The position numbers and the translations under genes are program-made. Below are positions 1 through 64,000 of a stretch of DNA of 64,000 nt, piece by piece (position 1 is the first letter of the stretch; every line of letters starts with the position of its first letter). This DNA is from Pseudomonadota bacterium (GTDB taxonomy: Bacteria > Desulfobacterota > Desulfobulbia > Desulfobulbales > CALZHT01). The stretch spans positions 1 through 64,000 of the forward strand of contig JAHJJF010000041.1 of assembly GCA_018823135.1 (NCBI GenBank). The letters run 5' to 3'. The notes under the pieces are model-generated. The model was not told the DNA's origin. It did not search any database and saw only the letters and a list, made by a program, of their open reading frames with translations.

Positions 1-46
1 AATAGTGATATTTGGGGGGCGAGTGTGTAATGCTTTTCAGTAGACA

Positions 47-82
47 TAAAAAAAGGGTTGCGATATATATCGCAACCCTTTA
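47..82 (-). terminator. Intrinsic terminator of the tRNA-Lys transcript
   Basis: A nearly perfect hairpin: arms AAGGGTTGCGAT (from 53) and ATCGCAACCCTT (to 80) around a 4-nt AT centre. On the minus strand it is followed by a run of T (plus-strand A run at 48-54). It lies just downstream of the minus-strand tRNA gene. Confidence 0.85.
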
Positions 83-90
83 GAAATTTC

Positions 91-166
91 TGGTGGGCCA
101 TCCCGGACTCGAACCGGGAACCTGCTGATTAAGAGTCAGATGCTCTACCAATTGAGCTAATGGCCC
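91..166 (-). tRNA. tRNA-Lys (CTT anticodon)
   Basis: A 76-nt cloverleaf read on the minus strand. It begins GGGCCATTAGC, has a D-loop with TTGGTAGAGC, an anticodon stem CTGA/TCAG enclosing CTCTTAA (anticodon CTT, lysine), a T-arm with GGTTCGAGTCC, and an acceptor ending ATGGCCC-A with CCA encoded. The complete CCA and paired arms argue for a functional gene. It stands alone with its own promoter and terminator. Confidence 0.95.
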
Positions 167-187
167 GCTAAATTTAAAAGCAGCCCG

Positions 188-217
188 AATCTAGCATGAT
201 CGAGCCTTTTACGTCAA
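188..217 (-). promoter_or_regulatory. Putative sigma-70 promoter for tRNA-Lys
   Basis: Read on the minus strand: TTGACG (-35), 18 nt, TAGATT (-10), about 15-20 nt before the tRNA 5' end at 166. The match is good but not perfect. The site lies in the short gap shared with the divergent polyamine operon starting at 236. Confidence 0.45.
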
Positions 218-235
218 GTCATTATGGTGAAATAA

Positions 236-1411
236 ATGAGTAAAGTTCTGATTATCGGCGCCGGCGGCGTCGGCGGTGTGGTCACCCATAAATGCACCCA
301 GGTTCCTGAGGTGTTCGACGAAATAGTCCTTGCCAGCAGGACCGTTGATAAGTGCGATAAAATAAATGCACAGGTCGGCGGTTCATTAAAAACCGCGCAA
401 ATTGATGCGGACAACACCCCTGAGTTAATTGAATTGATCAAGCAGTATCAGCCCCAACTGGTGGTCAATGTCGCGTTGCCGTATCAGGATTTGTCGATCA
501 TGGATGCCTGCCTTGCCACCGGGGTGGATTATCTGGATACGGCAAATTATGAGCCGCCGGACGAGGCCAAGTTCTGCTATAAATGGCAGTGGGACTACCA
601 GGAGCGGTTCCGGGAAAAAGGCCTCATGGCGCTTCTCGGCTGCGGCTTTGATCCCGGGGTGACCAATATTTTCTGCGCTTATGCCCGGAAGCATCATTTT
701 GACGAGATCAATTATATCGATATTCTGGATGCCAATGCCGGTGATCACGGCCATCCCTTTGCCACCAATTTCAATCCGGAAATAAATATCCGTGAAGTCA
801 CCGCCAGGGGCAAATACTGGGAAAACGGTCAATGGCTGGAAACCGATCCCTTGTCAATCCATCAGACCTTTGATTTTCCGGCAATCGGCCCCAAGGAAGC
901 CTACCTGATGTATCACGAGGAATTGGAATCCCTGGTAAAAAATATCAAGGGCCTGAAACGTATCAGGTTCTGGATGACATTTTCCGAAAATTATCTGCGG
1001 CATCTTGAAGTGCTGCAGAATGTCGGGATGACCCGGATCGATCCAATTATCTATGAAGGAAAAGAGATTATCCCTCTGCAGTTTTTGAAAGCCGTGCTGC
1101 CCGAACCCTCGTCCCTGGGCGCTTCCACCAGGGGTAAGACCTGCATCGGCTGCCTTATCGATGGGAAAAAAGACGGCAAGGCCAAAAAAATATTCATCTA
1201 TAATGTCTGTGATCATCAGGAATGTTTCCGGGAAGTGGGCTCACAGGCCATATCATACACCACCGGGGTGCCGGCGATGATCGGCGCCATGCTCATAGTA
1301 AACGGGGTATGGCGAAAGCCCGGAGTATTTAATGTGGAAGAGCTGGATCCTGATCCGTTCATGGACAAGCTCATGATTCATGGCCTTCCCTGGCAGATTA
1401 AAGAAATGTAG
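236..1411 (+). CDS. Carboxynorspermidine synthase (saccharopine dehydrogenase family)
   Basis: A 391-aa protein with an N-terminal Rossmann loop (GAGGVGG, residues 8-14) and saccharopine-dehydrogenase-like architecture. Family knowledge: it reductively condenses aspartate semialdehyde with diaminopropane or putrescine, using NADPH, to give carboxynorspermidine or carboxyspermidine. The ORF is followed 5 nt later by nspC, which catalyses the next step, so the pair forms a complete spermidine/norspermidine route independent of S-adenosylmethionine decarboxylase. The ATG at 236 has only a weak ribosome-binding site (GGTGA), but it directly precedes the nucleotide-binding strand and fits family length. 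Cytoplasmic. Confidence 0.92.
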   Translation: MSKVLIIGAGGVGGVVTHKCTQVPEVFDEIVLASRTVDKCDKINAQVGGSLKTAQIDADNTPELIELIKQYQPQLVVNVALPYQDLSIMDACLATGVDYLDTANYEPPDEAKFCYKWQWDYQERFREKGLMALLGCGFDPGVTNIFCAYARKHHFDEINYIDILDANAGDHGHPFATNFNPEINIREVTARGKYWENGQWLETDPLSIHQTFDFPAIGPKEAYLMYHEELESLVKNIKGLKRIRFWMTFSENYLRHLEVLQNVGMTRIDPIIYEGKEIIPLQFLKAVLPEPSSLGASTRGKTCIGCLIDGKKDGKAKKIFIYNVCDHQECFREVGSQAISYTTGVPAMIGAMLIVNGVWRKPGVFNVEELDPDPFMDKLMIHGLPWQIKEM

Positions 1412-1416
1412 TTACC

Positions 1417-2556
1417 ATGCAGATTGATTTAAATAATATACCAACTCCTTGTTATGTCTGCGATCGCGGCAAGCTGGAGGAAAACCTCAGGATAATCGAT
1501 TCGGTTCAGAAACGAACCGGCTGCAGGATTCTCCTGGCTTTCAAGGGATTTGCCATGTTCAGCCTGTTCCCGCAGATCAGCAAGTATCTTGTGGGCGCGT
1601 CAGCCAGTTCGCTGGACGAGGCGCGTCTTGCCCGGGAGGAATTCGGCAGTGAGGTGCATGTCTATGTCCCGGCGTACAGGGAAGAGGAGTTTGCTGAGAT
1701 TGCCGGGTATGCCGATCATCTCGTCTTCAATTCCTTTTCCCAATGGGGATTTTTCAGGGACAAGGTTGCCGGCATCAAAAAAAATATATCCTGCGGTATC
1801 CGTATCAATCCGCAATATTCCGAGGTGGAGACCGACCTGTATAATCCCTGCGGCAGATACTCACGTCTTGGCGTGACAAGAGAGAACTTTCAACCGGATA
1901 AGCTGAGTGGCATTTCCGGGTTGCATTTCCATGCCCTTTGCGAACAGAATGCCGATGCGCTCCAAAATACCCTTGCAGCGGTTGAGGAAAAATTCGGCCC
2001 CTGGCTCAAACAGATGGACTGGGTGAATTTCGGCGGTGGCCATCATATCACCCGGGCCGATTATGATATTGATCTGCTCTGTGGGTTGATCACCGATTTT
2101 GCAGAAAAGTACGGGGTACAGGTCTATCTTGAACCGGGGGAAGCCATTGCGCTCAATATCGGGGTGCTGGTGACCCGGGTGCTGGATATTGTAAAGAATG
2201 AGATGGATATCGCCATCCTTGATACGTCGGCTGCGGCCCATATGCCGGATGTTCTTGAAATGCCCTATCGTCCGGAAATTGTCGGGGCCGGCAAGCCGGG
2301 GGAGTTTAACCATACCTTTCGGCTGGGCGGCCTGACCTGCCTGGCCGGCGATGTCATCGGCGATTATTCGTTTCCCAAGCCCCTGGAAATCGGCCAGAAG
2401 CTTGTTTTTCAAGACATGGGCCATTACACCATGGTCAAGAACAATACCTTTAACGGTGTGAGATTGCCGTCCATCGCGATTTATGATCCTCAATCTGGCA
2501 CAACCGAAATCGTCCGCAAGTTTTCCTATGAGGATTACAGGAATCGTTTGTCATGA
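1417..2556 (+). CDS. nspC: Carboxynorspermidine decarboxylase
   Basis: A 379-aa PLP-dependent fold-III (alanine-racemase-like) decarboxylase. The PLP lysine is expected at K43 in LLAFKGF, and a conserved glycine/histidine loop NFGGGHH follows near residue 205. It decarboxylates carboxynorspermidine or carboxyspermidine to the triamine. The gene begins 5 nt after the synthase stop, so the two are almost certainly co-transcribed. Full length for the family (about 375-380 aa), with no sign of damage. Confidence 0.93.
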   Translation: MQIDLNNIPTPCYVCDRGKLEENLRIIDSVQKRTGCRILLAFKGFAMFSLFPQISKYLVGASASSLDEARLAREEFGSEVHVYVPAYREEEFAEIAGYADHLVFNSFSQWGFFRDKVAGIKKNISCGIRINPQYSEVETDLYNPCGRYSRLGVTRENFQPDKLSGISGLHFHALCEQNADALQNTLAAVEEKFGPWLKQMDWVNFGGGHHITRADYDIDLLCGLITDFAEKYGVQVYLEPGEAIALNIGVLVTRVLDIVKNEMDIAILDTSAAAHMPDVLEMPYRPEIVGAGKPGEFNHTFRLGGLTCLAGDVIGDYSFPKPLEIGQKLVFQDMGHYTMVKNNTFNGVRLPSIAIYDPQSGTTEIVRKFSYEDYRNRLS

Positions 2557-2840
2557 TTTAACCTGTTCAGGATGATTCAAGATTAATAGAACCGCAGAAT
2601 ATCGATCAAGGAATGACGAATGACGAATGACGAATGATGAAGGAAAATTACAAATATTTAGATATTCCTTTTTACCCGAACCGTTTTGACAACCCTTCCT
2701 GACTTGTAACGTATAGCTTTATTTATAATCTTCACTTCTTTATTCGAAATTCCTGGTTCAATATTCGATATTTCAAATACCTCCCAATATGAGACCCCCT
2801 TTCAAGGAGAATAATCAAGGACGCCTCAATTGTGGTATGG
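2557..2840. other. Intergenic stretch with heptamer repeats, no gene
   Basis: 284 bp between convergent nspC and the minus-strand kinase. It holds a GAATGAC heptamer array (2611-2640) and AT-rich text with TTCGAAATTC / ATATTCGATATTTC motifs of the kind that recur in non-coding DNA. No convincing ORF or strong terminator was recognised. Confidence 0.5.
2611..2640. repeat. Heptamer tandem repeat (GAATGAC)n
   Basis: Three perfect copies of GAATGAC followed by a fourth copy with one change (GAATGAT). It is intergenic. Another heptamer array, with a different unit, lies at 31101. Confidence 0.85.
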
Positions 2841-3908
2841 CTAGTATCTAGTCAGGGCAATCTTCACCACCGTCCCCCGTCCTTCTTCGCTTTCAATGGT
2901 AAAAGAGCTTCCGGCATGGCCTTCAACAATTCTTTTTGAAACAGCAAGCCCCAGGCCGGTTCCCTGTTGCTTGGTGGTGAAAAAAGGTTCAAAGATCTTT
3001 TTCTTCATTGCTTCAGGGATTCCCGGTCCTGAGTCGCGTACTGCAATTTCCGCGGTGTTTTCAACATACCTGGTTTCTATGGAGAGCTTGCCGCCGTCCC
3101 CGGATGCTTCAATGCTGTTTTTGACGACATTGATCAGCACCTGCTTGAGTTTTTCCTCATCCCCTTCGATGAGGATGCAGGTGTCATGGAGTTTTATTTC
3201 CAGGTCGATTTTCTTGCTCCGGCATTCATCTGAGACCAGGGCATGGACCTCGTCGATAATCCGGCAGAGATCAAATCTTTTCAAATTGAGGATCTGCGGG
3301 GTGTAGTAGGTTTTGAGGCCTTTGAGAAGATTTTCTAGCCGGTCCACTTCACTGACGATGATATTGAGCTTCTCGGCGTTCTGCGCATTCTGTTCGTTTT
3401 TGGCAAGGCGCCTGGCAAAGCCGCCGATTATGGTCAGGGGGTTTTTTATTTCATGGGTGATTTCCGCAACAGTCTGGCCTAACGCCGCAAGTCTTTCGGC
3501 GTTGATCAACTTGTTCTGCAGGTTCTGCTGTTCCGAAAGGTCCCGTACAATGCCGGTAAAGTAGAGTGCATCATTCACCCTGGCAACGGAAAATGAAATC
3601 GCTGCGGGAAACGTTTCGCCGCCCTTGCGCATTGCCAGAAATTCTGTGGTGTGGCCGATTAGTTTGCCCTGGCCGGTCTGGATATATCTGCGGACCGCAT
3701 GCTCATGGCCTTCGCGGCAGGCCGGGCCAAGGATATTTGCCAGGGGTTTTCCCAGCACTTCCTTTTGACTGTATCCAAACACTGATTCGGCCGCCTTGTT
3801 GAAAAACAGGACAGTGGAATCCTTGTCAATGGTGATGAAGGCTTCACCGGCATTGTCCACGGCGTCCTTGAGGATGAAGAGTTCCGCGTCGTTTTTTGCC
3901 ATAAGCAT
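2841..3908 (-). CDS. PAS-domain sensor histidine kinase
   Basis: 355 aa with no membrane segment, so probably a cytoplasmic sensor. A PAS domain spans about residues 10-125 (FNKAAESVFGYS, then a PAC-like stretch ending TGIVRDLSEQ). HisKA follows with the phosphoacceptor H152 in THEIKNPL. HATPase_c has an N-box (NVVKNSIEAS), a G1 box (RDSGPGIPE) and a G2 box (GTGLGLAV). No receiver domain and no adjacent response regulator, so the partner is unknown. ATG at 3908 and ATG at 3902 are both possible starts. It lies 104 nt downstream of the hybrid kinase on the same strand and may act with it. Confidence 0.88.
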   Translation of the reverse strand: MLMAKNDAELFILKDAVDNAGEAFITIDKDSTVLFFNKAAESVFGYSQKEVLGKPLANILGPACREGHEHAVRRYIQTGQGKLIGHTTEFLAMRKGGETFPAAISFSVARVNDALYFTGIVRDLSEQQNLQNKLINAERLAALGQTVAEITHEIKNPLTIIGGFARRLAKNEQNAQNAEKLNIIVSEVDRLENLLKGLKTYYTPQILNLKRFDLCRIIDEVHALVSDECRSKKIDLEIKLHDTCILIEGDEEKLKQVLINVVKNSIEASGDGGKLSIETRYVENTAEIAVRDSGPGIPEAMKKKIFEPFFTTKQQGTGLGLAVSKRIVEGHAGSSFTIESEEGRGTVVKIALTRY

Positions 3909-4012
3909 TTCCTGATATAATCGCCGCTATGCTTCAGGTGTATTTCATGAATTATCCTGGATAGCGTTGTTGTCAGAGGAGGGATGGTGCGGCGTGAATC
4001 ATGTGCCGGCAT

Positions 4013-6310
4013 CTATGCCTTGATTTTCTGTTGCGCCCTTCTGACTGCTTCGGTAATGGAATGGATAGTCAGTGGTTTCATGATGAATTCGGCAACCCCT
4101 TGTTCCTTGGCTTGCTGTTCGTTGACTATTTCGCTGAAGCCTGTACAGAGAATGATCGGGATGTCCGGCCGCATCTCAAGGATTTTCCGTGAGAGTTCGA
4201 TTCCGGTGAGTCCGGGCATGGTCTGGTCGGTCATGATAATGTCGAAATTATCCGGTTCGGCCTTAAAAGCTTCGAAGGCTTCAAGGCTGTCGGTAAACGC
4301 AGAGACATTGCAGCCGATCAGGCGAAGGATTTTTTCTCCCAGCTGGGAAATAGACTCTTCATCATCAACAAGCAGGATTCTCCCGGCAATTTTTGATAAA
4401 GAAGGTTTGGAAGTTATTATGTGCTCGTAACGGTTTTTATCTTCGACAATGGGAAAATACAAGGTAAATGTTGTTCCTTTATCCGGAGCACTTACAACAT
4501 CGATAACACCTTCATGGTTTTTTATTATTCCGTGCACCGTGGCCAACCCCAGGCCTGTCCCCTCGCCGTGTTTTTTAGTGGTGAAATAAGGATCGAAGAT
4601 ACGCAACAAGGTCTCTTTATCCATTCCGTGCCCGGTGTCCCTGACCGAGATCTGCGCATATTTCCCAGGCCCCAGTTCCGGATGCTTTGAAGGGTGATTC
4701 TCGTCAAACTTTACTTCTTTGAGTTTTACGGAAAGGACGCCGCCTTTTTCACGCATGGCATGATAGGCGTTGGTGCAGAGATTCATGATAACCTGATGGA
4801 TCTGGGTTACGTCAGCCAGCACTGGATCGCAGTCAGTCTCAATCTCCTGATGAATTTCAATGGTTGTCGGAAGCGTTCCCCGGAGCAGCTTGAGCGCTTC
4901 TTTTATTGCCGGTTGTAAAAGCAGCACCCTTCGTTCCTGGTCGGTCTGTCTGCTGAAGGTAAGGATTTGTTTTACCAGATCGGTGGCGCGTTTTCCTGAT
5001 TTGACGATTTTTTCAAGATGGCCATGAATATTGCTTTCCTGCGGGGTGCTGATCAGTGAAAGCTCCGCGTAGCCGATAATTGCGGTAAGGATATTGTTGA
5101 AATCGTGCGCAACACCGCCGGCCAGGGTGCCGATGGCCTCCATCTTCTGTGCCTGCTGGAGATTTTCTTCAGCAAGCTTGGCCCGGGTCATGTCTCTGTA
5201 AATGGAAACAACCTCCCCGGAGGGAAGTTTGTAGACAAAGTTTTCCCGCCAGCCTCTGATTCGGTTGTCTTTATACTCCTTAGCGCCGTGTTGGGCCGTC
5301 TCACCAGTCCGCCATACCTTTTGCAGAACTTCAAACAGGCCGAATTCTTTGATGCTTGGAAAAACCTCCACGACACTTTTTCCAATCACCTCTTCACGGG
5401 AAAGTCTTTCGATATGTTCAGAGGCCTTATTGATATCCACAAAAATAAAATCTTCGGCATTATTTATTGCATTAAAGACCGCAACGCCGCTGCTCATCCG
5501 GTCGAAAAGTTCCCGGAAGCGTGCCTCGCTGTTTTCCAGGGCAATTTCTGAATCTTTTCGTTCGGCAATGCGTTTGTTCAGGCTGATGAAATTCAGCCCG
5601 GCGCCCAGCAGTCCCAGGAGCCAGAAAAGAACGTGCCCAGTCCAGATGTTTCTGGTGGTTTGTTGTTTCGCGGTCCAGAAAGGTTCCATGGGGACGGTGA
5701 CGCTGATCCCGCCGCGGATGTCGCCTTCATCGTATCCCTGCTCCGCGTGACAACTCAGGCAATCCTCTTCGGTACGCAAGGGAATCATCAGGCGCATTAC
5801 ATCTTTGTCGTTAAATTTTGTTACCGCGTGAAACTCCTTGGCTCCGGCTTCAAAGGCCCTGAGTGCTTCCGCTTCCCATGGATCGGCAATGTTTTCCGGA
5901 CGGAGAGGGTTAAGGCTTGTAATGTGTCCGTCAACCTGATGCTTCACCATGCCCAGTTCATAAACCTGGCGGGTCATGTAGGCAGGATTCATCAGGGTAA
6001 GGCTTTGGCCGTCTGAGGTTTTGATGTCCCGGTTGGGCTGGTCATCCATATAGGGGTTGGGGGGTGTTTTGGTGGTGATTGGAACGTATACGCCGCCGTG
6101 CTGGGTGTTCCATTTTCGGTAGAGGAGGTCTTTTTCAAGATGGGTGCGGGCAACATTCAAGGCAATCTGCAGGTTTTCCGCGGTGTACAGTTTCAGATTC
6201 CAGACAAGAGACGCGACAACAATTATCGACCAGCCTAAAGCCATAGCCAAGGCATAATGCCAAACTTTTGTGGATTCTTTTTTTAGTTTGTAATCAAGCA
6301 TATAGAACAA
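4013..6310 (-). CDS. Hybrid histidine kinase with Tll0287-like (DUF3365) haem sensor domain
   Basis: 765 aa. A membrane segment at about 24-42 is followed by a periplasmic DUF3365/Tll0287-like domain with a c-type haem motif CLSCH (C184, C187, H188), then a second membrane segment at 222-243. A PAS domain (about 262-375), HisKA (H402 in AHDFNNIL) and HATPase_c follow. A C-terminal receiver domain (LVDDEES; phosphoacceptor D695 in MTDQTMPG) completes the protein. The exported haem domain suggests redox or gas sensing at the periplasmic face (inference). No output regulator is adjacent. Full length; the start is supported by the leader preceding the first membrane helix. Confidence 0.9.
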   Translation of the reverse strand: MFYMLDYKLKKESTKVWHYALAMALGWSIIVVASLVWNLKLYTAENLQIALNVARTHLEKDLLYRKWNTQHGGVYVPITTKTPPNPYMDDQPNRDIKTSDGQSLTLMNPAYMTRQVYELGMVKHQVDGHITSLNPLRPENIADPWEAEALRAFEAGAKEFHAVTKFNDKDVMRLMIPLRTEEDCLSCHAEQGYDEGDIRGGISVTVPMEPFWTAKQQTTRNIWTGHVLFWLLGLLGAGLNFISLNKRIAERKDSEIALENSEARFRELFDRMSSGVAVFNAINNAEDFIFVDINKASEHIERLSREEVIGKSVVEVFPSIKEFGLFEVLQKVWRTGETAQHGAKEYKDNRIRGWRENFVYKLPSGEVVSIYRDMTRAKLAEENLQQAQKMEAIGTLAGGVAHDFNNILTAIIGYAELSLISTPQESNIHGHLEKIVKSGKRATDLVKQILTFSRQTDQERRVLLLQPAIKEALKLLRGTLPTTIEIHQEIETDCDPVLADVTQIHQVIMNLCTNAYHAMREKGGVLSVKLKEVKFDENHPSKHPELGPGKYAQISVRDTGHGMDKETLLRIFDPYFTTKKHGEGTGLGLATVHGIIKNHEGVIDVVSAPDKGTTFTLYFPIVEDKNRYEHIITSKPSLSKIAGRILLVDDEESISQLGEKILRLIGCNVSAFTDSLEAFEAFKAEPDNFDIIMTDQTMPGLTGIELSRKILEMRPDIPIILCTGFSEIVNEQQAKEQGVAEFIMKPLTIHSITEAVRRAQQKIKA

Positions 6311-6474
6311 TTTTTACCATGAATGTGCAGATCACACCTTAATAATGATCCTATAGTAAAAAAAAAATCGGCAAAAGGCCAGTATTCTCTTGAATAACAA
6401 GATGCTTGTGCCGGGTAACGTTGTTGTCAGGATTGGGGGGGGCGGGGAGTGGAAGTCTGCGGGCTCACAAATAA

Positions 6475-6515
6475 ACAAACGCCAGCCCGATTCTCAGTCT
6501 CAGGCTGGCGTTTGT
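6475..6515 (-). terminator. Terminator of the glutamate synthase operon
   Basis: Perfect 13-bp arms ACAAACGCCAGCC and GGCTGGCGTTTGT around a 15-nt loop, 22 nt after the stop of the minus-strand glt reductase gene. The following sequence is only moderately T-rich, so termination efficiency is uncertain. Confidence 0.7.
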
Positions 6516-6537
6516 ATGAATATTTTCTGGGTAGTTA

Positions 6538-8871
6538 TTAAAAGGGCTGCATGACCCAGATGCCGCAAGGGCAGGTGTCGCGACAGAATCCGCAGGCAAT
6601 GCATTTGCCGGCATCGGATGAATATTCATAGCCGACATCGGTTGGAACCTCACGGCGGGAAATGGCGTTTGTCGGGCAGATGGTTTCGCAGAGATGACAG
6701 TCACGGCATTTTCCGCAACTCAAGCAGCGGTCCGCTTCGGCTTCGACGGAGTTTGAAGAGGGTTCAGGGCAATAGTGCTCCAGGGTAAGATTCTTGAGAT
6801 TAATGACTTTTTTATCAAAGGGCTTCCACTTTTCGCCCCTGATGGTTGCAATGATGAAGGCTGCGGCTTTTTTACCGCTGCCAAGTGCATTGGTTGCAAG
6901 GCCTGGACGTTCAACATCGCCCACTGCAAAGATTTTTTCATCCGAGGTCTGGCCGGCCTCATTAGCCTTGATCCACTGGGCGCCGCCAACGAAGATGGTC
7001 TCAATTTTCTCCGATAGAAATGAAAGGGCTGGGATATCGCCGATGGAAATGAGCACGGTATCCGCCGGAATCAATTCACCGGTGGAGGTGACCAGTCCCT
7101 TGTCGGTTACCTCTTTGGTCATAACCGGCCAGCGGAAAGTGGCGCCCAGCGCCTCGGCTGCAGCTTTCTCCTTGCCGAATGCAAGAGGCTTCTGGATGTC
7201 AACCAGGGTCACTTGTTCCGCCCCGAGTTTATAGGCATCACAGGCAACGTCGCACCCTACATTGCCGGCGCCGATGATAACTACTTTTTTGCCGACTTTA
7301 ATGGGGTTGTCGGATTTAGCTGATTTGAGAAAATCAAGGGCGGTGATAACTTTTTCGTGACCCGGGAACGGAATTCTGCGGGGCTCATGGGTTCCCACGC
7401 CGATAATTACATAATCATATTTTTTCTTGAGATCGGTGAATTTCGATTTTGTCATGGTGACGCCGAAATGCACTTTTATATTTGGCATATTGAGGAAGCG
7501 GTCGATTTCCGCATCCCAGGTTGCCTTGGGCAGCCTGTCCCAGGGAATAACCTGGGCAAGTTTACCGCCGAGCTTGTCATCCTTTTCAAAAATATGTGCT
7601 TCAACGCCGGCCTGGGCAAGTTGCCAGGCAGCGTTCATTCCGGCAGGTCCGCCGCCGATGATCGCCACCTTTTTATTCAGGCTTTTCGCAACTTTGGGGG
7701 CAGGGACGTCCTTTACCGAACGGCCGAGCATGGCCACATTAATGCTTGAATCAATGGTTTGCCGTGAGCAGTTTTCCATGCAGAGATTCGGGCAGATAGC
7801 GCCGCAAACGGAACCGGGCAGCGGCGTATGCCGGAGGATCATTTCATAGGCCTCATCCATTTTTCCGTCACGGATAAGGCGTAACCGGTCAATGGTGGGT
7901 ATGTGTACCGGACAATAAAATGTGCAGGGCGCTGAGGACTCGTGATTTGCCCAGAATGGTCTTCGCCGCCTCAGTTCATCGGTTTCGATGAGGCCGATGG
8001 GGCTCCGGTCAAGACCCGGTGCCAGGTCCCGGAGTGGGTCGCCGCCGAAAGCCTTATCCCAGACTTTGATCCGGAACTCGCTCATGGGCATGGGGCCTGA
8101 AAACATCAGGGCCCTTTCCTGGGGAGTAATCGCCTTTAAGACTTTCCATTCCTTGCGCACGGAAAGCTTTTTCAGGAGATTTTTTCTGCCGATGGTTTCA
8201 AGATAACCAGGCATCCTGTCCATGAGCCATTGCCACTGCCTGTCATCCGGTTCCATATCTTTGACATTGGTTCGTGAGTATGAATCATCGGTTTTGCCGC
8301 GGTAGTAGATTTCGCCGCCCACCATTCCGACACAGGGGCGGTAACCGAGAACGTTGTGCGGGTTTTTCGCCTCAATGCCGCAGATAATGCCGATGCCGCC
8401 GCAGTTGAATTCAGCAAAGGTGTCACCCACCGAGCCAAGGACCCAGAGCTCGGGTTTTTTGTATTCTGGATTCCATTTGGTCATGGTCAGGCCACGGGCG
8501 CCGATGGAACCGCCGATATAGACCTTACCTTCGGCCATGGCGTTGCAGACGCCATTGGTGGCATCACCCTTGATGGTGATCTCTGCGCCGATATTCAGGT
8601 AACCGACATCGTCGGAGGCTGAATTGTTGCAGACGATCTTGGTGCCGGGCATACCCATACTGCCGAGGCGCTGGCCACAAGGGCCGTTGATCTCGATATA
8701 TACCGGCTTGCCATCGCTTTTAAGCCGGCCGGCTACATTGTGCTGACCATATGTTTCAAGCTTCAGGTTGTTTGATTTGGCAAAGGCCTTCTGGATCAAC
8801 TCTTCGAAGTCTTTGGAGCTGATACGCTGGCCGTTTTCATCAAGCCCTTTTACTATTAATGCTTTACTCAT
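6538..8871 (-). CDS. Glutamate synthase: GXGXG domain fused to NAD(P)H/FAD reductase with ferredoxin domains
   Basis: 777 aa, multi-domain. Residues about 1-240 form the GXGXG beta-helix domain normally at the C-terminus of GltB. A GltD-type region follows: Cys-rich entry (CTFYCPVHIPT; CGAICPNLCMENC), an FAD loop (AIIGGGPAGMNAAW) and an NAD(P) loop (VIIGAGNVGCDV). Two [4Fe-4S] motifs close the protein (CLSCGKCRDCHLCETICP; CIACGFCRDTCPCG). It supplies electrons to the FMN/3Fe-4S synthase subunit encoded immediately upstream (13-nt gap). Together with the next two genes this is the split archaeal-type glutamate synthase. Last gene of the operon, followed by a strong hairpin. Confidence 0.9.
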   Translation of the reverse strand: MSKALIVKGLDENGQRISSKDFEELIQKAFAKSNNLKLETYGQHNVAGRLKSDGKPVYIEINGPCGQRLGSMGMPGTKIVCNNSASDDVGYLNIGAEITIKGDATNGVCNAMAEGKVYIGGSIGARGLTMTKWNPEYKKPELWVLGSVGDTFAEFNCGGIGIICGIEAKNPHNVLGYRPCVGMVGGEIYYRGKTDDSYSRTNVKDMEPDDRQWQWLMDRMPGYLETIGRKNLLKKLSVRKEWKVLKAITPQERALMFSGPMPMSEFRIKVWDKAFGGDPLRDLAPGLDRSPIGLIETDELRRRRPFWANHESSAPCTFYCPVHIPTIDRLRLIRDGKMDEAYEMILRHTPLPGSVCGAICPNLCMENCSRQTIDSSINVAMLGRSVKDVPAPKVAKSLNKKVAIIGGGPAGMNAAWQLAQAGVEAHIFEKDDKLGGKLAQVIPWDRLPKATWDAEIDRFLNMPNIKVHFGVTMTKSKFTDLKKKYDYVIIGVGTHEPRRIPFPGHEKVITALDFLKSAKSDNPIKVGKKVVIIGAGNVGCDVACDAYKLGAEQVTLVDIQKPLAFGKEKAAAEALGATFRWPVMTKEVTDKGLVTSTGELIPADTVLISIGDIPALSFLSEKIETIFVGGAQWIKANEAGQTSDEKIFAVGDVERPGLATNALGSGKKAAAFIIATIRGEKWKPFDKKVINLKNLTLEHYCPEPSSNSVEAEADRCLSCGKCRDCHLCETICPTNAISRREVPTDVGYEYSSDAGKCIACGFCRDTCPCGIWVMQPF

Positions 8872-8883
8872 ATCATGTTCCTC

Positions 8884-10521
8884 TTAACACACGTATCTGA
8901 TGTTCAAACGCTCAGCCGCATCCTTGTTGCCGATACCCAAGGCATCGGACATGCCGATTGGCAGACTTTGTGACCGACCAAGTGGCGCCATGACTTTCTT
9001 CATCTCGGTCTTGATGGACATAAAGGTCTCAGCCACGCGCTCGGCAACCCGATCCGGGTCGAGGCGACGGTAGATTTTCGGGTTCTGGCTGGTGATACCT
9101 TTCGGGCAGATCCCGAGATTACAGGCGTTACAACGGTTTTGTTCGTTGCCCAGGCAGCCGGCGGCAGACTGCATGATGTATTTACCCATATGCACGCCGC
9201 TGGCGCCGAGCATGATCAGGGCCATACCATTTTGGGTGACATTGCCGTTTTTGCCGACCCCACCGGCTGCGAACAGTGGAATTTCGTTCTGTTTGCCCTG
9301 GGCACAGAGGTCCAGGTAACACTCTCGTAAATTGGAAGCGATCGGGTGCCCGGTGGCATCCATACTGATGTTGTAGGCCGCGCCGGTACCGCCGTCAATC
9401 CCGTCGATCATCAGTGCAGAGGCATAGGGGTTTCTAACCAGGTTGTTCAAAACCGATTTGGCGGAGTTGGAACCGGAGATTTTCGGATAAACTGGCACCT
9501 TGAAGTTAAAGGCCATCGACATGGTCTGGATCATCTTCATGACCGACTCTTCAATGGAGTAAAGGGTCTGGTGGACCGGCGGCGAAGGCAAATCAACCCC
9601 TTCCGGAACGCCACGAAGACGGGCAATCAGCTTGCTGACCTTGTACCACATCAACAGGCCGCCATCACCGGGCTTGGCGCCCTGACCGTATTTGATCTCG
9701 ATGGCGGCCGGATCACATTGCATCTCCGGAATGGCACGGATGATTTCGTCCCAACCGAAATAACCGGAGGCGATCTGCAGGATGATGTATTTCAGAAAGG
9801 GGCTTTTCAAAACCCATGGTGGGCAGCCGCCCTCACCGGTGGCCATGACTACCGGAATACCAAGCACTTCATTACAATAGGCAACACCCTGCAGAAGGCC
9901 CAGCCACATATTCGGCGACAGGGCTCCGAAAGACATGGAGCCGATGATGAACGGGAAGATTTCCCGGATTGGCGGGGTCCACTCGCCGGTGGTTTGGCGG
10001 CGGATAAATTCTTCAGGCGGCAGTACCCGGCCAAGCAGGGTGTTTAAGGAAAACTCATGGCGGCCGGCATCGAGCGCCGGGTCGGTGAGCATTGATATCC
10101 GGTTGAAAGAGATCTGATCCAGCAGACTGGGACCCGGTTCGTTGCGGCGGCCGCCACGGGTGGGTGCCTCACCTTTCTTGGTATTCTGAAACCGGTAGCG
10201 ATCGGTCTTGTTGTGGATCGGGTGGATCGCCGCGTTGGGACAGACCATCGCACATGAGCCACAGCCGATGCAGCGTTGGCCGACATCGGTGTTCTGGCGG
10301 ATGCCGACGAAGGTTTTGTATGAACTGCCCCGCTCGCTGGATGAGAGAACAATCTTCGGCATCCGCTTGCGCATATAGGAAAGTTTTAAGGTGTTGACCG
10401 GGCAGACGGCAGCACATTTTCCGCAAAGGGTACACCTGTCTTCATTGTGCTCAATGATCCAGGGCAGGTCGTTGGGGCTCAGGCTGCCTGGGTCTGAGGT
10501 AACTGATCGAATTGGGACCAT
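8884..10521 (-). CDS. Glutamate synthase FMN-binding (synthase) subunit with N-terminal ferredoxin domains
   Basis: 545 aa. Two N-terminal [4Fe-4S] motifs (CTLCGKCAAVCP; CIGCGSCAMVCP) precede the glutamate synthase central TIM barrel (FPFIIGSMSFGALS, KYGQGAKPGDGG, MIDGIDGGTGAA). A cysteine cluster near the C-terminus (CNACNLGICPKG) matches the conserved Fe-S site. It makes glutamate from 2-oxoglutarate and ammonia channelled from the amidotransferase subunit. The ATG at 10521 has a good AGGAG site upstream, so the 43-nt overlap with the amidotransferase gene looks real and implies translational coupling. Confidence 0.92.
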   Translation of the reverse strand: MVPIRSVTSDPGSLSPNDLPWIIEHNEDRCTLCGKCAAVCPVNTLKLSYMRKRMPKIVLSSSERGSSYKTFVGIRQNTDVGQRCIGCGSCAMVCPNAAIHPIHNKTDRYRFQNTKKGEAPTRGGRRNEPGPSLLDQISFNRISMLTDPALDAGRHEFSLNTLLGRVLPPEEFIRRQTTGEWTPPIREIFPFIIGSMSFGALSPNMWLGLLQGVAYCNEVLGIPVVMATGEGGCPPWVLKSPFLKYIILQIASGYFGWDEIIRAIPEMQCDPAAIEIKYGQGAKPGDGGLLMWYKVSKLIARLRGVPEGVDLPSPPVHQTLYSIEESVMKMIQTMSMAFNFKVPVYPKISGSNSAKSVLNNLVRNPYASALMIDGIDGGTGAAYNISMDATGHPIASNLRECYLDLCAQGKQNEIPLFAAGGVGKNGNVTQNGMALIMLGASGVHMGKYIMQSAAGCLGNEQNRCNACNLGICPKGITSQNPKIYRRLDPDRVAERVAETFMSIKTEMKKVMAPLGRSQSLPIGMSDALGIGNKDAAERLNIRYVC

Positions 10522-11633
10522 ATCTCTAGCTCCTGTCTGTCGGGAGGAATAATAATCGTGTGTTCACGCATGGGCTGAAAATCTTTCGAACGATCCCGAT
10601 CTGGGACCAGGGCATCGACTCCGCACATCTCGGAGGCGATGGCCCATTCGCCGGGCTTGCCACCTACTGTAGCGGGGCGCATCTTTTTGGCATCCATCAC
10701 CAGGAGGCAGGTTTCGTCAGGCAAGGTGCCGATCACGGCGTTGGGGCCGTCGATGATCAGGCGGCGGCAGACATCGCGCAGGCCGCGGAGAAACTCGCCC
10801 TGGGGGTGTGCTGCCAGTTCTTTGTTATTGAGTGGCGTAATTACATGTTTATAAGTCTGCAGCGGTAGTTTCAGCTGCCTGATCACATAATGCAGGATAT
10901 GGGCAAAAACCTCGGAATCAGATTGATAGCCGGTATATCCCGGAAAATCCCGGCCTTCAAGCCATTCCTTGATTGGCAGGAAGGCTGTGTTTTCACCGTT
11001 TGTCATGGTGGCGATGCCCTGCAGGAAAAAAGGGTGACAGGCGTGCAGGTTGACACCATAATTGGTGTTCTGTCGCCCCTGAGCCATGATTACACGTGCT
11101 TTGATCCTGCCGTCATCGAGAGAAAGAGCTCTGCCCACCGCAAGGGGCCAATCTATTTCCTTGATCATGACCACATCCGGCCAGAAGGAAAAAATGGAGA
11201 GATCCTCGCCATGGTCTGCGCCATCCTTTCTTAAATGAAGGCTGGTCATCATCAATTCATGTTCGATAAGCTCCTTGCTGTAGGCATTCCAGTGCCTTGG
11301 TATCTGATAAACGCGGGTGAAATATTTATAGCGGTCTGTGGCCGCTATCTCTGAGAGATCAACTTGAAACTCGTGTTCATATTTTTTTGTAAAACCTTTT
11401 TTTTGCAGCATATACTGGTCGAGACGGTTCAATGCTTCTTCTGTATGCGCGACACCCGAAAGTATCGGGTCAGGACTTCGATAAGAAAAATCCTTGAATT
11501 CGACACCTCGAAGCAGCAGACCCAGTCCGCTGCCGTCATATCCTTCCTGCATGGTCTCCATTGCCTGCAGGACACAGTACGGGGAAAATGGGGTGGTTGC
11601 AGTTTTTAACGCTAATCGGCACATATTGGTCAC
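10479..11633 (-). CDS. Glutamate synthase amidotransferase subunit (class II GATase)
   Basis: 384 aa, class II (Ntn-type) glutamine amidotransferase domain as a stand-alone subunit. The mature nucleophile would be an N-terminal cysteine; here MTNMC leaves Cys5, so processing or a downstream start must expose it (inference). Other family signatures are RWNAYSKELIEHELM and the GVNLHACHPF region. It hydrolyses glutamine and passes ammonia to the FMN subunit, whose gene overlaps its 3' end by 43 nt. First gene of the three-gene glt operon; a palindrome lies 14 nt upstream. Confidence 0.88.
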   Translation of the reverse strand: MTNMCRLALKTATTPFSPYCVLQAMETMQEGYDGSGLGLLLRGVEFKDFSYRSPDPILSGVAHTEEALNRLDQYMLQKKGFTKKYEHEFQVDLSEIAATDRYKYFTRVYQIPRHWNAYSKELIEHELMMTSLHLRKDGADHGEDLSIFSFWPDVVMIKEIDWPLAVGRALSLDDGRIKARVIMAQGRQNTNYGVNLHACHPFFLQGIATMTNGENTAFLPIKEWLEGRDFPGYTGYQSDSEVFAHILHYVIRQLKLPLQTYKHVITPLNNKELAAHPQGEFLRGLRDVCRRLIIDGPNAVIGTLPDETCLLVMDAKKMRPATVGGKPGEWAIASEMCGVDALVPDRDRSKDFQPMREHTIIIPPDRQELEIWSQFDQLPQTQAA

Positions 11634-11646
11634 TCCATGGATTGTA

Positions 11647-11667
11647 ATCGTAAAGAAATATTACGAT
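11647..11667. promoter_or_regulatory. Palindrome in front of the glt operon
   Basis: ATCGTAA-7nt-TTACGAT, a perfect 7-bp inverted repeat centred about 24 bp before the amidotransferase start. The outer flanks ATTG and GGTAAT extend the symmetry partly. Its position suggests an operator or transcript hairpin; the binding factor is unknown. Confidence 0.45.
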
Positions 11668-11682
11668 GGTAATTGGTACTAC

Positions 11683-14298
11683 TCAGGTTTTTGAATGGTT
11701 TGTCTGGAAAACAATGCCCTCCTGGTTGACGGTATTTGCGTGGACAAATACCGTTGTTACGGCATCATCAATATCTACAACATGAATTGCCTCGGCAATA
11801 CGGTCTGCTTTTTTATACACTTTTGACAGGAGATTAGATCCCTGCAGAAGCAGTTTTTCATTAAATGTGTATCTGTCATCATTCGGATAGATACCCATAT
11901 AGACAATTCCCATTTCGACAATGTCATTAAAAAAATGGGTGCCGAGAGAAATGTCGGGAGTCAGGTTTTCATGCATGGTGACAAGTTCACAGAGAACCGA
12001 GGTGTTTCTGATGTCACTGAAGGAAACGGGAATACCCAGCTCCGGCATTTTGCTGCCCCAGCGTCCCGGTCCGACCATCATGGTGTTTTTGCCGCCAGGA
12101 AGTTCGTTGGTTAAATCACCGATCAGCCTGGCCACCGAAAAACGTTCTGAAGTCGTCAGTCTGCTGTATTTTGCCGGTATAATGTAGACGATTCGGTCAA
12201 TTTTCCTGGCAACTGCCTGCCCTATGATTGGTCCCGAGCTCTTGAGAAAAGTATCTATTCCCTTAATGTTTTTAGGGAGTTTCGCAGCTCCTGTTTCTAT
12301 CTTGACCTGAAATGGCCTGCACTGCAGAAGGTTGATCCGGTAGGAATTATCACTGGAGAAGTTTACGGCGAACTCTATATCAACCGGATATTCATAGGCC
12401 CTGGCAATAGTGCTGAGCATATCCCTCATGTCGTCAATCAAAGCTGTCTTGGTGAAGACATTTTTGAAGGTCAGCATCCAGGAAAACACGTTTTGAATAT
12501 TGTATTTCCGGGCCCGATTTTCCATTTCGTTATCACGCACCGCAAAGAGTTCAAGGGGAAGTCCGGGGGTTGATTTGGCAACGGTTTCAAATCCTGTGCT
12601 CTCGATGGTGTTGTTTTTCAGGTTAAGAACATCAACAGTATGCTGGCTGTACCTGTGGACATCATCCTTGCTGACTTCCGGACGTTTCAGAGGGGCATTG
12701 AGCGCCACAATCCGGGTGTAATCGTCATCATGCCTGTCCACGGCACGGGTGCCCAGGCCAAAGACCAGTCGCAGAACCCCTTCTGATGGATCAATCTCCG
12801 GGTCCCAGACAAAGGGGTTGAATGAGTAACCTACTCCGGCGAGCTGCGGCAGGTAGAAGTTGCCATAGAAATCGCCGGACACTCTCTGCACCAGCAGGCC
12901 CATTTCCTCGTATCGGTTCCACAGTCCCCGGTGCGAGCGGTAGGTCAGGACATCACGGCTCATCGAACTTGCGTAGACCACGCGCACTGCATCCTTGAAC
13001 TGTTCCAGTCGTTCACTAGGGGTTCCCTGGTTTACACAGAAAATGCTTTTGTATTTACCGGAAAACGCATTGCCATACGCATCTTCCAGTAGGCTGCTGG
13101 AACGCACAATTAATGGTGATTGGCCAAAATAGTTCAGTATTTCCTTGAACTGGGCGACTATATCCCTCGGGAATTTTCCGCGCAGGAGTTTCTCCCTGAT
13201 TTTTTCAGCGTCAGCATAAGGGGCATCTGACATTTTCATCTGGTGTCGTTCCCACCAGCATTTGTTATTGATCACAAATGAATAGAAGACGTCGGAGCCG
13301 ATAAAAAAAGAGTCGTGAACCTCCAGGCGTTCCTCCCATTTTGGGTCGTTTTTTTTCAGGATAGCCCGGGCCAGAAGCATTCCGGTCGATTTCCCACCAA
13401 TGAAGCCGGTGCCGATCATGCGTTTGCCGATGGATACAAGATCGGAAAGTTCAAAATGATCCTCGCACAGTTGTGAGACTGTCTTGTCGCGAGTGATCAT
13501 CATTTTTATCAGTTGTTTACGGATAGCCTTGTGTTTTGTAGAATTTCGTTTGTCATGCGTTGCGCACGCCGCCTGTGCCTCATTCAGAATCTCTGTCCAG
13601 GTGTCGTGATGAGCCAGGCTGCTGTCAATCCATGCTTGTGGTATATTGGCCAGTATTTCAGAAACTGTGGTACTACTGGTAACCGGGTTGAGATTGCCTC
13701 TCTCCAGGGCATGAAACATATACATGGTGGGTGTATGGCGCCCCTTTACTTTCAAGGGCAGGATGTAGTCTTTTTCTTTAATTCTGTACAAGTCGAGGAC
13801 GATTTGGGCCGTTGAGTGGATAGCATTGATTGAGTGAGGCGTGTGTGAATTTCGCAACAATGCGAAGTATGCAACCGTTTGTGCCGAGTACAGATAGGGA
13901 CAGGCCAGTTTGAAAAAATTACCAAGAACCCGGTCGCTGTACCAATCCACTGCCAGCGTAGACAGGCAGTCAAACACGTAGCAGGCGCCCTTGCCACTCT
14001 CGTTGATTACGTTCAGGATTTTAGTGATGAATTGTTCGAACCCGGCCTTGGGATTCAGGGTGTGCACTTCAGCTTTAAATTCCTCCGGCACGAGCGGACC
14101 ATGGGATGCGAATCTGAAATACACCAGTTTTTTCCCGTCGAGATGGACGCATCTGCAGAACGAGTGTACGAATGGAAGCTGATCCTCGATGGCATCAACC
14201 TGCCAGACAACATTGTCACCAGGGAGTATCCCCTGCAGGATCTCGTCAAGAGCCTCGATTCCGGAACTGAAAAGCAGTTCTTTTGTAATTGTAACCAT
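11683..14298 (-). CDS. PEP/pyruvate-binding-domain protein with degenerate KaiC/RAD55-like N-terminus
   Basis: 871 aa. The N-terminal ~220 residues resemble a KaiC/RAD55-type ATPase fold, but the P-loop position reads LPGDNVVWQV and lacks GKT/S, so ATP hydrolysis there is doubtful. Residues about 290-700 match the PPDK/PEP-synthase nucleotide-binding (PPDK_N) domain: GGKSTGMLLARAIL, LIVRSSSLLEDAYGNAFSGKY, GLGTRAVDRHDDDYTRIV. The swivelling phosphohistidine domain and PEP-binding barrel were not recognised, so it is not a complete PEP synthase. It lies between gdhA and the glt operon on the same strand, 49 nt from glt. Function unknown; a nucleotide-dependent phosphotransfer or regulatory role is possible. 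Confidence 0.75.
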   Translation of the reverse strand: MVTITKELLFSSGIEALDEILQGILPGDNVVWQVDAIEDQLPFVHSFCRCVHLDGKKLVYFRFASHGPLVPEEFKAEVHTLNPKAGFEQFITKILNVINESGKGACYVFDCLSTLAVDWYSDRVLGNFFKLACPYLYSAQTVAYFALLRNSHTPHSINAIHSTAQIVLDLYRIKEKDYILPLKVKGRHTPTMYMFHALERGNLNPVTSSTTVSEILANIPQAWIDSSLAHHDTWTEILNEAQAACATHDKRNSTKHKAIRKQLIKMMITRDKTVSQLCEDHFELSDLVSIGKRMIGTGFIGGKSTGMLLARAILKKNDPKWEERLEVHDSFFIGSDVFYSFVINNKCWWERHQMKMSDAPYADAEKIREKLLRGKFPRDIVAQFKEILNYFGQSPLIVRSSSLLEDAYGNAFSGKYKSIFCVNQGTPSERLEQFKDAVRVVYASSMSRDVLTYRSHRGLWNRYEEMGLLVQRVSGDFYGNFYLPQLAGVGYSFNPFVWDPEIDPSEGVLRLVFGLGTRAVDRHDDDYTRIVALNAPLKRPEVSKDDVHRYSQHTVDVLNLKNNTIESTGFETVAKSTPGLPLELFAVRDNEMENRARKYNIQNVFSWMLTFKNVFTKTALIDDMRDMLSTIARAYEYPVDIEFAVNFSSDNSYRINLLQCRPFQVKIETGAAKLPKNIKGIDTFLKSSGPIIGQAVARKIDRIVYIIPAKYSRLTTSERFSVARLIGDLTNELPGGKNTMMVGPGRWGSKMPELGIPVSFSDIRNTSVLCELVTMHENLTPDISLGTHFFNDIVEMGIVYMGIYPNDDRYTFNEKLLLQGSNLLSKVYKKADRIAEAIHVVDIDDAVTTVFVHANTVNQEGIVFQTNHSKT

Positions 14299-14354
14299 GG
14301 TTTTAAAAGGTTGTTAGCAATAGCGTTATTGTTAAGGAAGACATAAAACATCAA

Positions 14355-14394
14355 AAACAACCATCCTGCCACGCAAGTGGCAGGATGGTTGTTT
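14355..14394 (-). terminator. Terminator after gdhA
   Basis: Perfect 18-bp arms AAACAACCATCCTGCCAC and GTGGCAGGATGGTTGTTT around a GCAA tetraloop, 30 nt past the gdhA stop. On the minus strand a short T-run follows. One of the strongest hairpins in the window. Confidence 0.85.
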
Positions 14395-14424
14395 CAATTG
14401 TTCAAGCCGGTTTCTGTAAGAAGT

Positions 14425-15765
14425 TTACACGACTCCCTGGTCAAGCATGGCATCCGCCACCTTCACAAAACCTGCGATATTGGCACCGTCTACATAATTG
14501 ATATAGCCGTCTTTCTGTTTACCGTACTTTACGCAGCTCTCGTGAATATTTATCTTGATCTGGCGAAGTTTCTGGTCAACTTCTTCGCGGGTCCAGGCGC
14601 TTCTGATGCTGTTCTGGCTCATCTCGAGTCCGGATGTTGAAACACCGCCGGCATTGGCGGCCTTGCCGGGAGCATACAGGATTTTGGCTTTCTGGAATAC
14701 TTTAACGCCATCCGGTACTGTCGGCATGTTTGCACCTTCGCCGATGGCTAAACAACCGTTCTTGACCAGAGTTTGTGCGTCTTTTTCGTCAATTTCATTC
14801 TGGGTGGCGCTGGGGAAGGCGATATCGCATGGAACACTCCACGGCCTTTTCCCTTCGATATATTTGCAGCCCTTGAGAGCCTTGGCACATTCACTGATCC
14901 GGCCGCGTTTAACATTTTTAAGTTCAATTACATACTGGAGGTCTTTTTCGGTCAGACCATCGGGTTTATGGATAAAACCGTTAGAGTCAGACAGCGTTAC
15001 CACCTTGGCGCCAAGTTCGAGAAGTTTTTCAACGGTATACTGCGCCACATTACCGGAACCTGATACTGTGCATACTTTTCCGCCAAAATCTTGTCCCCTG
15101 GTTTTCAGCATTTCATGGACAAAATAAACGCAGCCGTAACCTGTGGCTTCGGGTCGGATCAGGCTGCCGCCCCAGTTAACACCCTTGCCGGTAAGTACGC
15201 CGGTAAACTCGTTTTTGAGTTTTTTGTACTGACCGAACATGTAGCCAATCTCGCGTGATCCAACGCCTATATCGCCGGCCGGGACATCCGTGTTTGCACC
15301 GATATGCCTGAAAAGTTCGGACATGAAACTCTGGCAGAATTTCATGACCTCCATGTCTGATTTCCCCTTAGGATCGAAATCAGAGCCGCCTTTGCCGCCG
15401 CCCATCGGTAACGTGGTCAGGCTGTTTTTGAATACCTGTTCAAATGCCAGAAATTTAAGGATGCCAAGGTTGACGCTGGGGTGGAACCGCAACCCACCTT
15501 TATAAGGACCGATAGCGCTGTTCATCTCAATTCGGTACCCGGTATTTACTTGAACCTCTTGTTTGTCATCAATCCAGGGTACCCTGAAAATAACAGTCCG
15601 TTCCGGGATAATCATTCTGTCTAAAACTTTAGCTTTCGCATATTGGGGGTTTTTTTTCAAATACGGGGTAACCGATTGAAGCACTTCTTCAACCGCCTGG
15701 TGAAATTCCAGTTCACCGGGGTTTTTACGAATAACTCCAGCCATAAATTCTTTTACGCTCTGCAT
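14425..15765 (-). CDS. gdhA: NADP-type glutamate dehydrogenase
   Basis: 446 aa, typical hexameric bacterial GDH length. The catalytic lysine region PMGGGKGGSDFDPKGKSD, the conserved NTDVPAGDIGVG motif and the nucleotide loop VSGSGNVAQY are all present. It interconverts 2-oxoglutarate plus ammonium and glutamate, the low-affinity assimilation route that complements the nearby GS/GOGAT genes. ATG at 15765 has an AGGAG site (AAAGGAGAAAGTC-ATG). Coenzyme preference is inferred from overall family resemblance, not from a decisive residue. Confidence 0.95.
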   Translation of the reverse strand: MQSVKEFMAGVIRKNPGELEFHQAVEEVLQSVTPYLKKNPQYAKAKVLDRMIIPERTVIFRVPWIDDKQEVQVNTGYRIEMNSAIGPYKGGLRFHPSVNLGILKFLAFEQVFKNSLTTLPMGGGKGGSDFDPKGKSDMEVMKFCQSFMSELFRHIGANTDVPAGDIGVGSREIGYMFGQYKKLKNEFTGVLTGKGVNWGGSLIRPEATGYGCVYFVHEMLKTRGQDFGGKVCTVSGSGNVAQYTVEKLLELGAKVVTLSDSNGFIHKPDGLTEKDLQYVIELKNVKRGRISECAKALKGCKYIEGKRPWSVPCDIAFPSATQNEIDEKDAQTLVKNGCLAIGEGANMPTVPDGVKVFQKAKILYAPGKAANAGGVSTSGLEMSQNSIRSAWTREEVDQKLRQIKINIHESCVKYGKQKDGYINYVDGANIAGFVKVADAMLDQGVV

Positions 15766-15815
15766 GACTTTCTCCTTTCAAGGGTTGTAAATTTTTTATA
15801 TTGGCTAATGCTTGT

Positions 15816-17144
15816 TTAGTAGATGTTCAGGTAGTTTTTGAGCTCCCAGTCGGTTACGGAAATCCGGAAAGAATCCCATTCTTTCTCTTTGCTGATCACA
15901 TACTTCTCAAAAATATGATCTCCGAGGGTTGCCCTGGTGAGTTTGTTTTTCTTGAGTTCGTCCAAGGCTTCAAGCAGGGACGCCGGCAAGCTCTTGATGT
16001 TGGCGCGTCGCATCTGGTTGGTGGTCATGTGGTAAATATTGACATCAGTCGAGGGAGGCGGGGTCAGGTTGTTCTTGATCCCGTCGAGACCGGAGTTCAG
16101 CATCATGGCAAAAGCGAGGTAAGGGTTGCAGGCAGGATCCGGGCAGCGGAGTTCGAGTCTGGTTCCCATGCCGCGGGAGGCGGGGATCCTTATCAGGGAA
16201 CTCCGGTTGGAGGCGGACCAGGCTATGTAAACCGGAGCTTCGTAGCCGGGAACCAGCCGCTTGTAGGAGTTGACCAGCGGGTTGGTAATCGCCGCAAAGC
16301 CACGAGCATGTTTGCTCAGGCCGGCGATGTACTGGTAGGCGGTTTTGCTGAGCTGAAGTTTGCCTTTGGGATCGAAGAAAGCGTTGTTGCCTTTGAGATC
16401 GAACAGGGACTGGTTGGTGTGCATGCCGGAACCATTGATACCGAAAACCGGTTTGGGCATGAAGGTCGCGTGCAGGTTGTATTTTCTGGCGATGGTTTTG
16501 ACGACCCATTTAAAGGTAATGGTGTTGTCGGCGCAGGTCAGGGCATCGGCATACTTGAAGTTGACCTCGTGCTGGCCTTCAGCAACCTCGTGATGGGAGG
16601 CCTCAATCTCGAAGCCCATGATCTCCAGGGTCTCGATGATCTCGCGGCGGCAGTCGATGCCGGTGTCTTCCGGGTCGACACTGAAGTACCCGGCGACATC
16701 GTTAGTGACCGTGCTGGAGGTGCCGTCCGGATTGCGGTTGAAGAGAAAGAATTCGGCCTCGGTGCCGACATTCATGGTGTAACCCATTTTTTTGGCTTCG
16801 GCCAGGACCCTTTTCAGGTTCACCCTCGGACAGCCTTCAAAGGGGGTGCCATCGGTTTTGTGGATATCACAGATAATCCGGGCGGCGGCTTTGCCTTCTT
16901 TGTTCCTCCAAGGGAGTAATACAAAAGTGTCATAGTCGGGGGACAGGTACATATCGGATTCTTCGATTCTGGCGAAACCGTCGATGGACGAACCATCGAA
17001 CATCATTTTGCCGTCCAGGGCTTTTTCTATCTGACTGATCGGGAGGGCGATGTTTTTCATGTGGCCCAGGACATCGACGAACTGCAGCCTGATAATCTTG
17101 ACGTTCTGCTCTTTAACGATTTTAAGGATGTCGTTTTTGGTCAT
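15816..17144 (-). CDS. glnA: Glutamine synthetase type I (short, GSI-alpha-like)
   Basis: 442 aa, the short GSI-alpha length. Signatures: [20 protein letters not shown], the EAEFFLF and [13 protein letters not shown] metal-site segments, [13 protein letters not shown], and [10 protein letters not shown] near the ATP site. The C-terminal region ([11 protein letters not shown]) lacks the tyrosine adenylylation motif of GSI-beta enzymes, so adenylylation control is not expected. It makes glutamine from glutamate, ammonium and ATP. ATG at 17144 has an AAGGAA ribosome site. It is divergent from nrpR across a 512-bp region carrying a 19-bp palindrome, which suggests repression by that regulator. 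Confidence 0.95.
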
Positions 17145-17656
17145 GTTTTATTCCTTGTTTTTTTGGTGAAAAGATAAATTATGTTCGAGGCAACCGGGTA
17201 CGCAAGCGAAACGCAAAATGTGTCCCTGGTTTGGGTTCCGCCTAAAAAAATCGTTGCAGGCATGTTGCATAACCATAAATTTGGGGGTGTTGTTGTCATA
17301 TTGCTATACATTTATCGAAAATGTAAATACTTTTATATGCACTAGTTGTTGTTGGCCAGTTTATTTTGTGTTATGGTGGCAACGACTTGCCAATATAGCA
17401 GGTCGATTTGGTTTTTCAATAACTATTTCCCCGTACTTTCAAAGGGTGTGGCGAGGTTGTTCTCGAGTTGTTGTTTGCGGAGCGGCAGTTTTGCCGGAAA
17501 TTGTTGTCTGCTATGCGTCGATATTGGCTTTAGGTTTGGGCTTTCGGCAAAGTATTAAACGGTTGCCGGACATTTGTGCAGGCGTTACTCCTTGGCCGTT
17601 TTGATTTTACTGTGGTACTTTTTGTGGCAATATTGCCAGTAATCAAATCTCATTTT
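17145..17656. other. Divergent control region between glnA and nrpR
   Basis: 512 bp without a credible gene. It contains a perfect palindrome at 17307-17325 and AT-rich flanks suitable for divergent promoters. No consensus sigma-54 element (TGGCAC-N5-TTGC) in the correct spacing was found on either strand. Confidence 0.6.
17307..17325. promoter_or_regulatory. 19-bp palindrome between glnA and nrpR, candidate operator
   Basis: TACATTTATCGAAAATGTA: perfect 7-bp arms with a 5-nt centre. It lies 163 bp upstream of glnA and 332 bp upstream of nrpR. Its form fits a dimeric regulator; NrpR is the obvious candidate (inference). It does not match the methanogen NrpR operators GGAA-N6-TTCC or GGTA-N6-TACC. 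Confidence 0.45.
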
Positions 17657-18691
17657 ATGAACGAAAAAATTGAAAAGAAGGAACTGGCTATCTTGCGTCT
17701 GTTGGAAAAATCGGATTCTCCCTTGACCAGTTCAAGGTTGACGGAGAGCCTCAAGACCATGGGATTTGAAGTCAGCGAGAGGACGACCCGGCATTATTGC
17801 AAGGAACTGGACAGCAGGGGGCTTACAGAAAATTTAGGCAAACGGGGCAGGAAGATCACCGAATTCGGCCGGAATGAGCTGGGTTCCGCCAGGGTTTTTG
17901 ACAAGGTAGGTTTTCTTTCGGGTCGGATAGACCAATTGACCTACAGAATGAGTTTTGATCTGGCCAGAAAGAGCGGGACGGTCATTGCTAATATCAGTAT
18001 CGTTGATGCTGATCTGTTGCACAGGTTGGTCGGACAGATCCAGCGAGTGTATGCAAGCGGTTATGGATTGGGCAGGATGATGGCCCTGTTCGGGCCGGGG
18101 GAGCGACCGGGAGGGATTGAGGTTCCGCCGGGGATGATCGGGATGGCGACGGTCTGTTCCATTACTTTGAACGGGGTTTTGCTGGCGCAGGGCGTGCCGG
18201 CCCATTCGAAATTTGGCGGACTCCTTGAAATACGTGGCGGTAAGCCGGCAAGATTCGTGGAGATCATCAAATATGAAGGAACCAGTCTTGACCCCCTGGA
18301 GATTTTTATCAAGGGCGGGATGACCAATGTGCTGGGGGCGATCGAGAGCGGCAACGGCCGGATCGGCGTGGGTTTTCGTGAGCTTCCGGCCGACAGTCGC
18401 GCTCATGTGCTTAAGCTCAACGGCAAACTGGAAAAGGCTGGTCTTGGTGGTTTTATGCTGATCGGTTGGCCGGGGCAACCGTTGCTGGAGGTGCCGGTCA
18501 ATGAAGGCCGGATCGGGGCGATCGTTATCGGTGGGCTTAATCCGGCCGCGACCTTGGAGGAGACCGGGGTAAAGGTCGGTTCCCGAGCCCTGGCCGGGAT
18601 GATAGAGTATGAGAGGTTTTTCAATTTTACCGAAATGGACGACCGGATCAATAAATTGCGGGAGTCTGTAGGCAGGAGAGCGGAAGCCTGA
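17657..18691 (+). CDS. NrpR-type nitrogen regulator (winged helix + DUF128)
   Basis: 344 aa from the ATG at 17657 (MNEKIEKKELAILRLLEK). An N-terminal winged helix-turn-helix (about 1-80; RLTESLKTMGFEVSERTTRHYCKELDSRGL) is followed by a DUF128/NrpR effector domain (about 90-320). Archaeal NrpR represses nitrogen genes and is released by 2-oxoglutarate. This protein has one recognisable effector domain, whereas some archaeal forms carry two. The next upstream in-frame start would add 27 hydrophobic residues and is unlikely. Its position beside glnA, gdhA and glt strongly supports a nitrogen-regulatory role. Confidence 0.85.
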   Translation: MNEKIEKKELAILRLLEKSDSPLTSSRLTESLKTMGFEVSERTTRHYCKELDSRGLTENLGKRGRKITEFGRNELGSARVFDKVGFLSGRIDQLTYRMSFDLARKSGTVIANISIVDADLLHRLVGQIQRVYASGYGLGRMMALFGPGERPGGIEVPPGMIGMATVCSITLNGVLLAQGVPAHSKFGGLLEIRGGKPARFVEIIKYEGTSLDPLEIFIKGGMTNVLGAIESGNGRIGVGFRELPADSRAHVLKLNGKLEKAGLGGFMLIGWPGQPLLEVPVNEGRIGAIVIGGLNPAATLEETGVKVGSRALAGMIEYERFFNFTEMDDRINKLRESVGRRAEA

Positions 18692-18882
18692 TTGGTGGAT
18701 CACCGGCGGAACTTGAATTTTACCTAATGCTGAAAAAACCAGTTTGGTTTTTAGATATTTTATTGACCTACCATTATATGTTTAATAGTGTTATTTTGCC
18801 GGCTCAAGAATTGGTCTTGCCGGCCCGCCAGGATGGGGTTTTCTCCGGTATAAGGCGCGGGAAAAAAAATCTGACTAAACCT

Positions 18883-18908
18883 GTCCGCCGTCGTTATTAT
18901 CGGCGGAC
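18883..18908 (+). promoter_or_regulatory. Hairpin directly upstream of rnfC
   Basis: Arms GTCCGCCG and CGGCGGAC (8 bp, GC-rich) around a 10-nt loop, ending 15 nt before the rnfC ATG. The 3' edge continues as ACCTCCT, which resembles the anti-Shine-Dalgarno sequence. There is no T-run, so a terminator is unlikely; a translational or RNA-stability element is possible. Confidence 0.4.
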
Positions 18909-18923
18909 CTCCTAAGTTGATCT

Positions 18924-20243
18924 ATGGAATCTTTACTGACATTTCCCAAAGGCGGGGTGCATCCGCCGGAAGCAAAAGAACTGACTGCCGATCTCCCGGT
19001 TGAGGAGATGGTTGTTTCTGCTGAACTGGAGATCATCCTCGGTCAGCATATCGGTGCTCCCTGCACTCCGACTGTTCTGCTCAAGGATCACGTTGCAGAA
19101 GGCGCCATGATCGGTGAGGTGGTCAAGGGTCTTGGTGTCCCGCTGCATGCGCCGGCTGCCGGCACCATCAAGTCTTTTGGAATGTCCGCACATCCCATGC
19201 GGGTCAGCGCTCCATCCATTACCATTAAAACAGACCCGGATGCTTTTCCCCGCCAATACGAAAAAAGCGACTGGCAACCTTTAAGCGCTGAAGAGTTGCT
19301 CAAAAAAGTCCATGGTGCCGGCATCGTCGGGGTTGGTGGAGCCGGTTTTCCGACCCATGTCAAACTGAATCCTCCGCCGAATAATCCGGTTGATACCCTG
19401 ATCTTAAACGGCGCTGAATGTGAGCCCTATATCACGGCCGATTACCGGCAGATGCTTGAAGCCGGGGCCGAGATCGTTGAGGGCGCCAAGATAATCCTGA
19501 AAATCCTTGGCATCAAAAAATGCCTGATCGGGATCGAGAACAACAAGCCGGAAGCGATCAAGAGAATGACTGCGGCGGCTGCGGCGGCTGCGACCACTGA
19601 ATATCAGATATCTGTCCAGACCCTGCAGGTCAAGTATCCGCAAGGCTCCGAGAAACAGCTGATCCAGACCCTGACCGGCCGCAAGGTCCCGGCTTTCGCC
19701 CTGCCTTCGGCGGTCGGAGTGGTGGTCCACAACGTCAGCACCACCAAGGCCATCTATGACGCGATCGTACTCGGCAAACCCCTTTACGAAAAAATCGTCA
19801 CCATCTCCGGCAAGGGCATCAAGCGGCCGGCCAATCTAAGGGTGAAGGTCGGGACCAGGATCAGCGATATCGTTGATTATCTCGGCGGAGTCACCCCTGA
19901 ACTTTCCAAGATCATCATGGGCGGCCCGATGATGGGTTTCGCCGTATCGTCCCTTGATATTCCGGTTACCAAGACTACTTCATCAATCCTGTTCCTCAGC
20001 GAGGAAGAGATCGATACCAGTCCGCATTCCCAGTGCATTCGCTGCGGTTGGTGCCTGGAGGCTTGCCCGATGGGGCTTGAGCCCAAGGAAATAGCCATTC
20101 ATGTCGAAGCCGGCAGGCCCGAGGGTACCGGCCAGTTCGGGGTTTTTGAGTGTTTCGAGTGTGGTTGCTGCGCCTATGTCTGCCCGGCCAAACGGCCGCT
20201 GGTGCAGTTTATCCGGCTGGCTAAAATGAAAGCGAAGCACTAA
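18924..20243 (+). CDS. rnfC: Rnf complex subunit C (NADH/FMN and Fe-S subunit)
   Basis: 439 aa. N-terminal RnfC signature FPKGGVHPPEAKELT, NADH/FMN-binding loops (GIVGVGGAGFPTHVKL; LNGAECEPYITADYR) and two C-terminal [4Fe-4S] motifs (CIRCGWCLEACPMG; CFECGCCAYVCPAKRP). It is the cytoplasmic entry/exit point for NADH in the ferredoxin:NAD oxidoreductase. First gene of the rnfCDGEAB-apbE operon. There is no recognisable ribosome-binding site before the ATG at 18924, but the family N-terminus fits this start. Full length without the long C-terminal repeat extension of gammaproteobacterial RnfC. Confidence 0.95.
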   Translation: MESLLTFPKGGVHPPEAKELTADLPVEEMVVSAELEIILGQHIGAPCTPTVLLKDHVAEGAMIGEVVKGLGVPLHAPAAGTIKSFGMSAHPMRVSAPSITIKTDPDAFPRQYEKSDWQPLSAEELLKKVHGAGIVGVGGAGFPTHVKLNPPPNNPVDTLILNGAECEPYITADYRQMLEAGAEIVEGAKIILKILGIKKCLIGIENNKPEAIKRMTAAAAAAATTEYQISVQTLQVKYPQGSEKQLIQTLTGRKVPAFALPSAVGVVVHNVSTTKAIYDAIVLGKPLYEKIVTISGKGIKRPANLRVKVGTRISDIVDYLGGVTPELSKIIMGGPMMGFAVSSLDIPVTKTTSSILFLSEEEIDTSPHSQCIRCGWCLEACPMGLEPKEIAIHVEAGRPEGTGQFGVFECFECGCCAYVCPAKRPLVQFIRLAKMKAKH

Positions 20244-20271
20244 ATATCATCTGTCTTTAAGGAGAAGAGTC

Positions 20272-21336
20272 ATTAAACAGCAAGAATCGGATAATCAGCC
20301 CCAGACTTTGCTGAGGGGATTATGGAAGGTTTCCGTTTCCCCCCACGTTCGGAGCAACGAGTCGGTTGAGAAGATCATGTGGACCGTGGTGGCCTGCCTG
20401 GTACCGCCTCTAGTTCTGTCGGTGTTCATTTTCGGGATTCAGACCCTGATCATCACCGTGGTGAGCGTGATCAGCTGTGTGGCGGTTGAAGCTATCAGCC
20501 AGAAATGCCTTGGCCGCAAGATCACGGTCCGGGATGGCAGTGCGGTGATCACCGGCATGCTGATCGCTTTTGTGATCCCGCCCGGAGTTAACTATCTGCT
20601 GCCGGTACTGGGCGCCGTAATGGCGATCTACATCGGCAAACATCTGCTGGGCGGGATCGGCTACAATATCTTTAATCCGGCCTTGCTGGCCCGGGCTTTT
20701 ATGGTTGCCACCTTCCCGGTCGCCATGACTTCGGCCTGGCTACCGCCGCTGCAGGATATGGCGATCTTTTCCTATCTTGGCACGCCGCTTGATGCTATCA
20801 CAACTGCCACGCCACTGGCCCTTATCAAGGAACAGGGAATGGCCGCCTTCACCGCCCAGTATGGCGCGGCGCCCAATTTCTACACCGATTTTTTTCTGGG
20901 CTGGCGTCCCGGCTGTATCGGCGAGACTTCCGGTCTGCTGATCGTTCTTGGCGGCCTCTATCTGCTTTATCGTGGTTATATCACCTGGCATATTCCGGTT
21001 TCGGTTATCGGCAGTGTAGCCCTGCTGTCCTGGGCTTTCGGCGGCGAGACCCTGTTTAGTGGCGATCCGATCCTGGCCGTTCTTTCCGGTGGTATCCTGC
21101 TGGGTGCTTTTTTCATGGCCAATGATTATGTTACCTGTCCGACCAACAAGAAGGGTCAGCTGATTTATGGGATTGGTATCGGGGTTCTTACTGTGCTGAT
21201 CCGTCTCAAGGGCGGCTATCCAGAGGGGATCTGTTATGCGATCCTTCTGATGAATCCGGTAAGTTCGGTTTTCGATAACTGGTTCAAACCCCAGCGTTTC
21301 GCGCCGCCGCTTCCCCTGCAGGGAGGTGAGAAATGA
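20272..21336 (+). CDS. rnfD: Rnf complex subunit D (membrane, covalent FMN)
   Basis: A polytopic membrane protein of the NqrB/RnfD family. SPHVRSNESVEKIMW begins the conserved part; multiple membrane helices follow; the flavinylation site corresponds to ITTATPLALI. No ATG lies near the start. A TTG at 20308 lacks a ribosome site, whereas an AAGGAG (20259-20264) sits 7 nt before an in-frame ATT at 20272, giving 354 aa. I favour ATT as a rare start, with TTG 20308 (342 aa) as the alternative. The 3' end overlaps rnfG by 4 nt. Confidence 0.88.
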   Translation: MKQQESDNQPQTLLRGLWKVSVSPHVRSNESVEKIMWTVVACLVPPLVLSVFIFGIQTLIITVVSVISCVAVEAISQKCLGRKITVRDGSAVITGMLIAFVIPPGVNYLLPVLGAVMAIYIGKHLLGGIGYNIFNPALLARAFMVATFPVAMTSAWLPPLQDMAIFSYLGTPLDAITTATPLALIKEQGMAAFTAQYGAAPNFYTDFFLGWRPGCIGETSGLLIVLGGLYLLYRGYITWHIPVSVIGSVALLSWAFGGETLFSGDPILAVLSGGILLGAFFMANDYVTCPTNKKGQLIYGIGIGVLTVLIRLKGGYPEGICYAILLMNPVSSVFDNWFKPQRFAPPLPLQGGEK

Positions 21337-22226
21337 AAGATATTCTCACCATAGTTTTCCGGCTGACCGTCACCTGTCTGGTCGCCGGGGTGATCATGGG
21401 TGGCGGTTTTGTGCTGACCAATAAGGCCAAGCAGGATAACGAGCATAAAAATGAGCAGCGGGTGATGCTCAGCCTTCTTGGTTATTCAAAAAGCAATCCG
21501 GCCCCGCAGGCCATGGCGCTTCACGAGATCTATCGTTATGTGGTATCCGAAGGCGAGAATCTGTCGGTGGCATATCTGCTGCCGGCGAATAATGGTTTTA
21601 CCTTTGTCAACATTGGTCTGGACGGTAGATTCCTGAGCCGGCATCCGGTGGCCATTTCCGAAGAGCAGGTGCTCAAGGGCGGTGACCGTGATACCGCTAT
21701 TATAGCGGCGCTCGGCCCCGGCAAGTCGATCCGTTTTGCCGATCAGACTATTGTGGTGACCAACGGCGGCAAGCGGCAGGCCTACCTGCTGCCCGGTGAG
21801 TTTACCGGTTTCAAGACCTTCATCAAGGTGATTCTGGCCGTCGATCAGGATTTTGCCGTTATGGGTCTTGAGATCATGGAGCACGAAGAGGATCCCGGTC
21901 TTGGCGGCGAGATAGTCCAGGATTATTTCAAGGGCCAGTTCACCGGCAAAGACTTCGCGACCATCAAGAAGATCAAGGTGGCGAAGCTACCTCTACCGGA
22001 TGAGTATCAGCAGGCTCTTGAGGCTGACAAGAACGGCTTAAACGAGGCAGAGGTCGCCAGGATCAGGGCCCTTTACAGTGACAAGGATATCTACGCCCTG
22101 ACCGGCGCCACCATCTCCAGCCGGTCGGTGACCAACGGCGTCAAAGGCATCGTTAAAAAATTCGCTTACCGGATGTCGGTCCTTGACCGGGTTCTCGACA
22201 AACAGCAGATAGCGGTCCCCTTTTGA
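21333..22226 (+). CDS. rnfG: Rnf complex subunit G (periplasmic covalent FMN subunit)
   Basis: 297 aa: one N-terminal membrane segment (about 6-28) and a periplasmic FMN-binding domain. The flavinylation motif is YALTGATISSRSVTNGVK near residue 255, the threonine target of ApbE. It relays electrons at the outer face of the Rnf complex. Longer than many RnfG proteins (about 200 aa) because of an insert before the FMN domain. ATG at 21333 overlaps the rnfD stop and has GGAGG just upstream, so the genes are coupled. Confidence 0.93.
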   Translation: MKDILTIVFRLTVTCLVAGVIMGGGFVLTNKAKQDNEHKNEQRVMLSLLGYSKSNPAPQAMALHEIYRYVVSEGENLSVAYLLPANNGFTFVNIGLDGRFLSRHPVAISEEQVLKGGDRDTAIIAALGPGKSIRFADQTIVVTNGGKRQAYLLPGEFTGFKTFIKVILAVDQDFAVMGLEIMEHEEDPGLGGEIVQDYFKGQFTGKDFATIKKIKVAKLPLPDEYQQALEADKNGLNEAEVARIRALYSDKDIYALTGATISSRSVTNGVKGIVKKFAYRMSVLDRVLDKQQIAVPF

Positions 22227-22255
22227 GGGGACGGTGATTTTCCCGGAGGAGTATT

Positions 22256-22882
22256 GTGGCTACTGACAAATCAAATTTCCAGCTGGTAATAAGCGGCATA
22301 TTAAACGAGAACCCGATCTTTCGGCTGGTTCTCTCGATGTGCCCGGCGGTCGGGATCAGCACGACGGTGATGAACGGCTTTCTGCTCGGCATTGCCGTGC
22401 TCTTTGTTCAGGTCTTTTCCAGCGTCACCATTTCCCTGATCAAGGACCTGATTCATCCGCGCATCAGGATCCCCACCTATACCCTGACTATTGCCACCTG
22501 GGTGACGATCATCGACATGGTGCTGGCCGCCTACCTCCCTGAAGCGTACGCCAAGATGGGTATCTTCGTGAAGCTGATCGTCGCCTTCGCCATTATCACC
22601 ATGCGGCTTGAGATGTTTGCCTGCAAGGAGAGTGTGACCGCTTCCTTCTGGGATGGTCTCGGCATGGGATTTGGCTTTCTGTTCGGAATGATGGCCCTCG
22701 GTTTTGTCCGGGAGCTGCTCGGTCTCGGTACTTTGCTGGGCTATGATGTCCTCGGTTTCAAACCTCTGTTGTTCTTTGTCCTGCCATTTGCCGGTTTTTT
22801 TGTTGTCGGTCTGATGATGGCATTTTTCAACTATATCGAGATCGTTTATAAACGAGCCAGAGAAAAAAGGGTTGAGATATGA
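22256..22882 (+). CDS. rnfE: Rnf complex subunit E (membrane)
   Basis: 208 aa, an integral membrane protein of the NqrD/RnfE family with six predicted helices (FLLGIAVLFVQVFSS; LTIATWVTIIDMVLAAYL). RnfE pairs with RnfA in opposite topology around a membrane Fe-S site. GTG start at 22256 with GGAGGA 4 nt upstream. The stop overlaps rnfA by 4 nt. Confidence 0.94.
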   Translation: MATDKSNFQLVISGILNENPIFRLVLSMCPAVGISTTVMNGFLLGIAVLFVQVFSSVTISLIKDLIHPRIRIPTYTLTIATWVTIIDMVLAAYLPEAYAKMGIFVKLIVAFAIITMRLEMFACKESVTASFWDGLGMGFGFLFGMMALGFVRELLGLGTLLGYDVLGFKPLLFFVLPFAGFFVVGLMMAFFNYIEIVYKRAREKRVEI

Positions 22883-23817
22883 AGACCATGACCATAATTA
22901 AAAGATCGCTGGCAGCTCTGCTGCTTTTGCTTGTCCTGCCGGCAATGGCTCAGGCGGAACTGATCAGCGGCAAGAGCTTCGGAGACGAGAACGAGATCAT
23001 CGTCAGCTTCTCAGCTGCGGTAAATCCTGCTGCCGCTGCTGATCCGGCCAATTACATCGTTTACGAAGAGCCGGACCCGGATATTCGTCTTAACCTTGAG
23101 AAGGTATTGGTCAGTGAAGATGCCCGCTCGGCGACTCTGGTTTTTACCGAGCCGCTCAATACTACCCAGACCCATATTGTTTCGGTGCGTGATATTGGCC
23201 CGACCGTTGAATCGTTCAAGGTCAGCAAGTCCTATATCGGCTACCTGCTCTCCATTCTGATCGGGGCATTGCTGATCAACAACTTTGTTTTCACCAAATA
23301 TCTCGGCCTCTGTGTATTTTTCGGGACCTCCAAACGTAAGGACACGGCCAAGGGCATGGGGCTTACCTTTACCTTCGTTATTGTGGTCAGCGCGATCATG
23401 AGCTGGTTCTTCTATCAGTTTGTCATGAAGCCGTTCCATCTTGATTTCCTGCAGATCGTCGTCTTCATCGGCCTGGTATCCCTTACCGTCCAGGCGGTCG
23501 ATACCATTCTCCGCAAGGTCAACCCGATCCTCTTTAACGCCTTCGGGGTTTATCTGGTCCTGGTCATCGCCAACTGTATCATTATTGCAGTGCCGCTGAT
23601 CCTGGCCGATTATGAATATAATTTCTTTGAGTCTTTGATGCTCTCTCTTGGGGCGGGCGGCGGTTTTCTGCTGGCCCTTTACCTGATGAGTTCGGTGCGC
23701 GAGCGGATGGAGTTCGCCAATATTCCCCCGACCTTCAAGGGCATCCCGATCGCCTTTGTCGTAGCCGGGCAGTTTGCCCTGGCTTTCCTCGGTTTTTCCG
23801 GGCTGTCACTTTTTTAG
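22879..23817 (+). CDS. rnfA: Rnf complex subunit A with exported Ig-like N-terminal extension
   Basis: 312 aa, against about 190 for ordinary RnfA. Residues 1-26 look like a cleavable signal peptide (LAALLLLLVLPAMAQA). Residues about 27-115 form a beta-rich segment resembling a bacterial Ig-like (SbsA-type) domain (ANYIVYEEP, SATLVFTEPL, THIVSVRDI). From about 118 the canonical RnfA core follows (YIGYLLSILIGALLINNFV, KYLGLCVFFGTSKR). The reading frame is continuous and starts at an ATG overlapping the rnfE stop (ATGA), so this is a genuine fusion and not a misplaced start. The extension should sit in the periplasm (inference), perhaps to contact RnfG or an electron carrier. Confidence 0.9.
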   Translation: MKTMTIIKRSLAALLLLLVLPAMAQAELISGKSFGDENEIIVSFSAAVNPAAAADPANYIVYEEPDPDIRLNLEKVLVSEDARSATLVFTEPLNTTQTHIVSVRDIGPTVESFKVSKSYIGYLLSILIGALLINNFVFTKYLGLCVFFGTSKRKDTAKGMGLTFTFVIVVSAIMSWFFYQFVMKPFHLDFLQIVVFIGLVSLTVQAVDTILRKVNPILFNAFGVYLVLVIANCIIIAVPLILADYEYNFFESLMLSLGAGGGFLLALYLMSSVRERMEFANIPPTFKGIPIAFVVAGQFALAFLGFSGLSLF

Positions 23818-23838
23818 TAGGTTGCAAGCAGGTGAAAT

Positions 23839-24711
23839 ATGGATCCAGTATTAGTTAAAATAGCCCTGGGCGGTGTTGCGATGCTCGTTTGTATCGGGCT
23901 TTTCTTCGGCATCGGTCTGGCCATGGCGGCTCACAAATTTGCCGTGGAGGTCAATCCTCTGGTCGAAGAGGTGCTCGAGTCTCTGGCCGGGGCTCAGTGC
24001 GGCGGTTGTGGTTATGCCGGCTGCGAGGGCTATGCCCTTGCGGTGGTCAACGACCCGGAAGTGCCGCCCAATCTCTGCTTTCCCGGCAAGGAGAAGGTTG
24101 CCGCGCGGGTTGCCGATCTTACCGGCAAGAAGATGGCGGCAATGGAAGACATGATCGCCACGGTCCGCTGTTCACGGATCGAAGGGCGGGTCAGCCATAA
24201 GCATGAATATATCGGTTTTGCTTCATGTACGGCTGCCAATCTCGGTTTCGGTGGTCCGTCCGCCTGTAACTATTCATGCATCGGCCTTGGTGAGTGCGCC
24301 CAGGTCTGCCCCTTTGACGCCATCACCATGGTCGAGAGCTTTCCAGTGATCAATCCGGATAAATGCGTGAGTTGCGGGATCTGCGTGAAAGCCTGTCCCA
24401 AAAAGGTGATTGAACTGATGTCTCTGGCGGCGAGAGTGTTTGTGCCTTGCAGCACCAAAGATCTTGGCAAGAATGTTATGAAGGTCTGTGGGGTCGGCTG
24501 CATTTCCTGTCAGAAATGTGTCAAGGTCTGTCCGGCCGAGGCAGTCAGCTCAGACGGCGGCATCATCAGGATCGATAACCAGAAATGCCTCGAGTACGGC
24601 GCAAGTTGTGAAGAAATATGTGTGGCGAAATGCCCCCGCAAGATATTCAGAAAATATGATGGCCGCCAGGTGATCTCCAGAAAAGCCGTTGGCCTTAAGA
24701 TGGCATCATAG
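23839..24711 (+). CDS. rnfB: Rnf complex subunit B (multi Fe-S ferredoxin-binding subunit)
   Basis: 290 aa. An N-terminal membrane anchor (about 5-27) is followed by a four-Cys cluster domain (CGGCGYAGCEGYALAVV...C) and a C-terminal array of ferredoxin motifs (CIGLGECAQVCP; CVSCGICVKACP; CISCQKCVKVCP; CLEYGASCEEICVAKCP). It accepts electrons from reduced ferredoxin in the cytoplasm. Last structural rnf gene; apbE follows after 73 nt. Confidence 0.94.
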   Translation: MDPVLVKIALGGVAMLVCIGLFFGIGLAMAAHKFAVEVNPLVEEVLESLAGAQCGGCGYAGCEGYALAVVNDPEVPPNLCFPGKEKVAARVADLTGKKMAAMEDMIATVRCSRIEGRVSHKHEYIGFASCTAANLGFGGPSACNYSCIGLGECAQVCPFDAITMVESFPVINPDKCVSCGICVKACPKKVIELMSLAARVFVPCSTKDLGKNVMKVCGVGCISCQKCVKVCPAEAVSSDGGIIRIDNQKCLEYGASCEEICVAKCPRKIFRKYDGRQVISRKAVGLKMAS

Positions 24712-24784
24712 CCATCCAGATCGGAATGGTGGATCTTTTCAAGTTCACCCAAATTGGTTATTTTATTTCCACAAGAGGAAGATG

Positions 24785-25831
24785 ATGAAGATTTCGACAA
24801 AGAACCAAGCAACCTGTGACGAGAAGAGAAGATCCTTCCTGAAACTTTCCGGCCTCCTCGGACTCGGGGCTGCTACCGCTAGCCTGTTGTCGGTTGCGCA
24901 GGCCGAGGCGGTTCTCTTCGGCAAGAAGGAATATAAAGTCTCCAGGACCGGACTGGCGATGGGGACCTATGTGTCAATGACCGCTATTCATTCCTCCCGG
25001 GATGAAGCCGAGAACGCCATCGGCCTGGCCTTTGAAGAGATGGATCGTTTGAGCCGGATTCTTAGTCGCTATGAAAGCAGTTCGCCGGTCAGCGACCTCA
25101 ACAGTGTCGGCTACCTGAACTCGGCCCCCCAGGAGGTTCTTGAACTGGTGGCCAGGTCGATCTATTACAATCGCCAGACCAATGGCGCTTTTGATGTTAC
25201 CGTGAAACCACTGGTCGATCTCTATAAGGATAGTTTCAAATCAGGGCACAGTCCGGCCGAGGCGGAAGTGCAGGCCGTTTTGCAGGGAGTTGGTGCTGAG
25301 CATCTGCGTTTTGAGGGAGGCAATATCCGCTTTGAGCGTGAAAACATGGGCATCACCCTCGATGGCATCGCCAAGGGCTATATAGTTGACCGGGCTTCGG
25401 AAATCCTGGCGGGAAAGGGGGTAGCCAATCACCTGATCAACGCTGGCGGGGATATTAGAACCAGCGGGGCTGCCGCCAATGGCAAGCCATGGACTGTGGC
25501 CATCCAGGACCCGGCCAAGCAGAAAGAATACCCGGATTTGATCCGGATGACCAGCGGGGCCATTGCCACTTCCGGAAACTACGAGATCTTCTACGATCGC
25601 GAGAAGATGTTCCACCATATCGTTAACAGCCGCACCGGTCTTTCACCTGAATTGTCTGCCAGTGTAACGGTCAAGGCCGGAACGGTAATGGATGCCGATG
25701 CTTTATCGACCAGCGTTTTCGTCATGCAGCCCAGCGCCGGGGTAAGTTTCATCAACGGTCAGCCCGGCTGTGAGTGTCTGGTGGTAGGAAAAGACGGCCT
25801 GATCAGCAGATCAGTGGGTTGGAAATCCTGA
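24785..25831 (+). CDS. apbE: FAD:protein FMN transferase
   Basis: 348 aa from ATG 24785, preceded by GAGG at 24774. An adjacent in-frame ATG at 24782 is equally possible. A Tat signal (KRRSFLKLSGLLGLGAATASLLS) is followed by the ApbE domain: GTYVSMTAI, LDGIAKGYIVD, NAGGDIRTSG and GTVMDADALSTSVFVM. It transfers FMN from FAD to threonine in RnfD and RnfG, which explains its place at the end of the rnf operon. It probably acts after Tat export. A terminator follows at 25937. Confidence 0.95.
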   Translation: MKISTKNQATCDEKRRSFLKLSGLLGLGAATASLLSVAQAEAVLFGKKEYKVSRTGLAMGTYVSMTAIHSSRDEAENAIGLAFEEMDRLSRILSRYESSSPVSDLNSVGYLNSAPQEVLELVARSIYYNRQTNGAFDVTVKPLVDLYKDSFKSGHSPAEAEVQAVLQGVGAEHLRFEGGNIRFERENMGITLDGIAKGYIVDRASEILAGKGVANHLINAGGDIRTSGAAANGKPWTVAIQDPAKQKEYPDLIRMTSGAIATSGNYEIFYDREKMFHHIVNSRTGLSPELSASVTVKAGTVMDADALSTSVFVMQPSAGVSFINGQPGCECLVVGKDGLISRSVGWKS

Positions 25832-25936
25832 TTTCGGCGAAGGATACATCAAGTCTTAAAAGAGGCGGCCAACCCTTTTTTGTTTAGAGAACGACAAGGC
25901 ATATTTGAGTTTTATCGCAGAACTCCAGAAAAATTT

Positions 25937-25973
25937 AACCCGCTGCCGAGATGATCGACAGCGGGTTTTTCTT
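25937..25973 (+). terminator. Terminator of the rnf-apbE operon
   Basis: Arms AACCCGCTG and CAGCGGGTT around 13 nt, followed by TTTCTTT on the plus strand. It lies 105 nt past apbE and 12 nt before the stop of the convergent minus-strand gene. Confidence 0.75.
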
Positions 25974-25984
25974 TCCCGAAAATT

Positions 25985-26557
25985 CTATTGAACTTTTTCA
26001 ATCGCCGTTATGACGTAAACCATCCCGCCGGTAAAACGCGACGGCACTTGTTCGTACGTGACATTGACCTTTTCGCCGGGAGAGGGCACCCAGCCATCAG
26101 GGACGGATTGCATACCCCTTTTTTTATCCATGGCAATGATTTGCCCGGTCTCCGGGAATTCGAATTCAATTCTTTTTCTTCCAACCTCTGTTATGGTGCC
26201 GGTTGCCGGATTGCTCAACTCCTTGCGATTCGGGTCTTTTTTGACGAGCTTCAAATCGGATACGGCAAGAATCGTTCTGCCATCACGCATCGCCTTTTTA
26301 TAGAAATTGACCGTAACCGTATCTCCTGTCTGTGGCCGGTAATCAGCAGGATCGTATACAGTCTCGCGCCCGGGATTATACTTGATTCCGTCGGTTTCAC
26401 CGGTTGCCACGAGAATAAATCCTGTTAAACCGGTTTCTTTCACCACCCCTGTTTTGGTGCTTTCCGATTCATCAGCCAGAACTGATAACGGGGAGAAGAT
26501 AAAAGCCAATACAACAATCATGTTCAGTAGCTTTCTGAATCCATACAATTTTTCCAT
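25985..26557 (-). CDS. Exported protein of unknown function
   Basis: 190 aa with a clear signal peptide (about 1-29, ending SVLADES). The mature part has two similar beta-rich halves: each has a TGxI/TGFI strand, a G-D/E-x-V-x-V turn (TGDTVTVNFYK; PGEKVNVTYEQ) and a closing I(L/T)A strand, suggesting tandem OB-fold-like modules. No enzyme motif is visible. It stands alone between the convergent rnf operon and a hybrid kinase, with a strong ribosome site (GGAGGAACAA) before the ATG. Confidence 0.7.
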   Translation of the reverse strand: MEKLYGFRKLLNMIVVLAFIFSPLSVLADESESTKTGVVKETGLTGFILVATGETDGIKYNPGRETVYDPADYRPQTGDTVTVNFYKKAMRDGRTILAVSDLKLVKKDPNRKELSNPATGTITEVGRKRIEFEFPETGQIIAMDKKRGMQSVPDGWVPSPGEKVNVTYEQVPSRFTGGMVYVITAIEKVQ

Positions 26558-26669
26558 TATTTGTTCCTCCGGAATATAAGTATTTTTTGTGTTGTTACGA
26601 GTAATTCAAGGCCTCAATAAAAAATTATATGATTAATTCTAGAAAATACAACAGGAAGTTTGAAAGCGA

Positions 26670-28574
26670 TTATTTATCAAGGATTTCTCTCACAACCCCT
26701 GCCAGTTCTTTTCTTGCTACAGGTTTCATGAGTAACCTGCTGATACCAAGAGTACTGGCTTTTTCATGGTCGATCAGGTCGCTATATCCTGTGCAGAGGA
26801 GAATAGGAATGTCGGGACGAAGAGCAAGTATTTTTCCAGACAATTCCGCGCCGTTGATTGCCGGCATAGTCATGTCGGTAATAATTAAATCAAATTCATG
26901 AGGTGAGGATGAGAATATTTGCAGGGCTTTTTCACTGCTTGTTGTGCTGGTAACCTGATAGCCAAGGCCGTTAAGGATTCGTTCTTCAAGAGTGGCAATT
27001 GTCTCCTCATCATCAACAACAAGAATCCGCTCGTTTCCGTGAGGTAGGATGTCTGTCGTCTGATCCTCCTGGTCATAGGAAGGTAAGTCAATCCATGGCA
27101 GAAAGACATTGAAGGAAGTACCTTTTTGTGGAGCACTGTTTACTTTGATATGGCCACCATAGCTGGTGATAATGCCATGAACCACAGCTAAACCAAGGCC
27201 GGTTCCTTCCCCTGTTTGCTTTGTTGTATAATAAGGATCGAAAATCCGCTCCTGTATCTGTTTGTTCATTCCATGTCCGGTGTCACTCACTGTTAACCAG
27301 ACATATGATCCAGGAGGTATCTTGAACCGACTCATCTCATCAATATCTGTTTTGTCTAAGCCTATGGACAGAACACCGCCGGTTTCTCTCATTGCATGAT
27401 AGGCATTTGTACAAAGATTCATGATGACTTGATGAATTTGTGTCGGATCGGCAAGGATTATCCCAGCTTGAGAATTTATGTCCTCTTTAATCTCAATTGT
27501 AGTGGGGATTGAAGCTCGCAGCATTTTCAGGGATTCTTGTATTATCCCGGATAATTGTAACGGTTTTAATTCCTGATTTTCTTTGCGGCTGAATGCAAGA
27601 ATCTGTTTAACCAGTTCTTTGGCGCGATGACTGGCCTTAATCACCTCTTCCTGGAATGCCCAGAGCTCGCTGTCTTTTGACAGGTTTGATTGAACCAGTT
27701 CTGCGTATCCAAAAATGGCAGCCAGGATATTGTTGAAATCATGGGCTATGCCCCCGGCCAAGGTTCCGATTGCCTCCAGTTTTTGGGATTGCTGCAATTG
27801 TGCTTCCAGGGCTTTCCTCTGGGTAATATCTCTCACTGTTTCAACAGCCGCAAAGATCTTGCCCTGCGAATCCCTTACCGGGCTTGCTGAGACCTCCATG
27901 AATATGTCTTTCCCTTCATGAGTAGTTGCAGAAGTCTCTCTTCGGTGAACCTGCCCGTCGTCAAAGCATTTGGCAACAAGGCATCCGTCACAGACCTCAT
28001 TTTTACCCTGATAGGCGGTATAGCAATAATCTCCTACGTGCTCTCCCTGCCGCTCTTTCTGGATTGCGTTCTGGTAGAGAATTTTGAAGTTCCTGTCCTG
28101 GACGGTGAGGCCGTCACCCAAAGCCGCAATAACCGCCTCCAGCTTATTCTTTTCCTGGATCAGACTTTCTTCTGCGGTTTTCCTTTCCTGAATGTCTCTA
28201 TGGGTGCCGACAAGTATTAATGGCTTTCCGTCTTCATCCCAATCAATGATTTTCCCCTTGTCCAGAACCCATTTCCAGTGGCCTTCTTTTGTGAGCAGAC
28301 GATATTCCGAGCTGTATGATTCTGCTTTGTCACTTAAGTAGGCTTCCAATTCTTTAAGAATACGATCTTTATCTTCCGGATGAACTATTTCATTCCAGAA
28401 TTCCATGCTTGAATCGATTTCATCAAGCTGGTACCCGAGCATTTCCGCACATCGTTTATCAACATTTCCTTTGCCGGTCTGAATGTTGACTTCCCATAGG
28501 CCCATTTCACTGGCTTCCAAAGCATAAAGGAGCTTTTCTGGTTGTAATAAACTTTTTGGGGTTTCATTTGGCAT
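26670..28574 (-). CDS. Hybrid histidine kinase (PAS-PAS-HisKA-HATPase-REC)
   Basis: 634 aa from ATG 28574; a GTG at 28640 would add 22 residues, and neither has a good ribosome site. No membrane helix, so cytoplasmic. PAS1 (about 15-130) is followed by PAS2 (about 145-250), which carries a Cys cluster (C184, C195, C198, C203; CDGCLVAKC). HisKA (H278 in AHDFNNIL), HATPase_c (DTGHGM; GTGLGLAV) and a C-terminal receiver (VVDDEE; ITDMTMP) follow. It resembles the kinase at 4013 from HisKA onward, so the two probably share ancestry and perhaps a downstream pathway. No response regulator is adjacent. Confidence 0.88.
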   Translation of the reverse strand: MPNETPKSLLQPEKLLYALEASEMGLWEVNIQTGKGNVDKRCAEMLGYQLDEIDSSMEFWNEIVHPEDKDRILKELEAYLSDKAESYSSEYRLLTKEGHWKWVLDKGKIIDWDEDGKPLILVGTHRDIQERKTAEESLIQEKNKLEAVIAALGDGLTVQDRNFKILYQNAIQKERQGEHVGDYCYTAYQGKNEVCDGCLVAKCFDDGQVHRRETSATTHEGKDIFMEVSASPVRDSQGKIFAAVETVRDITQRKALEAQLQQSQKLEAIGTLAGGIAHDFNNILAAIFGYAELVQSNLSKDSELWAFQEEVIKASHRAKELVKQILAFSRKENQELKPLQLSGIIQESLKMLRASIPTTIEIKEDINSQAGIILADPTQIHQVIMNLCTNAYHAMRETGGVLSIGLDKTDIDEMSRFKIPPGSYVWLTVSDTGHGMNKQIQERIFDPYYTTKQTGEGTGLGLAVVHGIITSYGGHIKVNSAPQKGTSFNVFLPWIDLPSYDQEDQTTDILPHGNERILVVDDEETIATLEERILNGLGYQVTSTTSSEKALQIFSSSPHEFDLIITDMTMPAINGAELSGKILALRPDIPILLCTGYSDLIDHEKASTLGISRLLMKPVARKELAGVVREILDK

Positions 28575-28742
28575 AGTGGTGTGGTTTTCCGCGAAGAAGT
28601 CAGTTGCAATTATTAGTGTGAATGGATGTTCTCCATTCACTACTACTTTTATGATACTGGAATGTCATCAACAAAAAATTCCCCAAGGTGAGAGATCCCA
28701 GGGTACAGAATTGATTATCTCTTTTTTAAATTGGCATCTTTT

Positions 28743-30302
28743 TCATGTTTTCAGGGTAATAAGATTTGTAAAGGTTCTTTTGTCTTTATGTATGGCCTGA
28801 ACCATGAGATCGCGGCAGAACTGCAGCCCTTCAAACTGGTTTTTGGAAAGCGGTTTCCGGTCGCCCTTTATGTCTAGATAGATCAGTCCCACCGGACGCT
28901 TCTCGGTCATCAGCGGCATGAAATAACATTTGCGACCCTTGACCAGTGACGCGAGGTTCCTGGGGAATTGGTCAGCGGTTTGTTCGGATGCGAAAATTCG
29001 GTCTTTGCCGTCTTTTAAGGATTGGATTACAACATGGCGGGATTCGGCCGGATTCTCATCAAAAACAACCAGTTTTCCAGCCGGATATTCTCCAAGGCCC
29101 AGGCCGCCGGTGAGTATTTTGCCTTTTTCCTGCCCGGCAACAAGCTGCATGATGATGACCCGGTCGGCCTGGAGGCCTCGGTGCATGCCGGTGAGAAGCA
29201 TTATCAGCGATTGTTTCAGGTCGAATTTTTTAAAACAGCCTTTACGGAAAAGATACAGGTAATCGTTCAGCGAATCGGGCTGTAGATCATAGGGGGTGTC
29301 GATAAATGTTGTGTCCGGTAATTGGTGGTCTGCTTTGTCGCGGGGTCTGCCATTTTTAGCCGGCAGCATATCTCTTGATATCTTTATTGAACCTGATGAA
29401 GCGGTCTTGAGCAGCAGGTTCACGGCGCTTTGGATCTGGATATTGCGCAGCGCCAGGCGATAGGTGTCGGATGCATTTTTGGTGGACTCCAGGCTTTTGT
29501 TGAGACAGTGCAGGGCTTCTTCCTTGTCAAGTTTGAGCAGATCTCGGTAATCGCCGAGAATTTTGTTTGCGTTCTGATTTCTGCGGACCGCCAGGACAAA
29601 TTCATTACAAAAGGCCGCCAGGTTGTTGTGGTAATATGCTTCACTGCCGGCCTGTTCAATTTTCAGCTTTTTATCATTAATTGCCTGAACAACGTGTTCC
29701 GGGAAATGCCAGGAGCGGGCGATTTCCATTCCCAGTCGTGACAAGGTCATCCCTCTTAAGGCAACCCAGGCGGCATCGGTTTCGGATGCGCCCCTGGCAA
29801 TCATTTGAGAAATCTCATGATAGCTTTCCGGGAAGTACAGAAGAACCGTCACCTTACCCAGGTCGCGGAGCATCGTACTTATAAAGGCTTCTTCCGGGTT
29901 GATCGGTATTTTGGCCTCCGTGCAGATTTGTTTGGCGAGGGTGGCGCTGACCAGCGATAAAGTAATGGTTTCAAGGGCCAGGTCCTGTTCCATGCCGGCT
30001 TTGACATATTCTTCAAGGACCATGGTGTTTGTGGCAAGGGTCTTCAGGTCCTCGTGCCCGAGAGAGTTGACGGCAATGGATACGGAAGCCAGGGGTGCCG
30101 GACGTTTGTAATAGGGCGAGTTGGCGGTTCGCAGAATTCTGCATGCCAGGGCGAAATCCTTCATAAATACCGAAACCAAGGAAGCAGTGGTTGCGTGCTG
30201 ATTTTGAGTCAGCGAACGGATTTCATTTGCATGCTCGGATAAGGCCGGCAAGTCATTGGTATGGACTTTAGCCAGTATTTCAGCAATTAAGCTGTGTTGC
30301 AT
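28743..30302 (-). CDS. HDOD-domain protein with C-terminal GAF-like region
   Basis: 519 aa. An N-terminal HDOD domain (about 5-205) is recognisable by ACRILRTANSPYY, SVSIAVNSLG and the AWVALRGMTLSRLGMEIARSW helix. A linker of about 100 aa follows, then a C-terminal GAF-like region (about 335-510; ADRVIIMQLVAG, PVGLIYLDIKGDRKPL). HDOD proteins are signalling modules that usually lack phosphodiesterase activity. It starts 7 nt after the aat stop, so it is probably co-transcribed with aat. Role unknown. Confidence 0.85.
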   Translation of the reverse strand: MQHSLIAEILAKVHTNDLPALSEHANEIRSLTQNQHATTASLVSVFMKDFALACRILRTANSPYYKRPAPLASVSIAVNSLGHEDLKTLATNTMVLEEYVKAGMEQDLALETITLSLVSATLAKQICTEAKIPINPEEAFISTMLRDLGKVTVLLYFPESYHEISQMIARGASETDAAWVALRGMTLSRLGMEIARSWHFPEHVVQAINDKKLKIEQAGSEAYYHNNLAAFCNEFVLAVRRNQNANKILGDYRDLLKLDKEEALHCLNKSLESTKNASDTYRLALRNIQIQSAVNLLLKTASSGSIKISRDMLPAKNGRPRDKADHQLPDTTFIDTPYDLQPDSLNDYLYLFRKGCFKKFDLKQSLIMLLTGMHRGLQADRVIIMQLVAGQEKGKILTGGLGLGEYPAGKLVVFDENPAESRHVVIQSLKDGKDRIFASEQTADQFPRNLASLVKGRKCYFMPLMTEKRPVGLIYLDIKGDRKPLSKNQFEGLQFCRDLMVQAIHKDKRTFTNLITLKT

Positions 30303-30309
30303 CAGCCCC

Positions 30310-30993
30310 TCATCCCCATTTGCCCTGCCTTGTTGGTTTGCTTAAGGCAATGTTGAGTCTGTCGTAGAAATCATCCGCGGGAATTTCCCGTGCCCCCATT
30401 CTTTTGAGGTGATCTGTTGCTATCTGGCAGTCGATCATTTCAAATCCCCAACCGGCCAGTTTTTCCACCAGAAAGGCCATGCCGATTTTTGATGCGTCGC
30501 TTGCCTTGCTGAACATGGATTCGCCATAATATATGGCGCCGATTGCCAATCCGTACAGGCCGCCGACAAGTTCATCGCCGTCCCAGCACTCAACGGAATG
30601 GGCAAAGCCAAGGTCGTGCAGGGTGCAATATGCCTCAATCATCTCTTCAACAATCCAGGTGCCGGCCTCTTCCTGGCCGGGGCGGGGAAACTTTGCACAG
30701 GATTCAATAACCTGCCGGAAGGCGGAATCCATGGTGATCCGGAATGGCTTTTTGCGGATAGTCCTGGCAAGCCTTTTTGAAATCCGCAGTTCATCCGGAA
30801 AGAGCACCAGGCGAGGATCGGGGGCCCACCAGAGAATGGGTTCTCCTTGGGAATACCAAGGGAAAATCCCCATCTGGTAGGCGACGAGGATCCGTTCTGG
30901 TGAAAGGTCGCCTCCCACAGCAATCAGGCCGTCTTCGCGGGCAAGATGCGGTGGCGGAAAAAACGGTGAATCAGTGAGCTGGAAAACAGGCAT
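30310..30993 (-). CDS. aat: Leucyl/phenylalanyl-tRNA--protein transferase
   Basis: 227 aa, full family length. Signatures: FPPPHLAREDGLIAVGGDLS, MGIFPWYSQGEPILWWAPDPR, AHSVECWDGDELVGGLYGLAIG and the SMFSKASDASKIG motif. It adds Leu or Phe to N-terminal Lys/Arg of proteins, marking them for ClpAPS degradation (N-end rule). Upstream gene of an aat-HDOD pair with a 7-nt gap. Confidence 0.95.
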   Translation of the reverse strand: MPVFQLTDSPFFPPPHLAREDGLIAVGGDLSPERILVAYQMGIFPWYSQGEPILWWAPDPRLVLFPDELRISKRLARTIRKKPFRITMDSAFRQVIESCAKFPRPGQEEAGTWIVEEMIEAYCTLHDLGFAHSVECWDGDELVGGLYGLAIGAIYYGESMFSKASDASKIGMAFLVEKLAGWGFEMIDCQIATDHLKRMGAREIPADDFYDRLNIALSKPTRQGKWG

Positions 30994-31175
30994 TATGTAT
31001 AGTTATGAGTGCTGAGAGCTGAGTTATGAGTAAAGAGTAAAAAACAGTTTATAACGATGGACTATCTGTTGACAACTATAATCAATTTTGTACTATCCGT
31101 CACTCAGCACTCAGCACTCAGCACTCAGCACTCAGCACTCAGCACTCAGCACTCAGCACTCAGCACTATCACGTC
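30994..31175. other. Intergenic stretch with satellite, no gene
   Basis: 182 bp between two minus-strand genes. It is dominated by a heptamer array at 31101. A related heptamer-phased motif in reverse orientation (GAGTGCTGAGAGCTGAG) occurs near 31005. Confidence 0.5.
31101..31167. repeat. Heptamer satellite (CACTCAG)n, about 9.5 copies
   Basis: 67 bp of perfect CACTCAG units in tandem. It ends about 9 bp before the stop codon of the flavoprotein gene. The unit length of 7 matches other arrays in the window. The perfect copies imply recent slippage, and copy number probably varies between strains. Confidence 0.95.
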
Positions 31176-32627
31176 TCACAACTCACAGGCCCGGCCCTTG
31201 AGATTAAAAAAGAATGACAGGGCTTTGCGCACCTTTTTCGAAAAGAGTTTTTTTGAAAAGTATGCACCGGCTACCCGTTTGTTGATCTCACCCAGGGTTG
31301 GATACGGATGGATTGCCGAGGCAATGGTTGAAAGTCTGACCCCGCCGTTGAGGATCGCCACCCATTCGCTTAACAATTCTCCGGCATGGGGACCGAGAAT
31401 CTGAACCCCAATGGGTTTGTTGCTGTCATTGAGCAATAATTTTATTTTGCCGACTCTTTCTCCCTGGGCAAGACTTCTGTCGTTGTCTTTAAATTCTTCC
31501 ATCCACACGGAATATTTGATTCCTGCGGCCTGGGCGGCTTTCTCGTTCATGCCGATGGAGGCAAGCTCCGGGTCCATGTATGTGCACCAGGGCATCCAGG
31601 TATAATTGACTTTGCGGGGCAGGCGGAAAACAGCATTTGATACCACTATACCGCCTTCATAGCCCGCTGCATGAGTGAATTGAAACATGCCGTTGATGTC
31701 GCCGGCGGCATAGATATGTTTATGGTTGGTCCGCAAGCGTTTATCGACCTTTATGCCTTTGCCGTCGTATTCAACTCCGATGGAATCGAGCCCCATATCC
31801 CGGATGTTTGGGCTCCTGCCCAGGGCGACAAGAAGTTCTTCTGCTTGAATCGTCACAACATTCCCGTCAGCATCCTTATAGGTGATTTTTTTCAGACCGT
31901 TGGTCTCCCCGGCCTTCTGGACGGCGGCGTTGAGATGAAAGATTACACCCTCTTCTTGCAGCACGGCCCTTGAGATGTCCGCCATATCCTTGTCTTCCTT
32001 GCTGAGGATCTGGTCGCTGCGCTGAATCACATGTACCTCTGCCCCCAAACGGTTAAAGGCCTGGGCCATCTCAATGGCGATGGGCCCGGCCCCGAGCACA
32101 ATCAACGATCTGGGGAGGGTGTCAAGATAGAAGATTTCCTTGTTGGTAAGAAAGGCGATTTTGTCAAGGCCTTCCACTGGAGGGACGGCAGGGGATGAGC
32201 CGCTGGCAATAACCCATTTGTCCGCGGAATATCTTTTGCCGTTGACCTGAACCGAGTGCTCATCAATGAATGCCGCCTGACCGAATTCCACTTTGGCGCC
32301 GAGCTTACAAAAACGTTCAACTGAATCATGCTGTTGAATCGTGTCGATTACCGAGCGGATCCTTTTGGACACATCTCTGAAGTCCACGGGTTTGTATTCC
32401 ATCTGCGGCAGGCCGTATTTGTGGAGGTTTTTCAGCTGATGATACACCGACGCGGTTTTGATCAGGGTTTTGCTTGGCACGCAGCCGTAATGCAGGCAAT
32501 CGCCTCCGAGTTTTTTTTCGCGTTCGATGAGCAGGGTTTTGGCGCCCAGTTGCGCTGCGCCGGCAGTGACGGTGAGGCCTGCCGCGCCGCCGCCGATCAC
32601 CCCGATATCAAAATCGTAATTTGCCAT
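31176..32627 (-). CDS. Pyridine nucleotide-disulfide oxidoreductase (mercuric reductase/lipoamide dehydrogenase-like)
   Basis: 483 aa from ATG 32627, preceded by GGGGAG at 6 nt; an ATG at 32663 lacks this support. FAD loop VIGGGAAGLTVTAGAAQLG; redox pair in GGDCLHYGCVPSKTL (the class I CxxxxC); NAD(P) loop VLGAGPIAIEMAQAF; second FAD motif IYAAGDINGMFQFTH; C-terminal dimerisation domain with the HPYPTLGE active-site histidine. This is the class I disulfide reductase family, but no N-terminal metal-binding domain or lipoyl context is present, so the substrate is unknown. Confidence 0.85.
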   Translation of the reverse strand: MANYDFDIGVIGGGAAGLTVTAGAAQLGAKTLLIEREKKLGGDCLHYGCVPSKTLIKTASVYHQLKNLHKYGLPQMEYKPVDFRDVSKRIRSVIDTIQQHDSVERFCKLGAKVEFGQAAFIDEHSVQVNGKRYSADKWVIASGSSPAVPPVEGLDKIAFLTNKEIFYLDTLPRSLIVLGAGPIAIEMAQAFNRLGAEVHVIQRSDQILSKEDKDMADISRAVLQEEGVIFHLNAAVQKAGETNGLKKITYKDADGNVVTIQAEELLVALGRSPNIRDMGLDSIGVEYDGKGIKVDKRLRTNHKHIYAAGDINGMFQFTHAAGYEGGIVVSNAVFRLPRKVNYTWMPWCTYMDPELASIGMNEKAAQAAGIKYSVWMEEFKDNDRSLAQGERVGKIKLLLNDSNKPIGVQILGPHAGELLSEWVAILNGGVRLSTIASAIHPYPTLGEINKRVAGAYFSKKLFSKKVRKALSFFFNLKGRACEL

Positions 32628-32788
32628 GGTTTCTCCCCGTGGTGTTCTGATTATTCCTGCCATTGATGTCCTTAATCATAGCAGGTGGCCGTTATTAGTG
32701 AATCTTATTTTTCAGTACGCATAAAAAGTTGAGTTTCCCTTCCATATTATCCGACGCCTAATAACCCGACATTGATACGCGGAAAATG

Positions 32789-32833
32789 TGACATTATTGC
32801 AAGTTATATATTTACAATTTTGCAATAATGTCA
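32789..32833. promoter_or_regulatory. 14-bp inverted repeat upstream of glnB
   Basis: TGACATTATTGCAA and TTGCAATAATGTCA are perfect inverted copies separated by 17 AT-rich bp. It ends 191 bp before the glnB ATG. Its size and spacing fit an enhancer or dimer-of-dimers operator. The binding factor is unknown. Confidence 0.6.
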
Positions 32834-32935
32834 TTAGGCCTGGTGTTGGTTTCGTCTGTGAATAACTTTCATGACAGGTAATTATTCCAGTATTTACGTC
32901 ATGTTAGCGTTGTCTCGGCGGTGTTTGGCAAAAGG

Positions 32936-32984
32936 TGGCACGCTTATTGATATACAAGTATTGCAAAGGGCACGCTGATTGATA
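32936..32984 (+). promoter_or_regulatory. Tandem sigma-54-like boxes before glnB
   Basis: TGGCACGCTTATTGATA (32936-32952) and GGGCACGCTGATTGATA (32968-32984) are direct copies 32 bp apart. Each resembles the sigma-54 -24/-12 consensus TGGCAC-N5-TTGC with TTGA in place of TTGC. They could be paired promoters or paired operator sites about three helical turns apart. Confidence 0.4.
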
Positions 32985-32985
32985 A

Positions 32986-33363
<378 letters not shown>

Positions 33364-33399
33364 CAACGCAGGACATAATGAATATTTTGGAGGTTCGTC

Positions 33400-34722
33400 A
33401 TGAAAAAAATTGTATTAACAGCGTTATTTTTGGTCCTGCCGGTTCTAGCTATTGCCGGTGAGGATCCGCCAACCATCGCATCAAATGCGGATGCCATCAG
33501 CCTGGTACAGACCCATGCCGATTATGTATGGACTCTGATCGCCGCTGCACTGGTCTTTTTTATGCAGGCCGGTTTTGCCATGGTGGAATCCGGTTTTACC
33601 AGGGCGAAAAGTGCGGTGAATATCATGATGAAGAATCTGATGGATTTTTCCATGGGCTCAATTTTCTTCTGGGCCATCGGTTTCGGAATCATGTTCGGAA
33701 CAACCAAGACCGGCTGGTTCGGCACCACGGGATTTTTCTTAAGTGACTGGACGCCGGGCGGTGACCCCTGGGTCCTTGCTTTCTGGATGTTTCAATGTGT
33801 ATTCGCTGCAACAGCTGCGACCATAGTTTCCGGAGCGGTTGCCGAGCGCACCAAGTTTGTCGGCTACCTTGTATACAGTGCGGTGCTTTGCGCTCTAATT
33901 TACCCGGTATTCGGCAGTTGGGCATGGGGCAGTCTTTTAAACGGCAACGGCTGGCTTGAAGGACTAGGATTTATCGACTTTGCCGGATCAACGGTGGTGC
34001 ATTCCATCGGTGGCTGGGCAGCCCTTGCCGGGACTCTCGTTCTTGGACCTCGTCTGGGCAAATACGGCAAAGACGGTAAGGTCAAGGCTATCCCCGGTCA
34101 TAATATTCCCATGGCCGCCCTGGGTGTTTTTATCCTCTGGTTTGGCTGGTTCGGATTCAATCCCGGATCCACCACCGCTGCAACTAAAGATATCGCCATG
34201 ATATTTGTAAATACCAACCTTGCTGCTGCGGCCGGTGCAGTGCTGGCGATGATAACCTCCTGGATTATGTTCAAGAAGCCTGATGTCGGTATGAGCTTGA
34301 ACGGTGCCTTGGCCGGTCTGGTCGGTATCACTGCCGGATGCGCAAATGTCAGCCCTACGAGTTCTCTGGCTATCGGTGCCATCGCCGGGGTGATAGTTGT
34401 CTTATCAGTGGTTTTCTTTGATCGGATTCATGTGGATGATCCGGTGGGTGCAGTATCGGTACACGGAGTATGCGGTGCCTGGGGAACCCTGGCTGCCGGA
34501 CTCTTTAACATGGGCGGTACAACCGCTAAAATCATCGGAGTACAGGCAATAGGAATAGGCGCGGCATTTGTCTGGTCCTTTGGCGCGGCATTCATTCTGT
34601 TCAAATTGATCGATATGACAATCGGTCTCAGAATCAGTGAAGAAGAAGAGATGATGGGTGTTGATCGGGCAGAACATGGTGCTGATGCATACCCTGATTT
34701 CCAGGTACACAAGAATATGTAA
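33400..34722 (+). CDS. amtB: Ammonium transporter
   Basis: 440 aa. An N-terminal signal peptide (KIVLTALFLVLPVLAIAGE) is followed by eleven membrane helices of the Amt/Rh fold. Signatures include FMQAGFAMVESGFTRAKSAVN, DFAGSTVVHSIGGWAALAG (pore histidine) and GAVSVHGVCGAWGTLAAGLF (second pore histidine). It moves ammonium across the inner membrane and is gated by the PII protein encoded just upstream. GGAGG ribosome site 6 nt before the ATG. Confidence 0.96.
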   Translation: MKKIVLTALFLVLPVLAIAGEDPPTIASNADAISLVQTHADYVWTLIAAALVFFMQAGFAMVESGFTRAKSAVNIMMKNLMDFSMGSIFFWAIGFGIMFGTTKTGWFGTTGFFLSDWTPGGDPWVLAFWMFQCVFAATAATIVSGAVAERTKFVGYLVYSAVLCALIYPVFGSWAWGSLLNGNGWLEGLGFIDFAGSTVVHSIGGWAALAGTLVLGPRLGKYGKDGKVKAIPGHNIPMAALGVFILWFGWFGFNPGSTTAATKDIAMIFVNTNLAAAAGAVLAMITSWIMFKKPDVGMSLNGALAGLVGITAGCANVSPTSSLAIGAIAGVIVVLSVVFFDRIHVDDPVGAVSVHGVCGAWGTLAAGLFNMGGTTAKIIGVQAIGIGAAFVWSFGAAFILFKLIDMTIGLRISEEEEMMGVDRAEHGADAYPDFQVHKNM

Positions 34723-34733
34723 GAGTGATCGTC

Positions 34734-34762
34734 GGGAGGCGGCTGCGGCTGCCTCCCTTTAA
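34734..34762 (+). terminator. Terminator or attenuator after amtB
   Basis: GGGAGGC and GCCTCCC arms around a GC-rich loop, followed by TTTAAT. It starts 12 nt past the amtB stop and lies 43 nt before the porin start, so it could reduce read-through into the porin gene. Confidence 0.7.
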
Positions 34763-34804
34763 TAAAAAACATACAAAACAAAATACAATTTTAGGAGAAA
34801 GGAC

Positions 34805-35566
34805 ATGAACAAAATGATGAAAAGAACTTTAGGAACAATAAGCCTTGGACTTGCCGCTTTACTTCTCTCAAACGGAATAGCCGCGGCAGAAGACAAACCG
34901 GAAGCAGATCTTACCGTTGGTATTTACAGCAAATATGTCTGGAGAGGATTTGCATTGAGTGACGACAATATGGTCATTCAGCCGTCGATGACTGTCGGTT
35001 ATAAAGGATTTGCATTCAATCTCTGGGGAAATCTTGATACGGACAATACGGCAGCCGACTCCCAGGAATTCAATGAGACCGATATGACCATATCCTATGA
35101 TGGATCAGCGGGAAAACTCGGTTACTCATTGGGGTATATTTACTATGCCATCGAAGGCACTGATACTCAGGAAGTGTACGCCGGAGTGAGCATTGATACA
35201 ATACTCAGCCCGGCGCTGACCGTTTATAAGGATTTTGATACGTTTCCGAGTTATTACATTCTGCTGGCGGTTTCCCATTCCTTTGAAATTGCCAAGGATA
35301 TCTCCCTGGACCTCGGAGCACATGCCGGGTATCTGCTTTCCGATGATGAAGCCGATTATGCCGACAGCACCGGGGGCAAGTACAGCGATCTCCTGGACGG
35401 GCTGATTTCAGCCTCAGTGACTATTCCTCTGGGCGAGTATGTGACGGTCACGCCACAGGTATATTACTCCATGGCGCTTTCCAGCGAGGCTGAGACGCTT
35501 CTACAGGACAGCGACGGTGACGACAGTTTCATCTACGGCGGAATTTCCGCAAGCTTTGCCTTCTAG
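34805..35566 (+). CDS. TorF-family putative outer-membrane porin
   Basis: 253 aa with a signal peptide (about 1-28, ending GIAAAED). The mature protein opens with the DLTVGIYSKYVWRGFALSDD motif typical of the TorF/'gcw_chp' putative porin family. Alternating hydrophobic beta strands continue to a terminal aromatic residue (GGISASFAF), as expected of an outer-membrane barrel. It sits downstream of glnB-amtB in the same direction, suggesting a nitrogen-linked outer-membrane channel (inference). Substrate unknown. Confidence 0.8.
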   Translation: MNKMMKRTLGTISLGLAALLLSNGIAAAEDKPEADLTVGIYSKYVWRGFALSDDNMVIQPSMTVGYKGFAFNLWGNLDTDNTAADSQEFNETDMTISYDGSAGKLGYSLGYIYYAIEGTDTQEVYAGVSIDTILSPALTVYKDFDTFPSYYILLAVSHSFEIAKDISLDLGAHAGYLLSDDEADYADSTGGKYSDLLDGLISASVTIPLGEYVTVTPQVYYSMALSSEAETLLQDSDGDDSFIYGGISASFAF

Positions 35567-35694
35567 CTCGGATTTTTCACGAGTTGAGATCGCTGAATAT
35601 CCGCGAAAGAAGCCTTTTCACTATAATTGTTTATGTGTAAAGGCTGATGACAAAGGAGATTCAGCGATATCGGCTCGCCCTTCGGGTGAGTAAT
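35565..35694 (-). repeat. Interspersed structured repeat, copy A
   Basis: About 130 bp, reverse-complementary to the element at 56061. Outer arms include CGAG/CTCG and GATATCGCTGAA/TTCAGCGATCTC, and an inner hairpin has AGCCTTT/AAAGGCT arms. It begins at the porin stop codon. Identity with the 56-kb copy is high over the whole element. Confidence 0.85.
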
Positions 35695-35924
35695 TACAAA
35701 TAAGAAGAGAAAGGCACCATTGGCAAAATTGTACTTTCAGAAACATAAGGTTATGTAATAAAAAAGAACAACAAGTCAGTAAGTTGCAATAATAAATCGA
35801 AATTACTCATGAAATGTCCGGGCCAGGGAGACCTCCCCCCTTCGTTCTTCCTGGAAGCGGGGAGGCCGGCAATCCCGGTCTCCCCGGTTTTGTTTGCAGA
35901 TTCCATCTGAGAGTGGAGTGAACA
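35695..35924. other. Intergenic stretch, no gene seen
   Basis: 230 bp between the repeat and the amidotransferase-like gene. GC-rich complementary text (CCTCCCCCC and GGGGAGG; GGGAGACC and GGTCTCC) between 35823 and 35887 can fold into hairpins. No ORF was recognised. Confidence 0.4.
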
Positions 35925-36647
35925 ATGAAAAAATTTCTGATGTTTCAACACATGGAATGGGAAGGTCCTGGAAAGTTCCTGCTGCGTTGTCTTGACAAAC
36001 ACGGAATCAGTCATGATATCGTCAGAATATGGGAGCAGCCCGTTCCTGATAATTTTTCAGAGTATAGCGCGCTGATAGTTCTCGGCGGCGGGCCGAATGT
36101 TGACCAGGAAGAGATGTATCCCTTTCTGGTTCAGGAAAAAACAGTTATTCGCAAGGCCCTTGACCTGGATATGCCGTATCTGGGATTCTGTCTGGGGCAT
36201 CAACTGCTGGCCCATGTGCTTGGGGCGGAAGTTGGGCCTAATTTTTGCACAAGCATCGGCTATACCCAGGGGCATTTGACCCACGACGGTCGCGAGCACC
36301 CGGTTTTTCAGAATCTGCCGGTGGAATTTCCATTATTCAAATGGCACGGTCAATCCGTTAAAACCCCGGTGCGTAAAAACATTTCAATTCTCATTACCTC
36401 CGAAGAGTGCCAGGTTGAAGCGATATCGGTTCCCGGCCGGCCGCATATTATTGGTCTTCAATTTGATAATCATTCGGCAAGCAGAAAAGACATCGCGTTA
36501 TGGCTTGAAAAAGATCGTCAGTGGATTTTTTCGGCACCGGACAGAGAGGTGAATCCGACAATGATCCTGTCCATGGCAAAATTACTTGAAAAAAATATGG
36601 AGCAGGATTTTGATATCCTGTTTAATAATTTTATCAGACTTCTCTGA
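35925..36647 (+). CDS. Class I glutamine amidotransferase-like protein with altered catalytic motif
   Basis: 240 aa, GMP-synthase-like GATase1 fold. Oxyanion strand IVLGGGPNVDQ; nucleophile C89 in the elbow GFCLGHQLLAHVLGAEV. The usual His-Glu motif (QFHPE) reads QFDNH at 179-183, so the catalytic histidine is replaced by aspartate, with a histidine two residues later. Either H183 substitutes or the enzyme is altered or inactive. It stands alone with GGAG upstream; the next gene is an unknown. Related stand-alone GATases act on small amides or as regulators. Confidence 0.8.
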   Translation: MKKFLMFQHMEWEGPGKFLLRCLDKHGISHDIVRIWEQPVPDNFSEYSALIVLGGGPNVDQEEMYPFLVQEKTVIRKALDLDMPYLGFCLGHQLLAHVLGAEVGPNFCTSIGYTQGHLTHDGREHPVFQNLPVEFPLFKWHGQSVKTPVRKNISILITSEECQVEAISVPGRPHIIGLQFDNHSASRKDIALWLEKDRQWIFSAPDREVNPTMILSMAKLLEKNMEQDFDILFNNFIRLL

Positions 36648-36709
36648 TAGCGGGTGGTTTAATATATTCCAGTCATTGGCTTCATAAATTTTCAAGAAAG
36701 GCGGTTGCC

Positions 36710-38017
36710 ATGCCACAGAACCATAAGGACAATATATTTTCCATGCTTGAGCAGGGTGGGCCCTTTGCAACCGGCCTCCTGCCGCCGCTGTCGGCGCCGT
36801 TTTCCCGGGAAACCAAAACCTGGGTCAGAACACTGCAGGCGGCCGACATGCTCACCAAGTACCGTATCGTCCGCAATCAAATCTATGAGCTTCTGGATGT
36901 TCATTCCTTCCAGGAGATAAAGGAGCTGATCCCTGATCAAAAAAAACGGCGTGAAGTTGAGAGCCGCGCCTACCGGATGCTTGGCAATATGTTCGGTCTT
37001 GAAGGCAATGAAAGGGAAATTGTTTCCAAGGTGAACAGCTATTCCCGGATTGCCGATGCGGTGGTCCGTTATCTCAAGGGCAAGGTGCTGTCCAATTATT
37101 CCTCCTATATCGAGATGACCAATGAAATAGATGTGATCAACAGCCCGGCGCAGTTGCTGTTGATCATCTTTGACCGGCGGTATCACAAGAAGGCGCGGTT
37201 TGAGGCCAAGCGCAAGCTCATCCTCCTTACCCTTGCAGGTTCCATTGACCAGCGGGAAAGAGAAACCGATGTGGAGCAGAAATTCGCCCAGTTTCTCGAA
37301 TTCTTAAATGATCATGTCTGGAGCAAGGATCTGCTTATCGGCCAGCTGGAAATTGCTTTTCTTCTGAGTGAACATGATAAGGATGATTTTTCCTGTACCA
37401 GCGTGAAGGTCATCGGCCAGGAAGATCGCCGGAACATAAAACTCAAATCCGGCCAGAAGCTCACCATGATCAAGCGCCGGAGATTCCGGATGAACGGCCT
37501 GGAAGTGCCGATCTATGTGTCGATCAGAAAAAAACCACCGGAGGCCAAGGTATTGAAACTTCTGCGCAAGGGTGAGGAAAATCCGGCCGTCGCCGTTGAC
37601 GACGAACTGGGGCTTATGGGCGTGGTGGAATCAGTGATGGACGTGAAGAATTTCCAGAAACATCTGACCCGAAGCGCCAGCAGGGCAGGGTCGCTGATGA
37701 CCCTTGAGGAGGTGTCAAATACCCTCACCGGCTCACGGTATAACAGTTCCAGTATCGGCAGTTCGTCAAGCACGCCGATGTTCAAGTTTTTTGCACGGTT
37801 GGGGGGCATGCGGGTGGAGTTCATTGTTCATACCCATGAGTCGTATCTCAATTATATGTACCAGCGGGACGTCTCCCATGACGAATATGAGGTGCGGCGG
37901 ATTTTTGATTCCGGGGTTGCCGAGCTGTTGTTTCCGGAAAGTATTTATCATCTGAAGATGGATGAGATCAAAGATCATCTTATACGATGGTTCAGGCAGC
38001 GGATCGAAGAATTTTGA
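36710..38017 (+). CDS. Conserved-looking protein of unknown function
   Basis: 435 aa, soluble, charged and largely helical in the N-terminal two thirds (YRIVRNQIYELLDVHSFQEIKELI; KKRREVESRAYRMLGN). A serine-rich linker (RYNSSSIGSSSSTP) leads to a C-terminal beta/alpha region (FARLGGMRVEFIVHTHESYLNYMYQ...HDEYEVRRIFDSGVAELLFP). No signal peptide or membrane helix. I do not recognise the family; the C-terminal part faintly recalls nucleotidyltransferase-like folds but no catalytic motif is certain. It lies 145 nt before a small membrane protein on the same strand. Confidence 0.6.
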   Translation: MPQNHKDNIFSMLEQGGPFATGLLPPLSAPFSRETKTWVRTLQAADMLTKYRIVRNQIYELLDVHSFQEIKELIPDQKKRREVESRAYRMLGNMFGLEGNEREIVSKVNSYSRIADAVVRYLKGKVLSNYSSYIEMTNEIDVINSPAQLLLIIFDRRYHKKARFEAKRKLILLTLAGSIDQRERETDVEQKFAQFLEFLNDHVWSKDLLIGQLEIAFLLSEHDKDDFSCTSVKVIGQEDRRNIKLKSGQKLTMIKRRRFRMNGLEVPIYVSIRKKPPEAKVLKLLRKGEENPAVAVDDELGLMGVVESVMDVKNFQKHLTRSASRAGSLMTLEEVSNTLTGSRYNSSSIGSSSSTPMFKFFARLGGMRVEFIVHTHESYLNYMYQRDVSHDEYEVRRIFDSGVAELLFPESIYHLKMDEIKDHLIRWFRQRIEEF

Positions 38018-38027
38018 CTTCAATGCG

Positions 38028-38108
38028 ACAGTTGCTTTTACTGAATCTGCTTCGAAGTCTGCGCTATCTTTCAGCAACTGTTTCGCATACCATAGTCTAG
38101 CGAAACAG
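38028..38108 (+). promoter_or_regulatory. Overlapping alternative hairpins between two unknown genes
   Basis: ACAGTTGC (38028-38035) can pair with GCAACTGT (38074-38081). CTGTTTCGC (38078-38086) can pair with GCGAAACAG (38100-38108). The two hairpins share CTGT and cannot form together, as in attenuators. The downstream hairpin has no U-tract, so this is tentative. Confidence 0.35.
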
Positions 38109-38162
38109 GGGCTTCCGCACATCTTCAGCAAGCTCAACAATCGCTCAATTTAGGAAATAATC

Positions 38163-38555
38163 GTGAATAATTCACATACCCCGCATACCTTGGCCAAATG
38201 GGTCATCAACCTGTTTTTTTGCATCGGCGTTCTCTCGGCAATTGCTTTCCGGGCGCTGATCGTGGTGAATCATTTTGATCCGGCGCTCTTCCGGCCCCTG
38301 TGGTATGTGGGAGTGATCGGCTATATTTTCTTTTTTTTCTACCGGTATGTCATATCCGAAAAAAGAAAGAAGGCCATCGAGCAGTTCGGGCTCATCGAGA
38401 AGTTACAGGAAAACTCCTGTCTGGATGACCAGGACCGTGACGTTGTCATCTATCTGTTGTCCTCCATCCGTAAATCCCGGGAAAATTATAATTATCTCTT
38501 CATCTTCATTTTCTCCGCCCTTGCAGTGCTTGCAGATATCATCCTCTCGAGTTGA
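38163..38555 (+). CDS. Small membrane protein of unknown function
   Basis: 130 aa from a GTG at 38163 (AGGAAATAATC upstream). Two N-terminal membrane helices (about 12-33 and 46-62), a charged cytoplasmic middle (SEKRKKAIEQFGLIEKLQENSCLDDQDRD) and a third helix at the C-terminus (about 111-128). No family recognised. It probably forms a unit with the 435-aa gene upstream. Confidence 0.6.
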   Translation: MNNSHTPHTLAKWVINLFFCIGVLSAIAFRALIVVNHFDPALFRPLWYVGVIGYIFFFFYRYVISEKRKKAIEQFGLIEKLQENSCLDDQDRDVVIYLLSSIRKSRENYNYLFIFIFSALAVLADIILSS

Positions 38556-39028
38556 TTTGCGCAAAACAAAACCAGCTTGTTTTTTTTCAATATTTGGTTA
38601 ACTGTCCTGGTGTTATAATGGTTGAACAATCTAGCCCAAATAGTTCATTAGTGAGATGGATATATTGCATAACTTTCTGAATTTAAAAGGTTTATTGAGT
38701 GATGCGTTGCCTTTCCAGAAAGTACATTTTGGACCATTGATATCAAACTTTTCTTTTATGCATACTCACCCGGTGGGCGAGTCGATCAGGCTGAATCTCC
38801 TCCGGTTCAAAGGGCCTTGCATGCATGAGTATAGCAATTCCCATTGAACCTCGAATCTTCAACCAGCTCATCTCGTGAAATATCAGGGCTAGTCAGCAGA
38901 GAAGAAGGTCTCAGATGATTATCCTTGACATGACAATCATTCCCCCAGCAATATCAGGAAAATACAGCTATTATTTGTTCATTGTCTAACCGGATTTGCC
39001 GGAGAATTATTAAAAGGAGGAAGGATAT
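38556..39028. other. Intergenic stretch with repeat copy B
   Basis: 473 bp without a credible gene; a 63-codon ORF at 38656 runs into the repeat and is probably spurious. Copy B of the interspersed repeat occupies 38761-38892. The ribosome site AGGAGGAAGG of the next gene is at its end. Confidence 0.5.
38761..38892 (+). repeat. Interspersed structured repeat, copy B (diverged)
   Basis: About 130 bp with the same ends as copies A and C (CTCACCCGGTGGGCGAGTCGAT at the left; CTCATCTCGTGAAATATCAG at the right). The centre has changed, with different inner arms GGTTCAA and TTGAACC. The outer frame is conserved while the inner stem differs in sequence but not in form. Confidence 0.75.
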
Positions 39029-39766
39029 ATGAAATATATATTGGCGTTTTTATTGATACTGGCTGTTTCATCCAATGCATGGGCCGCTGGCAAGACAGTT
39101 TCCTACGAGGTTAACGGGCAACCCTATGAAGGATATTTTGTCAGCCCGTCTCCAAAAGCGCCGTTGGTGCTGCTTATCCACGACTGGGACGGGCTCACCG
39201 AATATGAAGTGAAACGGGCCGAGATGCTTGCGGGTCTCGGGTATGCGGTTTTTGCCGCTGATCTGTTCGGCGCCGGCGTCCGCCCCACCACAATTGAAGA
39301 TAAACGCCAGCACACCGGTGAGCTTTATAAAGACCGGGAGAAAATGCTTTTTCTGATGCAGGTGGCATTGAAAATGGCCCAATCCCTTGGAGCTGATTCG
39401 CTTAATGCCGTGGCAATGGGATACTGCTTTGGAGGTGCTGCGGTGCTTGAGCTTGCCAGGTCAGGAGCAGACCTCAAGGGCTTTGTCACCTTTCATGGCG
39501 GCTTGCAAACTCCGGAAGGGCAGGACTACACCAAAACCAAGGGCAAGCTGCTGATCATGCACGGCAGCGCTGACACAAATATCACCATGGATCAGTTTGC
39601 CGATCTTGCCAGGGAAATGGAGGCAAAATATGTCCCGTACGAGATGATTACTTACGGCGGAGCGCCCCACGCCTTTACTGTATTCGGCTCCATAGGCTAT
39701 CGTGAAGATGCCGATAAAAAATCCTGGAAACGGTTTACGGATTTTCTTAAGGATATTTTTGAGTAA
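39029..39766 (+). CDS. Exported dienelactone hydrolase family protein
   Basis: 245 aa with a signal peptide (about 1-19, ending NAWAAG). Alpha/beta hydrolase of the DLH type: nucleophile cysteine in AMGYCFGGAAVLEL, acid in HGSADTNI, and histidine in GGAPHAFTV, the Cys-Asp-His triad. Family members hydrolyse dienelactones or related esters; the true substrate is unknown. AGGAGG ribosome site. Probably periplasmic. Confidence 0.88.
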   Translation: MKYILAFLLILAVSSNAWAAGKTVSYEVNGQPYEGYFVSPSPKAPLVLLIHDWDGLTEYEVKRAEMLAGLGYAVFAADLFGAGVRPTTIEDKRQHTGELYKDREKMLFLMQVALKMAQSLGADSLNAVAMGYCFGGAAVLELARSGADLKGFVTFHGGLQTPEGQDYTKTKGKLLIMHGSADTNITMDQFADLAREMEAKYVPYEMITYGGAPHAFTVFGSIGYREDADKKSWKRFTDFLKDIFE

Positions 39767-39918
39767 ACAGATTTTTGCTTGAAAGAGTTACTGCTCAAGG
39801 GTTTAATAGAAGCCGGCTTATGGAGGATAATCCGTTTTTGCCACTCAGGTTTTTTGGACGGGGATAAGTAAGGAATTGTTCCGATAACGGGGATCAAAAT
39901 CACATCAAGGAGAAAGCA

Positions 39919-40440
39919 ATGAAACGTTTTGTACTGATACTGTCGACCCTATTACTTATAGGTTTTATGGCCGGGTGCGGCGGAGGAACAAAAAGAGTAG
40001 CGTTGCCTGCCGGCGCATCAAGTGATATTGCCGTGCTTTCCCTGGGAGCGGACACCACCGGACTCAGTGACGATCAGGTTGACCTCTTGCAGCGGAATCT
40101 GGACTGGATGGATAGAAATCTGGTTCAGACCCTTAATAAAAAAGGCTTTAACTCGGCCCAGATCCAGGATGAAAAGGCTTTCACCGGCGCCGGCAACAGT
40201 CTTCTCCTTAAAATTTCAATCACCAAACATAAGATGATCCCCAAGGGCGCCCGGATGTTGGGTGGCATGATGGCAGGTGCTGATATTTTAAGCGTCCATT
40301 ATGATCTGGTCGACTCAAATGGTAAAATCGTTCTTGCATGGGATGATTCCCAGGGTTCCACCAAGGGCGGCACCTATTGCGCCCAGGCGCTGAACAGAAA
40401 TGCCGCAGACAAAATTGCTGCATATGTAGTGAGGAAATAG
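39919..40440 (+). CDS. DUF4410-like lipoprotein
   Basis: 173 aa. A lipoprotein signal peptide ends in the lipobox GFMAGC (Cys about 20), followed by a Gly-rich spacer. The mature domain resembles DUF4410 (LLLKISITKHKMIPKGARML; GKIVLAWDDSQGS). Unknown function, likely outer-membrane or periplasmic. AAGGAG ribosome site; a strong terminator follows at 40466. Confidence 0.75.
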   Translation: MKRFVLILSTLLLIGFMAGCGGGTKRVALPAGASSDIAVLSLGADTTGLSDDQVDLLQRNLDWMDRNLVQTLNKKGFNSAQIQDEKAFTGAGNSLLLKISITKHKMIPKGARMLGGMMAGADILSVHYDLVDSNGKIVLAWDDSQGSTKGGTYCAQALNRNAADKIAAYVVRK

Positions 40441-40811
40441 AGCGTTTATTGCCGAGGGCATGCAAAACGGGGACATCCATTCTTTCTGGCAGGAGTTGAA
40501 AACCAAGTCCGGAATGGTGACCCCGTTTTTTTTATTCAGAAATTGAGATAGAATAATTTTTTATCTATCAAAAAAAAGCTGTTTACATCTCCCAAAATAG
40601 TTGTTAGGTTTTCTGCGACTCTAACGCATTCATGAATCACCCCCTTAGACGTTAAAGAATAGTATTGCAATTTTCTTGCGGCGGATTACTGCGCCTTTTT
40701 TATGGGGCAAGCAGGATTTTTTGCGGTTCTGCGAAAGGATCGTGCCTCCAAATCCATGAAAAAAGGCCGACGACGCAGAGTATAAAACTCTAACCAATAC
40801 AGGAGCGAATT
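40441..40811. other. Intergenic stretch with terminator and long leader
   Basis: 371 bp. It holds the terminator of the lipoprotein gene (40466-40533) and then about 280 nt ahead of the propeller gene, with a small hairpin AGAGT-ATAAA-ACTCT near 40779. No gene or known riboswitch consensus was recognised. Confidence 0.4.
40466..40533 (+). terminator. Terminator of the DUF4410-like gene
   Basis: Long hairpin: ACGGGG...CCATTC (40467-40482) pairs with GAATGG...CCCCGT (40512-40526), followed by eight T. It starts about 26 nt after the stop. Confidence 0.8.
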
Positions 40812-42515
40812 ATGGGCAGGTTGGCGATTATTACTGCTTTTTGGGTATGTGTATTTACATGTGTGAATGATCCGGCATTTGCAATGGAGGATATTGGCGA
40901 TACCCGTTGGCAACCGGTTAACAACGGCATCAGGGAGCTTGAGGTAAGCACGGTTGCCATAAACCCGAAGAATCCTGACCAGGTATATGTAGGCTCTGCA
41001 AAGGCAATTTATAAAACTATAAACGCTGGAGAGGATTGGGTTGAGATCCTGTCATTCAGAGGGACCGAAAATAGTATACATGCTGTCTCACTTGCGCCGG
41101 GCAATGCAAACCATATTTATGTGGGCGCGGACCAAGGGTTATATGCAAGCAGAGATGCCGGAGCCGGGTGGGAAAAAATTTATGATGGATTGGCTGAGCA
41201 GCAGAAGTCTGTTCTGTCCATAGCTATAAATGCTCAGGATGAAGATGAATTGCTGATCGGCACAAGATCAGGTGTATATTTTTCAAGTAATCGCGGTGAA
41301 AATTGGCAGAGAAGCCGGAATCTGCCCCATGATATATGTGTGTTTTCAATTGTCTTTGACCCTGTGGAGGCAAACAATCTGTTTGGCGCTACCGACAAAG
41401 GAATTTATAAAAGTGTGGATAGCGGAGTTTCATGGGTCCGAACCTATGGAATGTATTCCTCAAAGGAAGAAACGACTGTATCGAATCTCCTTGACCAGGA
41501 AGGTTATGATCTGGATGAAATGGTTTTTGATGAAAATGGTTCGGCATATACAGGGCAAGACGCAGAAAAATCATTTTTTCGTGGGGTGGTGGTTGATAAT
41601 TCAAAAGAACGAGCTGTTTATGTGGGTACCGCCAATGGGCTTTTAAAGAGTGATAATGGCGGCTTTGAGTGGAAAATGATGAGCGGTATAGGCCTGACAA
41701 GCCCTGATATCCGTCATATCGTATTAAGTCCTGATGGAAGTAATTTGTATGCCGCAACCGACAAGGGTGTTTTTATTTACTCCAGAAAGAAAGATAAATG
41801 GGATGAGCTTTATGAAGGCATGATTGCCAGGGATATTAATTTTCTGGCCACTTTATCGGGTAACTGGAATACCAATCAAATCCTTTGGGCGGCCACTGGA
41901 AAAGGGGTCTTTAAAGCAGTCCCCAAAGTTGATTATGCTGAAAGTAAGAAACGACAGTTGACCACCAGAGAGATCTTGAACAGATTTGCGCAGGAACCTT
42001 CTATTGAGGAAATCAGGGATGCGGCGATTCAATATGCGGAGGTGAGTCCGGATAAAATCAACCACTGGAGAAAAGCCGCGGCCCGCAAGGCATGGCTGCC
42101 GGAATTGCGGGTGGCATATGATGAAAATGAAGATTTTCAAACCAGCACTTATTTTTACAGCACTTCATCCGAGAAATATACAGACGACGATACTACCGAA
42201 GGCACTGACAGTGGCTGGTCGGTTTCGCTTTCATGGGATCTTGGCGATATTATCTGGAGCAGCGATCAGACTTCCATTGATACGAGGTCGCGGCTGATGG
42301 TCCAACTGCGGGACGATGTGCTCAATGAAGTAACCCGGATATATTTTGAAAGAAGGCGGTTGCAGGTGCAGATTATGATAGACGAAAATATGGATATCAA
42401 CGACCGGATCGAAAAAGAATTGCGGCTTGAGGAGCTCACTGCGAATATCGATGCACTGACGGGCTCGTATCTTTCAAGACAATTGGCGGTAAATAAGGTT
42501 AGGGGAGTGCATTAA
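40812..42515 (+). CDS. Exported seven-bladed BNR-type beta-propeller protein with C-terminal extension
   Basis: 567 aa. A signal peptide (about 1-24, ending DPAFA) is followed by seven blades of the Y(V/A)G...G(L/V/I)Y-S-D-G-W type (VYVGSAKAIYKTINAGEDW, IYVGADQGLYASRDAGAGW, LLIGTRSGVYFSSNRGENW and onward). A different C-terminal region (about 375-567) has a helix, then WRKAAARKAWLPELRVAYDE, a Trp-rich beta segment (GWSVSLSWDLGDIIW) and a long charged helix (IDENMDINDRIEKELRLEELTANI). Propeller proteins of this type often scaffold or bind glycans or complexes; none can be named. Terminator at 42605. Confidence 0.75.
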   Translation: MGRLAIITAFWVCVFTCVNDPAFAMEDIGDTRWQPVNNGIRELEVSTVAINPKNPDQVYVGSAKAIYKTINAGEDWVEILSFRGTENSIHAVSLAPGNANHIYVGADQGLYASRDAGAGWEKIYDGLAEQQKSVLSIAINAQDEDELLIGTRSGVYFSSNRGENWQRSRNLPHDICVFSIVFDPVEANNLFGATDKGIYKSVDSGVSWVRTYGMYSSKEETTVSNLLDQEGYDLDEMVFDENGSAYTGQDAEKSFFRGVVVDNSKERAVYVGTANGLLKSDNGGFEWKMMSGIGLTSPDIRHIVLSPDGSNLYAATDKGVFIYSRKKDKWDELYEGMIARDINFLATLSGNWNTNQILWAATGKGVFKAVPKVDYAESKKRQLTTREILNRFAQEPSIEEIRDAAIQYAEVSPDKINHWRKAAARKAWLPELRVAYDENEDFQTSTYFYSTSSEKYTDDDTTEGTDSGWSVSLSWDLGDIIWSSDQTSIDTRSRLMVQLRDDVLNEVTRIYFERRRLQVQIMIDENMDINDRIEKELRLEELTANIDALTGSYLSRQLAVNKVRGVH

Positions 42516-42604
42516 GTATGAAAATGCAAAATCAATCTGACACTAATAATAGAAGGCTTGGATAAATTCTGACACCTCGGATATGCACATTTATATTGAA
42601 AATG

Positions 42605-42633
42605 AAAGCCCCGGTGGTTGCCAGGGCTTTTTT
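42605..42633 (+). terminator. Terminator of the propeller gene
   Basis: AAAGCCC and GGGCTTT arms around a 12-nt loop, followed by TTT, 90 nt past the stop. Confidence 0.8.
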
Positions 42634-42657
42634 AGGATGATAGCAGTTATTGGAACG

Positions 42658-42692
42658 CAAAAAAGGCAGCGCCGTTGCTGGCCCTGCCTTCC
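42658..42692 (-). terminator. Terminator of the PEP-CTERM gene
   Basis: AAGGCAG and CTGCCTT arms; on the minus strand a run of T follows (plus-strand A run at 42659-42664). It is 24 nt past the convergent gene's stop. Confidence 0.8.
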
Positions 42693-42716
42693 TAAAATCT
42701 GCAGATGGAGAGGGAG

Positions 42717-43376
42717 TTACTTTTTCTTTCTTCTTAAGCCAGCAAGGCCGACTAACCCAGTGCTGAAGAGAAGCATAGTAGCTGGTTCTGGGACTGAGGC
42801 CGAGGGTGCATAACCTAAGGAGTATCTATCTGAATGCTCGCTTTGCCCCACGGTTGTAAGATCATATATTAAAGTTCGATCAAAAGAAGTTGCGTCAGTA
42901 TCTAAAAAGAAAAACTTAGAATTCATACCTGCCTGCAATCCTGCACTAAAACTAAAGTTCACATACCCAGGAAATGGGTCACCAAAAAGATATGCGTAAT
43001 TCGGGCCAATATCACCAAGGCCATCAATTCGAAAATCTGCGTCATAAATAGATGTAATAAAATTACCAATACGAAAATCACCAATTGCACCAGCGGAGTC
43101 ACTATCATTAAAGACACGCCAATAAAAATCATACGTATTGTCGATAGCTCGAACAACTCGGAACTGGACATCACCTGAAACAGTACCGCCATAACCAGAA
43201 AAGGAAAATTCGACCAAATCATCAACAATAATAGTTCCTGCTAAGTTTGGATTAACCCCTACCGTTGTGCCAGACAAGGGTGTGTAGGCATTTACTGCCA
43301 GGGGTACAGCACTTGCAACACCTGCAACCGATAAGAACAGCCCTGTTACCAATCCTGCTAAAAGTTTCTTTTTCAC
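42717..43376 (-). CDS. PEP-CTERM sorting-domain exported protein
   Basis: 219 aa from a GTG at 43376, preceded by AGGAGG with a 4-nt spacer. An upstream ATG (43409) would place this ribosome site inside the gene. A signal peptide (KKKLLAGLVTGLFLSVAGVASA) is followed by a beta-rich, Gly/Asn-rich mature region. The C-terminus is a classic PEP-CTERM: VPEPATMLLF, a membrane segment and RRKKK. Exosortase would cleave near the PEP motif and release or anchor the protein at the surface, often with exopolysaccharide. No exosortase gene is in the window. A sigma-54 promoter lies upstream. Confidence 0.85.
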   Translation of the reverse strand: MKKKLLAGLVTGLFLSVAGVASAVPLAVNAYTPLSGTTVGVNPNLAGTIIVDDLVEFSFSGYGGTVSGDVQFRVVRAIDNTYDFYWRVFNDSDSAGAIGDFRIGNFITSIYDADFRIDGLGDIGPNYAYLFGDPFPGYVNFSFSAGLQAGMNSKFFFLDTDATSFDRTLIYDLTTVGQSEHSDRYSLGYAPSASVPEPATMLLFSTGLVGLAGLRRKKK

Positions 43377-44084
43377 TTTTCCTCCTTTCTTGATGTGATT
43401 ATTTAGCAATTACAGAATTAACTAAAATATTTCAAAGCATATAAAGTGTTAGCAAATTATGTGCCAATTGCAGCTTCCAGGGGCAATAAATTTTTATTTA
43501 AACAAAATTAAGTGGTTAGGAGTATTAGTATTTCATGATGAACTAGTGCGCCTGGAATACAATTCCGGAAACACGAACTAATTTGTCAGGAAATGCGAAA
43601 AACGATAATATTTTGATTTGCGATATGAGGGGTTCTGAAAGGGGATTGGAAGCTTTCAACTTATGCCACCTATCAATCTAATTTATTCCACGCAAGCATT
43701 CATTGATTCTGAAAACCAAAAGTACAGGTCAGTGCCATGATTTTGGGATGATCCTCCTCATCAATTTGAAAAATCAAATAAAAGCGTGAATCGACCCTCT
43801 GGATTGTTAGCGGTAAAAGGCGATTTGTTTAAGCTTTATTTGTGAAAGAGGCTATTAAAGCTCATCGGGATCAGCGACTGAAATGTGTTGTATCTGAAAT
43901 TTCTCCTTGTATTATTTGCTTTGGCGTTGTGTAAATTAAGAAGGACATGGTTCCTTATTGATTGTTACACTTGGTGTTTCCCCGGGAGATGATCTTGCTC
44001 ATGGTCAGTGTCGGCATTTCCCCTGCGCTTGTGAATAGTTGTCCCTTTTGTTTAGAGTTCAAAGTTAATTTAAGGAGGCGAAAA
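43377..44084. other. Long intergenic stretch, no intact gene
   Basis: 708 bp between divergent genes. It contains the sigma-54 promoter at 43451 and the palindromic GGAATACAATTCC near 43555, a possible enhancer. On the minus strand (43700-43828) about 40 codons read like the end of a protein, but no start or partner domain was found, so it may be a remnant. Confidence 0.45.
43451..43466 (-). promoter_or_regulatory. Sigma-54 promoter of the PEP-CTERM gene
   Basis: On the minus strand: TGGCAC-ATAAT-TTGCT, an exact match to TGGCAC-N5-TTGC. Transcription would begin about 43440, giving a leader of about 63 nt before the GTG at 43376. RpoN control fits what is known of some PEP-CTERM systems regulated by PrsK/PrsR. 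Confidence 0.7.
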
Positions 44085-45233
44085 ATGTATGATTTTACCT
44101 TCCATAATCCCACAAAAATAATTTTCGGACGTAACACTGAAGTACAGATCGGCAGTGAGCTGAAAAACGCTGGCATCAGCAAGGTTCTTTTTGTTTTCGG
44201 TAAATCTTCGATAAAGGCATCCGGGCTGTATGACCGGGTTGTTGAAAGCCTTAATCAGAGCGGTATACATTTTACGGAATTTTCCGGGGTCTCATCAAAC
44301 CCGATTCTTTCACATACGCACCGGGGAGTAAGGCTTGCCATGCAAGCGAAGGTCCAGGCGGTGCTTGCTGTGGGTGGCGGCTCGGTGATCGATGAAAGCA
44401 AGGCGATCGCCGTGGGCGCGGTTTCGGATAAGGACGTATGGGAGTATTTTATCGGTGAGCAAGTCACCAGGGCCTTGCCGGTTTTCACAATCCTTACTCT
44501 GGCGGCCACCGGCAGTGAAATGAATGGTAATGCCGTGATCACCCGTGAAGAGACACAACAAAAGTATAATATCGGCTCTGCCCATGTTTACCCAAAAGTT
44601 TCTATTCTCAACCCGGAACTGACCTTTTCCGTCTCACCTGAGTATTCTGCTTACGGCGCGGTTGATGCCATCGCCCATGTGATAGAGGGATATTTCACCT
44701 CCAGACTCGGCGGGCCGGCCATTCAGGACAGATTGGTGGAAAACATTATCAGGACGGTGATCGACACTCAGAATGTTATTGCCAGGGAACCTGATAACTA
44801 TAATGCCCGCGCAGAGTTCATGTGGGCCGCGACCCTTGCTTTGAACGGTTTGCCGCCGGCAGGCATCGGTGCGTACAGTTTTCCGAATCATATGATCGAA
44901 CATGCCTTGAGTGCCATGTTTAATATTGCCCACGGTGCGGGGCTGGCAATCGTTATTCCGGCCTGGATGCGATGGTACCAGCCGCTGAAACGCGATAAAT
45001 TCCGTCGTTTTGCACAGGAAATATTCGGCCTTGAAACCGGGGAACAAGGCATTGATGCCCTTGAGGACTGGTTTGAGAAGATCGGCGCTCCCATACGTCT
45101 TGATGATGCAGGTATCCCGGCCAGCGATATTGACAGCATTGCTGAAAACGCCAACACTCTTGCAAGACGTTGGGGAATTGATGATGTCTATACACCCGGA
45201 GTAATTGCCGAGATCCTCCGCCTGGCTGTCTGA
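44085..45233 (+). CDS. Iron-containing alcohol dehydrogenase (YqhD/Bdh-like)
   Basis: 382 aa from ATG 44085, preceded by AAGGAGG at 7 nt; an ATG at 43962 is unsupported. Signatures: FHNPTKIIFGRN, VGGGSVIDESKAIAVGA (NAD(P) site), ATGSEMNGNAVIT. Metal ligands occur in VDAIAHVIEGY (Asp, His) and NHMIEHALSAMFNIAHGAGLA (two His). It reduces aldehydes or ketones with NAD(P)H. Closest in appearance to YqhD/butanol dehydrogenase; the substrate is not decided by sequence. Confidence 0.9.
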   Translation: MYDFTFHNPTKIIFGRNTEVQIGSELKNAGISKVLFVFGKSSIKASGLYDRVVESLNQSGIHFTEFSGVSSNPILSHTHRGVRLAMQAKVQAVLAVGGGSVIDESKAIAVGAVSDKDVWEYFIGEQVTRALPVFTILTLAATGSEMNGNAVITREETQQKYNIGSAHVYPKVSILNPELTFSVSPEYSAYGAVDAIAHVIEGYFTSRLGGPAIQDRLVENIIRTVIDTQNVIAREPDNYNARAEFMWAATLALNGLPPAGIGAYSFPNHMIEHALSAMFNIAHGAGLAIVIPAWMRWYQPLKRDKFRRFAQEIFGLETGEQGIDALEDWFEKIGAPIRLDDAGIPASDIDSIAENANTLARRWGIDDVYTPGVIAEILRLAV

Positions 45234-45366
45234 TTTCATCAGCCTATTTTCATCCCCTTCCTTGACACTTTCCGTGAAAAACGGTAAGTCTTTTCAGTAG
45301 GTTATGGTCTTTTCTGTTGTTTTCCGTTAAAATGCTGCGACATTTACCATAGACGATGAGGCGAGA

Positions 45367-46803
45367 ATGGCTGGCAAGGTGAAGTCTGTTTTGGGAAAAG
45401 ATAATAAAAACAAAGAATTACTGCGTTCAATTCCTAAGGTTGATGAATTTCTGCAATGGGTGGGAAATCCCCCCGAGACGCCATTATTATTGATCAAGAA
45501 AGCTGTACGTGAAGTTCTTGATGAAAAACGCCGGGCCATTCTGGCCGGAAAACCTGTAAAAAAGATCGATCTTTCCCGGAAAGCCCTGGTTCCCCTGTTT
45601 AACAAATTACTCAAACAGAAACTTGCGCCGAATTTTGTAAAAGTCATCAATGCCACCGGAGTCGTGGTACATACCAACCTGGGCCGATCCGTGCTTCCTG
45701 ATATAGCCATGGAAAGCATTCTCAGGGTCGGTGCCGGGTATTCTAATCTGGAGTATGATCTGAAAACCGGTAAGCGTGGCAGCCGGTACAGCCTGGTTGA
45801 GGAATTGCTCTGCGAGCTCACCGGTGCCGAGGCGGCCCTGGTGGTCAATAACAATGCCGCTGCAGTCCTGTTGGTGCTTGAGACCATGGCCGCGGGCCGT
45901 GAGGTGATCGTCTCCCGCGGTCAGCTTGTTGAAATCGGTGGTTCTTTCAGGATTCCGGACGTGATGGCGAAGAGCGGTGCGAGACTCGTTGAGGTGGGGG
46001 CCACCAACCGCACGCATCTCAAGGATTACGAAACGGCAATTACTGGAGAAACCGCGCTGCTTCTCAAAGTCCATACCAGCAATTTTAAAATTATCGGCTT
46101 TACCAGGGAAGTGGATCTTGCAGAGCTTGTCGGGCTTGGAGGACAACATGGGATTCCGGTCATGGAGGATCTGGGCAGCGGCTGTTTTGTTGATCTGTCG
46201 CGTTTCGGGCTCGATAAAGAGCCCACGGTGCAGGAAACCGTGAAAGCCGGGGTTGATGTTGTTACTTTCAGTGGAGATAAGCTTCTGGGCGGACCCCAGG
46301 CAGGAATTATTCTCGGCAAAAAACAGGTGATTGAGCGGGTGAAGAAAAATCCCATGAATCGGGCGCTGCGCATTGACAAGTTTACACTGGCGGCCCTTGA
46401 AGCCATTCTGCGATTGTATCTTGATGAACAGAAAGCCCTGGAAACCATCCCCACCCTGGCAATGCTATCCATGCCCCTTGAAAAGATTCAGGCCCGGGCC
46501 CGTAAGCTTGTGGAAAAAATCAAGAAGTCAGTTAAATCAAAATGTGATGTGGAAATTGTTGAAACCGAATCAAGGGTTGGCGGCGGTGCATTGCCGGAGC
46601 AGCCATTGGCAAGTTGTGCTGTTTCATTGAATCCACTGAAGATTACCATAAATTCTCTTGAGAAGCTGTTCCGGAAGCGTGAAATACCGGTTATCGGGCG
46701 GGTGGAAGAAGACCGTTACCTGCTGGATATGCGGACTGTGGCTGATAAAGAAGTTGCCGATCTCGGCACGGCTATCTGCGAAGTGTTCGGAGTTGCGAAA
46801 TAA
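45367..46803 (+). CDS. selA: L-seryl-tRNA(Sec) selenium transferase
   Basis: 478 aa. Family signature around the PLP lysine: FSGDKLLGGPQAGIILG. Other conserved parts are VVHTNLGRSVL, YSNLEYDLKTGKRGSRY and VVNNNAAAVLL. It converts Ser-tRNA(Sec) to Sec-tRNA(Sec) using selenophosphate, so the organism should make selenoproteins. selB, selD and selC are not in this window. The stop overlaps the next gene by 1 nt. Confidence 0.95.
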   Translation: MAGKVKSVLGKDNKNKELLRSIPKVDEFLQWVGNPPETPLLLIKKAVREVLDEKRRAILAGKPVKKIDLSRKALVPLFNKLLKQKLAPNFVKVINATGVVVHTNLGRSVLPDIAMESILRVGAGYSNLEYDLKTGKRGSRYSLVEELLCELTGAEAALVVNNNAAAVLLVLETMAAGREVIVSRGQLVEIGGSFRIPDVMAKSGARLVEVGATNRTHLKDYETAITGETALLLKVHTSNFKIIGFTREVDLAELVGLGGQHGIPVMEDLGSGCFVDLSRFGLDKEPTVQETVKAGVDVVTFSGDKLLGGPQAGIILGKKQVIERVKKNPMNRALRIDKFTLAALEAILRLYLDEQKALETIPTLAMLSMPLEKIQARARKLVEKIKKSVKSKCDVEIVETESRVGGGALPEQPLASCAVSLNPLKITINSLEKLFRKREIPVIGRVEEDRYLLDMRTVADKEVADLGTAICEVFGVAK

Positions 46804-48923
46804 TGACATCCCCTTTGTTTGCTCAAAACGGCCGGATATCCATTGAAGATCTGAACCGGTTCAAAAGAGTATTTTCTGAAACCATCAAGTATTTTCTGTC
46901 CTGCAGCCGGGTGGATTTCATTCCGGTAAATGTTGATGAATCAGCGCCCCTTCCCCCGGGAGTCAAGTCGGTTCAGAAAAGACGGATTCCCTGTATTGGC
47001 GAGAATGGCGTGCTGTATCTTCCCATATGGCGCGTTGACGAGCTTATTGCCACGGCAGTTCTGGGTGATTGCAGCAGTAAGGTGCTGGAGGCAGACGGTC
47101 CGTGGCTTCTTGAAAGGAGCCGTTTTATCTCCCGGGAATTTGAGTTCGGGAAACAGCTTTCCCTTGATCCTCTTACCGGGTTGCTGAATAAACGCCATCT
47201 CCTGGAGGAATTGACCTGCCGGATGGTGGAAGGTTCCGGCCCGACCAATGCTGGGATGCATGGATTTGTGCTGGCCTTGATCGAAATCTGTCCAGCCATA
47301 AAGGATGCCGATCAGGCCAGGCAATATATTGCAAGAGCGGCATCGTGCCTTGGTTCTCTTGAGGACAGGGTGGCACTCCACCACCTGGGGTCTGGGGTGT
47401 TCGGCCTCATATGGGAAGAGCTTGATTCCGAAGGGGCTATCAAGGTAGGAAATGCAGTGCTCAACTGGTTGAAAAGGGAGAACTTTCCCCGGATCCGAAT
47501 AGGCCTTGCACCGGTCAATGATCAAACCATGCATGAGGGAAAAGATGCCGCCGGAGTTGTCGAACAGGCCTGGCATGCCCTTGAAACCGCGAGAAAGCGG
47601 GGTCCTTATGGGCTTTGCAGCTCTTCGGCGCTTATCAATGCTGAACAGCATCCTTTAAAGCCTTTGCCGGCCAGGGTTACGGCATATTTCCGGAAGCTAT
47701 TGCCGGGGGTTGATGCGTTTGCGGTCATTTTACTCCAGCAGGATCAGGATGCTGAAGGCGCACAATTTTCCGGCCGGGTTCGTTCCTTGCTCATTGATAC
47801 TCCCCTGGTGCCGGTCAACCCCCGCGAAGCATTTGTTTTTATTGCCGGTGCCGACCAGCAACGAGCCCTTGACTGGATACAATCATTCAAGAAAAAACTT
47901 GGAAAAGACATGGGCAGCTTTTCCATGGGCGTGGCGCTTTTCCCGGACCATGATTTCAGAAAGTCGGAGATGCTGCTTAATGCCAGAAAGGCATTGCTCC
48001 ACACCAATTTTTTCGGGCCCGACACAGTGACGGTTTTTGATGGCATAAGTCTGAATATCAGCGGCGATATTTACTATAATGAAGGGGACCTTGCCGCAGC
48101 TGCCAAAGAGTATAAGAAAGGTCTTGAAGTTGACCCGGACAATGTCAATCTTTTGAACAGCATGGGGGTTACCTGGGCGCAGATGAATCGTTATCGAGAT
48201 GCGATTCCTTATTTTGAAAAAGCCCTTGGAAAAGATAATGATGATTTCATGGCCCTTTTTAACATGGGGCTGGCTCTGCTGGCATTGAACCGGAATGATG
48301 CGGTAATTCCCTATTTTGAAAGAGCCTACAAGGTTGATCCTCATAACTTTGATTTAATCCTGCAGCTTGGCAGGCTGTATTGTCAGAGCAAAAGGTATGA
48401 TGAAGCGGTCATGGTGCTCAAGCAGGGGGAAGGCAAGGGCAATACCGGAAGCGGACGGGATGTCGGTCGCGGCGCGCTGCATCGTTATCTCGGCGAGGCT
48501 TATATGGCTTCAGGCAAGAATAAAAAAGCCATGGCAAGCCTCCAGAGGGCTTGCAATCATAATCCAAGGGACGCATCTGCATTGAGTCTGCTCGGTGAAC
48601 TATACGATCTGGAAAAACAAGGCGCTGAAATCGCCACGGCACTCTCTAGGCAGGCGGTTGAGCTTGACAGCAGTCGTTGGGAATACTGGTATCGTCTCGG
48701 CAAAATTCAGTTCCACCAGGGAAATACAATAGATGCCAAAGAGTCTCTCAAGGAAAGTCTCAGGCTGCATCGAAAAAACATTGAAGCATCTGTCGTGCTT
48801 GGTGAAGTGTATCGAAAATCCGGGCAGCACAGTAAAGCACAAAAAATGTTTATGAAAGTCCTGAGGCTTGATCCTGCGCATAAACAGGCGAAACAATCTT
48901 TAAAGAAGTTGGCCAAGGCCTGA
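46803..48923 (+). CDS. Degenerate GGDEF-like and TPR protein coupled to selA
   Basis: 706 aa. The N-terminal region leads into a GGDEF-like domain (LSLDPLTGLLNKRHLLEEL), but the signature loop reads HLGSGVFGLIW, so diguanylate cyclase activity is not expected. A second region of similar style occupies about 290-410. From about 415 to 700 at least six TPR units follow (YYNEGDLAAAAKEYKKGLEVDPDNVNLLN and similar). ATG at 46803 shares one base with the selA stop, implying translational coupling. Soluble; role unknown, probably a scaffold or signalling adaptor. Confidence 0.8.
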   Translation: MTSPLFAQNGRISIEDLNRFKRVFSETIKYFLSCSRVDFIPVNVDESAPLPPGVKSVQKRRIPCIGENGVLYLPIWRVDELIATAVLGDCSSKVLEADGPWLLERSRFISREFEFGKQLSLDPLTGLLNKRHLLEELTCRMVEGSGPTNAGMHGFVLALIEICPAIKDADQARQYIARAASCLGSLEDRVALHHLGSGVFGLIWEELDSEGAIKVGNAVLNWLKRENFPRIRIGLAPVNDQTMHEGKDAAGVVEQAWHALETARKRGPYGLCSSSALINAEQHPLKPLPARVTAYFRKLLPGVDAFAVILLQQDQDAEGAQFSGRVRSLLIDTPLVPVNPREAFVFIAGADQQRALDWIQSFKKKLGKDMGSFSMGVALFPDHDFRKSEMLLNARKALLHTNFFGPDTVTVFDGISLNISGDIYYNEGDLAAAAKEYKKGLEVDPDNVNLLNSMGVTWAQMNRYRDAIPYFEKALGKDNDDFMALFNMGLALLALNRNDAVIPYFERAYKVDPHNFDLILQLGRLYCQSKRYDEAVMVLKQGEGKGNTGSGRDVGRGALHRYLGEAYMASGKNKKAMASLQRACNHNPRDASALSLLGELYDLEKQGAEIATALSRQAVELDSSRWEYWYRLGKIQFHQGNTIDAKESLKESLRLHRKNIEASVVLGEVYRKSGQHSKAQKMFMKVLRLDPAHKQAKQSLKKLAKA

Positions 48924-49121
48924 TGCGGGAATTTGAATGCAGAATGGGGTATGATTGTATCAGCCCTTAATGGATTTGGAACAGGTAATACCTGGTTCGA
49001 TATGTTCGAGCAACACAAGGGCACGACGATTGAGACGACCTGCAGCAAGCCGTTGAGATTTCAAAATAATGGTTGGGATTTAAATTAAATAACCGATGGG
49101 CAGGAAAAGGAGTTATAGATA

Positions 49122-49811
49122 ATGAAGAAAACATGGCCTGGAAACGGCTCTATTGATGAAAGGCAACAATACCGGCTGGATAGCTTCTCTGTCGGGGATT
49201 CCTGGCGACTTTTCCGGATTCTGTCCGAGTTTGTTGACGGTTTTGATGCGTTGTCGAGTATTAACCGACCGGCAGTATCCATATTCGGCTCGGCTCGGAC
49301 TTCTGCGGATAATCCGTATTATAAGCTTGCAACAACGGTTGCCGAAGGCTTGGCCGAGGCGGGGTATGCGGTAATAACCGGGGGGGGGCCCGGGATAATG
49401 CAGGCCGCCAACAAAGGAGCCGCCGCCAAAAACGGCATCTCCATCGGCCTCAATATAAATCTGCCCTTTGAGCAGGAGCCGAATCCTTATGCCAATCTCC
49501 CCCTTGATTTCAAATACTTTTTTGTTCGGAAGGTAATGTTCATCAAATATGCCATGGCTTTTATCTGCATGCCCGGCGGATTCGGCACCCTGGATGAACT
49601 TTTTGAGGCGATCACCCTTATGCAGACCAAGCGGATCAAGGGGTTTCCGATAATTCTGGTGGGTACCGAATTCTGGTCGGGTCTGATCGAATGGATCAAG
49701 GAAAAGATGCTCAGCGCGGGAAGTATCGACCAGGAGGATCTGTTGATATTTTCTCTCATGGATGATCCGGATGAAATTGTCAACTACATACGAAAAACGG
49801 TTATCCTGTAG
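49122..49811 (+). CDS. LOG family (TIGR00730-type) protein
   Basis: 229 aa. Rossmann-like LOG fold with GGGPGIMQAANKGA and PGGFGTLDELFEAITLMQ, the PGGxGTxxE motif. Such enzymes act as nucleoside 5'-monophosphate phosphoribohydrolases (cytokinin-activating type) or nucleotide-clearing hydrolases. The N-terminal ~45 residues (RLDSFSVGDSWRLFRILSEFVDG) match the long bacterial subgroup. It directly precedes gspC in the same direction but is functionally unrelated. Confidence 0.88.
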   Translation: MKKTWPGNGSIDERQQYRLDSFSVGDSWRLFRILSEFVDGFDALSSINRPAVSIFGSARTSADNPYYKLATTVAEGLAEAGYAVITGGGPGIMQAANKGAAAKNGISIGLNINLPFEQEPNPYANLPLDFKYFFVRKVMFIKYAMAFICMPGGFGTLDELFEAITLMQTKRIKGFPIILVGTEFWSGLIEWIKEKMLSAGSIDQEDLLIFSLMDDPDEIVNYIRKTVIL

Positions 49812-49883
49812 TCGACAGAGCTGGGGGCGATTTATTGAACAGTGGCTCTTGTAGTATTAGAGAGTCAATTTTGGAGAATAAAC

Positions 49884-50810
49884 TTGGATACGGCAAACAC
49901 TTTCAGCAGGATAACCAAATTTTTCTCCACCGAGGGGAGGGCAATGGTCATTGTCCGCGCCTCTCTGGTGATTGTTCTGCTTGCCGCTGCCGCCAAACCA
50001 GCCGCTGAGCTCACCTGGAAAATTGTTAGTTCCACCGGCAAATCTCGTTTTATCCCCCAAACTTTGCCAACGGATTTCGGCATGAAAGATTCCGAGAAAA
50101 CAGTATCTTCGCAAATCAGGAAAGCCGTGTTGCCTCTTTTCGGGCAGGCGCAGCGAGTATCTTCTGCCCCTCAGGAAAAAGCCCAGGAAGATATCCCCAA
50201 GACAACGCTCAGTCTTGTTCTCAAGGGAGTGATCGGCGCCTCGGACATGAAGATGGCTCTGGCATTCATCAATAGCAAGAGCGGCAAGGATGAAGATGGC
50301 ATCTATGCGTTGGGCGACAATGTTCCGGGAAACGCCGAAGTTAAGGAAATTTACTTCGACAGGGTAATTCTTCTGCGTTCCGGAAAACTTGAGACACTGC
50401 TTCTTGAAGAAGAGGATGACCAGGGCTCGCCGTCCGTGAAGACCGCAAGCGTTGCTTCAGCCGGTGCCGGGGTGCGAAACCGGGGTGACGGCATGCACTG
50501 GGACATCGACGAGCAATATTTCAAGGGACGTCTTGCCGATATTCCTTCCCTGGCCAAGGAAGTGGGCCTGGATGTCTATAAAGAAGGGGGCAGACAGAAA
50601 GGCTATAAGCTTGTTTCGGCAAAAGGCAGCAGCTTATTGACAAGCATGGGGCTTAAGCCGGGAGACGCGCTCATTGAGGTGAACGGTATCAGTCTGATTG
50701 ATGCCCATCGAGGGCTTACCGCTTACCAGAAGATACGTGACGCATCAGAAATCAGGCTGGTAATTGAAAGAAATGGTGAGAAAAAGGATCTGGTATACTC
50801 CGTTAATTAG
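49884..50810 (+). CDS. gspC: Type II secretion protein C
   Basis: 308 aa from a TTG at 49884 with GGAG 7 nt upstream; a GTG at 49842 would add 14 residues but lacks a ribosome site. An inner-membrane segment (IVRASLVIVLLAAAAKPAAEL) is followed by a periplasmic homology region (LSLVLKGVIGASDMKMALAFI) and a C-terminal PDZ domain (SLLTSMGLKPGDALIEVNGI). GspC links the inner-membrane platform to the GspD secretin. First gene of the gsp cluster. Confidence 0.9.
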   Translation: MDTANTFSRITKFFSTEGRAMVIVRASLVIVLLAAAAKPAAELTWKIVSSTGKSRFIPQTLPTDFGMKDSEKTVSSQIRKAVLPLFGQAQRVSSAPQEKAQEDIPKTTLSLVLKGVIGASDMKMALAFINSKSGKDEDGIYALGDNVPGNAEVKEIYFDRVILLRSGKLETLLLEEEDDQGSPSVKTASVASAGAGVRNRGDGMHWDIDEQYFKGRLADIPSLAKEVGLDVYKEGGRQKGYKLVSAKGSSLLTSMGLKPGDALIEVNGISLIDAHRGLTAYQKIRDASEIRLVIERNGEKKDLVYSVN

Positions 50811-51163
50811 CCATCTTTTAACCGATTTGACTGAAGCGTTATGTTCGTGAGCGTTCGGTAATTGTTTTTAGACTGTATGCGTTTAGTCTACAAGGATATG
50901 AAATAGGGGTGATAGAGGGAAATTTTAAACGACTTATTTCATATTATTGAAAAAACTATCGTCCTTCAGTCTACAGCCTTAACGAATAGAATAATTACGT
51001 ATAAAAGTGTTTGATTATTTTCAACACGCATTCAGATGCAATTAACCAAAATTTAATGGCGCCGTAAAAAGTCGAAAGCGACAAGTTACGGGATAGTGAT
51101 TTCAATAAGTTATACCCCCCATAACGTCCGTCTCGTGGCTTTTTACGAGACCGACAAAATTTA
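50811..51163. other. Gap between gspC and gspD with hairpins, no gene
   Basis: 353 bp. GTCTCGT and ACGAGAC (51130-51151) form a local hairpin, while GTAAAAAG (51064-51071) could pair with CTTTTTAC inside it. No ORF was recognised. The text may be another small intergenic repeat. Confidence 0.4.
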
Positions 51164-53176
51164 ATGAGTCTTTTTATGGAACGGATGAAATTTTTATTGG
51201 TGACGATGCTATTGGTGGTTTTTTTGTCTCCCGGCGGCGTTCATGCTGCTGAACCTGCGGCTGATGAAGAAATGATCTTTAATTTTCATGACGTGGATAT
51301 CCGAACGATAATCAAAAGCGTTGCAAAGATCACCGGAAAGAATTTCATCCTTGACCCGGGGGTCAAGGGTAAGGTGACCATTGTGTCCTCTCAGGCGATG
51401 TCGGCTGATGAAGTGTACGGTGTATTTCTTTCCATTCTTCAGGTCCATAATTTTTCAGCCATCGAGGCCGGTCAGATTGTCAAGATAATCCCCCACGACC
51501 AGGCAAAGCAGGATAATTCGCCAATCATCAACGAGGGCGAAACTCTTGAAAGTGATAAATTCATCACCTTTTTGCATCGGCTTGAATTTGTTGAGTCCGA
51601 CAAGTTAGTGCCCATCCTCCGTCCATTGATGAATCCCAAGAGTTATCTTGCCGCCCACCAGGATAGCAATACCATCATCATTTCTGATAATGCGGCGAAT
51701 GTTAAACGACTTGTTGAAATTATAACAAAAATCGACCAGGGCAAGACAGCGGAGCTCGAGGTCGTCAAGTTGCAGCATGCCGATGCCCGTGATGTTGTAT
51801 CGGTTGTTGAAGGGCTTGACGTCAAGGCCCAGAAAGGAAATGCAGAGGCGCAACAGATTCGCCTCATAGCTGATGAGCGGACCAACAGCATTCTGTTGAG
51901 CGGTGCGGAAAGGCTTATTCTGCGGGCCAAGGTGTTGATTGCCCATCTGGATACGCCGGTTGCAACCGAGGGAGATACCCAGGTGGTATTTCTGCGTTAT
52001 GCCCAGGCAAAAGACCTGATGCCGATCTTGAGCGGTATGAAAACCGAGCAGCAGGGGGGGCAGCCCAATGTCAAAGGCGCGGCAAGGGGAGGAAGGGCTG
52101 ATGTTATCATTCAGGCTGATGAAGCGACAAATTCCTTGATAATAACCGCCCAGCAAACCGCGATGAAAACCCTTCTGTCTATTGTCCACAAACTTGATAT
52201 CCGCAGACCGCAGGTGTTAATCGAGGCGGTGGTGGCGGAAGTCACCACGGGCAAAACCGCTGATCTTGGCGTTCAATGGCGTTCCACAGCAGGTACGGAT
52301 GGCTCAGGGTTTATCGGCGGCACTGATTTTACAAACCCAAATCCCAATAACCCCGGTTCCGGAATTAATTCCCTTGCCGTCAACCCCCTTGGGCTTTCAG
52401 GGGGCTTCAACCTGGGATTTTTTAATGGCACCACCACTATTTTCGGCACTGAGATCCTTAATCTCGGGGGATTGATCAGCGCCTTGTCTTCCGACGGCGA
52501 TACGAATATCCTTTCGACGCCGACCCTGGTGACCCTTGATAATCAGGAAGCGGAGATTATTGTCGGCGAGAACGTTCCTTTTGCCACCGGGAGTTATACC
52601 TCCACCGGCAACAATAATCCCCAGAATCCTTTTACCACCTATGAGCGCAAGGATGTCGGGGTGAAACTCAAAATCAAACCGCAGATCAACGAGGGGAATA
52701 CCGTCCGCCTTGAGCTTGAGCAGGAAGTTTCAAAGGTTATTCAGAGCGCCGCATCCACCGGCCTGCAGAGCACTGATACCCGCTCGATCAAAACAACGGT
52801 GATTGTAGAAGACGGTAAGATTCTGGTATTGGGGGGCCTGATCAGTGATGATGTTCAGGAAAATGTTGTCAAGGTGCCATTGCTGGGAGATATCCCGTTT
52901 ATCGGCGCCCTGTTCCGCTATTCCTATTCAAAGCATGAAAAAAAGAATCTCATGGTTTTTTTGCGGCCGGTGATCTTGAAGGATGAGGAAACCAGCAGTC
53001 GAATCACCTTTGACAGATACGATTATATGAGACGCCGCCAGCAGGAGTTCCAGGAAGACGGTGTCAACTTAATGCCCGGGGAGGTTGTGCCGGTGCTTCC
53101 TGAGCTTGAAGGATCAGCACATCATACCGATGATCAGTTGCTTGAGGAATCAGGACAGAATGTCGATGCCCAGTGA
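51164..53176 (+). CDS. gspD: Type II secretion secretin
   Basis: 670 aa. Signal peptide (about 6-29), N0 domain (FNFHDVDIRTIIKSVAKITGKNFI), N1-N3 repeats (TIIISDNAANVKRLVEII; VVFLRYAQAKDLMPIL) and the C-terminal secretin domain (TPTLVTLDNQEAEIIVGENVPF; LLGDIPFIGALFRY; NLMVFLRPVIL). It forms the outer-membrane channel. The insert before the secretin core is Asn/Gly/Pro-rich. The stop overlaps the gspE start. Confidence 0.95.
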   Translation: MSLFMERMKFLLVTMLLVVFLSPGGVHAAEPAADEEMIFNFHDVDIRTIIKSVAKITGKNFILDPGVKGKVTIVSSQAMSADEVYGVFLSILQVHNFSAIEAGQIVKIIPHDQAKQDNSPIINEGETLESDKFITFLHRLEFVESDKLVPILRPLMNPKSYLAAHQDSNTIIISDNAANVKRLVEIITKIDQGKTAELEVVKLQHADARDVVSVVEGLDVKAQKGNAEAQQIRLIADERTNSILLSGAERLILRAKVLIAHLDTPVATEGDTQVVFLRYAQAKDLMPILSGMKTEQQGGQPNVKGAARGGRADVIIQADEATNSLIITAQQTAMKTLLSIVHKLDIRRPQVLIEAVVAEVTTGKTADLGVQWRSTAGTDGSGFIGGTDFTNPNPNNPGSGINSLAVNPLGLSGGFNLGFFNGTTTIFGTEILNLGGLISALSSDGDTNILSTPTLVTLDNQEAEIIVGENVPFATGSYTSTGNNNPQNPFTTYERKDVGVKLKIKPQINEGNTVRLELEQEVSKVIQSAASTGLQSTDTRSIKTTVIVEDGKILVLGGLISDDVQENVVKVPLLGDIPFIGALFRYSYSKHEKKNLMVFLRPVILKDEETSSRITFDRYDYMRRRQQEFQEDGVNLMPGEVVPVLPELEGSAHHTDDQLLEESGQNVDAQ

Positions 53177-54668
53177 AAATGTTCATTTTGCCGCACAATT
53201 GCCTTTTTCTTTTGCCAGGCGCAATGGAGTGGTTGTGTCCGGGGAAAAAGACGGAAGGGTAACCGTGGTTTGTCGGGAAAAAATAAATTCCTTGCCGGTG
53301 ATTGAAATCAGGCGGCGATTGAACCGGCCTCTTGATCTTCAGGTGGTGAGCGTCGACGCCTTTGAGGCACTCCTGCAGCGGGTGTATGAGAGCGGTTCCA
53401 GCGATACCATGCAGATCGCCGATGATCTTGGCGAAGATATTGATCTGCACAGCATTGCCCAGCAGTTGTCCGAACCCGAAGACCTCCTTGAAAGCGAAGA
53501 CGATGCGCCGATAATCCGACTTATTAATGGTCTGCTTACCGAAGCGGTGAAAGAAAACGCCTCGGATATTCACGTTGAACCCTTTGAAAATCGTCTGAGA
53601 ATCAGGTTTCGGGTTGATGGGGTTTTACGCGAAATTCTCCAACCTTCAAAGGTATTGGCGCCTTTGATTGTTTCGCGGATCAAGGTTATGGCGCGGTTGG
53701 ATATTGCTGAGAAGCGTCTTCCCCAGGATGGACGGATCTCTTTGCGGATTGCCGGCCGACCGGTTGATGTGCGGGTGTCGACAATTCCCGGCGGCCATGG
53801 GGAGCGGGTCGTGTTGCGGCTTCTGGATAAACAGGCCGGACGCCTGGATCTGGGTCAGCTTGGCATGGCGGCGGAAACCATGTCGCGCATGGATGTGATT
53901 ATCCACAGGCCTAACGGAATTATTCTGGTAACCGGGCCAACCGGCTCCGGAAAAACAACGACATTGTATGCGGCTGTGACCCGGTTGAATGACAAAAGCC
54001 GCAATATCATGACCGTTGAGGATCCCATCGAATATTATCTTGACGGCATCGGTCAGACTCAGGTGAGCACCAAAGTTAATATGACCTTTGCCCGTGGCTT
54101 GCGGGCCATTCTTCGTCAGGATCCGGATGTGGTGATGATCGGCGAGATCCGCGATCTTGAAACTGCGGAGATCGCCGTGCAGGCAAGCTTGACCGGGCAT
54201 CTTGTTTTTTCCACACTTCATACCAATACAGCGGTGGGGGCGGTGACCCGTCTCAGAGATATGGGGGTTGAGCCCTTCCTTCTTTCATCCACCCTGGTGG
54301 GTATTCTTGCTCAGAGACTTGTGCGGCTTCTCTGCCGGGATTGCCGGGTGCCCTATCAACCGACGGCCAGTGAATGTATGGCCCTGGGTTTTGCAAAGGA
54401 AGCGCCGCCGGAAATTTTTAAGACGGCTGGTTGTGATCACTGCAATAATCAGGGATACAGCGGGCGTACGGGAATCTATGAACTGGTTCAAGTGGATGAC
54501 ACCCTCCGGCAGATGATTCATGCCGGGGCAGGGGAGCATGAAATGGAGGCTTATGCACGAACCAAGACGGGGAGTATTCGGGGGGACGGCCTGCGCCGGA
54601 TACTTGATGGTGATACGAGCATTGAGGAAGTAGTCAGGGTAACTCGTGAGGATTTTCGTGAAGAATAG
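53160..54668 (+). CDS. gspE: Type II secretion ATPase
   Basis: 502 aa from ATG 53160, inside the gspD tail (17-nt overlap); an ATG at 53166 is equally near. Walker A GPTGSGKTTTLYA, Asp box (TVEDPIEYYLDGIGQTQV), Walker B region (RQDPDVVMIGEIRDLETAEIA), His box and a tetra-cysteine zinc motif (CRDC...CDHC). It powers pseudopilus assembly from the cytoplasm. Confidence 0.96.
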   Translation: MSMPSENVHFAAQLPFSFARRNGVVVSGEKDGRVTVVCREKINSLPVIEIRRRLNRPLDLQVVSVDAFEALLQRVYESGSSDTMQIADDLGEDIDLHSIAQQLSEPEDLLESEDDAPIIRLINGLLTEAVKENASDIHVEPFENRLRIRFRVDGVLREILQPSKVLAPLIVSRIKVMARLDIAEKRLPQDGRISLRIAGRPVDVRVSTIPGGHGERVVLRLLDKQAGRLDLGQLGMAAETMSRMDVIIHRPNGIILVTGPTGSGKTTTLYAAVTRLNDKSRNIMTVEDPIEYYLDGIGQTQVSTKVNMTFARGLRAILRQDPDVVMIGEIRDLETAEIAVQASLTGHLVFSTLHTNTAVGAVTRLRDMGVEPFLLSSTLVGILAQRLVRLLCRDCRVPYQPTASECMALGFAKEAPPEIFKTAGCDHCNNQGYSGRTGIYELVQVDDTLRQMIHAGAGEHEMEAYARTKTGSIRGDGLRRILDGDTSIEEVVRVTREDFREE

Positions 54669-54751
54669 CGCAACGGCTAAGACCTCAACTGCGGTAATTT
54701 ACAATTATCAACTGTCAATTTTTAATTCCGGCATTGCCGGAGTGGTGAATC

Positions 54752-55966
54752 ATGGGGGCTTTTGAGTATTCAGCGCTTGATACTTCCGGACGCCTGAAAA
54801 AAGGGGTGCTTGAGGGCGATACCGCCCGTCAGGTAAGGCAGTTGTTGCGGGATAAAGGATTGTCGCCGGTAAGCGTTGAAGGGGTCTCTGGAGGCGAAAC
54901 CCGACAATCAAAGAGTATCATGCGCGGCAGAAGTATCAGCCCTACAGACCTTGCTCTCGTCACCAGGCAGCTTGCAACCCTTGTCCGCTCAGGAACCGTT
55001 TTGGAAGAGGCCTTGCGAGCTGTGGTCGATCAGACTGACAAGGCGCGGATTAAAAGTGTGATTGCCGCTGTACGCTCAAAGATTCTTGAAGGGTATACTC
55101 TTGCGCGGGCATTTGCGGATTTTCCTTCGATTTTTCCGGCATTGTATTGCGCCACAGTTGAGGCAGGCGAGCAGGCCGGGCATCTGGACGTTGTTTTTGA
55201 AAGGCTTGCCGACTATACCGAATTCAGGCAGCAGATCAGGCAGAAAACCATGCTTGCCCTGTTGTATCCGGCTTTTTTGACCGTGGTTGCTGTCCTGGTG
55301 GTGAGCGCTCTCCTTGCCTATGTGGTGCCGCAGGTTGTTTCGGTTTTTGAAAATGTCGGTCAGGAATTGCCCGTTTTGACCCGCTGGTTGATCGCCACAA
55401 GTGGTTTTGTTAAAAGTTACGGACTGTTATGTCTGGTCTTATTTATTGTCGCCGCGGTGGGAATCAAGATACTGTTGCGCAATGAGAAAGTGCTTTTCAG
55501 GTTCCACCGCCTGCAGTTGGCAACCCCCATGGTTTCAAGATTTGTCAAGATACTCAACGCCGCCCGTTTTGCGCGGTCATTCAGTATTCTTACCGCAAGC
55601 GGAGTTTCAGTGCTTGAAGGCATGCGATTGTCGGCGCAGGTGATCGGCAACCTCCCGATGCGGCGGGCAGTTGAAGAGGCCGCAGGCCGGGTGCGGGAAG
55701 GCGAGAGTCTGCATCGCACATTGGCTAAAAGCGGCTATTTCCCGCCCATAACCATTCATCTGATTGCCAGCGGCGAGGCCAGCGCCAATCTTGAAGAAAT
55801 GCTTGAGCGTGCGGCCCATGCCCAGGAACGGGAAATTGAGACCCTGATTGCCGCGGCAATGGGTATTTTTGAACCGGTTTTGATTCTGGTGATGGGCTTG
55901 ATCGTTCTGGGTATTGTCCTGGCCATTTTATTGCCGATTCTCGATTTGAACCAACTTGTGCGGTGA
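54752..55966 (+). CDS. gspF: Type II secretion inner-membrane platform protein
   Basis: 404 aa, standard GspF/PilC length. Two cytoplasmic T2SSF domains, each ending in a membrane helix: LARAFADFPSIFPALYCATVEAGEQAGHL, and SILTASGVSVLEGMRLSAQV followed by LIASGEASANLEEMLERAA. Three membrane helices in total (about 170-193, 224-243 and 370-395). It begins 83 nt after gspE. Confidence 0.95.
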   Translation: MGAFEYSALDTSGRLKKGVLEGDTARQVRQLLRDKGLSPVSVEGVSGGETRQSKSIMRGRSISPTDLALVTRQLATLVRSGTVLEEALRAVVDQTDKARIKSVIAAVRSKILEGYTLARAFADFPSIFPALYCATVEAGEQAGHLDVVFERLADYTEFRQQIRQKTMLALLYPAFLTVVAVLVVSALLAYVVPQVVSVFENVGQELPVLTRWLIATSGFVKSYGLLCLVLFIVAAVGIKILLRNEKVLFRFHRLQLATPMVSRFVKILNAARFARSFSILTASGVSVLEGMRLSAQVIGNLPMRRAVEEAAGRVREGESLHRTLAKSGYFPPITIHLIASGEASANLEEMLERAAHAQEREIETLIAAAMGIFEPVLILVMGLIVLGIVLAILLPILDLNQLVR

Positions 55967-56060
55967 GGCGACAGCCTGAATATTTCATGACATGTGTTGG
56001 AATGGTTTAATGTTTGAAAAAACAAATTGTGCAGGACAGGATAGAGGTTATTTAATCGAA

Positions 56061-56191
56061 ATTATTCACCTCAAGGGCGAGCCGATATCGCTGAATCTCC
56101 TTTGTCATCGATCTTTCCACATAAACTATTATAGTGAAAAGGTCTTTTTCGCGGATCTTCAGCGATCTCAACTCGTGAAATATTCAGGCTA
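56061..56191 (+). repeat. Interspersed structured repeat, copy C
   Basis: About 131 bp, nearly identical to the reverse complement of the element at 35565. Outer arms GGGCGAGCCGATATCGCTGA and TCAGCGATCTCAACTCGT; inner arms GATCTTT and AAAGGTC pair with one G-U where copy A has AGCCTTT/AAAGGCT. It ends exactly at the gspI start codon and lies inside the gsp cluster. Confidence 0.85.
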
Positions 56192-56575
56192 ATGCGAGAA
56201 ATCAGCCGATCAGATAAGGCCTTTACCCTGCTGGAAATACTGGTTGCACTGGCAATTCTCAGTATCATCATGGCGGCGGCGCTAAAAAGCAGCGGCACTT
56301 CGGTTACCAACGCAGCGTATCTCAGGGACAGAACCCTTGCCCACTGGGTTGCAATGAATAAGGCAGCTGATCTGCGTCTGGCAAAAAGCTGGATTGCCCC
56401 CGGAGTAACCGCTGGAGAAGTGAATTTTGCCGATAATAGCTGGCAGTGGCAGGTAACCGTGGTCGAGACCCCTGACCCTGATATGCGCCGGGCGGCCATA
56501 GTCGTAGGCCGGCCTGAGGCGCTGAAATCGCCCCTGGCCGTGTTAAACCTTTTTATCGGACGGCCAAGTACATGA
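56192..56575 (+). CDS. gspI: Type II secretion minor pseudopilin I
   Basis: 127 aa. Prepilin leader MREISRSDKA cleaved before FTLLEILVALAILSII, with the conserved Glu at +5. C-terminal beta region WQWQVTVVETPDPDMRR is typical of GspI. It forms the pseudopilus tip with J and K. The start codon abuts repeat copy C, so there is no independent ribosome site apart from what the repeat supplies. Confidence 0.9.
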   Translation: MREISRSDKAFTLLEILVALAILSIIMAAALKSSGTSVTNAAYLRDRTLAHWVAMNKAADLRLAKSWIAPGVTAGEVNFADNSWQWQVTVVETPDPDMRRAAIVVGRPEALKSPLAVLNLFIGRPST

Positions 56576-56801
56576 TTATTGCTCAACGTTCCGAGTTATT
56601 ATATGTTACTGAATTTCTGTGGTTTTAAGAGGGTGTTGTCATTTATTTATTTATTTCTTGTAGAAGCCAGGAGCCAGAATTCAGGAGTCAGAATAACTGA
56701 TTTTTTTTCATTTTTTCTGAATGCTGACTCCTGAATTCTGACTGAAAAAATTGGATTGTCTTGTAATTATAATATGATAAAGCAAGTCAGAAAGTTGAGT
56801 T
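56576..56801. other. Gap between gspI and gspJ, no gene
   Basis: 226 bp, AT-rich, containing a heptamer-phased 17-bp inverted repeat (56675-56740). Confidence 0.5.
56675..56740. repeat. Heptamer-phased inverted repeat
   Basis: CAGAATTCAGGAGTCAG (56675-56691) and CTGACTCCTGAATTCTG (56724-56740) are perfect 17-bp inverted copies with a 32-nt AT-rich loop. The right arm reads as 7-mers TGACTCC-TGAATTC-TGACTGA. A degraded relative lies near 58553. Confidence 0.8.
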
Positions 56802-57467
56802 ATGGATAACAAGGGTTTTACACTTCTTGAGCTCCTGGTTGCATTTGCTGTTTTTGCTGTGCTTGCGACGATTGCCTACGGTGGGCTCAATTCAATTATT
56901 GATACCAGGGTGGCGGTCGCCGGTGAATCAGCGCGACTCGCCCAATTGCAGCGAGCTTTCAGTATTATGGAAAGGGATGTTGAACAGGCGGTATCTCGTT
57001 CGATCCGTGATGAATTGGGAGAGTTTCAGCCCGCCATGCTTTTACGCGGCGACTCGGTTGAGCCGGTTCTGGAATTCACCCGCAACGGCTGGCGAAATCC
57101 AACCGGCAGTGCACGGAGTAATCTGCAGAGAGTCGCCTATGGTATCCGGGAAAATAATTTAATCCGCTATCACTGGCCGGTACTTGACCGGGTTCAGGAT
57201 ACTGCTGCGATTGAAAGGGTTGTCCTGGAGGGAGTTGATGCCTTTCAAGTCAGTTTCTTCCGTGCCGACAGCTGGCATGAGGTCTGGCCTCCGGCTGTAA
57301 GCGCTTCAATTTCAATCGTCCAGCAAAGAGCCATGTTGCCGGGGGCGGTGGCAATAGCAGTGGATGTTGGGGGTTGGGGAGAGCTTAAAAGGATTTTTCT
57401 CATAGCCTCGGGTGATGGAAGTTCCGTTGGCTCCGGCAGTGCCGGAAATCCAGAGAGTGGCGGCTGA
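56802..57467 (+). CDS. gspJ: Type II secretion minor pseudopilin J
   Basis: 221 aa. Short prepilin leader MDNKG, then FTLLELLVAFAVFAVLATIAYGG with Glu at +5. The GspJ region LQRAFSIMERDVEQAVSRSIRDELGEFQPAML is present. The stop is one base before the gspK start. Confidence 0.92.
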   Translation: MDNKGFTLLELLVAFAVFAVLATIAYGGLNSIIDTRVAVAGESARLAQLQRAFSIMERDVEQAVSRSIRDELGEFQPAMLLRGDSVEPVLEFTRNGWRNPTGSARSNLQRVAYGIRENNLIRYHWPVLDRVQDTAAIERVVLEGVDAFQVSFFRADSWHEVWPPAVSASISIVQQRAMLPGAVAIAVDVGGWGELKRIFLIASGDGSSVGSGSAGNPESGG

Positions 57468-57468
57468 A

Positions 57469-58419
57469 ATGGTTTCTTTGAGTGGATCATTGGCAAATAA
57501 GCGCGGTGTTGCGCTGATCACCGTGCTGTTAATCACCGCGCTGGTTTCAATGATGGTGGTGTCAATGGTTTCAAGTCAGCAGATCGATATCCGCAGAAAC
57601 GGTAATATTGTTGACGGTGATCAGTGCCTTGTCCTGGCTGAAGGGGTTGTCGACTGGGCCGTACAGGTTTTGATCCGTGATAAAAAAAATGGCGGGAATG
57701 ACAGCCTCGGTGAGGAGTGGGCAATAGGGCTTATCCCCACCGAAGTTGAAGGTGGGGCGGTATCGGGATTTCTTGAAGACATGCATGGCCGGTTTAATCT
57801 GAATAATCTGGTTTCAACAAAACCGGACCTGCAAGGCCAGAGCCGTAAACAGTTTGAGCGGATGCTCGACATGTGCGGCCTGGATACAAATCTGCTTAAC
57901 GCGCTTATCGACTGGCTGGATGCGGATTCGGATCTTACCTCCGGCGGCGGGGCCGAGGATGAAACCTATGCCTGGCTTGAGACACCATACCGGACGGCAA
58001 ACAGCATAATGACCAGCCCCAGTGAACTGCAACTGGTTGCGGGTTTCGATTATAAGGCATACAATTGTCTTGCGCCGCATATTACAACGCTGCCTCTTTT
58101 TCCGACAGAACCCCTTGTAAACGTGAATACTGCCTCAGCCTTTGTTCTGGCGGCGCTTTCTGCTGATTTTTCATTGAATGAGGCAAAAAACTTTGTTGAA
58201 GAACGGCCTGCCGGGGGGTATGCATCAGTAAACGATTTTTTACAGGATCAAAACCTTGCGGGAAGCGGAATTGCCGGCACGTTTCTCACGGTTTCCAGCG
58301 ATTATTTTCTGGCCAACGCCAAGGCCGAGGTTGGAAACGGCAGGGTGTCCATGTATAGTCTGCTTTACCGGCAGGGCAATAAAGTGGATAAAATAAACAA
58401 GAGTATCGGGGCATATTAA
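57469..58419 (+). CDS. gspK: Type II secretion minor pseudopilin K
   Basis: 316 aa from ATG 57469 (MVSLSGSLANKRG); an earlier in-frame ATG at 57412 lies inside gspJ. Prepilin segment GVALITVLLITALVSMMVV lacks Glu at +5, which is normal for GspK, the tip subunit. GspK core motifs DMHGRFNLNNL and LVNVNTASAFVLAAL are present. Confidence 0.92.
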   Translation: MVSLSGSLANKRGVALITVLLITALVSMMVVSMVSSQQIDIRRNGNIVDGDQCLVLAEGVVDWAVQVLIRDKKNGGNDSLGEEWAIGLIPTEVEGGAVSGFLEDMHGRFNLNNLVSTKPDLQGQSRKQFERMLDMCGLDTNLLNALIDWLDADSDLTSGGGAEDETYAWLETPYRTANSIMTSPSELQLVAGFDYKAYNCLAPHITTLPLFPTEPLVNVNTASAFVLAALSADFSLNEAKNFVEERPAGGYASVNDFLQDQNLAGSGIAGTFLTVSSDYFLANAKAEVGNGRVSMYSLLYRQGNKVDKINKSIGAY

Positions 58420-58699
58420 AACTTGGACTTTCTGAGCAGATTTAAGTAACTGAATACAAATAAATTAATCAGTGATTTCGATCAAGTTATTCAATTTGAA
58501 TTTAGAATACAGCCGTCAGCAACCAGAAGAAATGCTGTACAATAAGTTATTCTGAATCCTGGCTTCCGGAGTCACGTAAACTTGCTTACCTGAATGCTTA
58601 GGACAGTGAATCAATAGCACTGTTTTTTTAAGATAACTACATAATTTCAACCAATTAGAATAAGTCAGATAGTTCAGTTAATAAAGGGTTTACTATCAC
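58420..58699. other. Gap between gspK and gspL, terminator only
   Basis: 280 bp without an ORF. It holds a small intrinsic terminator (58603-58629) and a degraded heptamer repeat (GTTATTCTGAATCCTGGCTT near 58543). It may separate two transcription units. Confidence 0.5.
58603..58629 (+). terminator. Terminator between gspK and gspL
   Basis: ACAGTG and CACTGT arms around 9 nt, followed by six T. The 6-bp stem is weak, so read-through is likely. Confidence 0.6.
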
Positions 58700-59899
58700 A
58701 TGGACACCGTGGTTATCAGAATAGGGACAGGAACATCTGAAGAAGTCACCTGGGCGGAGAGTTTCCCGGACGGCTCCTGGAAGACTCAATCTGGGCCGTT
58801 AAGGGCTGCAGTCTCAAAATCCGGCAGACAACGGCTGGTTGCCCTGGTCCCCGGGCAGGAGGTTTTTCTAGCCGATGTCACGCTTCCCGTACGGGGCAGG
58901 AAATATATGCTGCAGGCGATTCCCTTTGCCCTTGAGGACCGCCTTGCAGAGGATGTGGAGGAACTCCATTTTGCTCATGGCAGAAAGCGAAGTGACGGCA
59001 GTATGGCCGTGGCAGTTGTTTCTGCCCAAAGGATGGCTGAGTGGCGGCGTATTTTTGCGGAAGGAGGCATTGAACCGGATGTTCTGCTGCCTGAAAGCCT
59101 TGCGCTTCCATATGACGATGGAATTATCACCGTATGTGTTGACCTGGATATCGTCCATGTGAGGACCGGCATTGATAAAGGTTTTGCGGTTGACAGGGAA
59201 AACCTTGAAGCATTACTCCTCTCCGAATTTGAAAAATCCGGAGAGCGGCGGATTTTTCTGTATGGGATGGCTGTGGAGGAATTTAAGGATGATTCATTAC
59301 GAAAAAATGCCGAAGACCGACAGGGCGGTGTTCAATCAGTCATGGAGGTCTTTATCAAGGATATTCATTCCTATGGTGAGCTAAACCTGTTGCAAGGGAT
59401 TTTTGCCAGACATGCGGAGTGGAAGAAAATTATCAAGTTATGGTGGGTTCCTGCGGTGGTTTTAGGCGTTGTCGTGGCCCTTCATGGGACAATCAGAATA
59501 CAGGAATATATGAGTTTGAGTGCGGAAAAGGAGAAGATTGGTTCACAGATTGAAGCGCTTTACCGGAAAACATTTCCCGACGCCAAAAAAATTGTAAACC
59601 CCCGGGCCCAGATGGAAAGCAGGCTCAATAAGCTCAAAGGGGCTGATGCCGGCGAAAGCAATCTTTTATATCTTCTTGATGCCGTAGGCCCGCTATTCCT
59701 TGAGGCGCCGGGATATGAACTTCAGAATCTTCGCTACAAGGATTTGCAGCTGGATCTGGATATGCAAGTGAAAGACCTCAAGGCCCTGGACAGATTAAAA
59801 ACAGGCTTGACCAATGAAGCGGGCCTGGATGTAGAAATCAGGACCGCCTCTGCCAAGGGTGATCACGTGGCAACCCGTCTACAGGTGAGGGCAAGATAA
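58700..59899 (+). CDS. gspL: Type II secretion protein L
   Basis: 399 aa. A cytoplasmic actin-like domain (about 1-245; VALVPGQEVFLADVTLPVRGRKYMLQAIPFALEDRL is the GspL hallmark) is followed by one membrane helix (about 255-272; WWVPAVVLGVVVALHGTI) and a periplasmic ferredoxin-like domain. GspL anchors GspE to the membrane. gspM follows directly after its stop. Confidence 0.92.
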   Translation: MDTVVIRIGTGTSEEVTWAESFPDGSWKTQSGPLRAAVSKSGRQRLVALVPGQEVFLADVTLPVRGRKYMLQAIPFALEDRLAEDVEELHFAHGRKRSDGSMAVAVVSAQRMAEWRRIFAEGGIEPDVLLPESLALPYDDGIITVCVDLDIVHVRTGIDKGFAVDRENLEALLLSEFEKSGERRIFLYGMAVEEFKDDSLRKNAEDRQGGVQSVMEVFIKDIHSYGELNLLQGIFARHAEWKKIIKLWWVPAVVLGVVVALHGTIRIQEYMSLSAEKEKIGSQIEALYRKTFPDAKKIVNPRAQMESRLNKLKGADAGESNLLYLLDAVGPLFLEAPGYELQNLRYKDLQLDLDMQVKDLKALDRLKTGLTNEAGLDVEIRTASAKGDHVATRLQVRAR

Positions 59900-60379
59900 A
59901 TGACATATTTAGCAAGATTTAATAGTCGTGAGCGTATGGCCCTCATTCTTGGTGGAATAATTATCCTGATTGCGGCGCTGTATGTTTTTGTCCTTGAGCC
60001 GTTTAATAACAGCTTACAGGGTATGCGTAACGAAGTTCCGTTAAAAAGGCAGGAATTAGTCTGGATGCAGGATGCGGTGCGACAGGTGAATTTGGTTAAG
60101 GGGCCGGGTAAACTCGAAGAGGCAGCCGGTAAAGGCTCCTTGCTGGCAATAATTGATCAGACTGCGGCGCAACGAAAACTTGCCGGGAATATGAAGCGTA
60201 TCGAGCCGGACGACCAGGACCGGGCCAAGGTCTGGCTTGAGGACGCGGTGTTTACGGATATTGTTTTGTGGCTGCGGCTCCTTGAGGCGAAGGGAATTGT
60301 CGCTGTCGCATATACCTCTGAGAGTCGCAATGCAGCAGGAATTGTCAATGCAAAAATAACCCTGAAAGGATCCTCGTGA
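59900..60379 (+). CDS. gspM: Type II secretion protein M
   Basis: 159 aa. One N-terminal membrane helix (MALILGGIIILIAALYVFVL) with an RERMALI lead, then a periplasmic domain. GspM partners with GspL. ATG at 59900 is the base right after the gspL stop; the 3' end overlaps gspN by 4 nt. Confidence 0.9.
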   Translation: MTYLARFNSRERMALILGGIIILIAALYVFVLEPFNNSLQGMRNEVPLKRQELVWMQDAVRQVNLVKGPGKLEEAAGKGSLLAIIDQTAAQRKLAGNMKRIEPDDQDRAKVWLEDAVFTDIVLWLRLLEAKGIVAVAYTSESRNAAGIVNAKITLKGSS

Positions 60380-61149
60380 AAAAGAGACTCAAATACATAG
60401 TGTTTTTCTTTTTTGCATATGTTTTTTTTCTGGTGTTTTTTATGCCGGCGGATTTTGCCTACGGCCTGTTGCAGAAGAAAATACCGCAAATTGCCAGGAT
60501 AAAGGTTTATGGTGTCGATGGCCCGTGGCATAATGGAAAGGCCCGGGGAGTCGCGGTTGATACTGTGGAGGCGACAAACGTCAGTTGGCGGCTTCAACCT
60601 GTTTCATTGATTACCGGTAGAGCTGTGGTTGATCTGCATTTTCAATTGGTTGACAGCGATTTTGATTGCAGGATCAGAGCCCGGCGCGGAAAACTTGACC
60701 TGGATGATCTACAGGCGCAATTTCCGGCCACACTGCTCACAAAAGTTCTTCCTGATATGTATGCGGTTCCTTTGGGCGGCCTGATTCGTGTTGCCGTAAA
60801 CAAAGTAAAAATCCGAGATGGCCTGGTAGCCCTGGCCGAGGGTAGAATTGTCTGGACAGGGGCGGAAACAACCAGCGAACCGCAGGTGCGGTTTGGAGAC
60901 CTGACTGTGGATATTGCAACTTCCGAACAGGGAGTCACCGCTATTTTAACCGATTCGGGCGGGCCACTGGCCGCAGAAGGTGCATTAATCGTGTCGCCTG
61001 ATGGGAAATATTCTTTTACCGGTAATTTTTCGGTACGCGATAAAGAGCAAACCGCACTCGTTGATGCTTTATCGTTGCTGGGCAGACCGGCAGCCGATGG
61101 CAGTATGGGGGTGAATTTTTCAGGTGAGGTTGGCCGGGTATTGTTTTGA
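60376..61149 (+). CDS. gspN: Type II secretion protein N
   Basis: 257 aa from a GTG at 60376 overlapping the gspM stop. One N-terminal membrane helix (IVFFFFAYVFFLVFFM) and a periplasmic beta-rich domain with the GspN motif ISWRLQP-like VSWRLQPVSLITG. GspN is an accessory component missing from some type II systems. Confidence 0.88.
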   Translation: MKKRLKYIVFFFFAYVFFLVFFMPADFAYGLLQKKIPQIARIKVYGVDGPWHNGKARGVAVDTVEATNVSWRLQPVSLITGRAVVDLHFQLVDSDFDCRIRARRGKLDLDDLQAQFPATLLTKVLPDMYAVPLGGLIRVAVNKVKIRDGLVALAEGRIVWTGAETTSEPQVRFGDLTVDIATSEQGVTAILTDSGGPLAAEGALIVSPDGKYSFTGNFSVRDKEQTALVDALSLLGRPAADGSMGVNFSGEVGRVLF

Positions 61150-61169
61150 TATCGCTGGTTGGAGCGGTC

Positions 61170-61208
61170 TACGCGTCCGACGAGTGCTTTATGCGAGTCC
61201 GACAATGA
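61170..61208. repeat. 39-bp direct repeat upstream of gspG, copy 1
   Basis: Identical to 61278-61316, 108 bp downstream. Each copy contains GTCCGAC twice, 22 bp apart, so the region has four such heptamers in front of gspG. Possible regulator sites. Confidence 0.85.
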
Positions 61209-61277
61209 GTGATGACATCCTGAAAAGGTATAAACCGAATTATCGCCACTAATAATATTAATCAGTTACAGATAAAA

Positions 61278-61316
61278 TACGCGTCCGACGAGTGCTTTAT
61301 GCGAGTCCGACAATGA
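61278..61316. repeat. 39-bp direct repeat upstream of gspG, copy 2
   Basis: Second perfect copy. It ends 73 bp before the preferred gspG start at 61389, with paired GTCCGAC motifs 22 bp apart. Confidence 0.85.
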
Positions 61317-61388
61317 TTACGAGGCGCATAAATGATAATTTTGAGGAATGGTTGGATGAATCAAATACAAAATAAAAGAGCTTCCATT

Positions 61389-61820
61389 ATGGTACAAAAC
61401 AATGAAAAAGGCTTTACGCTGATTGAGATTATGGTGGTCGTGGTGATTTTGAGTATTTTAGCCGCGATAATCGTCCCGAGGATTATGGACCGGCCTGACC
61501 AGGCAAGAATCGTCAAAGCCAAACAGGACATCCGGGTGCTTGAAAATTCCTTGAAGCTTTACAAATTGGATAATTATTTTTACCCGACCACCGATCAGGG
61601 CCTTGAGGCTCTGGTGCAACGTCCGGAGGATCAACCTGAACCCAAAAAGTGGAAGGATGGCGGGTATATTGACCGGCTCCCGAAAGATCCATGGGGCAAT
61701 CCTTACCAGTATCTGAATCCGGGTGTTTTTGGTCCACTGGATATATTTTCTCTGGGTGCGGACGGGCAACTGGGCGGTGATGGCCTTGATGCGGAAATCG
61801 GCAACTGGAATCTTGAGTAA
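61389..61820 (+). CDS. gspG: Type II secretion major pseudopilin
   Basis: 143 aa from ATG 61389 (MVQNNEKG, then FTLIEIMVVVVILSILAAI), giving the usual short leader and length. ATGs at 61332 and 61356 would give long leaders of 19-27 residues and cannot be excluded. Calcium-site and C-terminal GspG motifs are present (YPTTDQGLEALV; DPWGNPYQYLNPG; SLGADGQLGGDG). This is the main pseudopilus subunit, here placed after gspN and not after gspF as is usual. Confidence 0.93.
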   Translation: MVQNNEKGFTLIEIMVVVVILSILAAIIVPRIMDRPDQARIVKAKQDIRVLENSLKLYKLDNYFYPTTDQGLEALVQRPEDQPEPKKWKDGGYIDRLPKDPWGNPYQYLNPGVFGPLDIFSLGADGQLGGDGLDAEIGNWNLE

Positions 61821-61953
61821 TCAGCTTGGAGTCTTTTTATTTGTTGCTCACCAACAGTCTTAGTTTTGTTCTATTGATTAGTTATTTTATGCAATTATCC
61901 GCGATTGTGCCCTTGAATTTTCTGTAAATCAGCCTTTCAGCCAACATCTACCT

Positions 61954-62520
61954 ATGAACTTCCGCGACAGTTCTCAAAAAGATTTACCCTTTGACCGCAA
62001 CGGTTTTACCCTCCTCGAAATAATGGTGGTTCTGCTGATAATCGGCATTGTCATTGGTGTGGCGGCCTTTTCCATTGATACACGAAAAGACGAGATTGAA
62101 ATTGAAGCGAGACGTTTTGTGTCGTTAATTGATCTTGCAATGGAAGAAGCCGTGCTCAAAGGAGAAGAATATGCCGTGCGGTTTACCCATGAGGGATATG
62201 TATTTCTCCGGCATGAGGAAGGACGTTGGCTTGACCTTGAGAAAGAAGGCGTTTTTCGCTCAAGGCGGCTTCCTGAAGGAGTTAGATTTGAGATTTCTCT
62301 GGAAGGGGAATCGGCGGCAATCAAAGATGACCGGGAAGAGGGTTCTTCAGATGATGAAAAGATTCAGCCGGAAATCCTTCTTTTATCAAGCGGCGAATAT
62401 ACGCAATTTGAAGTCCGTTTCATTGATCGATATGATAGTAATATCAGTTTCAATGTGATCGGTGATCCGCTGAAAGGGTTTCATGTCATGGACGAGAGCA
62501 GAAAGGATCGTCTGAGATAA
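61954..62520 (+). CDS. gspH: Type II secretion minor pseudopilin H
   Basis: 188 aa. Leader MNFRDSSQKDLPFDRNG, then FTLLEIMVVLLIIGIVIGVAAF with Glu at +5. The GspH-type beta domain (GYVFLRHEEGRWLDLEKEGVFRSR) carries a charged insert (DDREEGSSDDEK). Last gsp gene. No gspO prepilin peptidase is in the window. Confidence 0.9.
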   Translation: MNFRDSSQKDLPFDRNGFTLLEIMVVLLIIGIVIGVAAFSIDTRKDEIEIEARRFVSLIDLAMEEAVLKGEEYAVRFTHEGYVFLRHEEGRWLDLEKEGVFRSRRLPEGVRFEISLEGESAAIKDDREEGSSDDEKIQPEILLLSSGEYTQFEVRFIDRYDSNISFNVIGDPLKGFHVMDESRKDRLR

Positions 62521-62634
62521 GTTTATCTTGGCACGGCGTATATAATTGGCCCTAACCCTCGGCATCAACATTTAAACATCTTCTCTTAGAATCAATGACG
62601 TTGGCGGCATCTTACTCTTACCAGGGTGGTGTCT

Positions 62635-63255
62635 ATGGAAAATGATCCGGTCTTTACAGCAGTTTTCTCCAACCCGTTTTTTATGTTAACGCGACGAACC
62701 TTCCTGCGCCTGCTGTCCAGTGGCATGGTCCTGGTGGCATTGCCTCCGCTGACCGGCTGCAGCGGCGGTGGCGATGGCAGCTCAGCGGACGACAACACCA
62801 CGCAACCGATCGGCACAGGTGCCGAAACCGGCCAGGGGATCGAGGGAACCCCGGTGTCGGACACGGAGCGACTCGCCACACTGGATGCAATTGAAACGGA
62901 ATTCAAGCGTCAACTTGGCACCGGAACAACCTTTGATCCCGCTGCGATGGTCGCCTTTCTTAAACAACAACCTTTCTTTCATGAAGTGGGCTATACCACC
63001 GCATCCGCCTGCGCCTGGGCGTTATTCACCGACGATCGGAAACTGCTCATCATCAACAATGTCGATCTCGATTTACCGGCGGCTCAAGCCGCCGCAATAA
63101 CGGCTGCAGCCGGTACAACCGGCGCCGCTCCCCAAAAAACCACTCAAGCCGCAACATGCGCCATTTTCGCATCCCAGGACGACCCGCTTGTGACTCAGGA
63201 TCAGTTCCGCCTGAGCGCAATCGGGGCGGTCGTTAGTATCGGAGGAAATGCATGA
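62635..63255 (+). CDS. Tat-exported lipoprotein of unknown function
   Basis: 206 aa from ATG 62635 (AGGGTGG upstream); an ATG at 62683 would give a Tat signal beginning MLTRRTFLRLL. The twin-arginine motif TRRTFLRLL, a hydrophobic stretch and the lipobox LTGC indicate Tat export and lipidation. A Gly/Ser/Asp/Thr-rich linker precedes a small domain (LDAIETEFKRQLGTGTTFDPAAMVAFLKQQPFFHEVG). The overall style recalls small Tat-exported dehydrogenase subunits, but I cannot assign it. The 3' end overlaps tag by 4 nt. Confidence 0.7.
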   Translation: MENDPVFTAVFSNPFFMLTRRTFLRLLSSGMVLVALPPLTGCSGGGDGSSADDNTTQPIGTGAETGQGIEGTPVSDTERLATLDAIETEFKRQLGTGTTFDPAAMVAFLKQQPFFHEVGYTTASACAWALFTDDRKLLIINNVDLDLPAAQAAAITAAAGTTGAAPQKTTQAATCAIFASQDDPLVTQDQFRLSAIGAVVSIGGNA

Positions 63256-63830
63256 AACGCTGCGCCTGGGTAACCGACGACCCTCTGTATATCGAATACC
63301 ACGACAAGGAATGGGGCGTTCCCCTTCACGACGACCGGAAACTTTTTGAGATGCTCATTCTTGAAGGGGCCCAAGCGGGATTAAGCTGGTTGACTGTTCT
63401 TAAAAGGCGTACTACATACAGAGTCGCGTACGATGGTTTTGACCCGGTGAAAATCGCGAACTGGGACCAAGGAAAAATCGATCGGTTGCTGAAAGACCCC
63501 GGAATCATCCGCAACCGACTTAAGGTGCAATCGGCACAATGCAACGCCAGGGCTTATCTGCAAGTCATTGACGAGTATAAAAGCTTCGATGCATTTATCT
63601 GGTCCTTTGTCGGTGGTAGGCCGATTCAGAATTCCCGGCGCCACATACATCAGATCCCGGCTGCCACTCCGGAATCCGACAGAATGAGCAGGGAACTCAA
63701 GCGCAGAGGGTTTACCTTTGTCGGCTCGACAATCTGCTACGCTTTCATGCAGGGGGTTGGAATGGTAAATGATCATGTTACGGACTGCTTCCGGCATGCG
63801 CCTCTCACAATAAACCGCAACAAAAGCTGA
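63252..63830 (+). CDS. tag: DNA-3-methyladenine glycosylase I
   Basis: 192 aa. Start MKRCAWVTDDPLYIEYHDKEWGVP carries the N-terminal Cys of the zinc site. Conserved parts: LFEMLILEGAQAGLSWLTVLKRR, IIRNRLKVQSAQCNARAYL and the C-terminal zinc-site Cys/His (FVGSTICYAFMQGVGMVNDHVTDCFRH). It removes 3-methyladenine from DNA. GGAGG ribosome site lies inside the upstream gene; overlap 4 nt. Confidence 0.95.
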   Translation: MKRCAWVTDDPLYIEYHDKEWGVPLHDDRKLFEMLILEGAQAGLSWLTVLKRRTTYRVAYDGFDPVKIANWDQGKIDRLLKDPGIIRNRLKVQSAQCNARAYLQVIDEYKSFDAFIWSFVGGRPIQNSRRHIHQIPAATPESDRMSRELKRRGFTFVGSTICYAFMQGVGMVNDHVTDCFRHAPLTINRNKS

Positions 63831-63885
63831 CAGACGGCCCAGGCGCCCCGCCCCATAAATTCAACCGAGTGCAAGGTTTAAGAGT

Positions 63886-64000
63886 TTGATCCAGGAAAAA
63901 CACGAAATACGGCCAGGGCAATCCATCGAGCTGCTGAAGGAACTGCACATCCTCACCCGCGACGGGAAGCTGAACCAGGACAGCAGACGCAAGCTCAAGC
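63886..64000 (+). CDS. Start of a probable class I SAM-dependent methyltransferase (cut by window end)
   Basis: A TTG at 63886 opens a frame to the window end, encoding IELLKELHILTRDGKLNQDS and onward. This N-terminus is reminiscent of a family of class I methyltransferases with an LLRELHILTRDGK segment. Only about 38 codons are visible and the SAM motif is beyond the edge. The ribosome site is weak, so the true start may differ. Confidence 0.5.
   Translation, partial: MIQEKHEIRPGQSIELLKELHILTRDGKLNQDSRRKLK

Follow-up and report, generated by a model that had tools for sequence, protein, structure and literature searches.

The Rnf complex encoded in the window, by which we mean the whole stretch of 64,000 nucleotides analysed here, carries on its RnfA subunit an N-terminal extension that consists of a putative Sec signal peptide and an Ig-like domain. 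Computational analysis shows the fusion, its conservation, its predicted fold, the grouping of its carriers in a single clade and its co-occurrence with a long form of RnfG. This fusion architecture is close to certain, and a function for it is put forward as a testable proposal. We hold with moderate confidence that the complex represents a distinct Rnf sub-type, with a periplasmic scaffold for guiding the FMN domain that would be formed by the Ig domain of RnfA, the enlarged RnfG and RnfD. The host of the window belongs to the Desulfobulbales. The features on which the analysis rests are collected in Table 1.

Table 1. Features of the rnf operon and parts of the fused RnfA, with coordinates in the window.
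Feature	Coordinates	Strand	Basis
rnfC	18924..20243	+	TIGR01945, 515.8 bits, cut-off 245.95
rnfD	20308..21336	+	TIGR01946, 328 bits, cut-off 207.05
rnfG, long form, 297 aa, flavin-attachment motif TGAT	21333..22226	+	FMN_bind PF04205
RnfG extra segment, about residues 45-140 (~95), largely absent from unfused RnfG	21465..21752	+	alignment
RnfG insertion, about residues 213-249 (~35), before TGAT	21969..22079	+	alignment
rnfE	22256..22882	+	PRK12405, 210.4 bits, cut-off 184
rnfA with N-terminal extension, 312 aa	22879..23817	+	continuous ORF and fused homologues
Putative Sec signal peptide, residues 1-26, predicted cleavage AQA-E	22879..22956	+	sequence pattern
Predicted Ig-like (SbsC/Big_5-like) domain, residues 27-116	22957..23226	+	AF2, Foldseek, Big_5 matches in homologues
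Conserved signature V-Y-E-E-P-D-P-D-I, residues 61-69	23059..23085	+	88 sequences
RnfA core, residues 118-312, six predicted TM helices	23230..23814	+	PF02508; alignment with solved RnfA
Cys145, equivalent of RnfA Cys25 (metal/[2Fe-2S] ligand)	23311..23313	+	alignment to 7zc6_A
Cys233, equivalent of RnfA Cys113 (metal/[2Fe-2S] ligand)	23575..23577	+	alignment to 7zc6_A
rnfB	23839..24711	+	NF005503, 436.2 bits, cut-off 252
apbE, FMN transferase	24689..25831	+	PF02424; ORF as listed

The initial annotation had described rnfA as an uninterrupted frame that overlaps rnfE and places about 117 residues before a complete RnfA core. Direct inspection of the open reading frame confirmed its coordinates, its length and the overlap of 4 nt between the rnfA ATG (22879-22881) and the rnfE stop codon TGA (22880-22882). 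The Pfam Rnf-Nqr family (PF02508) matches residues 124-309 only (150.1 bits, cut-off 23.8), and in an alignment with the solved RnfA 7zc6_A residue 3 of the latter pairs with residue 123 of the query, which puts the start of the solved protein at about residue 121. Residues 1-118 are therefore an addition, of about 118 residues. The core cysteines that correspond to the metal/[2Fe-2S] ligands Cys25 (PMC9588780, PMC12174285) and Cys113 (PMC9588780) are both invariant in the RnfA alignment (A3). The fused copy is the sole RnfA found in its genome, the only other Rnf-Nqr protein there being RnfE, and rnfB, C, D, E and G are all encoded alongside it. The NCBIfam RnfA model TIGR01943 scores 195.2 bits, under its annotation threshold of 229.3, yet it is the top NCBIfam match, and the shortfall is read as divergence within RnfA because the core, the cysteines and the operon are all those of an Rnf. 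The RnfG and RnfE of the window likewise fall below the cut-offs of their TIGR models, and the three shortfalls together thus point to a divergent sub-type. Judged by core sequence, cysteines and operon, the complex is an Rnf. Identity with NqrE of a Na+-NQR was rejected: the nqrE model reaches 135.4 bits against a cut-off of 247.55, the protein falls in a separate clade, and the operon encodes RnfB and RnfC instead of NqrF and NqrA.

Recurrence in related genomes had been named in the initial annotation as support for the claim and absence from all close relatives as its refutation; the fusion was found in close relatives as well as across the class. It is present in 16 of 57 relatives (17 of 58 genomes with that of the window), the 16 proteins having 62-83% identity along almost the whole of the 312 residues, and a query made of the extension alone matches 86 of the 258 genomes of the class. 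When 84,980 species genomes were scanned, 80 loci were kept (L031-L110), most of them from Desulfobulbales, some from elsewhere in the Desulfobacterota and three that bear the label Pseudomonadota in the tree; the spread beyond Desulfobacterota was only sampled. The extension runs in-frame into the RnfA core at nearly every locus, the exceptions being a broken locus or contig ends. Cultured carriers include Desulfofustis glycolicus and Desulfobulbus elongatus. A clean gap separates the two forms in a sample of the phylum, with 365-538 bits for fused matches and at most 213 for unfused ones, and in the tree fused RnfA is a single clade (support 100/100) on a long branch, separate from unfused RnfA and from NqrE. 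For close and moderate pairs, dN/dS has a median of 0.35 in the Ig domain against 0.09 in the core; by this measure the extension is under purifying selection. As the fused frame recurs in relatives and its dN/dS is well below 1, such sequence comparison indicates that it did not originate by chance. A tblastn search of plasmids gave no match reaching 80% query coverage.

Some individual loci deserve mention in their own right. The three labelled Pseudomonadota (L088, L099 and L110) have fused RnfA on contigs labelled Gammaproteobacteria or Proteobacteria and nest in the Desulfobulbales-type clade, which reflects either horizontal transfer or mislabelled bins; the N-terminus of L110 seems signal-anchor-like. 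Desulfofustis sp. PB-SRB1 has an intact copy (L091) and a second rnf region (L107) with most genes in short fragments, due either to pseudogene formation or to sequencing errors. A fused-RnfA genome (G048, locus L174) also has a second, unfused Rnf, and the RnfB-like ORF of this second Rnf is of 711 aa.

Residues 1-26 resemble a Sec signal peptide in their sequence pattern, and when a simple pattern was applied to 88 homologues 76 signals were of the cleavable type and 12 matched a lipobox. With L077 and L172 set aside as ambiguous, the lipobox is clear in about ten of the latter (LSGC, LAGC, LTGC and similar), all of them outside the Desulfobulbales subclade. The replacement of a cleavable signal by a lipoprotein signal in about ten relatives is an independent sign of export. 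Within the core, nine Lys/Arg residues lie in loops 1, 3 and 5 against one in loops 2 and 4 and the C-terminus, a distribution that places the N-terminus of RnfA outside, and an N-out RnfA fits the inverted arrangement of RnfA and RnfE (PMC12174285). The Ig domain would then be periplasmic. Both the signal peptide and the periplasmic location proposed in the initial annotation thus draw support, the former from the Sec-type pattern and the lipobox replacements and the latter from the lipobox alternatives and the positive-inside loop charges.

The domain itself was modelled by AF2 from 73 homologues as an Ig-like beta sandwich with a mean pLDDT of 93.9. Since the membrane core was poor in the full-length AF2 model (mean pLDDT 62.5), the fold search was made with the domain model only. 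The best matches in the PDB (Foldseek) were Ig domains of the S-layer protein SbsC with a TM score of up to 0.82, followed by Sap Ig domains (0.70-0.75) and then by CopC (about 0.6). Big_5 (PF13205) was matched at E <= 0.01 by 24 of the 73 homologues. The window's own domain scores 14.4 bits (E 0.063), below the gathering score of 23.6, and for this reason it is termed Ig-like by fold and not a member of Big_5; Pfam and NCBIfam searches with the window's extension alone gave no significant match, the kinship emerging only across relatives. The Ig-like fold suggested earlier is therefore upheld by the predicted structure and its SbsC and Sap matches, but not by Pfam for the window's own sequence. 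Across 88 sequences P67, D68 and I69 are invariant, E63 and D66 are conserved in at least 97% and E64 in 88%, and the signature V-x-E-E-x-D-P-D-I, with Phe34 and His99, is nearly invariant. This degree of conservation appears to exceed what an Ig core alone would need.

The gene order C-D-G-E-A-B is kept wherever the contig permits, with apbE often next. ApbE is likely to load FMN onto RnfG and RnfD, and its true start is probably further downstream than that of the listed ORF. Directly upstream of rnfC lies a gene for an NrpR-type regulator (NRD1_2 and winged helix; 17576-18691, + strand), and a secreted-looking protein of 190 aa with no Pfam match is encoded at 25985-26557 on the - strand. 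All complete RnfG proteins beside fused RnfA are of the long form (86 full-length matches, 280-309 aa), the remainder at fused loci being incomplete because they are cut or broken. RnfG at the unfused loci examined is mostly of 190-215 aa and is missing both periplasmic additions; two longer ORFs at such loci probably have over-extended starts. When other subunits were controlled for, the partial correlation of Ig domain distances was 0.32 with the RnfG extra segment and 0.42 with RnfD against -0.01 with the cytoplasmic RnfB, which is weak evidence of a link that could also reflect shared fast evolution.

These observations suggest how the extension might act. The RnfA core would insert with its N-terminus in the periplasm, so that a soluble domain placed before the first helix could be exported by means of a Sec signal peptide. 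In a published structure the N-terminal helix of RnfA is close to RnfG (PMC9588780), and RnfG would thus be the neighbour of a periplasmic domain fused to this helix. The exported SbsC/Big_5-like Ig domain may thus occupy the periplasmic face next to the stalk and flavin domain of RnfG, which in this sub-type always has the two additions, the shorter of them near the flavin site. The FMN of RnfG shuttles between the RnfA/E cluster and RnfD in Rnf and NQR structures (PMC12174285, PMC11889175), and a scaffold in which the Ig domain and the long RnfG (with RnfD) pack together could hold the FMN domain, or guide it, as it swings between RnfD and the [2Fe-2S] cluster of RnfA/E. We infer such a contact, and with it an effect on the shuttle; packing on RnfG or RnfD to position the shuttle would be the most economical reading. 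Docking onto RnfG, one half of a suggestion made in the initial annotation, gains indirect support from the constant presence of long RnfG and from the position of the RnfA helix. The fusion and the long RnfG have a single-clade origin, so that their co-occurrence counts as one event and may be coincidental, and a domain as generic as an Ig domain could interact with something else. Less probably, the Ig domain and the enlarged RnfG constitute a dedicated periplasmic module that gates or redirects the flavin shuttle in a structurally distinct Rnf of part of the Desulfobacterota; were this the case, the module might limit short-circuits or admit a periplasmic redox partner.

It is possible, if unlikely, that the extension serves chiefly for topogenesis, assembly or anchoring and leaves electron transfer untouched, the signal or lipid anchor enforcing the N-out orientation and the Ig domain serving as a folding or stability cap or as a tether to the envelope. 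The switching of relatives between cleavable and lipoprotein signals, the likeness of the fold to adhesive S-layer Ig domains and the faster evolution of the Ig domain relative to the core would all suit such a role. However, canonical RnfA goes N-out without a signal peptide, the conservation of VxEExDPDI goes far beyond the needs of a passive cap, and RnfG is enlarged in parallel.

Sulfate reducers and their relatives, to which the hosts belong, are often rich in cytochromes. The Ig domain might accordingly dock an electron carrier of the periplasm, for example a cytochrome, and link Rnf to periplasmic redox chemistry, as the other half of the docking suggestion had it, and in Methanosarcina a multihaem cytochrome does work together with Rnf (PMC12174285). 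This half did not hold up and is improbable: only 3 of 93 loci have multihaem genes close to the operon, no periplasmic electron carrier is consistently encoded nearby, the Ig domain has no haem motif and no conserved Cys motif, and a search for conserved neighbours found, beyond rnf and apbE, no accessory gene common to most loci, the largest neighbour clusters looking like spurious alternative-frame ORFs over the operon. Quite improbable, too, is the binding of a cation (Na+, Ca2+ or a transition metal) by the acidic signature and His99 at the periplasmic ion exit, with modulation of pumping or ion sensing as the outcome; the near invariance of the E/D cluster and His99 and the secondary fold matches to the copper protein CopC speak for it, but the CopC match is weaker than those to non-copper S-layer domains. 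A wrong start or an assembly artefact concealing an ordinary RnfA, for which the weak family matches of the window's domain alone could be cited, has a negligible probability and a misannotated start is ruled out, because the ATG overlaps the rnfE stop codon with the junction kept within a few nucleotides across most loci, the window is without a start codon between residue 103 (GTG, within the domain) and residue 131 (TTG, within the first helix), no alternative start was found that is conserved and has a ribosome-binding site, the extension is under purifying selection, and the fusion recurs through the class and in cultured and complete genomes such as that of Desulfosediminicola flagellatus (NZ_CP050698.1).

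Rnf is an ancient energy-converting complex, and a central debate concerns the way in which the RnfG flavin shuttle and the conformations of RnfA/E link the flow of electrons to the pumping of ions. With additional, conserved periplasmic parts on precisely these two subunits, RnfA and RnfG, the present natural variant offers a ready-made test of shuttle restraint. Rnf has been reported to be absent from Desulfobulbales (PMC10553843, S9 Fig legend), and this is contradicted in roughly one third of the genomes of the class that were searched. Desulfobulbales often encode an Rnf of divergent type, which standard cut-offs can miss.

The conserved domain architecture on RnfA has apparently gone undescribed so far. 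In open-access papers, searched by title and abstract, no RnfA N-terminal extension, Ig domain, fusion or signal peptide was found, the sole Rnf paper with the term 'Ig-like' using it of a toxin, and no Ig domain on RnfA was found in the solved Rnf structures. With the solved complexes (PDB 7zc6, 9eri and 8ahx) the Rnf of the window shares the six-helix core, at about 40% identity, both cluster cysteines and the partner genes rnfB, C, D, E and G. The solved RnfA proteins are of 190-191 aa without signal peptide or Ig domain, whereas fused RnfA has both, and their RnfG partners (189-237 aa) are shorter than that of the window. In Na+-NQR the NqrE core is homologous to the RnfA core, but NqrE is a chain of 198 aa without the extension and forms a separate clade; the flavin domain of NqrC (257 aa), too, is preceded by extra sequence, and the window's RnfG aligns with part of it. 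With the S-layer Ig domains of SbsC and Sap and with Big_5 the RnfA domain shares its predicted fold, at TM scores of 0.73-0.82, and sequence kinship is detectable in some fused-RnfA members. In SbsC and Sap, however, these domains are tandem repeats in surface proteins, whereas in RnfA the domain occurs once, as part of a membrane redox subunit, and the VxEExDPDI signature is private to the RnfA Ig domain.
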